From assembly GCA_903907995.1 (NCBI GenBank), contig CAIVQH010000006.1, forward strand, positions 1-39,105: a DNA stretch of 39,105 nucleotides. The letters run 5' to 3'. Within the stretch, counting starts at the first letter, position 1. Each line of letters starts with the position of its first letter. Both the position numbers and the translations under genes were made by a program. Below are positions 1 through 39,105 of the stretch, one piece after another. The notes under the pieces were generated by a model. It made no database searches. It saw only the letters and a list, made by a program, of their open reading frames with translations, and was not told the DNA's origin. The stretch is from an uncultured Verrucomicrobiota bacterium (GTDB lineage Bacteria; Verrucomicrobiota; Verrucomicrobiia; Limisphaerales; UBA9464).

Positions 1-102
1 CAGAACCGCAGGCTGGCCCGGGATTACGAGCAGACCGAGACCAGCGCCACTGGGCTCATCTACGTCGCCATGATACGCCTCATGCTCCGCCGGCTGGCCT
101 AA
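1..102 (+). CDS. IS5-family transposase, C-terminal fragment
   Basis: The frame is open from base 1 to a TAA at 100-102 and encodes 33 residues that look like the last residues of an IS5-family DDE transposase (NRRLARDYEQT followed by YVAMIRLMLRRLA). This tail, with a conserved YE pair and a basic MIRLMLRRLA end, is typical of the IS427-like branch of IS5. The catalytic DDE residues lie outside the window, so activity cannot be judged. A likely terminal inverted repeat follows at 118-135, and a phosphatase reading frame resumes straight after it, so the element appears to sit inside that gene. Confidence 0.8.
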   Translation, partial: QNRRLARDYEQTETSATGLIYVAMIRLMLRRLA

Positions 103-117
103 TCGCTCAGCATTCAT

Positions 118-135
118 GAGTTCTCAGACAGGCTC
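118..135 (+). repeat. Probable IS terminal inverted repeat
   Basis: An 18-bp sequence lies between the transposase stop and the point where phosphatase coding resumes. Its outer end reads GAGCCTGTCTGAGAACTC on the complementary strand. The candidate 3-bp target duplication TAA follows at 136-138. Confidence 0.6.
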
Positions 136-677
136 TAAGCGCGGTCTATACCTCGCCGATGGGCCGCACCGTGGCGACGGCCCGGTACATTTCTGAACCA
201 CACGGTCTGCAGGTGCAGGTGCGCGACGGTCTCCGGGAGATTTCACACGGACGCTGGGAACAGCTCACTCGCAAGGAGGTGGAGGCCAAGTTCGGCGACG
301 AGTACGCCTGCTGGGAGGAAGACCCGTTCACCTTCGCGCCGGTGGGCGGGGAAACCGGGCTGGCGGTGGTGGCGCGGGCCTTGCCGATCCTACGCGAAAT
401 TGTGACGGCGCATCCCGAGCAGCAGATTGCCGTGGTTTCGCATAAGGCCACGATCCGGCTGCTGCTCTGTGTGCTGTTGGGCTTCGATCCGCGCACCTAT
501 CGTGACCGGCTCGACCAGAGCCCGGCCTGCCTCAACATCCTCGACTTCAAGGATCCCGCCCACGCACGGCTCACGCTGTTCAACGACGTGTCGCACTACG
601 GTGACCAGGGGTTGGAGCTCCCGGCGGCACCGAAGGGGCGCCTGTCGAAGTGGTGGGACGGGACGGGGAAGCAGTGA
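136..677 (+). pseudogene. Histidine phosphatase (phosphoglycerate mutase-like), 5'-truncated by the IS element
   Basis: From about base 138 the frame reads SAVYTSPMGRTVATA, the usual second block of histidine phosphatases of the CobC/GpmB type. It continues with REISHGRWE, PFTFAPVGGE and VVSHKATIRLL, which holds the second catalytic His, and ends at TGA 675-677. The N-terminal block with the phospho-accepting RHG motif is missing and would lie on the far side of the IS element. The ATG at 159 opens a 172-residue frame but would give a protein without the catalytic His, so I treat this as the 3' part of a disrupted gene. If the IS were excised with its 3-bp duplication, the frame would be kept. 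Confidence 0.75.
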
Positions 678-706
678 TCAGTAAACAGTGAGTCGTTGAT
701 CAGTGG
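672..706. repeat. Short AT-rich repeat tract (GATCAGT units)
   Basis: The tract has GATCAGT twice (676-682 and near 698-704) plus related CAGTGA and AACAGTGA units, just behind the phosphatase stop. A similar tract with ATCAGTGA, ATCAGTAA and ATCAGTGA units occurs at 13383-13419. Both are intergenic, and both have a lower GC content than the flanking genes. Confidence 0.5.
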
Positions 707-749
707 TGCGAAGCCAAACAACGACCAGCCAGCGCGCCTGCACTTCCCC

Positions 750-780
750 ATTCGAAACTCGAAACTCGCAATTCGAAATT
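750..780. repeat. Repeat tract with TTCGAAACTC units
   Basis: CGAAACTC occurs twice in tandem (753-768), bounded by two palindromic TTCGAA sites near 751 and 772. It lies between the phosphatase remnant and the end of rpoN. No coding function is seen. It looks like low-complexity intergenic sequence of the kind seen between genes in some GC-rich genomes. Confidence 0.4.
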
Positions 781-797
781 TTGAGCCCTTGGCTCAA
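781..797 (-). terminator. Hairpin over the rpoN stop codon
   Basis: TTGAGCC at 781-787 and GGCTCAA at 791-797 form a perfect 7-bp stem with a CTT loop, overlapping the rpoN stop codon (794-796). On the minus strand the hairpin is followed by AATTTCG, a weak run of T, so termination is possible but not strong. Confidence 0.4.
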
Positions 798-2293
798 TAC
801 TTCTTTCGCAGGTGGCTGGGCAGGACGTTCAGCTCGGCGCGGTATTTGGCCACGGTGCGGCGGGCGATCATGATGCCCTTTTCCTTCAGCTTCGCGACGA
901 GTTCCTCGTCGGAGAGCGGGGAGGAGCTGTTCTCGTTGGAGATCAGTTCGGCGAGAATCGTTTTCACGCTCGTATTCGACATGTTCTCACCCGAGGAGGT
1001 GGCCACGCCGGAGGTGAAGAAGAACTTCATCTCGAACAGGCCCTGCGGGGTGGCCATGTACTTGCCCGAGACGGCTCGGCTCACGGTCGTCTCATGGACG
1101 CCCACGACTTCGGCGATCTGCACCATCGTCATGGGGTGAAGGTGGGTGACCCCCTTGTCCAGGAATTCCCGCTGCCGCTTCACGATCTCGTTGGCGATGT
1201 TGAGGATCGTGCTCTGGCGCTGGTGGATGCTCTTGATGAGGAATTTCCCCGCCTTGATCTTGTCGCGGATGTATTCGCGGACCTCGCCCGAGGTTTCGGC
1301 CTGGGTCAGCAAATCCTTGTAGTGGTTGCTGATCCGCAGGTGGGGAATGTGGTCGTTGTTGGTCGTGACGGTGTACTCGCCGTCTTCCCGCCGCACGACA
1401 TGGACCTCCGGCAGCACGTACTGGTTGCCATCCGGCGCATACACCCGGCCGGGACGCGGGTCGAGGTGGGCGATATTGCCCGCGAGCCGCTGGGCCTCGG
1501 CCGCCGTGATGCCAAGCTGGCGGGCGATCTCTGGATAGCGACGCTTGCCGAGCGACTCCATGTGGTCGCGAATGATGGCGTATTCGAGGGATTCCTGCCG
1601 GCCGGCCCGTTCCAGCTGGAGCATGAGGCACTCGCGCAAATCGCGGGCACCGACACCCGGGGGCTGGAAGCTCTGGACGACCTTGAGCGCGGTCTCGAGA
1701 TCCTCCAGGGAAAGCCCGGTGGAAAATGAAAGCTCCGAAAGTCCGGACTGGAGGTAACCGTGATCGTCGATGTTCCCGATGAGCAGTTCGGCGACCTGCC
1801 GGAGGCGTTCATCCAGGTCGGAAGTGCGCGCCTGATCGAGCAGCTCGGCCTGGAGCGAAGTCTCCGCCGTCAGCGAGTCGAACATGAACTGCCGCCGTTC
1901 CTCGTCCTCGGGCGTGGAGCGGTTGACGGTGTTCGTGGCGGAGAAATGGTCCCGCCATTCCTGATCGAGCTGGATCAGGCGCTGAAGTTCGACGTCGAGA
2001 CGGTCCACCGGCTCGTTGGACGGTTTCTCGGTCGAGGGGTCGTACTGCGTGTCCGGCGGCGGTTCGGTCGGGTCCAGCAGGGCGGCGGCATCGTCCGAGT
2101 TCGACTCGCGCTCCTCCTGGGAGATGTCACTGATGGCAGCCTCCTCGAGCATGGGGTTCTGCTGCAGCTCCTGCTCCACCATCGCCTTCAGTTCGAGCAC
2201 CGGCGCCTGCAGCAACGCCAGCGACTGCTGGAGCTGCGGCGACAGCACCATCTGCTGCGACATGCGCTGCGAGAGATGAAGACCCTGTGACAT
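794..2293 (-). CDS. rpoN: RNA polymerase sigma-54 factor RpoN
   Basis: The protein is a sigma-54 factor, which directs RNA polymerase to -24/-12 promoters and needs an AAA+ activator to open them. From the chosen ATG at 2291-2293 it has about 499 residues, a normal length. The N-terminal activator-interaction region is Gln-rich (RMSQQMVLSPQLQQSL), followed by an acidic linker, the core-binding region and a helix-turn-helix segment. The hallmark RpoN box is intact near the C-terminus (ARRTVAKYRAEL). The frame is open upstream to 2428, but those 45 residues do not look like a sigma-54 N-terminus, so I prefer the internal ATG. The gene is divergent from the MBL-fold gene at 2451. Flagellar genes are a frequent sigma-54 target, and a matching promoter-like site is seen near fliO. 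Confidence 0.96.
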   Translation of the reverse strand: MSQGLHLSQRMSQQMVLSPQLQQSLALLQAPVLELKAMVEQELQQNPMLEEAAISDISQEERESNSDDAAALLDPTEPPPDTQYDPSTEKPSNEPVDRLDVELQRLIQLDQEWRDHFSATNTVNRSTPEDEERRQFMFDSLTAETSLQAELLDQARTSDLDERLRQVAELLIGNIDDHGYLQSGLSELSFSTGLSLEDLETALKVVQSFQPPGVGARDLRECLMLQLERAGRQESLEYAIIRDHMESLGKRRYPEIARQLGITAAEAQRLAGNIAHLDPRPGRVYAPDGNQYVLPEVHVVRREDGEYTVTTNNDHIPHLRISNHYKDLLTQAETSGEVREYIRDKIKAGKFLIKSIHQRQSTILNIANEIVKRQREFLDKGVTHLHPMTMVQIAEVVGVHETTVSRAVSGKYMATPQGLFEMKFFFTSGVATSSGENMSNTSVKTILAELISNENSSSPLSDEELVAKLKEKGIMIARRTVAKYRAELNVLPSHLRKKY

Positions 2294-2450
2294 CTGGCGC
2301 GAGACTAACGCGGAAAGCCCTTTACACAAGCATTCCGTGAATCTGGCACGAATCTTGAGTGGTAGGCTTGACAGTCGGGTTCGCTTTCCGGAATTCCCCG
2401 CCAGGACGGAAAACCCTCGCCCGTCCATGGGTGCCGCCTAACCTCCGGCC

Positions 2451-3254
2451 GTGCCTGTGCAGTTCACCATCCTCGGCAGCGGTTCCGGCGGCAATTGCGC
2501 CTATCTGGAAGCCGGGGAAACGCGCCTGCTGATCGACGCCGGTTTCAGCGCGCGGCAGATCCGCGAACGCCTCGCCGGCATTGGCCGCGCGCCGGAAGGG
2601 CTGACCGGCATCCTCGTCACCCATGAGCACGGCGACCACATCACCGGCCTGGGCACGCTCTGCGCTAAGACGGGCATCACGATTTACGCGAACCGGTTCA
2701 CCCGTGAGGCGATTGAAAAGCAGTTTCCCGCGGCCGGACTGAAGTTTGCGGTCTTCGAGACCGGCGCGGCGTTCTCGGTGGGCGAGGTGGAGGTGCAGTC
2801 TTTCAGCGTGCCACATGACGCGATGGACCCGGTCGGTTTTCTGCTCCGCACCATCGCGGGCAATATTGGCTTCCTGACCGATCTGGGGCACGCGACGAAG
2901 CTCATTCTGGAGCGCGTCAAACCGGCCAACGTGCTGGTGCTGGAGGCAAACCACGACCTGAAGCTCCTGCAGGACGATACGCGCCGTCCCTGGAGCACCA
3001 AGCAGCGCATCCTCAGCCGGCACGGCCACCTGTCGAACGACGCGGCGGCGGAGGTCGCCGTGCAACTCGCCAATGCCGAACTGCATCGCATTTACCTCGG
3101 GCACCTGAGCCGGGATTGCAACCGGCCGGAACTGGCCCACCGCACGGTCGTCACCCGTCTCCGCGAAGTGGGCGCGAACCATATCGCGGTGGACAGCACC
3201 TCGCAGGAGAAACCCAGTCCCACGCTGCCGCTCGCCGGCTTCCGGCTGCTCTAA
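2451..3254 (+). CDS. MBL-fold metallo-hydrolase, WalJ/YycJ-like
   Basis: A 267-residue metallo-beta-lactamase-fold protein with the metal motif HEHGDH at residues 58-63, an upstream GSGSGGN glycine-rich strand typical of the YycJ/WalJ group, and later metal-site candidates in VPHDAMDP and LTDLGHA. WalJ-like proteins are thought to be DNA exonucleases or phosphodiesterases of the cytoplasm; I cannot tell the substrate here. The start is a GTG at 2451, chosen because the family motif begins within ten residues. The gene ends 3 bases before the next ATG, so it is probably co-transcribed with the GH57 gene. A TTGACA sequence at about 2368 could be a -35 box, but no clear -10 follows. Confidence 0.85.
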   Translation: MPVQFTILGSGSGGNCAYLEAGETRLLIDAGFSARQIRERLAGIGRAPEGLTGILVTHEHGDHITGLGTLCAKTGITIYANRFTREAIEKQFPAAGLKFAVFETGAAFSVGEVEVQSFSVPHDAMDPVGFLLRTIAGNIGFLTDLGHATKLILERVKPANVLVLEANHDLKLLQDDTRRPWSTKQRILSRHGHLSNDAAAEVAVQLANAELHRIYLGHLSRDCNRPELAHRTVVTRLREVGANHIAVDSTSQEKPSPTLPLAGFRLL

Positions 3255-3257
3255 TTC

Positions 3258-4910
3258 ATGACACCGGTGACCGGCCAGCTCGCGCTCGTTCTGCATGCCC
3301 ATCTGCCGTTTGTGCGGCATCCGGAGCATCCCAGCTTTTACGAGGAGACGTGGCTGTTTGAGGCCATCACGGAATGCTACCTGCCGCTGTTGCGGATGAT
3401 GGACGGCTGGACGCGCGACGGTCTGCCGTGGCGGCTGTCGCTCACGCTCACGCCGACGCTGTGCGCGATGCTCGACGATCCGCTGCTGCAATCCCGTTAC
3501 GCGCAATATCTCGACTCGCTGCTCGGGCTGGCGGCGAAGGAGCTGGAGCGCGCGCATTTCGATCCGGCAACGCAGGCGCTGGCCCGCTTCTACCTTGAAC
3601 GGATCATGGAAGCGCGGAGCGGGGAGCGGGGAGCGTGGAATGAAGAAACGGGGAGTGTGTTGGGCCGCTTCGCGGAGCATCAGCGGAATGGGAACCTGGA
3701 GATTTTGACCTGTGCAGCCACGCATGCGCTGCTGCCGTTGCTGACCGGGGAACCGGCATCCATCCGCGCACAGTTGGGGGTGGCCGTCATGGACTACCGG
3801 CGGCGCTTTGGCTGCCCACCATCGGGCATCTGGCTGCCGGAGTGCGCGTGGTCGGCGGATGTGGGCCCATTCCTGCGCGGAGCGGGCTTGCGCTGGTTCC
3901 TCACCGAAACGCATGCGCTGTTGCGGGCGAAGCCGCAGCCGCGCGCCGCGACCTTCGCCCCCGTGATCACGCCGGACGGGCTCGCCGCCTTTGCCCGTGA
4001 TCCGGCCAGTGCGCGGCAGGTCTGGAGCCGGCGCGAAGGCTATCCGGGCGATGCGCGGTATCGCGAATTTCACCGCGATCTGGCGCATGAGGCCGAGTGG
4101 ACCTACGTCCAGCCCCATCTGGCCACCGATCAGCGCACGTTCACGGGTTTCAAGTACCACCGCGTCACCGGGGCGAACGTGCCGGCGGAGGCCAAGGAGC
4201 TTTACGACCGCACGGCGGCGCTCGCCGCCGTGGCGGAGCACGCCGCCCACTTTGTGGAGCAACGGGCGCTCCAATGCGCGGCAGCCACGCCGCTGCTGGG
4301 GCGTCCACCGCTGCTCGTGGTCCCCTATGATGCGGAACTGTTTGGCCATTGGTGGTTTGAAGGACCGGAATTTCTCGATGCCGTGGTCCGCCGGATTGCC
4401 AGCGGAGCGGATGGCCTCGCACTGACCACGCCGGGCGAATACCTCCGCCAATTCCCGACGCATCAGCAGGCCATTCCGGCTGCGTCATCGTGGGGGGAGG
4501 GGGGCCATCTGGGCGTATGGCTCGACGAATCCAACGCGTGGATGCAGCCGCTCTTGCGAGGCGCGGCCGCCCGCATGACAGCGCTGGCCGACCATTTCGC
4601 CAGCGAGGTCACGGATCATCTGATTGAGCGAGGTCTCAGGCAGGCGGGCCGGGAACTCCTGCTGGCGCAGGCGAGCGACTGGCCCTTTCTCGTGAAGATG
4701 GGCACGGCGGGGGACTACCCGGCCCGCCGCTTCCGCGAGCACGTCGAAAACTTCAACCGGCTGGCGGAGACGCTGGAAGCGCCGTCTGTGGAAATGCTGC
4801 GTGCCGTTTTGGAACCGCTGGAGGCGCGGAACAACCTGTTTTCCGACCTGGATTGGCGCTGGTGGTGCGGACGTAAATCGGCTCACGGGGTGTCCGAGCG
4901 CACGCGGTAA
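3258..4910 (+). CDS. Glycoside hydrolase family 57, 1,4-alpha-glucan branching-type enzyme
   Basis: A 550-residue cytoplasmic GH57 protein. Family motifs are in order: HAHLPFVRHPEH at residues 13-24, WLPECAW at 192-198 with the likely nucleophile Glu195, and PYDAELFGHWWFEGPEF from 356 with the likely acid Asp358. A C-terminal helical domain (about 430-540) matches the DUF1957 type seen in GH57 branching enzymes, so glycogen branching is the best guess; an amylase or 4-alpha-glucanotransferase role is less likely. Residues about 118-134 form a low-complexity stretch encoded by tandem GGAGCGG units, probably a later insertion. The gene follows the MBL gene by 3 bases. Its last 28 bp overlap the convergent dehydrogenase gene. 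Confidence 0.88.
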   Translation: MTPVTGQLALVLHAHLPFVRHPEHPSFYEETWLFEAITECYLPLLRMMDGWTRDGLPWRLSLTLTPTLCAMLDDPLLQSRYAQYLDSLLGLAAKELERAHFDPATQALARFYLERIMEARSGERGAWNEETGSVLGRFAEHQRNGNLEILTCAATHALLPLLTGEPASIRAQLGVAVMDYRRRFGCPPSGIWLPECAWSADVGPFLRGAGLRWFLTETHALLRAKPQPRAATFAPVITPDGLAAFARDPASARQVWSRREGYPGDARYREFHRDLAHEAEWTYVQPHLATDQRTFTGFKYHRVTGANVPAEAKELYDRTAALAAVAEHAAHFVEQRALQCAAATPLLGRPPLLVVPYDAELFGHWWFEGPEFLDAVVRRIASGADGLALTTPGEYLRQFPTHQQAIPAASSWGEGGHLGVWLDESNAWMQPLLRGAAARMTALADHFASEVTDHLIERGLRQAGRELLLAQASDWPFLVKMGTAGDYPARRFREHVENFNRLAETLEAPSVEMLRAVLEPLEARNNLFSDLDWRWWCGRKSAHGVSERTR

Positions 4911-7396
4911 AACTGCGGGCGGTCACCGAGCGGCACCTGAAGCTCCAGGGTGCGGGGCAGGGCGGGGTAGGCCGGCTCGGTGCCGGGCACGTCCAGCCGC
5001 AGCCAATGCGGGGCGGCCAGGTCGTCAGTCGCTTCCAGTTGGATCGCCTGGTTGGTCGGCTGTCCAATGTGGAGACTCAACTGGCCGTTGTGCGCGTCGG
5101 CGCGAACCGTGGCCGGATCGTTGGTTAAGGGATTACCGAGCTGATAGATCCAACGCTGGATCAGTTGGGCACCGGCGTCGTCCGCGACATTGGAAGCGAT
5201 CGGCGGCATCTGCCCGGGGCCACGCATCGACTGGCGCTGGAACAGTACCGAATGCTCGGGCGATCCAGCGACGAGCACACGGTTGGCGGTGTCGCCGCGC
5301 GTGTCGTTCAAACGGCCATTGATCAGGCCCGCAAGATCCGTCTTGGTCTGCAATCGTGCATCGAAAAATCCGCCGCCGGGTCCGCCGGGCCGGTGGCAGA
5401 GGCTGCAGTTGGCCGCGAGATAGGAGCGCACGCGCCACTCCACGCTGACCGATTCGTCGTCCGTGGCCGCGAGGGAGGCCAGCGGTGTGAGATTGGCTGG
5501 CGGGTTGGCGAAATAGCCGGCGTCGGCCAGCGCGGCGATCTGATTGGTGGTGATGCCACCCGGATAGGTAAAACTGCGGTTCAGCTGAGCGGTGTTGAAG
5601 CTGAGCGTAAGGCCGGCGGCGGGATTGTGGCAGGAGAGGCACTCCGCCCGGCTGGGGTAGTGCCAGACCTGCGTCTGTGCGACGCCGTTAATGATGCGGG
5701 TGATGGTTTCGTTCGTGCCTTCCTCGGGCACGAGCACGGCGTTGGTCGGCGAATCCCAACGGTAGGTGATGCCATAGACGCCATTCGTGTTGCGGACGAT
5801 AAACCGGGTCTCCACCCGGCGCGACGACTCGGGGACGCCGTTGGTCAGCTCCAGGTCGAAGTGCTTCACCCAGACCGCGCCATTGGGCGAAGACCAGGTA
5901 TCGTTGGTGGCGAAACCGAGCTGCTGAGCCGGATCTGGCACACAGAACCAGCGCTGCTTTTTGGCGCCGTCGGACCAGAAGGGCAGGTTTACGGAATAGG
6001 CGACCAAGCCAGCCGCCGGAGTGAGCGAGGCGGTATCCGCGAATGCACCGGTATCGGCAAGGGTCGGTGGGATGGGCGCGCCTGTGAACGTCGGATTGTA
6101 GTCGAGCCGCTGGATCAACCCGCTGTTCACGTTAATGGTGAGGATGTCCCCGTTGCGCGGGTCCGTGCCGAAGGCTGAGATGCCCGTCTGACCAAGCAGG
6201 CGGGTGATCTGGGGCGCGGCGGAATCCTGCCGGTGCAAGGACCAGATGTTGCCGCTGACATTGTCCGCATAAATGTAGGCGCCAAAAAGCTGGGCCAGAC
6301 GGGCCCCCCGATAAACCAGGCCGCCAATCACGCAGTTGCCCTTGTCGGTACCGGAACCGTGCGGATAGGAGTAAACCGGCGGGACGTAGTTGAACTGCGG
6401 ATCGGTCAGAAAACCGGTGGGCATTCCATAGGGTCCGGCAATGTCGCCCTCGCGAAAGGCCCAGCCGTGATTCGCGCCCTTGCGGGTGACGAAGATGCTT
6501 TCCCAATGGTCCTGTCCGACATCGCCGATCCACAGATCGCCGTTGGCCGGGTCGAACGACCAGCGCCACGGGTTGCGCAGCCCGACCACGAAATATTCCG
6601 TACGGACTTTGGCGGCGACCACGGGCTGGCCGTTGAAGCTGCTCGCGCCAACGAACGGGTTGTCGGCCGGGATGCGGTAGTTGCCCACCACGGCGGGGTG
6701 AGGATTGGGGGCCAGCGAACCTTCGCGGTTGTCCACGTCCAGGCGGAGAAGACCGGCAAACAGGTCGGCATCGATCTTCTGGGCGTTGTTGAACTGGTTA
6801 TTGGCGCCGCCACCGTCGCCGAGCGACACGTAAATATAACCATCCGGCCCGAAATGCACGTCGCCGGCGTTGTGGTTCGAGGCCGGGTCCGCCTGCTGGA
6901 AGAGAATCACCTCTGAGGCGGCATCGGCGAGGTTGGGATTGGCGGCGGAGACGTGAAATTCGCTGAGGCGGTCATGCAGCTGGTTGGCATGGCCGGTCGT
7001 GGAGGCCGTCACCGTGCGATAGAGGAAAATTCGTCCGTTGGTCGCGTAGCCGGGATGAAAGGCGAGTCCCAGCAGGCCTTCCTCACCGCCATAGGCGGTC
7101 TTGGCCGTGAGATCGAGGAAGACCACCTTCTGCGGATTTCCCAGGTCAGGGAGGACGGTGATGCGCCCGGGCTGTTCGACCACAAACAGGCGGTTGGTTT
7201 CGCCCGGAGGAGTCGCGATGGCCACCGGGGCGGAAAAGGTGAGCCCGGGGAAGGCATTTCCCAACTGGTACCCGAAGGAGCCGGGTACCTCCGGCAGTTT
7301 CAGGGTGCCGTTGGGTACGCGCGTCAAAGGGCCGGCCACCGCCGGGGTCATGGCTGCGCCGGCGGCCAGCAGCAGGAAGAGGAGGGGACGCAGCAT
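4883..7396 (-). CDS. PQQ-dependent sugar dehydrogenase-like propeller fused to a diheme cytochrome c module
   Basis: An 837-residue secreted protein. It has a signal peptide (residues 1-21, MLRPLLFLLLAAGAA), then a six-bladed propeller of the soluble glucose/aldose dehydrogenase (GSDH) type at about 40-435. Typical strings are LFVVEQPGRI, GGEEGLLGLAFHPGY, VSLGDGGG and LRNPWRWSFDP. A second module at about 450-760 has two heme-attachment motifs, CLSCH (near 585) and CSLCH (near 665), and resembles SO2930-type diheme cytochromes. The last 60 residues form a beta-rich tail ending in FYRVRSDTP. Likely role: periplasmic sugar oxidation with electrons passed to hemes in the same chain; substrate unknown. 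A gene at 25433-29386 shares the diheme module. Confidence 0.88.
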   Translation of the reverse strand: MLRPLLFLLLAAGAAMTPAVAGPLTRVPNGTLKLPEVPGSFGYQLGNAFPGLTFSAPVAIATPPGETNRLFVVEQPGRITVLPDLGNPQKVVFLDLTAKTAYGGEEGLLGLAFHPGYATNGRIFLYRTVTASTTGHANQLHDRLSEFHVSAANPNLADAASEVILFQQADPASNHNAGDVHFGPDGYIYVSLGDGGGANNQFNNAQKIDADLFAGLLRLDVDNREGSLAPNPHPAVVGNYRIPADNPFVGASSFNGQPVVAAKVRTEYFVVGLRNPWRWSFDPANGDLWIGDVGQDHWESIFVTRKGANHGWAFREGDIAGPYGMPTGFLTDPQFNYVPPVYSYPHGSGTDKGNCVIGGLVYRGARLAQLFGAYIYADNVSGNIWSLHRQDSAAPQITRLLGQTGISAFGTDPRNGDILTINVNSGLIQRLDYNPTFTGAPIPPTLADTGAFADTASLTPAAGLVAYSVNLPFWSDGAKKQRWFCVPDPAQQLGFATNDTWSSPNGAVWVKHFDLELTNGVPESSRRVETRFIVRNTNGVYGITYRWDSPTNAVLVPEEGTNETITRIINGVAQTQVWHYPSRAECLSCHNPAAGLTLSFNTAQLNRSFTYPGGITTNQIAALADAGYFANPPANLTPLASLAATDDESVSVEWRVRSYLAANCSLCHRPGGPGGGFFDARLQTKTDLAGLINGRLNDTRGDTANRVLVAGSPEHSVLFQRQSMRGPGQMPPIASNVADDAGAQLIQRWIYQLGNPLTNDPATVRADAHNGQLSLHIGQPTNQAIQLEATDDLAAPHWLRLDVPGTEPAYPALPRTLELQVPLGDRPQFYRVRSDTP

Positions 7397-7430
7397 GATT
7401 GGAATGTGCGCGCGTTCGGAACCAAGTAAA

Positions 7431-7460
7431 GTGGCGGTTCCGTAAACTTGGGACCGCCAC
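7431..7460 (-). terminator. Hairpin after the lipoprotein array
   Basis: The arms 7431-7441 and 7450-7460 form an 11-bp stem with one G-U pair and an 8-base loop, just past the stop of the last lipoprotein gene (7464). On the minus strand it is followed by TTTACTT, a weak T-run. It may terminate or attenuate transcription between the lipoprotein array and the dehydrogenase gene. Confidence 0.5.
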
Positions 7461-7463
7461 CGA

Positions 7464-8897
7464 TCAGGGCTTGGCGTGCTTTTTGGCGTCCTCGACGATC
7501 CGGTTGAACGCCGCCTGGCCGCCGAAGTACTCGTAGTTCACCGGTCCCAGGAGCCGGAGCTGTTCATTCAGGTCGTCCCAGGCTTCACATTGGTAGGCGA
7601 ACCAGGCGTAATTGTGGTGCCAGCCGGGCTGGTTGGGAAAGCGCCGCAGGATTTCCTCATATACCGATTTGAGATCCGGCCACACCTCCGGTCGCAGCCA
7701 GTACTGGTGCTGTTCCGCCTCGGTGCTGCGACCGTAGGAGCTGAGATAGGAGTGGGCATCCATCAGGATGAGGGGCACGGAACCGGTCCAGTTGGTGTTG
7801 CGGACGCATTCGCGGCCGAATTCGAGCATGATCTCCGGGGAACCGTACCAGCTCGGCCGGAGATAGTTGAGCTTGGCGCTGCAGGCCCGGTAGTTGTTGG
7901 ACGCGACCTTCATGCCGCGCTGGAACCACTGTTCCATTTCCGGCCGGCTCCGGCCGAGATTGAGACAGATGTCGATCATCGCCGTGGGGATTCGGTGTTC
8001 GGTGGGATCTTCGGCCCAGGCTTGCAGCAATGCCTGCTCGGCGGCGCGGGAGCGTGATGCAAAAAGCCGCCCAGCTTCTTCCGTGACCGAGCCGGCGAAG
8101 CCATGTCCCCGCGCCAACCAGGCATGGGTGTTTTGGAACCAGCCGCGCGCCAGGTTGGCCCGGGCCGAATCCGGCCAGAGCTTCTGGAGTTCGTGGTCGA
8201 GCTGTTCCCCAAACTCGGTGAACCGCCGCGGCTGCAACACCATCTGCTGCAGGAATTCCCGGGACATCAGGTAGATCTCCTCCTCGGGCACGTCCCGGTC
8301 GCGAAGCGCATCCAACAGGTGGCCGAAGGCACGGTGATACATGGCCTCGACGGTTTGTGCCTCGGGGGACGCCAGATCCGGGACCGAGTCCTTTTTCGGC
8401 AGGTTTACCTCCAGGGCTTCAGCCGCCCGGAGGGTGGCGTAGAGCTTGTGGAACGGATGGTAACCGGACTGCTCCATGTCGTTGGCCACCTCCCGCAGGG
8501 CGTTCGCCAGCTCCAAGTCCGCACGCTGGAGATCGCTCTGCCGGTAGCGCACGGCGGCGTAGCGCACCAGCGGGTCAGTACAACCCCGCTCGACGGCAGA
8601 CCGGGACAGTTCCCGCGCTCCACCCTGCGATGCGGAGACGCTCGGGTTCCGGCCGCTCCGGCCGTCTGCCATCAGGCCAATGGCCATGCGGGCCAGTCCA
8701 TCCCATTTGGAATCGTGCCGGCCGATGCGCTCATAGGCGCCCACGAAATTGGTCGCGTACCAACGGTCTGAATCGGCCGCCGACTGTTCCCGATGCCGAT
8801 GGCTGACAGCGGGGGCTGGGGCGGCCGGTTTGCTACCAGCACAGGAAACGCCCAGACCACCCAGCAGGAGGAGGACAAGTAAGGGGAGAAATCTCAC
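7464..8897 (-). CDS. DUF4034-like lipoprotein, copy 1 of a tandem family of four
   Basis: A 477-residue predicted lipoprotein starting at GTG 8895-8897. A short hydrophobic signal (MRFLPLLVLLLLGG) ends in a lipobox GVSC with the lipidated Cys near residue 19. The body is helical. It carries the family marks NFVGAYERIGRHDSKWD near residue 50, HAWLARGHGFAGSVTEEA, then YLRPSWYGSPEIMLEFG, and ends in AKKHAKP. The W-x-ARG-x-G and P-x-WYGSP blocks resemble DUF4034, a TPR-like domain of unknown function. It is the most diverged copy and lies 9 bp after copy 2, so it is probably last in that operon. I do not know its role; envelope location is inferred from the lipobox. Confidence 0.8.
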   Translation of the reverse strand: MRFLPLLVLLLLGGLGVSCAGSKPAAPAPAVSHRHREQSAADSDRWYATNFVGAYERIGRHDSKWDGLARMAIGLMADGRSGRNPSVSASQGGARELSRSAVERGCTDPLVRYAAVRYRQSDLQRADLELANALREVANDMEQSGYHPFHKLYATLRAAEALEVNLPKKDSVPDLASPEAQTVEAMYHRAFGHLLDALRDRDVPEEEIYLMSREFLQQMVLQPRRFTEFGEQLDHELQKLWPDSARANLARGWFQNTHAWLARGHGFAGSVTEEAGRLFASRSRAAEQALLQAWAEDPTEHRIPTAMIDICLNLGRSRPEMEQWFQRGMKVASNNYRACSAKLNYLRPSWYGSPEIMLEFGRECVRNTNWTGSVPLILMDAHSYLSSYGRSTEAEQHQYWLRPEVWPDLKSVYEEILRRFPNQPGWHHNYAWFAYQCEAWDDLNEQLRLLGPVNYEYFGGQAAFNRIVEDAKKHAKP

Positions 8898-8906
8898 GGG
8901 TGGGGC

Positions 8907-10331
8907 TCAGGGTTTGGCGTGCTTTTTGGCGTCCTCGACCATCTGGCGGAAAACCGCCTGGCCGCCGAAGTAGTCATAATTGATCCGTCCCAGCAGCCGG
9001 AGCTGCGCGTTCAGGTCATCCCAGGCCTGGCACTTGTAGGCATACCACGCATAGTCGTGACGCCAGCCGACCGCGTCCGGTTCACGGCGGAAAAACTCCT
9101 CATAGGCCGCCCGGATATCCTGCCAGACTTCCGGCTGCTCCCAGTAGGCCTGCTGGGCCTTCTTGTCCTTCCGTCCATAGGTGCTGAGAAAGGAGTGCAC
9201 ATCCACCATGATGAGCGGCACGGTGCCCTTCCAGTTGGTGTTGGTGATGCACTCGTGGCCGAAATCGAGCATATCTTCCGGAGAGCCATACCAGATGGGC
9301 TTGAGGTAATGAAGCTTGTCGCGGCAGGCCTCGTCGTTGTTGGGCGCGGCGAGCATGGCCCGCCGGAACCACCGCTCCATCTCGGGCCGTTCCTTGCCGA
9401 GCCCGACACAGACCTCCAGCATCAGCGTGGCGGGACGCGTGTCGGTGTTGTCCATGTTCCAGGCCGACTGGAGCGCCTGCTCGGCGATTTTCAGGCGTTC
9501 CTCAAAAAGCCGCGCGCCTTCGGCAGTCACCTCGTTGCCAAAGCCGCCGCCGCGAGCCCGCCAGGCATATTGGATGTGAAACCATCCTTTTAAGAGCTCC
9601 CGGATGTTGGATTTATGACCTGTCTCACGCAGGGTTCGATCGGTCTCCTCCCAGATGTGAGGGAAACCTTCCGTAGGAATCCACGACGACCTCAGCTCGC
9701 TCAGGCAGATCTCATAGATCTCCTCCGGCGGGGTGGTGATATCCCGGAGCGCCTCCAAGTAGGGGCCCTGGATGTTGTTGGCCATCTGATTAAGGGCGAA
9801 GTGTTCGGCTTGGGTCTGCTCCTCCTGCTTGTGGGACAGGGCTCCGAGCATGGCTTCGAGCGCGCGTTGCGTGGCATGGAACTGGATCCGGGCCGGGTAT
9901 TCGGTGCCGACCAGCTGTTGGACCGCCTCCTGGAGCTCCTTGGCCAGAGCCGGGCCGGCCTGTTTAACGTTGGGGATCCCATAGCGCACGGCGGCATAGC
10001 GGATGTAAGGATCGGTGCAGCCGTGATCGAGGGCGGACTGGGCGAAGGCAGACACCTGGTGCTGCCAGTCGTCGGGAACCGGACGGCCGGCGCTGGCCGA
10101 AGCGATGAGATTCAGGGCGGCCTTGGCGTCCCCGTCCCATTGCGGGTCATGCTTGCCGATGCGCTCATAGGCCCCGACCGTGTTGTTTACGAACCACCGG
10201 TAGGCGTCATCCTTGGCGCGGTCCTTCTGCTGGCGGGCCGTCGCCAGCTCGGCCGGCGTGGGGTCTTTGCGTCCACACGAAACGGCCACGCAGGTCAGGA
10301 GGACCAGACTGAATGGAAGGAGAGGTTTCAC
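8907..10331 (-). CDS. DUF4034-like lipoprotein, copy 2
   Basis: About 474 residues from a GTG at 10329-10331, chosen because it aligns with the starts of the paralogues; the frame is open up to an ATG at 10376, which would add 15 residues. The signal VKPLLPFSLVLLTCVAVSC ends in a lipobox with Cys at about 19. Conserved family blocks are NNTVGAYERIGKHDPQWDGD, YAWRARGGGFGNEV, LKPIWYGSPEDMLDFGHEC, FLSTYG and WYAYKCQAWDDLN. It is closer to copies 3 and 4 than copy 1 is. The stop of copy 3 lies about 50 bp upstream of this GTG, which supports co-transcription. Function unknown. Confidence 0.82.
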   Translation of the reverse strand: MKPLLPFSLVLLTCVAVSCGRKDPTPAELATARQQKDRAKDDAYRWFVNNTVGAYERIGKHDPQWDGDAKAALNLIASASAGRPVPDDWQHQVSAFAQSALDHGCTDPYIRYAAVRYGIPNVKQAGPALAKELQEAVQQLVGTEYPARIQFHATQRALEAMLGALSHKQEEQTQAEHFALNQMANNIQGPYLEALRDITTPPEEIYEICLSELRSSWIPTEGFPHIWEETDRTLRETGHKSNIRELLKGWFHIQYAWRARGGGFGNEVTAEGARLFEERLKIAEQALQSAWNMDNTDTRPATLMLEVCVGLGKERPEMERWFRRAMLAAPNNDEACRDKLHYLKPIWYGSPEDMLDFGHECITNTNWKGTVPLIMVDVHSFLSTYGRKDKKAQQAYWEQPEVWQDIRAAYEEFFRREPDAVGWRHDYAWYAYKCQAWDDLNAQLRLLGRINYDYFGGQAVFRQMVEDAKKHAKP

Positions 10332-10380
10332 GGTTGGGAAAGGAAAAGCAGCCGGAGACTGGGCGGATACCCGCAAGGGT

Positions 10381-11808
10381 TCAGGGCTTCCGGTGGCTCT
10401 TGGCGACGGCCACCATCCGGTCGAAGGCCTCCCGGCCGCCGAAGTAGTCGTAGTTCACCGGCCCTGTCAGCTCGAGCTGTTCATTCAAGGTATCCCAGGC
10501 GTGACACCGATACGCGTCCCGCACATAGCTCTGACGCCAGTTCAGGGCATCGGGTTCACGACGGAAGAACTCCTCATAGGCGGCGTGGATGTCGGACCAG
10601 ACCTCGGGGCGCAGCCAGTACGCCTGGCGGGCGGCGGGATCTTGCCGCCCGTAGGTGCTGAGGTAGTCATGGGCATCCACGATCAGTAGCGCCGTCCGGC
10701 CTTTCCAGCTCGTGTTGGTGAGGCACTCATGACCGAAGGCGAGCATGTCCTCGGGCGAACCCAGCCAGATCGGCTTCAGATAATGCAGTTTGTCGAAGCA
10801 GGCCTCGTAGTTGTCGGGCGCGGCGAGCATGGCGCGATGGAACCGCCGCTCCATCTCGGGGCGTTCCTTGCCGAGGCCGAGGCAGACCCCGATCATCAGC
10901 GTGGCTGGACGGGTGTCGGCATTGTCCTGTTCCCAGGCCGCCGTGAGGGCTTTTTCGGCGATTTTCAGGCGCTCCTCAAAGAGCTTCCCACCTTCCTGGG
11001 TAACCTCGTTGGCGTAGCCGTTGCCCCGGGCGCGCCACGCGTACTGGATGTGATACCAGCCTTTGACCAGCTCCCGCACGTTGGACTTTTGACCGGAATC
11101 GCTGAGGGCCTTGTCGGTCTGCTGCCAAAGCTGCAGGAAACCGTCTGGCGGCATGCGCGGCGCATCGAGGGCCGTCAGGCACATCTGATAGATTTCCTCC
11201 GGCGGGGTGGTAGTGTCCCGGATGGCCTCGATATAGGGGTTCGCGCCGAAGTTGAGCATCGAATCGATGGCGAAGAGATCGGACTGGGTTTGTTCCTCCG
11301 GCTTTTCGGGCAGCGCACCGATCAGGGCCTCCATCGCGCGCTGCGTGGCGTAGTATTGGAGGCGGGGCGGGTAGTCCGTTCCCACCAGTTGCCGCACGGC
11401 CTCCTGCAATTCCCTGGCCACGGCCAGATCGGTCTTTTTGAAGTTGCCTATCCCGTAGCGGATCGCGGCATAGCGTATGAACGGGTCGTCGCATCCTTTG
11501 TCGAGGGCCGCGCGGGCGAAGGTGGAAACCTGTTGCTGCCAATCGCCGGGAACATCCGGCCGGTTCGCACTGGCCGAGGCGATGAGGTTCAAGGCGACCT
11601 TCGCATCGCCATCCCATTTCGGGTCATGCTTGCCGATGCGCTCGTAGGCGCCGACGGTGGTTTTTACAAACCATTCATACGCGTCCTCCTTGGACTTGGT
11701 CTGCTGCTGCCGGGCCGTGGTGAGATCAGCGGGCGTCGGATCGCGGCGCCCGCAGGACACGACAAGACCGCCGAGCAGAAGGAGGCCGAGCAGGGGAAGT
11801 AACTTCAC
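10381..11808 (-). CDS. DUF4034-like lipoprotein, copy 3 (first gene of a three-gene unit)
   Basis: About 475 residues from a GTG at 11806-11808. This start is supported by a GGGAG sequence just upstream, by a lipoprotein signal directly after it (VKLLPLLGLLLLGGLVVSC), and by a leader element 30 bp upstream that also precedes copy 4 at the same distance. The open frame runs on to 11898, but the added residues are not hydrophobic. Family blocks include KTTVGAYERIGKHDPKWDGD, YAWRARGNGYANEVTQEG, LKPIWLGSPEDMLAFGHEC and NYDYFGGREAFDRM. It probably heads a unit with copies 2 and 1. Function unknown; the TPR-like helical body suggests protein binding in the envelope. Confidence 0.82.
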   Translation of the reverse strand: MKLLPLLGLLLLGGLVVSCGRRDPTPADLTTARQQQTKSKEDAYEWFVKTTVGAYERIGKHDPKWDGDAKVALNLIASASANRPDVPGDWQQQVSTFARAALDKGCDDPFIRYAAIRYGIGNFKKTDLAVARELQEAVRQLVGTDYPPRLQYYATQRAMEALIGALPEKPEEQTQSDLFAIDSMLNFGANPYIEAIRDTTTPPEEIYQMCLTALDAPRMPPDGFLQLWQQTDKALSDSGQKSNVRELVKGWYHIQYAWRARGNGYANEVTQEGGKLFEERLKIAEKALTAAWEQDNADTRPATLMIGVCLGLGKERPEMERRFHRAMLAAPDNYEACFDKLHYLKPIWLGSPEDMLAFGHECLTNTSWKGRTALLIVDAHDYLSTYGRQDPAARQAYWLRPEVWSDIHAAYEEFFRREPDALNWRQSYVRDAYRCHAWDTLNEQLELTGPVNYDYFGGREAFDRMVAVAKSHRKP

Positions 11809-11837
11809 TCCCTGATGCGGACGTGAAAGCGGTCTGA

Positions 11838-11848
11838 TTTCAACTGTA
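11838..11848 (-). promoter_or_regulatory. Leader element shared by copies 3 and 4 of the lipoprotein family
   Basis: TACAGTTGAAA (minus strand) starts 30 bp upstream of the GTG of copy 3. The same 11-mer lies at exactly the same distance before copy 4 (13371-13381), and the 29 bases between the element and the GTG agree at about 18 positions. TACAGT could serve as a -10 box, giving a leader of about 25 bases. No convincing -35 is seen. Confidence 0.5.
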
Positions 11849-11919
11849 AAAGACCGGACCGGTCGCCCCTCTCCTTTTGAGAAATGCCGTTGGGCCAACG
11901 ATTTTGTCGGGGGGCTGGC

Positions 11920-13341
11920 TCAGGGTTTCGCATGCCTTTTGGCCTCTGCAACCATCCGGTCGAATGCCGCCCGTCCGCCGAAAAAATTGTAGTTCACCGT
12001 CCCGAGCAACTGGAGCTGCGCATTCAGGTCGTCCTAGGCCTGGCACTTGTAGGCGTGGAGCGCGTAGTTCGGGCGCCATCCCACGGCCTCGGGTTCATGA
12101 CGGAAGAACGCCTCATAGGCCGCGCGCAGGTCGGGCCAGACTTCCGGTTGCAGCCAGTAGGCCTGACGCGAGGCGCTGTCGTTCCGTCCGTAGACGCTGA
12201 GAAAACCATGGGCCTCCGTGAGCACCAGCGGCACCCGTCCGCTCCAGTTGGTGTTGCTCACGCATTCGCGGCCGAAGGCGAGCATTTCCTCGGGGGAGCC
12301 AAACCAGATCGGCTTGAGATAATGGAGCTTGGCCTGGCAGGCGTCGTAATTGTCGGGGGCGGTGAGCATCGCGCGCCGAAACCACTGCTCCATCTCCGCA
12401 CGGTCTTTGCCGAGGCCGGTGCAGACCTTGATCATCTCGGTGGCGATCCTGGTGTCGGTGCTGTCCTTCTTCCAGCCGGACTGCAAGGCCTGATCGGCCA
12501 GCTTCAACCGCTCGTCAAACAGGCGGGCGCCTTCGGTGGTCACCTTGTCGGCAAAACCGCTGCCGCGCGCCTGCCAGGCATAGGTCCGGTAATACCAGCC
12601 GCGCAGCAGGTCGGCCTGGGCGGATTTCGGCCACTGTTCCCGGAGGGTGGCGTCCAGTCCCGACCAGTACTCCGGAAATTCCCGGTCATTCAGCCGCACC
12701 ATTTCCAGGAGGGCCGATGACATCACATAGATCTCTGATTCGGGAGTCGTCGGGTCGTGGAGGGCCTGCAGGAGGTTTTGGAGCGACTGGCGGCGCAACT
12801 CGTGCACCAGCGCCATCTCGGTCTGGGGCGGGTTGTTTTCGGGCAAGGTGGCTTTCAGGGACTCGGCGGCGCGCATGAGCGCATAGAAATTCAGGTAAGG
12901 GGAGTACCTGCTCCGGCCCATGTCCGCGGCGATGTCCTGGAAGGCCTTGGCCGTTTCGGCATCCGACCGTTTCATGTCCCCCACCCGGTAGCGCAGGGCG
13001 ACATAGCGCACGAGCGGATCGGTGCAGCCATGATCCACGGCGGACTGGGCCAGGGAGGAGACATCGCGCGACCACTCGGTGGTGAGTTTCGCTTCGCCCG
13101 ACCGCCCCGCAGCCATGAGGTTCAGCGCGGTTTTCGCTGGCTCGTCCCATTGCGGAGCATGCTGGCCAACGCGTTCATAGGCCCCGACCAGGTTGGTGGT
13201 GAACCACTTCCGCGCGCTGTCTTTGGCGTGGTCCTGCTGACGGTGGGCGGCGGCCAGACTTGCCGGCGTTGGTTCGCTGCGCTTGCAGGAAACAGCCAGG
13301 CCGCCCCAAAGGAGCAGCACTAGGACGGGGAGCAACTTCAC
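11920..13341 (-). pseudogene. DUF4034-like lipoprotein, copy 4, with an in-frame TAG near its end
   Basis: It starts at GTG 13339-13341 with a lipoprotein signal (MKLLPVLVLLLWGG, then LAVSC). The body is like the other copies (TNLVGAYERVGQHAPQWDE, YAWQARGSGFADKV, LKPIWFGSPEEMLAFGREC). At 12034-12036 a TAG replaces the TGG found in the paralogues (ALHAYKCQA then stop; copies 1-3 read W-D-D/T-L-N). Past it the same frame continues for 37 codons with normal family sequence (DDLNAQLQLLGTVNYFFGG and AKRHAKP) to a TGA at 11920-11922. So one base change cuts the protein at 435 of about 473 residues. It may be a young pseudogene, a tolerated truncation, a read-through codon or a sequencing error. Confidence 0.82.
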
Positions 13342-13370
13342 CGCCCAATGGCGACGGGAAAACCGTCCGG

Positions 13371-13381
13371 TTTCAACTGTA
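13371..13381 (-). promoter_or_regulatory. Leader element before lipoprotein copy 4
   Basis: TACAGTTGAAA on the minus strand, starting 30 bp upstream of the GTG at 13341, is identical to the element before copy 3. It is followed by a small palindrome (AACCGGACGGTT, about 13361-13372). The conserved distance suggests a shared promoter or operator that was duplicated with the gene. Confidence 0.5.
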
Positions 13382-13382
13382 G

Positions 13383-13419
13383 ATATCAGTGAATCAGTAA
13401 CCGGTAATCAGTGAACGAC
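13383..13419. repeat. AT-rich repeat tract (ATCAGTGA/ATCAGTAA units)
   Basis: Three units (ATCAGTGA, ATCAGTAA and ATCAGTGA) lie within 37 bases, upstream of lipoprotein copy 4. They resemble the tract at 672-706. The remaining 75 bases up to the 102-residue gene hold further short AT-rich sequence and no gene that I can see. Confidence 0.5.
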
Positions 13420-13494
13420 ACACTCAGGAGTCAGCGGCGGTCGGGGATGCCGTGCAGTTTCATTCATAATTCAGCCATCAGCTTTCATCATTTC

Positions 13495-13803
13495 TCAATA
13501 CACGCAGTCGAGGTCGATGACCTGGCCGCAGGCGCAGTGGATGCGGATGCGGGTCACTTTGCCGCCGTCGTGCTGGAGGGTGACCGTCGGCTGCGCGGTC
13601 TCGCCGGCCGGTGCGCTGCAGTGGAGCCCGGTCGTCGCTGACACGGGCGTTGCGGCCGCGGGCACTGCCACCAACGAGGGGATGAAGGACGGTTTCTCCG
13701 GGGCGGAAGCCAGGGAGTTGAGGCGTCCGTTGCCGGGGGCGGCGGCAGTGCCCGCCGGTGAACCGCCGCCGAAGAGAGGGATGAAGGGCTCGGCCATGCT
13801 CAT
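13495..13803 (-). CDS. Small Cys-tailed protein at the end of the flagellar operon
   Basis: This encodes 102 residues; the ATG at 13797 (residue 3) is an alternative start. The N-terminal half is low in complexity (Gly, Ala, Pro, Ser). The C-terminal 40 residues are ordered: a Cys near residue 62, then VTLQHDGGKVTRIRIHCACG and QVIDLDCVY. The CxCG...C pattern near the very end suggests a metal site or disulfide. It begins 6 bp after the motB stop, so it is almost surely in the same transcript. I do not recognise a named family; a role in motility is inferred only from position. Confidence 0.65.
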   Translation of the reverse strand: MSMAEPFIPLFGGGSPAGTAAAPGNGRLNSLASAPEKPSFIPSLVAVPAAATPVSATTGLHCSAPAGETAQPTVTLQHDGGKVTRIRIHCACGQVIDLDCVY

Positions 13804-13809
13804 GATCTG

Positions 13810-14559
13810 TTATTTGGTTTTTGTGGGATCTTTGTCGTTTTTGACCTTCACGACGACACTCACGCGCCGGTTGCTTCCGTCAGTGCCTTGCCGGTCCGGC
13901 ATGGGCTGGGTGTCGGCATAGCCGGCCACCTTGCGGATCTGGGCTTCCGCGATGCCATGTTCGAGCAGCTTGCGACGGGCGGTGTTGGCGAAATCGGAAC
14001 TCAGCTCCCAGTTGCCATAATCCTCGCTCTTGGGCGTGTGCCCGACTTCGGTATGGCCCTCGAGCTCGATCAGGAACGAGGTGGAATAGCGCGACAGCTG
14101 CCACGCGAGCGTGGTGAAGACCCACTGTCCGTATTCGGTGAAGGACGCCGAGTCGGATTGGAAGATGGGCTTGTTGGCGCGGTTGAAGACGGTGATCCGG
14201 ATTCCTTCCGGCATGTAGTCGAGCTTTACCGCCTCCTCGTCCGGGGATTCCGGGTTGTGTGGCAGGGTCTTGAGGAAGTCGGCGGCCAGCTTGCGCAACA
14301 GCTTCAGTTCCAGCGCGGCCGGCGAATCGAAGTTGCCGCGCTCCGACTTGGGCGACTGCACATCCTTGGTGGGGATGATGCCGGAGGCCCCCGGAATCGG
14401 CGAGGCGAACGGATGGTTGAAGGAGCGCTGGACCGCCTCCTTGATCTTCTCGTCCTGCGAGGTGAGCCAGAGCACGAGAAAGAGCGCCATCATGGCCGTG
14501 ACAAAATCGGCATAGGCCACCTTCCAGGCGCCGCCGTGATGTCCGTGTTTTTTGGCCAT
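13810..14559 (-). CDS. motB: Flagellar motor stator protein MotB
   Basis: A 249-residue inner-membrane stator subunit. After a basic N-terminus (MAKKHGHHGG) comes one membrane helix with the proton-channel Asp in VAYADFVTAMMALFLVLWL (Asp18). A plug and linker follow, then a C-terminal OmpA-like peptidoglycan-binding domain (about 115-240) with LIELEGHTE, the NWELSSDFANTARR signature and GTDGSNRRVSVVV. With MotA it converts ion flow into torque. The start ATG lies 29 bp after the motA stop. Asp in the YADF context suits a proton stator, but the coupling ion cannot be proved from sequence. Confidence 0.95.
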   Translation of the reverse strand: MAKKHGHHGGAWKVAYADFVTAMMALFLVLWLTSQDEKIKEAVQRSFNHPFASPIPGASGIIPTKDVQSPKSERGNFDSPAALELKLLRKLAADFLKTLPHNPESPDEEAVKLDYMPEGIRITVFNRANKPIFQSDSASFTEYGQWVFTTLAWQLSRYSTSFLIELEGHTEVGHTPKSEDYGNWELSSDFANTARRKLLEHGIAEAQIRKVAGYADTQPMPDRQGTDGSNRRVSVVVKVKNDKDPTKTK

Positions 14560-14587
14560 GAGAAGGGAGGGCTTCCTTTAGGAAGGG

Positions 14588-15439
14588 CTACTTGCCTTTA
14601 AGGAGGGCCTCGAGTTCGTCCGCCGTGGGTTTGAGGTCGCTGCTGAGACCGCGCCGGCCCATCTCGACGGCCATGATCGGGGCCATTCCGTTGACGAAGC
14701 CGACCACGGAGGCCGCGATGCACTTGGAATACGCCAGCTCCGAGGCCCCCATGAATTCCATGTTGACCGCGAGCGGTCCCAGGAAGCCGTAGGAAATCAG
14801 AATGCCGAGGAAGGTGCCGACCAGGGCGGCGGCCACGTGGTGACCGATCTCCTCGATCGGGCCCGCAATCGAACCCATCGTGATCACGATGCCGAGCACC
14901 GCCGCCACGATGCCGAAGCCGGGCATGGCGTCGGAAACCTTGTTCAGCACGCCGACCGGGGCGTGATGCTCATTCTCCATGGCCTCGAGCTCGATCGCGA
15001 CCAGCGGCTGCAACTGGTCGGGCTTGACCTTGCCATCGATGATCGGGCGGAGGGCACCGCACATCAGTTCCATGGCGTGATGGTTTTTGAGGAAATTGGG
15101 GTACTTGCTGAAGATGCTGCTCGATTCGGGGTTCATGACGTGCGACTCGAGCGCCACCATGCCGCTGCGCCGGCCGAGCATGAACAGCTCATAGAGGATG
15201 CGGAACAGCTCCTCATAGGCCGCCTTGTTATAGGGAGTGCCTTTGAGCGTGCCGAGGATCTGCTTGACCATGTCCATCAGCACCTTCTTCGGCGACATGA
15301 TGATCATCGCCCCCAGGGCCGCGCCGCAGATGACCACGAACTCAGAGACCTGGATCAGAGCGCCCATGTGGCCGCCGGCCATCATGAAGCCGCCCATGAC
15401 CGAGAGCAGAACCACCACCGCGCCTATGATGACAATCAT
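14588..15439 (-). CDS. motA: Flagellar motor stator protein MotA
   Basis: A 283-residue membrane protein with four predicted helices, two near the N-terminus (residues 1-20 and about 32-50) and two after a cytoplasmic loop (about 170-220). The loop holds the conserved FMLGRRSGMVALESHV segment that contacts FliG, and the third-helix PGFGIVAAVLGIVITMG block is intact. The length matches the longer MotA type (about 285-295). The gene lies 21 bp behind fliA and 28 bp before motB. It forms a 5:2 complex with MotB, by family knowledge. Confidence 0.96.
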   Translation of the reverse strand: MIVIIGAVVVLLSVMGGFMMAGGHMGALIQVSEFVVICGAALGAMIIMSPKKVLMDMVKQILGTLKGTPYNKAAYEELFRILYELFMLGRRSGMVALESHVMNPESSSIFSKYPNFLKNHHAMELMCGALRPIIDGKVKPDQLQPLVAIELEAMENEHHAPVGVLNKVSDAMPGFGIVAAVLGIVITMGSIAGPIEEIGHHVAAALVGTFLGILISYGFLGPLAVNMEFMGASELAYSKCIAASVVGFVNGMAPIMAVEMGRRGLSSDLKPTADELEALLKGK

Positions 15440-15460
15440 CCGTGGATTTCCAGAAAGGGG

Positions 15461-16273
15461 TTAGGCCGCCATCTCGCACTCGTGGTTCTGGAGGAACGCA
15501 CGGATGTTGAGGATGGCCTGGGAGTGGATCTGGCAGATGCGCGACTCGGTCACGCCGAAGACCTCGGCGATCTCGCGCAAACGGAGGTCTTCAAAATAAT
15601 ACAGGGCCAGCACCTTGCGCTGCATTTCCGGCAGCTGCTTGAGGCGTTCGCCGATGACCGCCGCCAGCTCGTGACGTGACACCTGGGCCACCGGATCCTC
15701 CTGCGACTCGTCGGCGACGCTCTCGTAGCGGGTCGTGTCCGAATCGCTTTCCCCGTCGGCATTGGGCGAGGCGTCGAGGCACACGAAGGTGGCCGGGCGG
15801 ATTTCATCCAGCAGGGTCTCGTAGTCCTTGAGCGAAAGTTCCATCGCACGCGCCACCATGGGGGCGGTGGGAACCTGGCCGTTGGCCTGTTCCAGCTCCG
15901 AAATCACGGCCTGCACGCGGCGCGCCTTGTCGTGGACCGAGCGCGGAACCCAGTCGAGCCGGCGCAGCTCGTCGAGCACCGCGCCGCGGATGCGTACCCG
16001 GGCGTAGGATTCGAAGGAGCTGCCACCCTCGGGATCGTGGTTGCGGACCGCGTTCAGCAGACCGACCAGGCCGGAGCTGTTGAGGTCCTCGATGTCCACA
16101 TGCGAGGGCAGGCTCATGGCCATGCGGCCCACCACCGTGCGCACGAGGGGCAGGTAGCGCTCCACCAGGTCCGCCTCGGCGACGCTGCCGGGCTCGATGT
16201 GATAGCGCCGGGTCAGTTCCTGCTTGCGACGCCGGTCGGGCGAGACAGGAGTTGGATTTGCAATGGCCGTCAT
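15461..16273 (-). CDS. fliA: Flagellar sigma factor FliA (sigma-28/WhiG type)
   Basis: A 270-residue sigma-70 family protein of the FliA/WhiG group. Region 2 holds ERYLPLVRTVVGRMA, DIEDLNSSGLVGLLNAV and SYARVRIRGAVLDELRRLDW with the family pattern RxRGAxxDxLRxxDWxPR. Region 4 has the helix-turn-helix LREIAEVFGVTESRICQIHSQ. It would direct transcription of late flagellar genes such as flagellin, none of which is in this window. The region between 2 and 4 includes an acidic, low-complexity piece (PNADGESDSD). It sits 6 bp after the 82-residue gene. No FlgM anti-sigma gene is visible nearby. Confidence 0.94.
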   Translation of the reverse strand: MTAIANPTPVSPDRRRKQELTRRYHIEPGSVAEADLVERYLPLVRTVVGRMAMSLPSHVDIEDLNSSGLVGLLNAVRNHDPEGGSSFESYARVRIRGAVLDELRRLDWVPRSVHDKARRVQAVISELEQANGQVPTAPMVARAMELSLKDYETLLDEIRPATFVCLDASPNADGESDSDTTRYESVADESQEDPVAQVSRHELAAVIGERLKQLPEMQRKVLALYYFEDLRLREIAEVFGVTESRICQIHSQAILNIRAFLQNHECEMAA

Positions 16274-16279
16274 AGAATA

Positions 16280-16528
16280 TTAGCGGTTGGAAGGGTTGGC
16301 GGATTTGGCCGGAGCAAGCTGCGGCTGCGGACGGCGGGCCTGCTCGGCGAGCGTGTCTTTCAAATTGGTGATCCACAGCTTGCCCCACCAGCGCATCAGG
16401 AGTCCGGCCGCGAGGGCCGCCACACATGAGCGCCAGAGGATGGTGGAATCGCTGGCCTCCTGGAGCCGGCCGAAAATCGCGCCGATTCCGAAACCCAACA
16501 TACCGCCGAGGAGCATCAATTTTTTCAT
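16280..16528 (-). CDS. Small membrane protein between flhF and fliA
   Basis: This encodes 82 residues from the ATG at 16526-16528. There are two hydrophobic segments: one at about 3-20, rich in Gly (LLGGMLGFGIGAIFG), and one at about 31-48 (SCVAALAAGLLMRWW), followed by a basic, Pro-rich tail. It sits between flhF and fliA with a 6-bp gap to fliA, so it is very likely translated with the flagellar genes. No family is recognised. It could be a membrane anchor for a flagellar assembly factor, which is a guess from context. Confidence 0.6.
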   Translation of the reverse strand: MKKLMLLGGMLGFGIGAIFGRLQEASDSTILWRSCVAALAAGLLMRWWGKLWITNLKDTLAEQARRPQPQLAPAKSANPSNR

Positions 16529-16607
16529 GGCTTAACCGAATTTCTAAGCGGGGGTAGCAGGGGGTTTGCCAGCTGCAAAATCATATGAAAAACCTCAGGA
16601 AAAAGGC

Positions 16608-17714
16608 CTATTTCGTGGCGAATTGGGTCGTGAATATTTTTTCCGGGCTCGCCGGGACAAAATCTCCCGGAACATTTTGCCCGGCGCTTAGGAAGCGGAT
16701 CGGTAAATTAGTCCCCAGCGCCAGATTCCACAGCTTGCCCCAGCGCGGCTCCTCATCAAGGTGCGTCACGATCACGTCCGCGAGGGGGAGCGCGGCGAAG
16801 GCCCGGGCCTGCGCCAGCAGCAGGGGCACCTCATAGGCGGCGTTCAGTACTAGGTGAAGGTGGGGGCTCCCTAGGGTCGAGGTCTGCCGATGCAGTTCGG
16901 CGAGGGCGGCCGGGTTGCGCCAGTTGACGCCGGGGAGGTCAACGAACGCGATGCTGGCGCCCTCCGCCTCAGCCGTGCCCCGCCAGAACCGGCTCACGGG
17001 CACGCCCAGGATCTCCCCGTAAACGCTCAGGGTCTCCGCCGTGTTCGCCGTGGTACCATCCAGCCGCCAAACATGCGCGGAGCGACCTTCCACCAACACT
17101 GTTTGGGCCAGCCATTTGCAAAGCGCGGTGGTCTTGCCGCTGCCTGCCGCCCCCACGAAGACGTGCGGGCGCTCCGGGGTGGCCGGCATTTCCGGGGCGG
17201 ACCGCCACATCCGGCCCATGACGCGGCGGGCGAGGGCGATCTCGGCGGCCAGGGTGGATGGTGGCGTCGGCCCATGCTCTGCCATCATCGCGTCCAAAAT
17301 GCGCTGCACGGGCAGGCGGGAGAGCCCGGTCTGCTCCAGCAGTTGCGCGACGGGCCAAGAATGGCCGGAGCTGTGGTGATACGCATCGGGGATGGCGATC
17401 CTTACCCCCACCTCGCGGGGCACCGGCTCGGCCACGGGCACGCTGACCGGCGGTGCGGCGTCCATCCGGGTACGGATATCCGCCAATTCCCGGCGCAATT
17501 CCTCAAAGCCTTCCGGCAAAGTGGGGACGGCGGGTGCGGCGGTCTTTTCCGGAACATGCGCCACCACCTCGATCCGGGACTTCTGCCAGAGCCGGGAGAG
17601 GCCGGAGGCCGGCAGCTGGCGGACGTTCAGCACGACGGCATCCTCACCCAGCTGCGCGCGGATCTGCCCGATGGCATCAGCGGCGGAATCGGCAATGAAC
17701 GTCTGGGTGGGCAC
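16608..17714 (-). CDS. flhF: FlhF-like SRP-type GTPase
   Basis: A 368-residue protein from GTG 17712-17714. The N-terminal part has the FlhF start motif (TQTFIADSAADAIGQIRAQL), then a Pro-rich linker at about 55-105, a helical N domain, and the GTPase core with P-loop GAAGSGKTT at 188-196. FlhF helps to place the flagellum at the pole and to recruit FliF. Two core motifs are atypical: the usual DTAGR is DLPGV at 259-263, lacking the Arg, and the TKxD motif is THLD at 317-320. GTP hydrolysis may therefore be altered. The usual partner FlhG is not next to it. It lies between flhA and the 82-residue gene. Confidence 0.85.
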   Translation of the reverse strand: MPTQTFIADSAADAIGQIRAQLGEDAVVLNVRQLPASGLSRLWQKSRIEVVAHVPEKTAAPAVPTLPEGFEELRRELADIRTRMDAAPPVSVPVAEPVPREVGVRIAIPDAYHHSSGHSWPVAQLLEQTGLSRLPVQRILDAMMAEHGPTPPSTLAAEIALARRVMGRMWRSAPEMPATPERPHVFVGAAGSGKTTALCKWLAQTVLVEGRSAHVWRLDGTTANTAETLSVYGEILGVPVSRFWRGTAEAEGASIAFVDLPGVNWRNPAALAELHRQTSTLGSPHLHLVLNAAYEVPLLLAQARAFAALPLADVIVTHLDEEPRWGKLWNLALGTNLPIRFLSAGQNVPGDFVPASPEKIFTTQFATK

Positions 17715-17752
17715 AAGTCGATCCTAGGAATCCATGAGAGCGGTGAGGCCGC

Positions 17753-19870
17753 TTACTCCGGGCAGGGGATGGTGGCGGTGCTCTGGATTTCCACCCGGGC
17801 CGGCACCTCGGAGTAGGCGAGCACGTTCAGATCGGCGAACGTCGTCTCAAAGAAGCGGCGGAAGCTCAGGCGGATCTGCGGCGCGCAAAGCACCAGCGGG
17901 GGGGCGCCGGCGGCGAGCATCTGCTGAATGTGCCGCGACAGCGTGTCCACGATGTGCTTGGCGACCTTCGGATCGAGCATCAGCAACACCTCCGTGGCCG
18001 AATGGCGGACACCCTGGGCGATCAGCTGCTCCAATTTGGCGTCTAGAGTGATCGCGCGCAGGCTGCCTTTTTCATTCTGGAAGGGCTTGATGAACTGCGC
18101 TCCCAGCGCCTTGCGGGCGTGCTCCGAAAGCTCGTCAGGATTCTTCGTGATGCCGGCATAGTCGCCGACCTTTTCGAGGATGCCGGCGAGGTTCCGGATC
18201 GAAATGCCTTCGGCGAGCAGGTTTTGCAGGATGCGCTGCACCTGGCCGACGTTGAGCTGGGTCGGGATCAGCTCGTTCACCACGGTCGGGTGCGTCAGTT
18301 TCAGGTTGTCGAGCAGGTTCTGGACATCCTGGCGGCTGAGCACCTCGTGGCAATGGCGGCGGAGGGTCTCGGAGAGGTGCGTGACCAGCACGGATGCGGA
18401 ATCCACCACCGTGAAGCCGCCGACCTCGGCATTCTTGCGCTCCACGTCGGTGACCCAGGTGGCCGGCAGTTGGAAGACCGGTTCCACAGTCGGCACACCC
18501 TTGAGCTGAAGGCGGCTGTTGGTGGCGTTCATGGCCAGCCAGTGACCCGGCATGAGGGCCCCGGTGGCGACCGCGCTGCCCTTCAGCACGAAGCGGTAGT
18601 CGTTGGCACCGAGCTGGAGATTGTCGCGGAGCTTGATGGGCGGGATGATGATGCCCATCTCCTGGGCGAACGTGCGCCGCACCCCCGTCACGCGCTCCAG
18701 CAGGTCCCCGCCCTTGCGGGTGTCCGCGAGGCTGACGAGGCCGTAGCCCAGCTCGATCTGCAGGGCGTCGAGCGTCAGCAGGTTTTCCAGCTTTTCACCC
18801 GCGCCGCCCGGGGCGGCGGCAGCACCGGGAGTCCCGGGGGCTCCAGCTGGGGCCGGTTTGCCGGACTTGGCAGCTTCGGCGGCTTCAGCCGCGGCTGCCG
18901 CAGGGACCTGCTTGTGGAGGTGTACGGCCAGGTAACCCGTGGCGACCGACAGCACCAGGAAAGGCAGCATCGGCAGGCCGGGCACGATGGCGAAAACCCC
19001 GAGCATCACCGAGAGGATTGTCATGGCGCGCGGATAGTAGAGCAGCTGCCGGCCCAGCTCCTTGCCCAGGCTGTCCTTGGAGGCGGCCCGGGTCACCAGC
19101 ATGCCGGCCGCCATCGAGGTGATGAGCGCCGGGATCTGGGAGACCAGGCCGTCACCGATGGACAGCAGGGTGAAGCGCTGGAGCGCGTCGTTCACGCTCA
19201 TGCCGCGCTGGGCGATGCCGATGGCGAAGCCGCCGAGCACGTTGATCAGCGTGATCAGCACCGCCGCGATGGCGTCACCGCGGACGAACTTGCTCGCGCC
19301 GTCCATCGCGCCGTAAAAGTCGGCCTCCTGCTCCACCTTGCGCCGGCGGGCACGGGCCTCGGCCTCGTTGATCATGCCCGCGTTGAGTTCGGCATCGATC
19401 GCCATCTGCTTGCCGGGCATGGCGTCGAGGGTGAACCGCGCGGCCACCTCGGCGATGCGACCCGCGCCCTTGGTGATGACCACGAAGTTGATCAGCACCA
19501 GGATCAGGAAGACCACCAGGCCGACGACATAGTTGCCCCGGACCACGAAGTTGCCGAAGGCCTCGATGATGTGGCCGGCGAACCCGTCAAGCAGGATCAG
19601 GCGCGTGGAAGCGACGTTGAGCGCCAGCCGGAAGAGCGTCGTGAACAGCAGGAGCGAGGGGAAGCCGCTGAAATCCGACGGATCCTTGACGTAGAGGATG
19701 ATCAGCAGGATCAGGAGCGCGAGCGCGATGCTCACGCTCAGCAGCAGGTCCAGCAGCAGCGGCGGGACCGGCAGCACCAGCATCAGCACGGTGCTGAATA
19801 CGCCGACGACCAGCCAGAGATCGCTCTGCTTGAAAAACCGCAGGAAGGATTGTTCGGATTTGGCCGCCAC
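17753..19870 (-). CDS. flhA: Flagellar export gate protein FlhA
   Basis: A 705-residue FHIPEP-family protein starting at GTG 19868-19870, 3 bp from the flhB stop. The first 325 residues form about eight membrane helices. They include the signature around FRLALNVASTRLILL and the cytoplasmic FHIPEP loop (AARFTLDAMPGKQMAIDAEL, then GAMDGASKFVRGDAI). An Ala/Pro/Gly-rich linker at about 325-360 joins the membrane part to the cytosolic domain (about 365-705), which receives chaperone-substrate complexes and forms a nonameric ring in the family. The linker is longer and lower in complexity than I would expect. No broken motif is seen. Confidence 0.96.
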   Translation of the reverse strand: MAAKSEQSFLRFFKQSDLWLVVGVFSTVLMLVLPVPPLLLDLLLSVSIALALLILLIILYVKDPSDFSGFPSLLLFTTLFRLALNVASTRLILLDGFAGHIIEAFGNFVVRGNYVVGLVVFLILVLINFVVITKGAGRIAEVAARFTLDAMPGKQMAIDAELNAGMINEAEARARRRKVEQEADFYGAMDGASKFVRGDAIAAVLITLINVLGGFAIGIAQRGMSVNDALQRFTLLSIGDGLVSQIPALITSMAAGMLVTRAASKDSLGKELGRQLLYYPRAMTILSVMLGVFAIVPGLPMLPFLVLSVATGYLAVHLHKQVPAAAAAEAAEAAKSGKPAPAGAPGTPGAAAAPGGAGEKLENLLTLDALQIELGYGLVSLADTRKGGDLLERVTGVRRTFAQEMGIIIPPIKLRDNLQLGANDYRFVLKGSAVATGALMPGHWLAMNATNSRLQLKGVPTVEPVFQLPATWVTDVERKNAEVGGFTVVDSASVLVTHLSETLRRHCHEVLSRQDVQNLLDNLKLTHPTVVNELIPTQLNVGQVQRILQNLLAEGISIRNLAGILEKVGDYAGITKNPDELSEHARKALGAQFIKPFQNEKGSLRAITLDAKLEQLIAQGVRHSATEVLLMLDPKVAKHIVDTLSRHIQQMLAAGAPPLVLCAPQIRLSFRRFFETTFADLNVLAYSEVPARVEIQSTATIPCPE

Positions 19871-19873
19871 AGG

Positions 19874-20959
19874 TCAGGATTGGTTGAGCTCCGCGTAGTA
19901 GCGGTAGCGGTTGGTGCGGTACACGTAGGCGAGGACTTCGGCGACTGCCGCAAAGAGCTGGGCCGGGATTTCGCCGCCCACGCGGCCGTACTTGAACATC
20001 ATGCGCGCCAGGGGTTTGTTCTCGATCACGGGTACCTGGTGCTGCTTCGCGATCTCGCGGATGCGGAGCGCGTTGAGGCGCGAGCCCTTGGCAATGATCT
20101 GCGGGGCCTTCATCGTCTTGCGGTCATAGCGCAGCGCGATGGCGAGGTGGGTCGGGTTGGTCAGCACCACGTCCGCCTTGGGGACATCGAGCAGCATCTG
20201 CCGGGTGGATTTCGGCCGGCGACGGCGGCGCATCTTCGCCTTCACGTGCGGATTGCCTTCCGTGCCCTTCATCTCCTCCTTGACCTCTTCCTTGGTCATC
20301 ATCAGGTCCTGGCCGGTGCGCCAGAGCTGGTAGCCGTAGTCGATTGAGGCGAGCATCATCAGCACCGAGGCGATCGTCAGAAACACGTGGTAGGCGGCTC
20401 CCGCCATGAAGATGCCGATGCGCTGGATGTCCACCACCGTGTGAAAGATCGGGTCATCCAGCACCTTCTTCACCTGCGAATAGGAGAGCGTGACGATGCC
20501 CGCCAGCTTGAGGCAGGAGAGGGCCGTGGGCGCGAGGGACTTGGTGGAGAAGATCCGCTGAAAGCCCGTCATCGGGTTGAGCCGTTCCCATTTGATGGTC
20601 AGGGCCTCCGAGGCGGTCTGGAAGCGGCTCTGAATGCTGCCCGCCAGCACGCCGCCCACCATGGTGGCCAGCACGATCGGGGCGACGCAGGCGGCAAACA
20701 CCAGTCCTCCGTCAATCGCATAGCGCTGGAGCAGGTTGGCCGAGAGCGGGGTGTCGTGCAGGTGGCTGAACATCCGGATCAGCGCGTGCGACAGCCGGTT
20801 CCACAGGTCCGAGCCGGTGAACTGGAGCGCCATCAGGGCCGCGAAGAGCACGAACACGGTCTGGACCTCGGCGCTGCGGGCGAACTGGCCGTTCTTGACC
20901 GCCTCCTCCAGCCGCCGCTGCGTTGGCAGCTCTGTTTTTTCTCCGGCGTGTTCGCTCAC
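19874..20959 (-). CDS. flhB: Flagellar export switch protein FlhB
   Basis: A 361-residue protein from GTG 20957-20959. Its start, EHAGEKTELPTQRRLEEA, is the usual FlhB opening, followed by four membrane helices. The cytoplasmic domain has the autocleavage motif NPTH (near residue 270, in VVLTNPTHLAIALRY), which controls the switch from hook to filament export. The C-terminal part, IREIAKQHQVPVIENKPLAR, is also conserved. It lies 18 bp behind fliR and 3 bp before flhA. Confidence 0.96.
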   Translation of the reverse strand: MSEHAGEKTELPTQRRLEEAVKNGQFARSAEVQTVFVLFAALMALQFTGSDLWNRLSHALIRMFSHLHDTPLSANLLQRYAIDGGLVFAACVAPIVLATMVGGVLAGSIQSRFQTASEALTIKWERLNPMTGFQRIFSTKSLAPTALSCLKLAGIVTLSYSQVKKVLDDPIFHTVVDIQRIGIFMAGAAYHVFLTIASVLMMLASIDYGYQLWRTGQDLMMTKEEVKEEMKGTEGNPHVKAKMRRRRRPKSTRQMLLDVPKADVVLTNPTHLAIALRYDRKTMKAPQIIAKGSRLNALRIREIAKQHQVPVIENKPLARMMFKYGRVGGEIPAQLFAAVAEVLAYVYRTNRYRYYAELNQS

Positions 20960-20977
20960 AGGATGGTCTCCATGGGA

Positions 20978-21745
20978 TCAGGCCGTGCCGAGCAGCTGGG
21001 CGACCTTCATCAGGTCGGCCGGCAGCCGGCGCAGGTAGTTGGCGATGTGCTGTCCCATGAGGGTGCAGGTCACCCCGAACGTCAGCAGCCCCGCGAGCGA
21101 ACGCGCGGTGGTGCCCTCGTAGAAAACGTTCATCTGCGGCACCGCCCGGCCCAGCAGGGCGAACACGAGCGTCACCAGGAAGGAGACGGCCATGACCGGC
21201 GCGGCGATCTGCAGGGCGATCACGAAGATGCGGCCGCTGCGGAGAATCACGTCGTACAGCAGGGCTTCCTTCAGGTGGATGCCGCCGATGGAGGCCACCA
21301 GATAGCTCTGTTGAAGGCCGGCCAGCATCCAGTGATGCAGGTCCAACGAGAGGAACATCACCACCGCCAGCCAGTAGAGCGTCGCACTCGTCAGCGGGGT
21401 GGTGCTGGGGGCGAGGGGGTTGAAGATGGTGGACATCGAGAGCCCCATCTCGGTCGAAATGAGCCCACCCGCCAATTCCACAGCGTAGAAGACGAAGCGG
21501 CAGACAAACCCCAGCAGCAGGCCGACGCTCGCTTCCGAGAAGAACAGGCTGAACAGCCCCCAGATTGTGGCAGGCATGGGCGGCGCCGAGGGCACCGTGG
21601 GGGCGATCACCGCCGCCGTCAGGCCGCACAGGGCGATCCGGATGAGGACCGGCACCGGCGTCGCCGTGAAAATCGGCAGGGCGAGCAGCAGCGCGCTGAT
21701 CCGCACAAACACATACATCCAAGTGGTCAGGTCCTGGTAGAGCAT
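20978..21745 (-). CDS. fliR: Flagellar export gate protein FliR
   Basis: A 255-residue hydrophobic protein with about six membrane helices. It has FliR marks such as VFVRISALLLALPIF near the start, GFVCRFVFYAVELAGGLIS in the middle (with a conserved GE/GG segment) and VNVFYEG-like sequence (MNVFYEGTTARSLAGLL) near the end. With FliP and FliQ it forms the helical export gate. It is 13 bp from the fliQ stop and 18 bp before flhB. Confidence 0.94.
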   Translation of the reverse strand: MLYQDLTTWMYVFVRISALLLALPIFTATPVPVLIRIALCGLTAAVIAPTVPSAPPMPATIWGLFSLFFSEASVGLLLGFVCRFVFYAVELAGGLISTEMGLSMSTIFNPLAPSTTPLTSATLYWLAVVMFLSLDLHHWMLAGLQQSYLVASIGGIHLKEALLYDVILRSGRIFVIALQIAAPVMAVSFLVTLVFALLGRAVPQMNVFYEGTTARSLAGLLTFGVTCTLMGQHIANYLRRLPADLMKVAQLLGTA

Positions 21746-21758
21746 AGGCCGGGGCGGC

Positions 21759-22028
21759 TCAGTGAACCATCTGGGGCATCTTCTGGATGACGGAGGTGGT
21801 GAACTCGATGGTGGTCCGCAGCATCCACGGCAGCAGGATCACGGTGAGCACACAGATGCCGACCATCTTGGGCACGAAGGTCAGGGTCTGTTCCTGGATC
21901 GAGGTGACGGCCTGGAACAGGCTGACCGCGAGCCCGATGGCCATGGCGGTCATCAGCATCGGGACCGCCAGGGCGGCGGCTTGGAGGATCATGGCCTTGA
22001 TCAGTTCGGTGGCGAATTCGGGGGTCAT
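21759..22028 (-). CDS. fliQ: Flagellar export gate protein FliQ
   Basis: An 89-residue protein with two membrane helices and the family motif VSLFQAVTSIQEQTLTFVPK between them. The length is exactly that of typical FliQ. It lies 31 bp after fliP and 13 bp before fliR, in the usual P-Q-R order. Confidence 0.95.
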   Translation of the reverse strand: MTPEFATELIKAMILQAAALAVPMLMTAMAIGLAVSLFQAVTSIQEQTLTFVPKMVGICVLTVILLPWMLRTTIEFTTSVIQKMPQMVH

Positions 22029-22059
22029 GGGAGGGGCATCAGTGCGCGTGGGCGGCGGG

Positions 22060-22869
22060 CTAGCTGCCGAAGCTGAGGATCAGCGACCGGACCACCAGGT
22101 CCCAGCCGTCCACGAGCACAAAAAGGAGGATTTTCAGGGGGAGCGCCACCGTGGCGGGCGGCATCATCATCATGCCCATGCTCATCAGCACCGTGGCGAC
22201 GACGAGGTCGATCAGCACCAGGGGCACAAAGAGCAGGAAGCCCATCTGGAAGGCGGTCCGCAGCTCACTGATGATGAACGCCGGGATCACCACGCGCAGG
22301 GGCAGCACGGCCGGTTCGGTGGCTGGCAGGCGGGCCAGTTCGGCGAACAGTTCCACATCCTTCGCCCGGGTCTGCTTCAGCATGAACGAGCGCAGCGGCT
22401 TTGCGGCGGCGTCCATGGCCTCATCGCTGGAGATCTGCTTGGCGATATAGGGCTGGATGGCGGTCTGGTCGATCTGGTTCCAGACCGGCTGCATGATGAA
22501 ATAGGTCATGAACAGCGACAGGCCGATGAGGATCTGGTTGGCCGGGGTGCCCTGAAGCGAAAGCGCCGAGCGGACGAACGACAGCACGATCACGATCCGC
22601 GTGAAGCACGTCATCAGCAGCACGATGGAGGGAGCCAGCGTGAGCAGCGTCATCACGAAGAGAACCTTGATCGCAACATCTACATCCTGCGGCTGCGAAC
22701 CGGTGTCCACGCCGACGTTGAAGCGGAACGGCGTGGTGGCGGGGGCGGAAGTCACGCCCTGCGCCTGGGTCGCCAGCACCCCGAAGGCCGCCAGCGCGAG
22801 GAACAGCAGGGAGTACCGCAGCCAGGCGGGTTTCAGGAGGCGGATCAGGATGGTGGAGGCGGACTTCAC
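22060..22869 (-). CDS. fliP: Flagellar export gate protein FliP
   Basis: I chose the GTG at 22867-22869, giving 269 residues. It is preceded by the fliO stop (22880-22882) and followed directly by a hydrophobic signal (PAWLRYSLLFLALAAFGV). The frame is open to an ATG at 22917, which would overlap fliO by 38 bp. The mature protein has the FliP blocks LLTLAPSIVLLMTCFTRI, FVRSALSLQGTPANQIL, PAFIISELRTAFQMGF and the Met-rich SMGMMMMPP. Like other FliP proteins it has a cleaved signal and four membrane helices, and it builds the gate with FliQ and FliR. Confidence 0.95.
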   Translation of the reverse strand: MKSASTILIRLLKPAWLRYSLLFLALAAFGVLATQAQGVTSAPATTPFRFNVGVDTGSQPQDVDVAIKVLFVMTLLTLAPSIVLLMTCFTRIVIVLSFVRSALSLQGTPANQILIGLSLFMTYFIMQPVWNQIDQTAIQPYIAKQISSDEAMDAAAKPLRSFMLKQTRAKDVELFAELARLPATEPAVLPLRVVIPAFIISELRTAFQMGFLLFVPLVLIDLVVATVLMSMGMMMMPPATVALPLKILLFVLVDGWDLVVRSLILSFGS

Positions 22870-22879
22870 GGAAGCGGGG

Positions 22880-23419
22880 TTAGCGGCGGCCAAGGGTTTG
22901 CAGCAGGGTATCGGCAAAGGAGACGCTTGGTGCCGGGGCGTCGCTGGCCGCCTCGGTTGCCTCGGGCAACTGGCTTAGCAGCGTCACGCCGGTGGGTGAG
23001 GTCGCCAGCAGCAGCCGCTGCCGTTCGTAGCCAACGACATAGAGCGAATGTCGCTGACCGAGGGATTTGACCTCCAGCACGTTCAGGCGCGCAGTGCCGG
23101 GCCGCTTGAGGCCGAGGCGGCGGCTGTTCCGCACAAACCATTGCACGCCAAAGAGCAGGGCGACCATCAGCGCCAGCGCGCCGAGGAGGCGGACCAGCGG
23201 CAGGACGAGGGAGGGAGAAGGTGGCAGTCCGACCGCGGGCGCGGCGTTCGTTTGGAGGAGTGGGAACGCGTTCGTTCCTTCACCCAGAAGGCTGGTCGTC
23301 GTGACCAGCGTCAGCACGAGTGCGGCAAAGAGGACTGCCCGCAAGAATGCTGCTCGACGCAGACTGCCGAAGTTGAAATTACCGATGGAAAACATCGCTC
23401 CGGCCTTCAAGCAGCGCAT
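22880..23419 (-). CDS. fliO: Flagellar biosynthesis protein FliO
   Basis: A 179-residue protein with a signal-like helix at about 22-45, a second membrane helix at about 70-95 (LVRLLGALALMVALLFGVQWF), and a small cytoplasmic domain with the FliO pattern LNVLEVKSLGQRHSLYVVGY. FliO helps FliP to assemble. It is the first gene of the flagellar cluster here. The ATG at 23417-23419 lies inside a sigma-54-like promoter, so the true start may be the ATG at 23395 (residue 9), which would leave an almost leaderless mRNA if that promoter is used. Confidence 0.88.
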   Translation of the reverse strand: MRCLKAGAMFSIGNFNFGSLRRAAFLRAVLFAALVLTLVTTTSLLGEGTNAFPLLQTNAAPAVGLPPSPSLVLPLVRLLGALALMVALLFGVQWFVRNSRRLGLKRPGTARLNVLEVKSLGQRHSLYVVGYERQRLLLATSPTGVTLLSQLPEATEAASDAPAPSVSFADTLLQTLGRR

Positions 23420-23426
23420 GTGCCAT
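23409..23426 (-). promoter_or_regulatory. Sigma-54 (-24/-12) promoter-like site before fliO
   Basis: On the minus strand, TGGCAC, five bases, then CTGCTT. The GG and GC doublets are separated by ten bases, as required for sigma-54, and only the first T of the TTGC box is changed. Predicted +1 is near 23399, just inside the annotated fliO 5' end. It is the only good match I found near the flagellar operon start. Confidence 0.5.
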
Positions 23427-23609
23427 TGGAGGAATTGCCCTATTTACAACAGGTTACATACGAACTTGGACTGCATGGGAAGGTTTTGCCTCCCCAATTC
23501 AAGGATCACTAGGCAAAGAGCGCACACGGGAGATGGGGCGTGCAGAAAATGCCGCCTGAGGGGATTTACAGCGGCGGAAGCGCTTAATACTTAAGGGCCG
23601 ACCGTCCGT

Positions 23610-25394
23610 TCAAGGCATTCGGAGGCGATACAGCCGGGTCGGATTGTTCGTCCATTGCGGGTCGCCGAAGAATGCCGGACCACCCGTGAGGGTGTTGGTG
23701 CTTAGGGGCAGCCAAGCGGGGCTGGAGAGGTCGGTGGCCGCTTCGACGACGAAGGGCAGGCCACCAGTCCCGGTGACGTTAAACCCGAATTTTCCCTCCC
23801 GCACCCCCAAGACGCCATCAGCGGTCACGATTTGGACATCCCACACAGCAGTCGGGTGGCTCGCGAACGTATCGCCCCAGCCGATGGTGCCCGGGCGATA
23901 ATAGACCGTGGTATTGGCGTTGCCGTCGAACTGGTCTTCGGCAGCGCTGGGCGCGTCGCCCTGGAAAAACACCTGTCGCAGGCTGACGCAGTCGGAAAAC
24001 ACCGCGTCCCCGAGTTCGGTGACTCCGGCAGGGATCGTCAACTGGGACAGGCTGGTGCAGTAATAAAACGCCTCGTCACCGATATGCGTCAGGCTGTCGG
24101 GGAGCGTGACATTGGTCAGACCGAAACAGCCGAAGAACGCAAATTCTGCGATGTCCGAGACCCCTTCGGGGATGGTGATCCGGGTCAGGGCGGGGCAGTT
24201 GTAGAACGCCGAATCCGGAATGGCGCTCAGCCCCCGGGACAGCGTGACGTCGGCCAGATGGGTGCAGAAATAACACGCCGAGATGCCGATGTTCGTGACC
24301 CCGTCGGGCATGGTCAGGTTGGTCAGGGCGATGCAATATTGGAACGCCAGGTTGCCAATGCTGGTGAGGCCGGTGCCCAGCCTCAGGCCGGTGAGGAGGG
24401 TGCACTTTTGGAACGCCTCGTCGCCGATGCTGCTGACGCTGTCGGGCAGGCTGACGGCGGTGAGCGCGCGACAATGCTGGAATGCATAGCCACCGATGGC
24501 CGTGACCCCTTCGGGGACCGTGTAGCTGCCCGCCCGATGCAGCGGATACTGGATCAGCAGCGTCCGGGCCTTGTCGAAGAGCACCCCGTCCAGGCTGCTG
24601 TAGTAGGCATTGAGCGATTCCACGGTGACCGCCTGGCAGCCTGAAAAGGCGGAGATGCCGATGCGGGTGACGCTCGCGGGGATCGAGACTCCGGGCAGGA
24701 TGCAATCGATGAACGCCCCGTCGCCAATGCTGTCCAGGTTGCGGCCAAGCGTCACCTCGCTCAGACCGTAACACTCCGCGAAGGACTGGTATCCGAGGCT
24801 GACCACACTGTCTGGAATCACCACGCGCGAGAGGCTCGTGCAGTCCTGAAACGCCTGATCGCCAATGACGATGACGCCCGTGCCCAATCCGACGTTCGTC
24901 AGGCTGCGGCAGTCCATGAACGCCCCGATCCCGAGGTTGGTCACGGAATTGGGAATGCTGACGCCAGCCAGGCCGGTGCAGAACGCGAACGCCCCGTCAC
25001 CGATGTCCGTCAGCCCGTCGGGAAGAGTGACATTGGTCAGGCCATAGCAATCGGAGAACACGTCCGGCTCAATCACCGTCACGCCGGCCGGAATGGTGAA
25101 GCTGGTCAGCCCGTAGCATTCCGCGAACGCCCCGCTGCCAATGCGGATGATATTGGTCCCGAGCCGGATGCCGGTGAGTGCCGAGCTGGCGAAGGCACCG
25201 TCCCCGATGGCCGTGATCGGCAGGCCGTCAATGGTGTCGGGGACCGTCAGCACGGTGTCGGACCCGGCATAGCCCGTGATGGTGATCGCGGTCCCGTCGT
25301 TCGTGTAGCTCAACTGGGCGCGGCTCACGGCCGGCCAGGCCAGCAGCAGCGCCAGCAGGAGACGCGTGAAACCGCGTTGACGGACAATGAACAT
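23610..25394 (-). CDS. Secreted BspA-type leucine-rich repeat protein
   Basis: A 594-residue protein with a signal peptide (to about residue 26, cleaved near VSRAQ). Residues about 30-490 are some eighteen LRR_5 (BspA-like) repeats of about 23 residues, of the type ...IGDGAFxxCxxLTxVxIPxxVTxIG. Similar repeats bind surfaces or other proteins; no catalytic site is seen. The last 60 residues (from about 535) form a beta-rich domain ending in TRLYRLRMP that resembles the ends of other secreted proteins in this window. The 190 bp between this gene and fliO hold the sigma-54-like site; the gene itself is unlikely to be flagellar. Confidence 0.88.
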   Translation of the reverse strand: MFIVRQRGFTRLLLALLLAWPAVSRAQLSYTNDGTAITITGYAGSDTVLTVPDTIDGLPITAIGDGAFASSALTGIRLGTNIIRIGSGAFAECYGLTSFTIPAGVTVIEPDVFSDCYGLTNVTLPDGLTDIGDGAFAFCTGLAGVSIPNSVTNLGIGAFMDCRSLTNVGLGTGVIVIGDQAFQDCTSLSRVVIPDSVVSLGYQSFAECYGLSEVTLGRNLDSIGDGAFIDCILPGVSIPASVTRIGISAFSGCQAVTVESLNAYYSSLDGVLFDKARTLLIQYPLHRAGSYTVPEGVTAIGGYAFQHCRALTAVSLPDSVSSIGDEAFQKCTLLTGLRLGTGLTSIGNLAFQYCIALTNLTMPDGVTNIGISACYFCTHLADVTLSRGLSAIPDSAFYNCPALTRITIPEGVSDIAEFAFFGCFGLTNVTLPDSLTHIGDEAFYYCTSLSQLTIPAGVTELGDAVFSDCVSLRQVFFQGDAPSAAEDQFDGNANTTVYYRPGTIGWGDTFASHPTAVWDVQIVTADGVLGVREGKFGFNVTGTGGLPFVVEAATDLSSPAWLPLSTNTLTGGPAFFGDPQWTNNPTRLYRLRMP

Positions 25395-25432
25395 CGGCGG
25401 CAGGAAAGCCTGCGGGCGTCTCCGGTCGCGGT

Positions 25433-28400
25433 TTACTGTGCCGGCGCCTGGCTGACCAGCCGGGCGTATTGACTGGAGCCGGTCGTCGGGATACTGACGG
25501 TGTTCTGGTCACCGTTCGTGGTGGGGGCGGGGCCAAGGGTCCAGGTGGCGTCCGGCGCGAGGCTGTCGGCAAGTTCGAGATAGAAATTGCCACCGTTGGC
25601 CGAGGCCGCATTGAAGGTCCAGGAAAAGACAATCGTGTCATTCTGACTCGACGCCTGCAGGGCCGGCGCGGTCCCGACGAGGCTGTCAATCCACGCCGCC
25701 AGGAGGTCGTGCGCGGCCGTATCGATCTCGTTGCGGGCCAGTGGGGGCATCTTGATGAGAGGGGCGTTGGTGCCCACCCGTTGCCAGATGGCGGAGCGCA
25801 ACTGATCGCCCGGCGTGACGACATGGGTGCCGCCCACACCGAGATCGGCAATGACCGTGCCATTGATGATGCCGGAACTCGCCAACGGGGTGGTGAAGCG
25901 GGCGTCGAAATTCGCGCGCACGCCGCCCGGTTGGTGGCAGTAGGCGCAGTTGACATCGAGGAATGAGCGGGCGCGCAGATCCAGCGACGAGGTTGTATCC
26001 GTCACCGGCACCACGACGGGGTAGGTGGAGAGCGCAGCCTCGTCCAGGGCCGGATAAAACAGGCCGACCGAGTTCAGGGTGCGGAGCTGGTTGTCGGTTT
26101 CACCGCTGCCGGTGTACAGCAGGTCGCCATTGAGCTGGCGGGTCTTGGACGCGCCGAGAACTCCGCCGGCTTGCGGGGTATGGCAGGTGATGCAGTCGGT
26201 GCGGCTGGGGTAATACCACTGCTGCGTGCGCACGCCCGTGGCCGTCGTAATGACGATGTCTTCCGTCTGGCTGCTGGTGATCAGGTCGGCATCGCTGTAG
26301 TCGGGCCGCCAGCGGTACGTGGCGCCAAAGACGACACCATTGGTCGAGTTGACCAGGAGGCGGGTTTCGAGGCGGCGGAAAGAAGCCGGGTCGGTTTCGT
26401 TGGTCTGCAGGTCGAAGTGCTTCACAAACACGGAGCCGGCCGGGTAGACCCAGTTGGTGTCCGCCGAAAACTGGATCTGCTGCGCGGGCCGGAGCGCACC
26501 GCCGTCATAAGGCACCACCAGCCACCGCAGCTTGCGGGCCCCATCCGACCAGAACGGCGAATTGACCGTGTAAGGAATCAGGCCGGTGGCCGGCGCGAGA
26601 GTTGTGACGTCGAAGAACGTGCCGGTCTGGGAGAGCAATGGCGGCATGGGCGAGTTGCCATCGGTGGGCAGGCTGAGATAGGGCTGGGCTTGCGGACGCG
26701 TCGTGAGCCCGAAACGGCGTCCGCTGCCGGCCGTAACACTGACGGTGACGGTGGCGGACTTGTTCGTGGCACCCCGGTCGTCGGTTGCCACCGCGCTCAG
26801 GCTGTGGAAGCCGACGGCCAGCCGGGGGACCGTCAGCGTATAGGGGGCGTTGGTCAGTGTGCCCACCGCGGAAGTTCCATCGTAGAAGACGACTTTGGCG
26901 ACCTGTCCGTCGGCATCGGTCGCGGCGGCGGTGACCGTCACGCTGGCCGGGCCGGCGACCGTGAAGCCGGGCGATGGGGAGGTAATGGCGACGGAGGGCG
27001 CCTGGTTTGGCAGGTAGAGCTGGCTGGTGGGAATGATTGTCTGGGTCGTCGAGGGGCTGCTCCAGGCCAGCTTGGCGACGGCTCCGCCGCCGTTTTCATA
27101 ATATTCCATGCGGATGTCATAAAATTTACCGGCCTGGAGGGCGATGGTGCCGGTCCAGTCGGTCGGCCCCTGGTCGATCCACTCGTCGATGATCTTCTGG
27201 CCGTTGACATAGAGGCGCACGCCATCGTCCGAGGTCGTGGTGAAGGTATAGGTCTCGCTAAACTGGGCCTCCACCTGTCCGGTCCAGCGCACGGTGAACG
27301 TGTCGACCGAAATCTTCGGGTCGGGTGAGCCGTTGCCCCAGTCGAAGTTCACCGTGGGATCCGTCCGCACCAGGGTGGCGGTGCCGTTGAACGTCTGGGC
27401 CTGATTGGAGAAATACTCGCCCTGCAATCCCTTGCCCGTGCCCACCGAGTTGCTGTTGAAGAACGTGGCGGTAACGACTTCGCTGTCGGCATAGCCGAGC
27501 TTGAAAGCCTGGACCTTGAGGGCGGTGGTGGCCGTCAGGGTGATCGGCCCCGCATAGAGCGTCGAGGTGGAGGTCGGGAGGGTGCCATCGGTGGTGTAGC
27601 GGAGGTCCGTGCCCGGCGTTGGATCGGACAGGGTGACCTGGACCGAGTTCTGGAAGACGCCCCCGTTGGGCGAAATCACCGGGGCGGCGACCCATTGGCC
27701 GTGGCCATAGACCGCGAGGGAGTTGGCGGTGCCGACAAAGACCTTGCCATTCGCGACCGTCGGCGTTGTGAACTTCACCGCCGGTCCGGGCACGTCGCGA
27801 TTGCCCATCTGCGCGCTGTTGTAGAGCTCCTTGGTGAGGTTTTCGGCGTCGTAAGCGTGCAGGACGGACGGGCCGCGGCTGCCGTAGGCCCCAAAGTCGA
27901 TCGCCCAGGCGATGCCATTCGTGTCGCCATCCGCCGAGATGCTGGGCGTGCCGGCGGGATAGCCGAAGCCGTTGCCGGTCTGGCTCTGGACGCTGCCGGT
28001 CAGCTTGCCGCTGGCAAAGGGCAGCATCTTCATCGCGTCGCCCGAGCCGATGAAGTACATCCGCTTTTTGTAATAGGCCGGCGTTCCCCACGTGCCGGCG
28101 ATCACGCCGGGCAGGGACTGCACAATCTGCGAGTCGCTGTTCGCCTGGAAATGGCCGAGATTGTCCCGGTCGAGAATGTAGATCTTGCCCTCCTTGCCGG
28201 CACCGACGCAGAGGTGGGGATGGGCCACGCTGCCCACCTCGTCGGGCAGGACGACCACGCCGCCGGAGCCGAGGTCGGCGTCGGCGGAATTGAGCGCGTC
28301 CTGGTTGAACGGGGTGAAGTAGTCGGTCAGTGCGAGATTCGTGCCTCCGGTCGTCAGCTTGAGGAAGCTGTCGCCGTAGCTCTTCGAGGCGGCGCTGAAC

Positions 28401-29386
28401 GTGCCATTGCCCGTGATGACGTACATGTTCCCGTCGGCATCCACTGCCGGCCCGAGGCCGCCCATCCAGATGCCGCCCAGACCGCCATTGGGCGTCGTGT
28501 TGTACACCTGGACCTGCTGGAGCGTCACGGAGTCATAGGCCAGTATCCAGCCATGGTAGGGCCCGTTGTCTCCGTGGGAGGCAAAGGCGATGTAAACCAG
28601 CGGGTTGGTCTGGCCGGCCGGTTGGAACAGGACCAGGCCGGGCCGGTTCATCTGCCGCAACGGGTTGAAGGGCACCGAGCCCGCGCCGTTGTTGCCGTCG
28701 CCAGTCCCTTTCACGGTGGCCGTGATGACCACCGGGCTGCCCGGACGCTCCGCGCCGGTCGTCACGCCCAGCGCGTGCAGGCGGTGCACATATTTCGTCC
28801 CCGGCTCCTTGGTCTTCACCTCCACGTAGATCGTGCCTGCGTTCGCATCGATGGTGGGCGTGCTGGTGATGCCGATTTCCGGCACGATGTCGCTGCTGCC
28901 CACGTCCCCGCTCGGCACCGTGGTGACGCCGGCGGCGGCGTTCAGAAAGCTGACCTGCCAGAGCGGCTGGGCGTTGGCACCGGCCGAGTCATTGGCGTCG
29001 AAGGCGTAGAGGCTGTCGTGTTCCGTGGCCACGAAGACCACGTCATGCACGCCCTTGCCCGGCACGTTCACGCCCGTGAGCACCAGCGGCTGGGCATAGA
29101 CATAGCCGTCCACGTTGCGGCTGAAGAGCTTGCCAAAGCCGGTGGCATTGACATTCGCCGGCGTCAGCTGGGTTTCGGCGAGGTTCGCACCATGCCGCAT
29201 CAGGTCGTAGTGATGCATCAGCACGTTGACCTGCCCCTGCGCCAGCGGCGTGAACAGCAGCAGCCCCAGCAGTGCCAAAGCCGTTCCGCTCCAGGAACTT
29301 GAGGTGCAGGAGCCCGACGAAGGGGCGGTGGATCGCGAATCCATCATGCCTGCGCGGGTGGCAATCGACGAAAGAGGGAGGGCCAT
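25433..29386 (-). CDS. Multidomain secreted quinoprotein-like propeller with PA14 and diheme cytochrome c module
   Basis: A 1317-residue mosaic protein. Domains in order: a signal region (to about residue 51, AQGQV); a PQQ-like beta-propeller (about 55-555; DSLYAFDAND, GKEGKIYILDRDNLG); a chitobiase-C/Fn3-like domain (about 560-640; ISPNGGVFQNSVQVTLS, RYTTDGTLPT); PA14 (about 654-785; GLQGEYFSN, TTSDDGVRLYVNG), probably for carbohydrate binding; an Ig-like domain (about 793-885); a diheme cytochrome module with CITCH (near 1066) and CAYCH (near 1148); and a beta-rich tail. The diheme part matches that of the gene at 4883-7396, with FWSDGARKLRW, VFVKHFDL and YPSRTDC. Likely an extracytoplasmic oxidoreductase; substrate unknown. 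ATGs near 29347 are alternative starts. Confidence 0.85.
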   Translation of the reverse strand: MALPLSSIATRAGMMDSRSTAPSSGSCTSSSWSGTALALLGLLLFTPLAQGQVNVLMHHYDLMRHGANLAETQLTPANVNATGFGKLFSRNVDGYVYAQPLVLTGVNVPGKGVHDVVFVATEHDSLYAFDANDSAGANAQPLWQVSFLNAAAGVTTVPSGDVGSSDIVPEIGITSTPTIDANAGTIYVEVKTKEPGTKYVHRLHALGVTTGAERPGSPVVITATVKGTGDGNNGAGSVPFNPLRQMNRPGLVLFQPAGQTNPLVYIAFASHGDNGPYHGWILAYDSVTLQQVQVYNTTPNGGLGGIWMGGLGPAVDADGNMYVITGNGTFSAASKSYGDSFLKLTTGGTNLALTDYFTPFNQDALNSADADLGSGGVVVLPDEVGSVAHPHLCVGAGKEGKIYILDRDNLGHFQANSDSQIVQSLPGVIAGTWGTPAYYKKRMYFIGSGDAMKMLPFASGKLTGSVQSQTGNGFGYPAGTPSISADGDTNGIAWAIDFGAYGSRGPSVLHAYDAENLTKELYNSAQMGNRDVPGPAVKFTTPTVANGKVFVGTANSLAVYGHGQWVAAPVISPNGGVFQNSVQVTLSDPTPGTDLRYTTDGTLPTSTSTLYAGPITLTATTALKVQAFKLGYADSEVVTATFFNSNSVGTGKGLQGEYFSNQAQTFNGTATLVRTDPTVNFDWGNGSPDPKISVDTFTVRWTGQVEAQFSETYTFTTTSDDGVRLYVNGQKIIDEWIDQGPTDWTGTIALQAGKFYDIRMEYYENGGGAVAKLAWSSPSTTQTIIPTSQLYLPNQAPSVAITSPSPGFTVAGPASVTVTAAATDADGQVAKVVFYDGTSAVGTLTNAPYTLTVPRLAVGFHSLSAVATDDRGATNKSATVTVSVTAGSGRRFGLTTRPQAQPYLSLPTDGNSPMPPLLSQTGTFFDVTTLAPATGLIPYTVNSPFWSDGARKLRWLVVPYDGGALRPAQQIQFSADTNWVYPAGSVFVKHFDLQTNETDPASFRRLETRLLVNSTNGVVFGATYRWRPDYSDADLITSSQTEDIVITTATGVRTQQWYYPSRTDCITCHTPQAGGVLGASKTRQLNGDLLYTGSGETDNQLRTLNSVGLFYPALDEAALSTYPVVVPVTDTTSSLDLRARSFLDVNCAYCHQPGGVRANFDARFTTPLASSGIINGTVIADLGVGGTHVVTPGDQLRSAIWQRVGTNAPLIKMPPLARNEIDTAAHDLLAAWIDSLVGTAPALQASSQNDTIVFSWTFNAASANGGNFYLELADSLAPDATWTLGPAPTTNGDQNTVSIPTTGSSQYARLVSQAPAQ

Positions 29387-29509
29387 GTTGAGAAGCTAAG
29401 CAATGGCGGGGCCAAATGGGCATGACAATCTCGTAACTTTTCCCGCTGATTTCGCCCTGCGGCTCGACTTGGCAATGTGAAGTGAGCCAGCGCGCTTCCC
29501 GCCAAACGC

Positions 29510-30649
29510 CTATCTTGATGATGAGGGCTTGGCCGCCGATACCCCGGCAGCGGCGACCTTTTCACTGCTGGCAAAGCCCAAGACCGCCCACGCGCTGCCG
29601 CCGCCAATGATGGGAATGAGACTCTCAGATCCCGCGCCGCCCGGCTTCGTGGGGCGGGAGGTCATGGGCCAGGAACCATCCTTGCGCTGGGTTTTGACGA
29701 GGAAGGCGCGACCGCGCTGGATCAGAGGGTCTGTTACTGAAAGACCGCTCTGACTCAGCGCGTAGAGGGCTTGGCCGGTGGCCCAGGCGTCGCTCGGGCC
29801 GCCGGCGGTCTGGCTCCAGCCGCCGTTTCGGTTCTGACGCTTCTGGATGAGGCGGGCGAGGGGAGCCCATTCCGTTTGGGGCCGCCCCAAGCGGGTCCAC
29901 AGCACCAACCGAAGGGCGACCGACTGCGGGTCGTTATCGCTATCGGTGGCCTTCAACCACTTGACGGCTTTGTCCACCGCAGCCCGGGCGGTGCCGTCTC
30001 CCGAATTGGCCGAGGGGAGCAGGGCCAGGCAGGCCAGGGCGGTCATCGTCTCATCGGAGTGCGACAAAATCGGCGGACGCGTATCGGGCCAGGCGGACCA
30101 GGAACCGTTCTCTGTCTGATCCGCCTTCACGGTATCGAGCAGGCGGCTTCGGGCCTCGCGCTGCACAGAGTTGAGGCCAGGAACGGAGTTCAGCCCGAGT
30201 GAGTAATAGATCGCCTTGGGGTTGAGGGCCTTGGGTGCGGCGGCGGGCCGCTCGTAGTTGAACTTGCCCGCGCCCGCTTCGGTCAGCCAGCGGGTCATGT
30301 CCGCCAAGACCGCTTCATCGACGGCGTACCTGTGCAGCTTCGCCTCATTCATCGACCAGACAACGAGCGCCGCGTGATGGCAGGAGGAGCAATTGTGTTC
30401 CTCCTTCCAAGCCACCGCGTTGCGCGCAAGGAACGAAAGGCCAAGATTGATCGCCTGGGGCACTGACGTGGTCTTGGCATCTCGCGCTTGAACCGTGGCC
30501 CATCCCGACAGGCTGTTTAGGAGGCAAACCGCTGCCAACACGCGGCACCGGCCAATGAAACGGGGCAGTGCATCGGCGCCCGCCGCCAAAGAACCGCAGC
30601 GGAGATTCCTGAAAAGCTGGCGAAAGCGGATGGTGAAGGTATGGATCAT
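29510..30649 (-). CDS. Squalene-cyclase/prenyltransferase-like toroid protein with a CxxCH motif
   Basis: About 379 residues from ATG 30647-30649; the frame is open upstream (ATG at 30697, TTG at 30721), but those residues are not signal-like. A long N-terminal region with a hydrophobic stretch (VLAAVCLLNSLSGWA) suggests export. Next comes a heme-type motif CSSCH at about 87-91 (EHNCSSCHHAALVVW), then an alpha/alpha-toroid with repeats such as QTENGSWSAWP, QNRNGGWSQT and QRKDGSWPMTS, as in terpene cyclases and prenyltransferases. The acidic DxDD motif of squalene-hopene cyclase is not seen, so enzyme activity is doubtful. Best label: toroid protein possibly carrying heme. It lies upstream of the diheme mosaic gene on the same strand. 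Confidence 0.75.
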   Translation of the reverse strand: MIHTFTIRFRQLFRNLRCGSLAAGADALPRFIGRCRVLAAVCLLNSLSGWATVQARDAKTTSVPQAINLGLSFLARNAVAWKEEHNCSSCHHAALVVWSMNEAKLHRYAVDEAVLADMTRWLTEAGAGKFNYERPAAAPKALNPKAIYYSLGLNSVPGLNSVQREARSRLLDTVKADQTENGSWSAWPDTRPPILSHSDETMTALACLALLPSANSGDGTARAAVDKAVKWLKATDSDNDPQSVALRLVLWTRLGRPQTEWAPLARLIQKRQNRNGGWSQTAGGPSDAWATGQALYALSQSGLSVTDPLIQRGRAFLVKTQRKDGSWPMTSRPTKPGGAGSESLIPIIGGGSAWAVLGFASSEKVAAAGVSAAKPSSSR

Positions 30650-30773
30650 GGCTTCGATGCCTGGTTGAGCATGGCCACTGTCATGCTCAGCATCCATTTT
30701 AGATCCAAGAGTCTCCCACAAGGCCCCTTTTGAAAAGGGCGCATCTTTCCATCGTCGCTCCGGCGGATGATAC

Positions 30774-30849
30774 GGAGCGCGGATGGTCTCATCCGCGTGG
30801 CCACGCCGTCAGGATATGGCCGCCTCGCGGACGAGACCGTCCGCGCTCC
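30774..30849. repeat. Pair of inverted palindromic units (REP/BIME-like)
   Basis: Two 24-base arms (30774-30797 and 30826-30849) are inverted copies, matching at 22 of 24 bases with a 28-base spacer. Each arm is also a hairpin: CGCGGATG with CATCCGCG around GTCT, and CGCGGACG with CGTCCGCG around AGAC. The two differences between the arms are compensatory within each hairpin. This layout is like the paired REP units (BIMEs) of other bacteria. Confidence 0.7.
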
Positions 30850-30946
30850 TTTTCTATGCCATCGCCTTCTTTTCCCGGTTCGGAATTCGCACGGATAGAA
30901 ACAAAACATAGGACTTCCAGGCTGAAAAGATGTGCGCCCTTCGGAG

Positions 30947-31170
30947 GGCCAAAGGCCCGGCCACAAGCCAGCCCAGGGCAAGCCGGACGAAGTCCGTCGC
31001 CGCCCTGGGTTCAGGGCCCCAATGGTTAAAGCCCTGTAGGGGCGGCCCAACCAACCCATCCAGGCGGTTTGTGTCGCTCCTTCAGAGCTGGACCGATTTT
31101 CCGTCTATCACCCAAGGCGTCGCTCGTGCCTCGCTTTGCCTTGGGCTGGCTTGTGGCCAGGCCTTTGGCC
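30947..31170. repeat. 35-bp inverted repeat enclosing a nested hairpin
   Basis: Arms 30947-30981 and 31136-31170 are inverted copies matching at 33 of 35 bases, 154 bp apart. Inside, CCCAGGGC (30972-30979) pairs with GCCCTGGG (31002-31009), and CGGAC with GTCCG around GAA (about 30984-30996) makes a small inner hairpin. No reading frame is convincing. The right arm ends 26 bp from the stop of the NDT/TIR-like gene. It may be a remnant of a small mobile element or a repeat family of this genome. Confidence 0.65.
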
Positions 31171-31195
31171 TTCAGCGGTGACAGGTGCTCATCGC

Positions 31196-31972
31196 TCAAG
31201 ATTTCGGGCTTTTACCGGTCATTGCTTCGAGGCGTTTTTCCAGCAACTCCTTGAATTGGGTAAGGTTGCGGTACTCGGGAACGTTATGAACGGAGAGGTC
31301 AAAATGGAGCTTGGTTCCTTCCTTGCGGTACAAAATTGGACGTTTACCGCGGGCATGGGCGTAGCCGACCTCGTAATAAACATTGGGTCGCTCGCCGGTC
31401 AGGTCAGCGATCAGGTATTCTGAGTTCCGAATATGCTCCAAGACGACGTCCGTGATTCGGTCCTGATGCTCAACATCGTCGGCACGCAATGCCTTAATTC
31501 CAAAACAAGCACAAACCTCCTTGATCGTATGGCAAGTGTCTTCGAGTTCAGGACGCGCCTTGTCCATCCACATCATGATGAATGCGGTATTTGGGCGATA
31601 ACTTTGAATTAGCTCATCGCTAATTGCTAAGGCTCTTGGTGTGGGAGGAGCCGCCGAATGAACCAAACGAATTGCATAATCAAGTACATTAATAGCGAGG
31701 TCTGCACGTGGCGGATCTTGCAATAAATATTCCAACCTTCCGCAGAGGCCATCCCTTACCTCAAGGAGATGATCTTCAGTATAAATAGTGTTCGGTAATA
31801 CCTCCTTGAACACATCATTGAACCATTTTCTAGCCTCTAAATCCAAGTCAGCTACCAACTGCTTTTGCTCGGCTACAGCAAGTCCTTTTGCGTCAGCAGC
31901 GCACTTTTCAACGCGATTACGGAACTGTTCTCCTCTGGCGAGGATTTCCGGATAATGGCTTTTCGAAGACAT
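31196..31972 (-). CDS. Nucleoside 2-deoxyribosyltransferase/TIR-like protein with helical N-terminus
   Basis: About 258 residues from the ATG at 31970-31972; a TTG four codons upstream is less likely. The first 120 residues look helical and are not recognised. The C-terminal part (about 125-245) has a Rossmann-like fold: TAFIMMWMD, then IRNSEYLIADLTGERPNVYY, then EVGYAHARGKRPILY. The NVYYE(V/L)GYAHA block is the nucleoside deoxyribosyltransferase/TIR-like signature, and its Glu is the likely catalytic residue. Related domains act on NAD or nucleosides, some in phage defence. The gene is visibly AT-richer than its neighbours and follows moxR by 24 bp, which suggests transfer. Stand-alone effector or housekeeping enzyme cannot be decided. 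Confidence 0.72.
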   Translation of the reverse strand: MSSKSHYPEILARGEQFRNRVEKCAADAKGLAVAEQKQLVADLDLEARKWFNDVFKEVLPNTIYTEDHLLEVRDGLCGRLEYLLQDPPRADLAINVLDYAIRLVHSAAPPTPRALAISDELIQSYRPNTAFIMMWMDKARPELEDTCHTIKEVCACFGIKALRADDVEHQDRITDVVLEHIRNSEYLIADLTGERPNVYYEVGYAHARGKRPILYRKEGTKLHFDLSVHNVPEYRNLTQFKELLEKRLEAMTGKSPKS

Positions 31973-31996
31973 CCGATCTAACAATATCTATCGAGT

Positions 31997-32995
31997 TTAC
32001 GCCAGCACCCCCGCATCCCTTGGCACGTCTTTCAGGATCTGCGAGATGATGAGGTCGGTGGTGATGGCCTCGGCTTCGGCCTCGAAGTTCGGGATGAGCC
32101 GGTGGCGCAGCGTCGCAGGGGCGACGGCGGCGATGTCATCGAAGCTCACGTTGAAGCGGCCCTGGGTGAGCGCCCGGACCTTGCCGGCCAGCGTGAGCAC
32201 CTGGGCGCCGCGCGGGCTGCTGCCGAAGCGCAGGTACTGGTTGGTGATCGGCGCGGCGGTCTCGGTCTTCGGGTGCGTGGCCAGCACGAGGCGCACGGCG
32301 TAATCCTTCACGTGGCTGGCGATGGGCACGTCGCGCACGAGCTGCTGGAGCGCGATCAGGCCGGGGCCGTCAAGCACCTTGGTGGGCGTGACCTTCTCCC
32401 CCTCGGTGGTGCGGTTGAGCACCTCGGTCATCTCCGCCCGAGTGGGGTAGCCGACGATAAGCTTGAAGAAAAAGCGGTCGAGCTGCGCCTCGGGCAGGGG
32501 ATAGGTGCCTTCCTGGTCGATGGGATTCTGGGTGGCCAGCACGAAGAAGGGCTTGGGCAGGGGACGGTTCGCGCCGCCGGCGGTGACCTGCTTCTCCTGC
32601 ATGGCCTCCAGCATGGCCGACTGCGTCTTGGGCGTGGCGCGGTTGATTTCGTCCGCCAGGACGAGGTGGGCGAACACCGGGCCCTTCTGGAATTCGAAGG
32701 AGCGGCGGCCATCGGGCCCTTCCATCACCAGGTTGGTCCCGAGGATGTCGGCTGGCATCAGGTCGGGCGTGAACTGGATGCGGCTGAAGCTGAGCTCCAG
32801 CACCTCACTCAGCGTGCGGACCAGCAGCGTCTTGCCGAGGCCGGGCACGCCTTCGAGCAGCACATGGCCACCCCCTAGGATGGCCGTGAGCGTGCCGTCC
32901 ACGATGGCGTCCTGGCCGACCATGACCCGGCCGATCTCATTACGGACGGCGGCATAAATTTCGCGGAAACGTTCGATGGCTTCTTCGGTGGTCAT
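31997..32995 (-). CDS. MoxR-family AAA+ ATPase
   Basis: About 332 residues from ATG 32993-32995; another ATG at 33034 would add 13 residues, and neither has a clear Shine-Dalgarno sequence. The AAA+ core is complete: Walker A GVPGLGKT, Walker B LVLADEINRA, sensor-1 VLATQNP with the following EGTYPLPEAQLDRF block typical of MoxR, and the C-terminal lid with YLRFGSSPRGAQVL. MoxR proteins act as chaperones that help to mature or regulate partner proteins, usually DUF58 or VWA-domain proteins encoded directly downstream. Here the downstream gene is the NDT/TIR-like gene, so the usual partner is absent from this spot. Confidence 0.93.
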   Translation of the reverse strand: MTTEEAIERFREIYAAVRNEIGRVMVGQDAIVDGTLTAILGGGHVLLEGVPGLGKTLLVRTLSEVLELSFSRIQFTPDLMPADILGTNLVMEGPDGRRSFEFQKGPVFAHLVLADEINRATPKTQSAMLEAMQEKQVTAGGANRPLPKPFFVLATQNPIDQEGTYPLPEAQLDRFFFKLIVGYPTRAEMTEVLNRTTEGEKVTPTKVLDGPGLIALQQLVRDVPIASHVKDYAVRLVLATHPKTETAAPITNQYLRFGSSPRGAQVLTLAGKVRALTQGRFNVSFDDIAAVAPATLRHRLIPNFEAEAEAITTDLIISQILKDVPRDAGVLA

Positions 32996-33242
32996 GATGA
33001 GGGGGGAGTTCTTTGTGGCGGCAAGCGTAGGCATGAGACCGGCGCGGGCAAGGTTTGTTCACAATGAAGGGGCGCGGGTGTGGCGGAGCCCACCCGCAGC
33101 AAGCTCCGGCTGCCGGAAGGGATTAGGGAAGTCTGACGCTCCTGGTGCAGAGTCTGTTGCTGCGGCTGGTCCTCCGGACACAGCCGCGCTCCGTCTGCGG
33201 GACAGGGTTGCGCTAAATGGAGTCTCCCTTACCCTGCGCCCC

Positions 33243-33926
33243 ATGCCTGAAACACAAGCCTCGCGCATGAGCGAGGATCCGTGGCGCGTCTTCAAGATCA
33301 TGGCCGAGTTTGTCGAGTCGTTCGACACGCTGTCCCGACTGGGGCCGGCCGTGACGATCTTCGGCTCGGCGCGGACCCAACCGGAAGATGTCTATTACAA
33401 GGCCGCCGTCGCCATCGGTGAGGGGCTCGCAAAAGAAAAGATCTCGATCGTGACCGGCGGCGGTCCCGGCATCATGGAAGCCGCGAACCGGGGCGGCGCG
33501 AGGCCAAAGACCGTGCCGAGCGTCGGGCTGAACATTGAGCTGCCTTTCGAGCAGAAGGGAAACAAGTACGCGAACCTGCCGATCAACTTTCACTACTTCT
33601 TTACGCGCAAGGTCTGCCTGGTGAAGTACAGCATGGGCTTTGTCTATATGCCCGGCGGGTTCGGCACGCTGGACGAGCTGTTCGAGGTGGTGACGCTGGT
33701 TCAGACACAGCGCATCCAGGCCTTCCCGATCATCCTGTTCGGTTCCACGTTCTGGAAGGGCATGTTTGACTGGATGTCTTCCACGCTCGTGCCGGCCGGC
33801 ACGATCTCGGCGGGCGATCTGGATCTGTTGCGGGTCACGGATGATCCGGCGCAGGCGGTGAAGTGGATCGTAGACTACCGTCGTACTGTCGGGGTGCCGG
33901 ACCAGGTGCTGGCGGCCTTCCGCTGA
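33243..33926 (+). CDS. LOG-family (TIGR00730) Rossmann-fold protein
   Basis: About 227 residues from the ATG at 33243; the frame is open upstream, but homology begins after this ATG (SEDPWRVFKIMAEFVESFD). It has the LOG motifs GGGPGIMEAANRG and PGGFGTLDELFE, whose Arg/Glu pattern is typical of cytokinin riboside 5'-monophosphate phosphoribohydrolases. In bacteria many members have an unknown substrate, so I would call it a predicted nucleotide phosphoribohydrolase. The longer family subtype with an FGSARTQ start fits. It lies 10 bp before the DUF6714-like gene and is probably co-transcribed with it. Confidence 0.88.
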   Translation: MPETQASRMSEDPWRVFKIMAEFVESFDTLSRLGPAVTIFGSARTQPEDVYYKAAVAIGEGLAKEKISIVTGGGPGIMEAANRGGARPKTVPSVGLNIELPFEQKGNKYANLPINFHYFFTRKVCLVKYSMGFVYMPGGFGTLDELFEVVTLVQTQRIQAFPIILFGSTFWKGMFDWMSSTLVPAGTISAGDLDLLRVTDDPAQAVKWIVDYRRTVGVPDQVLAAFR

Positions 33927-33936
33927 AGGGTTGCGT

Positions 33937-34386
33937 ATGACCGATGCTGAAATGCTGGCCCAGGTGGATGCCGCGTTTGCCGGATGTCCCAAACCGGAGC
34001 ATTTCACGAATCACACGCATTGCTCAGAATGCGCGAGGCACGATGAGTTTCTCCAGCAGACCCGTGAGGACATTGTCGCGGCGCGCTTCATCGCCAACGG
34101 GGATCCTTGGTGCTTTTGTGGCCTCGAAGGCTGGGCCTACCATTTTCCTGCCCTCGCGCGGCTGGCATTGCGAAAACCGCGCGACGACGAGGACCCGTTC
34201 AATGGCAATCTTCTCTTCCACCTGCAGCCCGACCGGCGGGGCAGGGACCTGCTGAATCATTTTAGCCCGAGTCAACGACAAGCCGTGCGACGTCTGTTGC
34301 AGCATCTCCAGTCCACCCGCCCGGAACTGGTCGAGGATGGCTTTACGAGGCAGGACCTCGAACGGGCAATTCCGCTCTGGTCGTGA
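33937..34386 (+). CDS. DUF6714-like protein
   Basis: About 149 residues from ATG 33937, with a TTG at 33931 as an alternative start. The N-terminus has CPKPEHFTNHTHCSECARHD, a Cys/His-rich block (CxxC plus His) that I associate with the DUF6714 family, and later DPWCFCGLEGWAYHFPAL. Members have no proven function. The Cys/His content might bind metal. It has no signal or membrane helix, so it is probably cytoplasmic. It lies between the LOG gene and the peptidase gene on the same strand, with a 10-bp gap upstream. Confidence 0.7.
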   Translation: MTDAEMLAQVDAAFAGCPKPEHFTNHTHCSECARHDEFLQQTREDIVAARFIANGDPWCFCGLEGWAYHFPALARLALRKPRDDEDPFNGNLLFHLQPDRRGRDLLNHFSPSQRQAVRRLLQHLQSTRPELVEDGFTRQDLERAIPLWS

Positions 34387-34404
34387 GCCGCCTACCAATT
34401 TTAC

Positions 34405-35667
34405 GTGTATCAATCCACCCGACTTTCCAACGGCCTGACCGTGCTCACCGCCCACATGCCGCACATGGCCAGCGTCTCGCTGGGTGTGTGGGTCGGCGTG
34501 GGCGGACGTCACGAGCCCGCCCCGCTGAACGGCATCTCACACTTCATCGAGCACATGCTCTTCAAGGGCACCCGGCGGCGCAGTGCGGCGCAGATTTCCC
34601 AGGCCGTGGAGGGCATTGGCGGCTACCTGAACGCCTTCACCGACGAGGAGCACACCTGCTTTTTCAGCCGTGCCCAGGCCGACCGGCTGCCGGAGCTGCT
34701 CGATGTGCTGCTCGACATGTTCCTCAACTCCGCCTTTGCGCCGGCGGAGATCGCCAAGGAACGCGACGTGATCAAGGAGGAGCTGGCCATGTACCGTGAC
34801 CAGCCGGCGGAGTACGTGCATGACCTGCTGAATGGTGCGCAGTTCCCGGGGCATCCGCTGGGCCGGCCTGTCATCGGCACGGTCAAGACGCTCAACGGCA
34901 TCCGGCGCGAGCATTTCGGGGAGTACCTCGCCAGCCACTACGTCACGGGCGCGACCGTGATTGCCGCGGCGGGCGATGTGCAGCACGCGGAGCTGGTGAA
35001 GCTTGTGAGCCGGCGGGCCAAAGCCTTCCGGCCCGGAACCCCTCCCGCCGACCAGACCGAACCGGCATTGGCCACGGCCCCCGTCGTGGCGCTCGCGACG
35101 CGCAAGACGGAGCAGACCAACCTGAGCCTCGGTTTGCGGACCTGCTCGCGGCACGACGAGCGTCGTTTTGCGCTGCGGCTGCTCAATGTCATTCTGGGCG
35201 AGAACATGAGTTCCCGGCTGTTCCAAAAGATCCGCGAGGAGCATGGGCTGACCTACAACATCCAAAGTTCGCTCAGCTTTTGGGCCGATTGCGGCGATCT
35301 CGTGGTGAACGCGGGGCTGGATACCGGGCAATTGACCAAGACCCTCCGCCTGCTGGCCGGGGAACTGCGCCGGCTGCGGGAGGAGATGCCCGGTCGCGCC
35401 GAGTTTGGCCGGGCCCGTGACTACGTGCTGGGGCAGATCGACCTGGGCCTCGAAGGCACAGAGAATCACATGATGACCCTCGGGGAACACTGGCTAGGCT
35501 TCGGCCGAATCCTCGTACCGGCTGAAACCAAGGCCCAGCTCTCGGGCGTGACTCCGGCCCAGGTGCGCGCCGCCGCCCGCGATTTCTTCCGGCCGGAGCG
35601 GATGACGCTCGCGTTGGTCAGCCCGCGCAAAAGCACTGCGGGATTGCTCAAGCTGCTAACGAGCTGA
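34405..35667 (+). CDS. M16-family zinc peptidase
   Basis: A 420-residue protein from GTG 34405. The inverted zinc motif HFIEH (residues 46-50, in ISHFIEHMLFKGT) and the downstream Glu in the conserved GGYLNAFTDEEHT region give the M16 catalytic site. A second M16 domain (about 200-400) has GENMSSRLFQKIREEHGLTY, the usual substrate-side block. The size (about 420) matches the single-chain YmxG/PqqL-like M16B group. It is probably cytoplasmic, or exported by an unknown route, as no signal peptide is seen. The gene starts 18 bp after the DUF6714-like gene. Confidence 0.94.
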   Translation: MYQSTRLSNGLTVLTAHMPHMASVSLGVWVGVGGRHEPAPLNGISHFIEHMLFKGTRRRSAAQISQAVEGIGGYLNAFTDEEHTCFFSRAQADRLPELLDVLLDMFLNSAFAPAEIAKERDVIKEELAMYRDQPAEYVHDLLNGAQFPGHPLGRPVIGTVKTLNGIRREHFGEYLASHYVTGATVIAAAGDVQHAELVKLVSRRAKAFRPGTPPADQTEPALATAPVVALATRKTEQTNLSLGLRTCSRHDERRFALRLLNVILGENMSSRLFQKIREEHGLTYNIQSSLSFWADCGDLVVNAGLDTGQLTKTLRLLAGELRRLREEMPGRAEFGRARDYVLGQIDLGLEGTENHMMTLGEHWLGFGRILVPAETKAQLSGVTPAQVRAAARDFFRPERMTLALVSPRKSTAGLLKLLTS

Positions 35668-35679
35668 AGGGGGCAAAGC

Positions 35680-36471
35680 ATGCTGAGCCGGTTCTTCCGT
35701 AATGTGATCGCCTTGGCCGCCCTGATGATCTCGGCGCTGTGGGCGCTGACCTATTCCCGTCATCCTGCGGATCGCAGCCACTCCTGGCTCTGGGAGGTGG
35801 CAATTATCCTCACCGCCGGCGTCCTCATCGCCGTGTGGGTGCTCTGCTTCGCCCGTGATCCTGCGCCATGGGTGGCCGCCGGCCGGACGATGGGTTTCAA
35901 GTCCGTCTATTCGGAACGGCTGCCCCGGCCGCCCTTCGCGATGCCTGAGCACATCGCGGATGTGCTGGGGCGGACCGGGCAGGAGTTTGACCTCTATCTG
36001 GCCCATCGCTGTCAGCAGCATCTGGTCTCGATTCCGACGCGCACCTTGTCGGAGGACGAAGATCGGGATTCCCCACCGCTCTTCGACAATCCTGAGCAAA
36101 GCCTGACGGAGCCCTATCCGGTGGAGACCTTTGCGCTGATCCATTCGCGGGGTTTGAAGCTGCCCCAGTTCCATCTGAGCCCGGAAGGCATCATGGACAA
36201 GCTGCTGGAGCGGGTGGATGTGGACTTCGAAAGCCACCCGAAATTCTCCGGCCGCTACCGGCTGTGGGGCTGGTCGGAGCCCGAAATCCGGCTGTTCTTC
36301 ACTCCAGCCCTGCTGGATTTCTTCTCGGAACGCCCCGGCTGGAGCCTTGAAGGCTGCGGTGGCAGCCTGCTGATTCGCCGCGAGAACCGGCTGGTCTCGG
36401 CGAAGGAGCTGCCCGCTTTCGTGCGTGAGGTGCTGGAACTGCATGGGGCTTTGGCGGATGCCTGCGCTTAG
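35680..36471 (+). CDS. Membrane protein of unknown function
   Basis: A 263-residue protein with two N-terminal membrane helices (about 8-25 and 40-60) and a soluble domain at about 70-255. The soluble part has SPEGIMDKLLERVDVDFESH, then FSGRYRLWGWSEPEIRLFF, and GWSLEGCGGSLLI near the end. I have seen this pattern (DIDFE..P.FS..Y.L.G) in hypothetical membrane proteins but know no named function. A good Shine-Dalgarno (AGGGGG) lies 7 bp before the ATG. It follows the peptidase gene by 12 bp. Confidence 0.7.
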   Translation: MLSRFFRNVIALAALMISALWALTYSRHPADRSHSWLWEVAIILTAGVLIAVWVLCFARDPAPWVAAGRTMGFKSVYSERLPRPPFAMPEHIADVLGRTGQEFDLYLAHRCQQHLVSIPTRTLSEDEDRDSPPLFDNPEQSLTEPYPVETFALIHSRGLKLPQFHLSPEGIMDKLLERVDVDFESHPKFSGRYRLWGWSEPEIRLFFTPALLDFFSERPGWSLEGCGGSLLIRRENRLVSAKELPAFVREVLELHGALADACA

Positions 36472-36541
36472 GGCCGGTCCTGAGACGTAATGAGCCGCTT
36501 CGCCCATTGTATGGGGCGGGGGAGGTTCGTATGTTCGACAC

Positions 36542-36934
36542 GTGAACGTGATACCCGTGGAACTTGCCGGCCTGCGAGTCACTCTCGACCAGCTGCATTA
36601 CCAGCGGCTGCGCCCGGAGCAGTCGCCGGGGCGTCCGCACTCGTTCATCTACTACCTGAGCATCCACAACGACAGCGACGTGAGTGTCACCATTCGCGGC
36701 CGCAAATGGGTGGTGACGCACGGCGACGGCACCCAGCTTACCGTCGAGGGCGACGGCGTGGTGGGGGAAACCCCGGTGATCCAGCCGGGGGAGAAGTTCA
36801 GCTACAACAGCCGCCACGTCATTGGCACGCGCACGGCGGTGGCCGAAGGCGCCTATCTGGGGCTCGACGCCCTGGGCCGTCGCGTCATCGTGCGGATCCC
36901 GAAGTTCCGGTTGGTCGTGCCTGCCGGAGCCTGA
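36542..36934 (+). CDS. apaG: ApaG domain protein
   Basis: A 130-residue ApaG/DUF525 protein from GTG 36542. The family pattern is complete: IHNDSDVSVTIRGRKWVVT, then VEGDGVVGETPVIQPGEKF, SYNSRHVIGTRTA, and IPKFRLVVP at the end. ApaG is a small beta-sandwich protein linked to Co2+/Mg2+ resistance in enterobacteria; the exact role is unclear. It is 71 bp after the membrane-protein gene and is the last plus-strand gene before the terminator at 37041. Confidence 0.9.
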   Translation: MNVIPVELAGLRVTLDQLHYQRLRPEQSPGRPHSFIYYLSIHNDSDVSVTIRGRKWVVTHGDGTQLTVEGDGVVGETPVIQPGEKFSYNSRHVIGTRTAVAEGAYLGLDALGRRVIVRIPKFRLVVPAGA

Positions 36935-37040
36935 ACGGCCGTTGGGTGGTCCGGGGAGGGCAGATGAGCTCGGTAGCCCGGTCAAATGCCAGCGGACGAA
37001 TGAGACGAATACACGCGTCCCGTCCCCCCTTTTATCTCCA

Positions 37041-37073
37041 GGAAAAAGAGCCGTCTCACGACGGCTCTTTTCC
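37041..37073. terminator. Bidirectional intrinsic terminator
   Basis: GAGCCGTC (37048-37055), loop TCAC, GACGGCTC (37060-37067), flanked by AAAA before and TTTT after, giving a stem of about 12 bp with A/T ends. It sits between the convergent apaG (plus) and the DUF11 protein gene (minus), so it can stop transcription from both sides. Confidence 0.9.
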
Positions 37074-37112
37074 TGTAGAGTCAGGAGCGGGTGCTCCCGT
37101 CAATTGCTGCGG

Positions 37113-39105
37113 TCAGGGCTTCGACAGGGTCCGGTAGAACCGGGCCGGGTGTTGCCCTGCGTCCATGTCCAAGACAGACCGTTTCGTGCCCGTTCCGACG
37201 ACCGTTTCCAAGTCTGTCCAGACCGGGTCACTCAAGGCGTCCTTAAATTGAACGGTGAAGTTTTTCCCTTTCTCCGTGAGAAATGAGAGCATGAATTGGC
37301 CATTGACCATGGCCGCCATGCTGACGTCCGGGGCGGCCGCCGACAGCGGCAGGACGAACAGGGGACCCGGTGTCACGGGGCCGAGGCAGTTGGCGGCGGC
37401 GGTCACGGTCCGGGCCTGGCAGATGTCGGTCCCGATCGCCGTCACCGTGTTGGTCGGCGTGAACAGGAACACGCTGTTCGTCAGGAAGGTGAGCACCGTG
37501 TTGGTGGTGAACGTCGTGATGAGGTTCGTCTGCAGGCTGAGCCCGGCCGGACGGAGGTAATAGAACAGGTTCGGCCCATAGCCCACATCCGTGGCCGTGA
37601 ACGTCAGGGTGCTGAGCCGGTTGGTGCCGAGGTGCAGACGGTCGGTGGCGAGATGCGTCACCGGGTCGATGGTTCCGATGATGGACCCGACGGCGTCATG
37701 GCGGAGATAGGCGAAGATCGCCGTTCCCCAGGTGGACACCGCACTCGGTACAAAGACCAGCGTGTCCATGTTCGGGCCGACCGTGTAGCGATCCGTGACG
37801 ATGCCGCCCGGAGTCGGGTTGATGGTTCCGAACGTGGAGAGCCCGGTTGTGTCCTGGCGGACATAATAGAACAGGTTTGCGCCATACCCGCCGACATTGG
37901 CGGCCGCAAAGGCGAGGCCGGTGTAGCCGGTGCCGGGAATGGCCCAGAGATCCGACGAGGAGGAGGCCCCAGCGGCCTTGATGACTCCGAATGTGGCTGT
38001 CCCGCCGGTGTGGCGGACGTAATAGAAGTTCACCGCTCCATAGCCGACGTCCGGCGCTGCCATTGTCAGCGCATCGTAACCGACCGAGCTAAGGCCGAAA
38101 TGATCGGTGACCACGCCGACGGCGGGAGGAATGGTGGAGATGGTGTCAAACTGGTCGGCGCCGCTCGCACCATGCCGGATGGAATAAAACAGGGTGGGGC
38201 CCCAGTTCTCATCCTGATCCGCATACATCAGCCCGCTCAGACCGGGAGGGACGTTGAACCGGTCGGTGAGGGCTCCGGTGACCGGGTTGATGGTCCCGAA
38301 GGTGGGGGTCACGGAATTGGTCGTGACGACGGGCGTGTTGTTCGTGATCACCACCAGGCTCTGATTGGTGACGATGGTGAAGTTGGTCGTCGGGTTCGAT
38401 CCGCCCAGGGCGACGTAGCTCCCGCTGAACGGGGCCGAGGCTCCGGGGAGGAGCGTGATCGGGCCCAGGAGCGGTGTCTTGTTGGTCGGCTGCGTCCCAA
38501 ACACGAACACGTTCGTCAATGTGATGTCACCCGAGTTGCTGACCTCCCCGGTGAACGTCACCGTGCTGCCAGCAGTCACGGGTCCGGCCGGGCAGGTTTC
38601 CATGACGGCGATGGCCGGCGTGGTGACGAGCGCGCAGGTGGCGGTGGCGGTCTTGGAGAGGACGAGGCCGGTGGCGGCGCTGTTGCCGGTGGCGGTCAGG
38701 GTGTCGGTGACCTCACAGGCGTTGAGCGGGGTCAGGTAGCTGCGGCTGAAGCTGGTGCCAGAACCGGGCAGCAGCGTGATCGGCCCAAGCACCACCGTGT
38801 TGGGCACGGGCTGGCTGTTCACCACAAAGACGTTGGTCAGGGTGACGTTGCCGGTGTTGGTCACCGTGCCGGTGAAGGTCAGCAGGCCGCCGGGGGCGAC
38901 CGGCACGGCCGGGCAGAGCTTGGTCACGGCGAGGCCGGGCGTGGTCAGGATCGGGCAGGCCGAACTGCCGGCGTTGGCGGCGGCGACGCCGCAGAGGCTG
39001 GTGCCGCGGGCCGTCGAGGTGCTGGTCGAGGGCCCGGTGGCCGGCGCGAGGTAGCTGCCGGTGAAGTTCGTGGACGCGCCCGGAGCGAGCGACAGGACCG
39101 TGAGC
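37113..39105 (-). CDS. Secreted DUF11-type and FYYVRH-repeat protein, 5' end outside window
   Basis: The frame is open from the window edge, so the N-terminus is missing; the GTG at 38927 lies inside a repeat and is not the start. The upstream part has three DUF11-like repeats (PGGLLTFTGTVTNTGNVTL, PVTAGSTVTFTGEVSNSGDI) that form Ig-like folds. The middle (about 250 residues) has five repeats of about 50 residues with a common core (GPTLFYSIRHG, GAVNFYYVRHT, GANLFYYVRQD, GTAIFAYLRHD, GPNLFYYLRPA), perhaps a beta-propeller. The C-terminal 60 residues end in ARFYRTLSKP, like other secreted proteins here. Probably an extracellular adhesion or structural protein; no enzyme motif is seen. Confidence 0.75.
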   Translation of the reverse strand, partial: LTVLSLAPGASTNFTGSYLAPATGPSTSTSTARGTSLCGVAAANAGSSACPILTTPGLAVTKLCPAVPVAPGGLLTFTGTVTNTGNVTLTNVFVVNSQPVPNTVVLGPITLLPGSGTSFSRSYLTPLNACEVTDTLTATGNSAATGLVLSKTATATCALVTTPAIAVMETCPAGPVTAGSTVTFTGEVSNSGDITLTNVFVFGTQPTNKTPLLGPITLLPGASAPFSGSYVALGGSNPTTNFTIVTNQSLVVITNNTPVVTTNSVTPTFGTINPVTGALTDRFNVPPGLSGLMYADQDENWGPTLFYSIRHGASGADQFDTISTIPPAVGVVTDHFGLSSVGYDALTMAAPDVGYGAVNFYYVRHTGGTATFGVIKAAGASSSSDLWAIPGTGYTGLAFAAANVGGYGANLFYYVRQDTTGLSTFGTINPTPGGIVTDRYTVGPNMDTLVFVPSAVSTWGTAIFAYLRHDAVGSIIGTIDPVTHLATDRLHLGTNRLSTLTFTATDVGYGPNLFYYLRPAGLSLQTNLITTFTTNTVLTFLTNSVFLFTPTNTVTAIGTDICQARTVTAAANCLGPVTPGPLFVLPLSAAAPDVSMAAMVNGQFMLSFLTEKGKNFTVQFKDALSDPVWTDLETVVGTGTKRSVLDMDAGQHPARFYRTLSKP

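Follow-up and report, generated by a model that had tools for sequence, protein, structure and literature searches.

A sigma-54 promoter and upstream palindrome predicted at the head of a flagellar export-gate operon in an uncultured Verrucomicrobiota bacterium

The export-gate genes and the site before fliO

The window, a stretch of 39,105 nucleotides from an uncultured Verrucomicrobiota bacterium, carries on its minus strand a long run of flagellar genes headed by fliO. As read from the promoter described here, fliO occupies 22880-23395 and encodes 171 residues from an ATG at 23395, with a predicted leader of AGCG. Its 179-residue form scores 46.4 bits with the Pfam FliO model (cut-off 22), and the 171-residue form scores 46.1 bits with TIGR03500, below the cut-off of 55.25. 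Pfam models identify the genes that follow as fliP (22060-22917), fliQ (21759-22028), fliR (20978-21745), flhB (19874-20959) and flhA (17753-19870). Beyond these lie a gene for an FlhF-like GTPase (16608-17714; a Pfam SRP54 match, with the FlhF model below its cut-off), one for a sigma-28-type factor of the FliA/WhiG family (15461-16273; above the TIGR02479 cut-off), and motA (14588-15439) and motB (13810-14559), both matched by Pfam. From their strand and order we assume that these last four genes probably also belong to the fliO operon. On the upstream side, an intergenic stretch separates the site from a leucine-rich-repeat gene that ends at 23610.

A first-pass annotation of this DNA had noted a sigma-54-type −24/−12 match of correct spacing at the start of the export-gate cluster, with rpoN in the same window. 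Both observations stand, in that fliO, fliP, fliQ, fliR, flhB and flhA all lie downstream of the site on the same strand and that rpoN is present at 794-2428 (minus strand), but rpoN is some 20 kb away and does not adjoin the site. It is the only match for sigma-54 in the 5.1 Mb genome, which is 95.7% complete.

The site itself, TGGCACATGCGCTGCTT (23409-23425, minus strand), reads TGGCAC-N5-CTGCTT from 23425 to 23409, with the GG at 23424-23423 and the GC at 23412-23411. The ten nucleotides that separate them are the spacing required of the −24/−12 class, within TGGCAY-N5-YTGCW, and the minus strand continues directly after the site as GAAGGCCGGAGCGATG. With a general sigma-54 weight matrix, whose maximum is 20.1, the site scores 18.1, the highest value in the window and the only one of 15 or more. 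Over 100 dinucleotide shuffles of the window, positions of at least 18 averaged 0.02 (two shuffles had one each) and positions of at least 15 averaged 0.62. The pattern used in the first-pass annotation, which had been fitted to the site, matches the window once against 0.01 expected from shuffling. An Rfam scan gave no family at gathering scores in the window, and none at E values up to 1 in 23300-23650.

Across the genome, abundance lends no support. The strict pattern TGGCACN5YTGCW has 6 matches compared with 19 for its reversal, and the looser YGGCAYN6TGCTT has 10 compared with 20; we therefore abandoned any argument from enrichment, and the fliO site by itself is weak evidence. A strict site that is not over-represented is what might be cited for chance resemblance in GC-rich sequence. 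We consider this explanation barely credible, however, since it is contradicted both by the persistence of site and phased palindrome together among distant relatives and by the finding that all three combined matches of palindrome and promoter in this genome head flagellar genes, as set out below.

In sigma-54 promoters the RNA begins about 12 nucleotides after the GC of the −12 element. This places the predicted RNA start at 23399 on the minus strand, 12 nucleotides past the −12 C and uncertain by 1-2 nucleotides. The start thus falls where the first-pass annotation had put it, past the ATG at 23419 that opens the longest fliO reading frame and four bases before the in-frame ATG at 23395, so that fliO made from this promoter would start at 23395.

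Conservation of the site and its upstream palindrome

Relatives were drawn from two samples, 80 titled fliP loci and 58 whole genomes (labelled G000 for the genome of the window, G001 and so on), the latter supplying 30 fliP loci; the relatives are not independent of one another, and the titled loci overlap the whole genomes. The closest by FliP are metagenome genomes labelled Verrucomicrobia, with a few labelled Pedosphaera or Limisphaerales. In the nearest of all, G003, the site is identical letter for letter, which proves little because identity across the whole region is about 90%. In farther relatives the DNA upstream of fliO differs by eye, yet a sigma-54 site is present, the sequences just before fliO being TGGCACATCCGTTGCTT in G014, TGGCACACCCAGTGCTT in G020, TGGCAYYCCCCCTGCTT in G001, G006 and G007, CGGCACACCTACTGCTT in G009, CGGCACAACCGTTGCTC in G034 and CGGCATACCCGTTGCTT in G016.

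Enough upstream DNA for scoring was available at 77 of the 80 titled loci. The top sigma-54 score is at least 13.3 in 21 of these and at most 10.2 in the remaining 56, with control maxima of 11.4 for the matrix read backwards and 11.6 for the other strand. The first-pass annotation had proposed alignment in relatives as a check, and at the whole-genome loci the outcome is favourable: the site is kept upstream of fliO, together with a palindrome that begins 54-66 bp upstream of it, in 15 of 30. One of the 30 is without upstream DNA. Site and palindrome occur at all 11 loci that have no FliN match upstream of fliO, compared with 4 of the 18 where FliN lies close upstream, as expected of a promoter needed mainly where fliO heads its own operon. 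A sigma-54 site stands without the palindrome at 4 of the 21 titled loci and at 2 of 17 whole-genome loci (G037 and G057). A second FliP, 50-52% identical to that of the window, is encoded in G026 (L043), G034 (L044), G022 (L045) and G028 (contig C40); no sigma-54 site precedes it at L043 or L045, and L044 is without upstream DNA.

The palindrome was first spotted by eye, in the 300 bp upstream of sigma-54 sites at fliO loci, and its consensus, GGMA-N5-TKCC, was defined on those loci only. It may resemble the ftr elements of Caulobacter. In the window it is represented by GGCAAAACCTTCC (23478-23490, minus strand), centred at about −85 from the predicted RNA start and a candidate activator site. 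Two weak candidates lie farther up on the same strand, a distal half-site, TGCGCTCTTTGCC (23512-23524), 34 bp upstream of the palindrome, and a further copy, GGCATTTTCTGCA (23541-23553), 63 bp upstream of it, which scores 6.0 compared with 12.0 for the proximal palindrome. An inverted repeat in the same region, TTTGCCT/AGGCAAA (23517-23485), was considered as a stem or single operator and rejected; its letters are more plausibly those of the distal half-site together with the first part of the proximal palindrome. At most fliO loci the palindrome starts 64-67 bp before the promoter; in G001, G006 and G007 the distance is 54 bp, one helical turn less, and at four distant titled loci it is 99-130 bp.

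A combined pattern, comprising palindrome, a gap of 38-68 bp and promoter, was sought in all 58 genomes; spacings outside that range are invisible to this search. In the genome of the window it has three matches, before fliO, before flgF on contig C60 and before flgB on contig C18, and the reversed pattern has none. The C18 gene product is above the FlgB cut-off; that of C60 is above the cut-off of the FlgEFG subfamily and below that of the FlgF equivalog. From translations of the open reading frames, judged by eye, the flgB operon continues through fliF, fliI, flgE, fliM and fliN. In all, 92 matches were found, of which 44 were taken as real promoters from their gap and downstream gene: 15 before fliO, 9 before flgF, 13 before flgB, 6 before an unnamed protein of 150-170 residues, and one (L146) in G045, whose downstream gene is not recognised. 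The flgF and flgB copies are out-of-sample recoveries, the palindrome having come from fliO loci. The other 48 matches are coding or unexplained, some of them also with gaps of 52-55 bp, and L228, with a gap of 53 bp, is borderline as a promoter.

The unnamed protein (L218-L223; 151-172 residues, with a REACVLRRNGR-type motif) is encoded behind this palindrome and promoter in six genomes, all from a single sister genus; its L218 representative has no match in Pfam or NCBIfam. A 35% homolog is encoded in the genome of the window at C23:111547, where no combined match was found.

The spacing of palindrome and promoter is stepped. For this count, and for that of second sites, the three G003 examples were left out as near-duplicates of those in G000; of the remaining 41 promoters, 34 have a gap of 51-55 bp, 3 one of 41 bp and 4 one of 63-65 bp. 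Steps of about 11 bp are as expected for a protein that needs one face of the DNA. The best score for a second activator site falls at −31 to −36 in 14 of the 41 promoters and at −22 or −23 in 9. A second, weaker activator site upstream is thus suggestive only, because many of these scores are low and several of the promoters come from close relatives.

Conservation, the phased palindrome and the co-occurring activator gene described next all support the sigma-54 reading in the first-pass annotation, and the sequence before fliO is almost certainly a genuine sigma-54 promoter. That annotation had overlooked the palindrome, the activator, the sister promoters at flgF and flgB, and what the site implies for a leaderless message.

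A candidate activator and its reach

A gene for a receiver-type enhancer-binding protein (bEBP) is found in the flagellin/fliD region of the same genome (G000:C60:190361-191779). The receiver, sigma-54-interaction and Fis-type helix-turn-helix domains of its product all score over their cut-offs. Activator, flagellin and fliD share a 7-kb stretch, with one open reading frame between activator and fliD and with flagellin and FliD both recognised by Pfam; on the other side of the activator gene is a FlgN-like gene, assigned by eye in the absence of a family match. No cognate flagellar sensor kinase was recognised by eye beside the activator gene. The combined palindrome and sigma-54 pattern is absent from the stretch that carries flagellin and fliD (L240, G000:C60:180001-199000), and the FliA-type factor of the window (15461-16273) may serve these two genes.

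Of the 58 genomes, 26 encode an ortholog of the C60 activator (at least 486 bits, the next-best match being 397); in G034, G051 and G052 a single in-frame stop interrupts the match. Orthologs occur in 24 of the 27 genomes where FliP is matched compared with 2 of the 31 where it is not (Fisher test, 7e-11, for relatives that are not independent). The exceptions are G040, G047 (where FliP is a fragment) and G057, which have FliP and no activator, and G043 and G051, which have the activator and no FliP. Palindrome promoters before flagellar genes are present in 22 of the 26 activator genomes and in none of the 32 others (Fisher test, 2.7e-12, with the same dependence among relatives); within the gap range of 38-68 bp, no flagellar copy was recognised in G035, G045, G049 or G051. 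Summed over genomes, 72 combined matches fall in the 26 activator genomes and 20 in the 32 others, whereas the reversed pattern gives 32 over the full set of 58. In four relatives the activator gene precedes the flgB promoter and shares its strand, the distance from the end of the activator match to the palindrome being 129 bp in G001, 173 bp in G006, 480 bp in G007 and 564 bp in G002.

Could the palindrome and promoter cooperate through some other sigma-54 activator? The genome has ten strong Sigma54_activat matches, one of them partial, and the co-occurrence counts concern the one protein that was profiled over the 58 genomes. That this protein co-occurs with the palindrome promoters and sits near flagellar genes argues against a different binder, which we consider improbable; the C60 activator itself quite likely acts at the palindrome promoters.

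In its domain set, and in its co-occurrence with and linkage to flagellar genes, the C60 activator corresponds to the FlrC/FlgR/FleR type. It scores 319.2 of the 750 needed with the curated Campylobacter FlgR model and 400.6 of 750 with that for FlbD, and because it is below both cut-offs it is not classed as either. The likeness to the Caulobacter FlbD/ftr system lies in an NtrC-family activator that serves sigma-54 flagellar promoters through short DNA elements, as described in the available parts of PMC3930126 and PMC3096577; unlike FlbD, the C60 protein is below the FlbD model cut-off, and its receiver domain is over the cut-off. An ftr consensus was not found in the literature searched, which included those parts of the two papers.

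The site, the palindrome, their spacing, the flagellar genes downstream and the co-occurrence with an activator gene are all seen in the sequences themselves. We propose that RpoN polymerase would occupy the −24/−12 site of the fliOPQR-flhBA operon and that the C60 bEBP would bind the GGMA-N5-TKCC palindrome, centred roughly 85 bp ahead of the RNA start, together with the weaker copies farther up, and open the promoter through ATP hydrolysis. RNA would begin at about 23399, fliO would be translated from the ATG at 23395 with almost no leader, and the transcript would probably continue through flhF, fliA, motA and motB. The flgB and flgF operons would be under the same activator in the same arrangement, and a shared activator would thus make the rod, MS ring, C ring, hook and export gate one sigma-54 regulon. 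For fliO, a sigma-54 promoter of the fliOPQR-flhBA operon, activated by the C60 bEBP through the palindrome and with an RNA start near 23399, is very likely, where we infer the binding, the RNA start, the extent of the operon and the leaderless translation. More broadly, it is most likely through the C60 activator that RpoN transcribes the basal-body genes, those of the export gate among them.

Start codons, leaders and comparison with known systems

The proximity of the promoter to the start codon is itself conserved. The first-pass annotation had suggested that fliO may start at 23395 or later, and the relatives favour 23395: in 14 of the 15 genomes with a fliO promoter, the genome of the window included, the open frame offers its first start codon 0-8 nucleotides past the predicted RNA start. 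The exception is G020, with a TTG 2 nucleotides before the predicted RNA start; there an in-frame ATG 4 nucleotides past the RNA start was taken instead. Predicted leaders are 0-8 nucleotides for the 15 fliO promoters, 2-5 for the 9 flgF promoters and 13-22 for the 13 flgB promoters. For flgB, in-frame GTG codons at 8 nucleotides (G000 and G003) and a TTG at 13 nucleotides (G014) were passed over for the ATG that agrees with other FlgB starts. The flgF start is fixed because its N terminus, NVSLYQAAAAMNA in several relatives and NVSIAQSAAAMNA in the genome of the window, aligns with the first residues of rod-protein models.

Leaderless mRNAs have been defined as those with a 5′ leader of less than about 8 nucleotides (PMC10783764, in the part available). 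On the predicted lengths, which depend on the sigma-54 spacing rule, both the fliO and flgF messages are probably leaderless, and for fliO alone we lean clearly towards that reading. Two features speak against it. Many of the predicted leaderless starts are GTG, and a Sinorhizobium study (PMC3616915), in the text available, notes that E. coli makes poor use of start codons other than AUG when the message is leaderless. Also, Shine-Dalgarno-like GAAGG and GGAG lie between the −12 element and the fliO start codon, and would be in keeping with a longer message made from a different promoter.

Is fliO then read only, or mainly, from this promoter? The sigma-54 promoter could be genuine and yet be neither the only nor the main one, with a sigma-70-type promoter farther upstream giving a leadered fliO message on which GAAGG/GGAG (23408-23399) would be the ribosome-binding site. 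Such an arrangement would account for the purines before the ATG at 23395, and has precedent in polar flagellates such as Caulobacter, where the ring and export-gate genes are transcribed ahead of the sigma-54 rod and hook tier (PMC7064773, available text). The Shine-Dalgarno-like stretch, however, is not retained before fliO of G014, G020, G034 and G009 and before flgF of the window's own genome, while the sigma-54 site and palindrome are kept. We therefore regard this alternative as unlikely, though much less so than the others, and prefer transcription of fliO from the sigma-54 promoter; additional sigma-70 promoters may nevertheless exist. Because the abutment of sigma-54 promoter and start codon is conserved, leaderless translation of flagellar genes can be tested directly; if it occurs, fliO and flgF would be translated without Shine-Dalgarno recognition.

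Judged from its genes and motifs, the arrangement appears to be a variant of FlrC/FlgR/FlbD-type control. It resembles the systems of Vibrio (FlrC), Pseudomonas (FleR) and Campylobacter (FlgR), in which, from the available text of PMC7064773, a response-regulator activator works with RpoN at rod and hook promoters. In that text, on Caulobacter, rings and export gate come before the sigma-54 rod and hook tier; here the same motif heads the export-gate operon and the flgB operon with its fliF, fliM and fliN (by eye). In Vibrio, such genes are also under sigma-54 control through FlrA, a separate activator, whereas here one receiver-type activator would serve both tiers.

The difference bears on how flagellar assembly is ordered. 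The available part of PMC7064773 describes ring and export-gate proteins as needed for activator function in Caulobacter and Vibrio. That one response-regulator activator here directly switches on all three basal-body operons, rings and export gate included, flattening the hierarchy into a loop, with two of the three promoters leaderless, is a proposal for which we see the chances as even. If it is true, the rings and export gate, which are the checkpoint for such activators in other polar flagellates, become targets of the activator, and a rule by which completion of the gate permits sigma-54 transcription would have to be modified.

Within the same phylum, sigma-54 control of motility genes has been predicted for Opitutia (PMC12316311), the only report on such control in this phylum among the literature listings and texts covered; for those promoters its available text gives neither an enhancer motif nor an activator nor a leader length, and the words leaderless, Limisphaer and Pedosphaer are absent from it. 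No cis-element, spacing rule or activator for flagellar control in the present group was found in the literature as searched, partial texts included. The present analysis offers all three, the activator as a candidate, for a group represented here almost only by metagenome genomes.

Finally, sigma-54-like sites stand before further genes. Before an RtcB-like gene (by eye) is TGGCACGACCGTTGCTT (L012; G000:C23:30657-30673, minus strand), near a divergent sigma-54 activator domain at C23:31386; the GTG of the gene lies 2 nucleotides past the predicted RNA start, and its message may be leaderless. Similar sites precede pseudopilin-like genes (by eye) at L050 and L058 in the genome of the window and at L049 in G003, and for L049 and L058 an ATG lies 1 nucleotide past the predicted RNA start. 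Abutment of site and start codon, seen at the rtcB-like and two pseudopilin-like genes, is not a general rule here, since the predicted leaders of a glutamine-synthetase-like (glnA-like) gene and others run to about 40-75 nucleotides; the glnA-like gene (by eye), behind a sigma-54-like site on the plus strand at G000:C19:61558 (L052), has a predicted leader of about 41 nucleotides.
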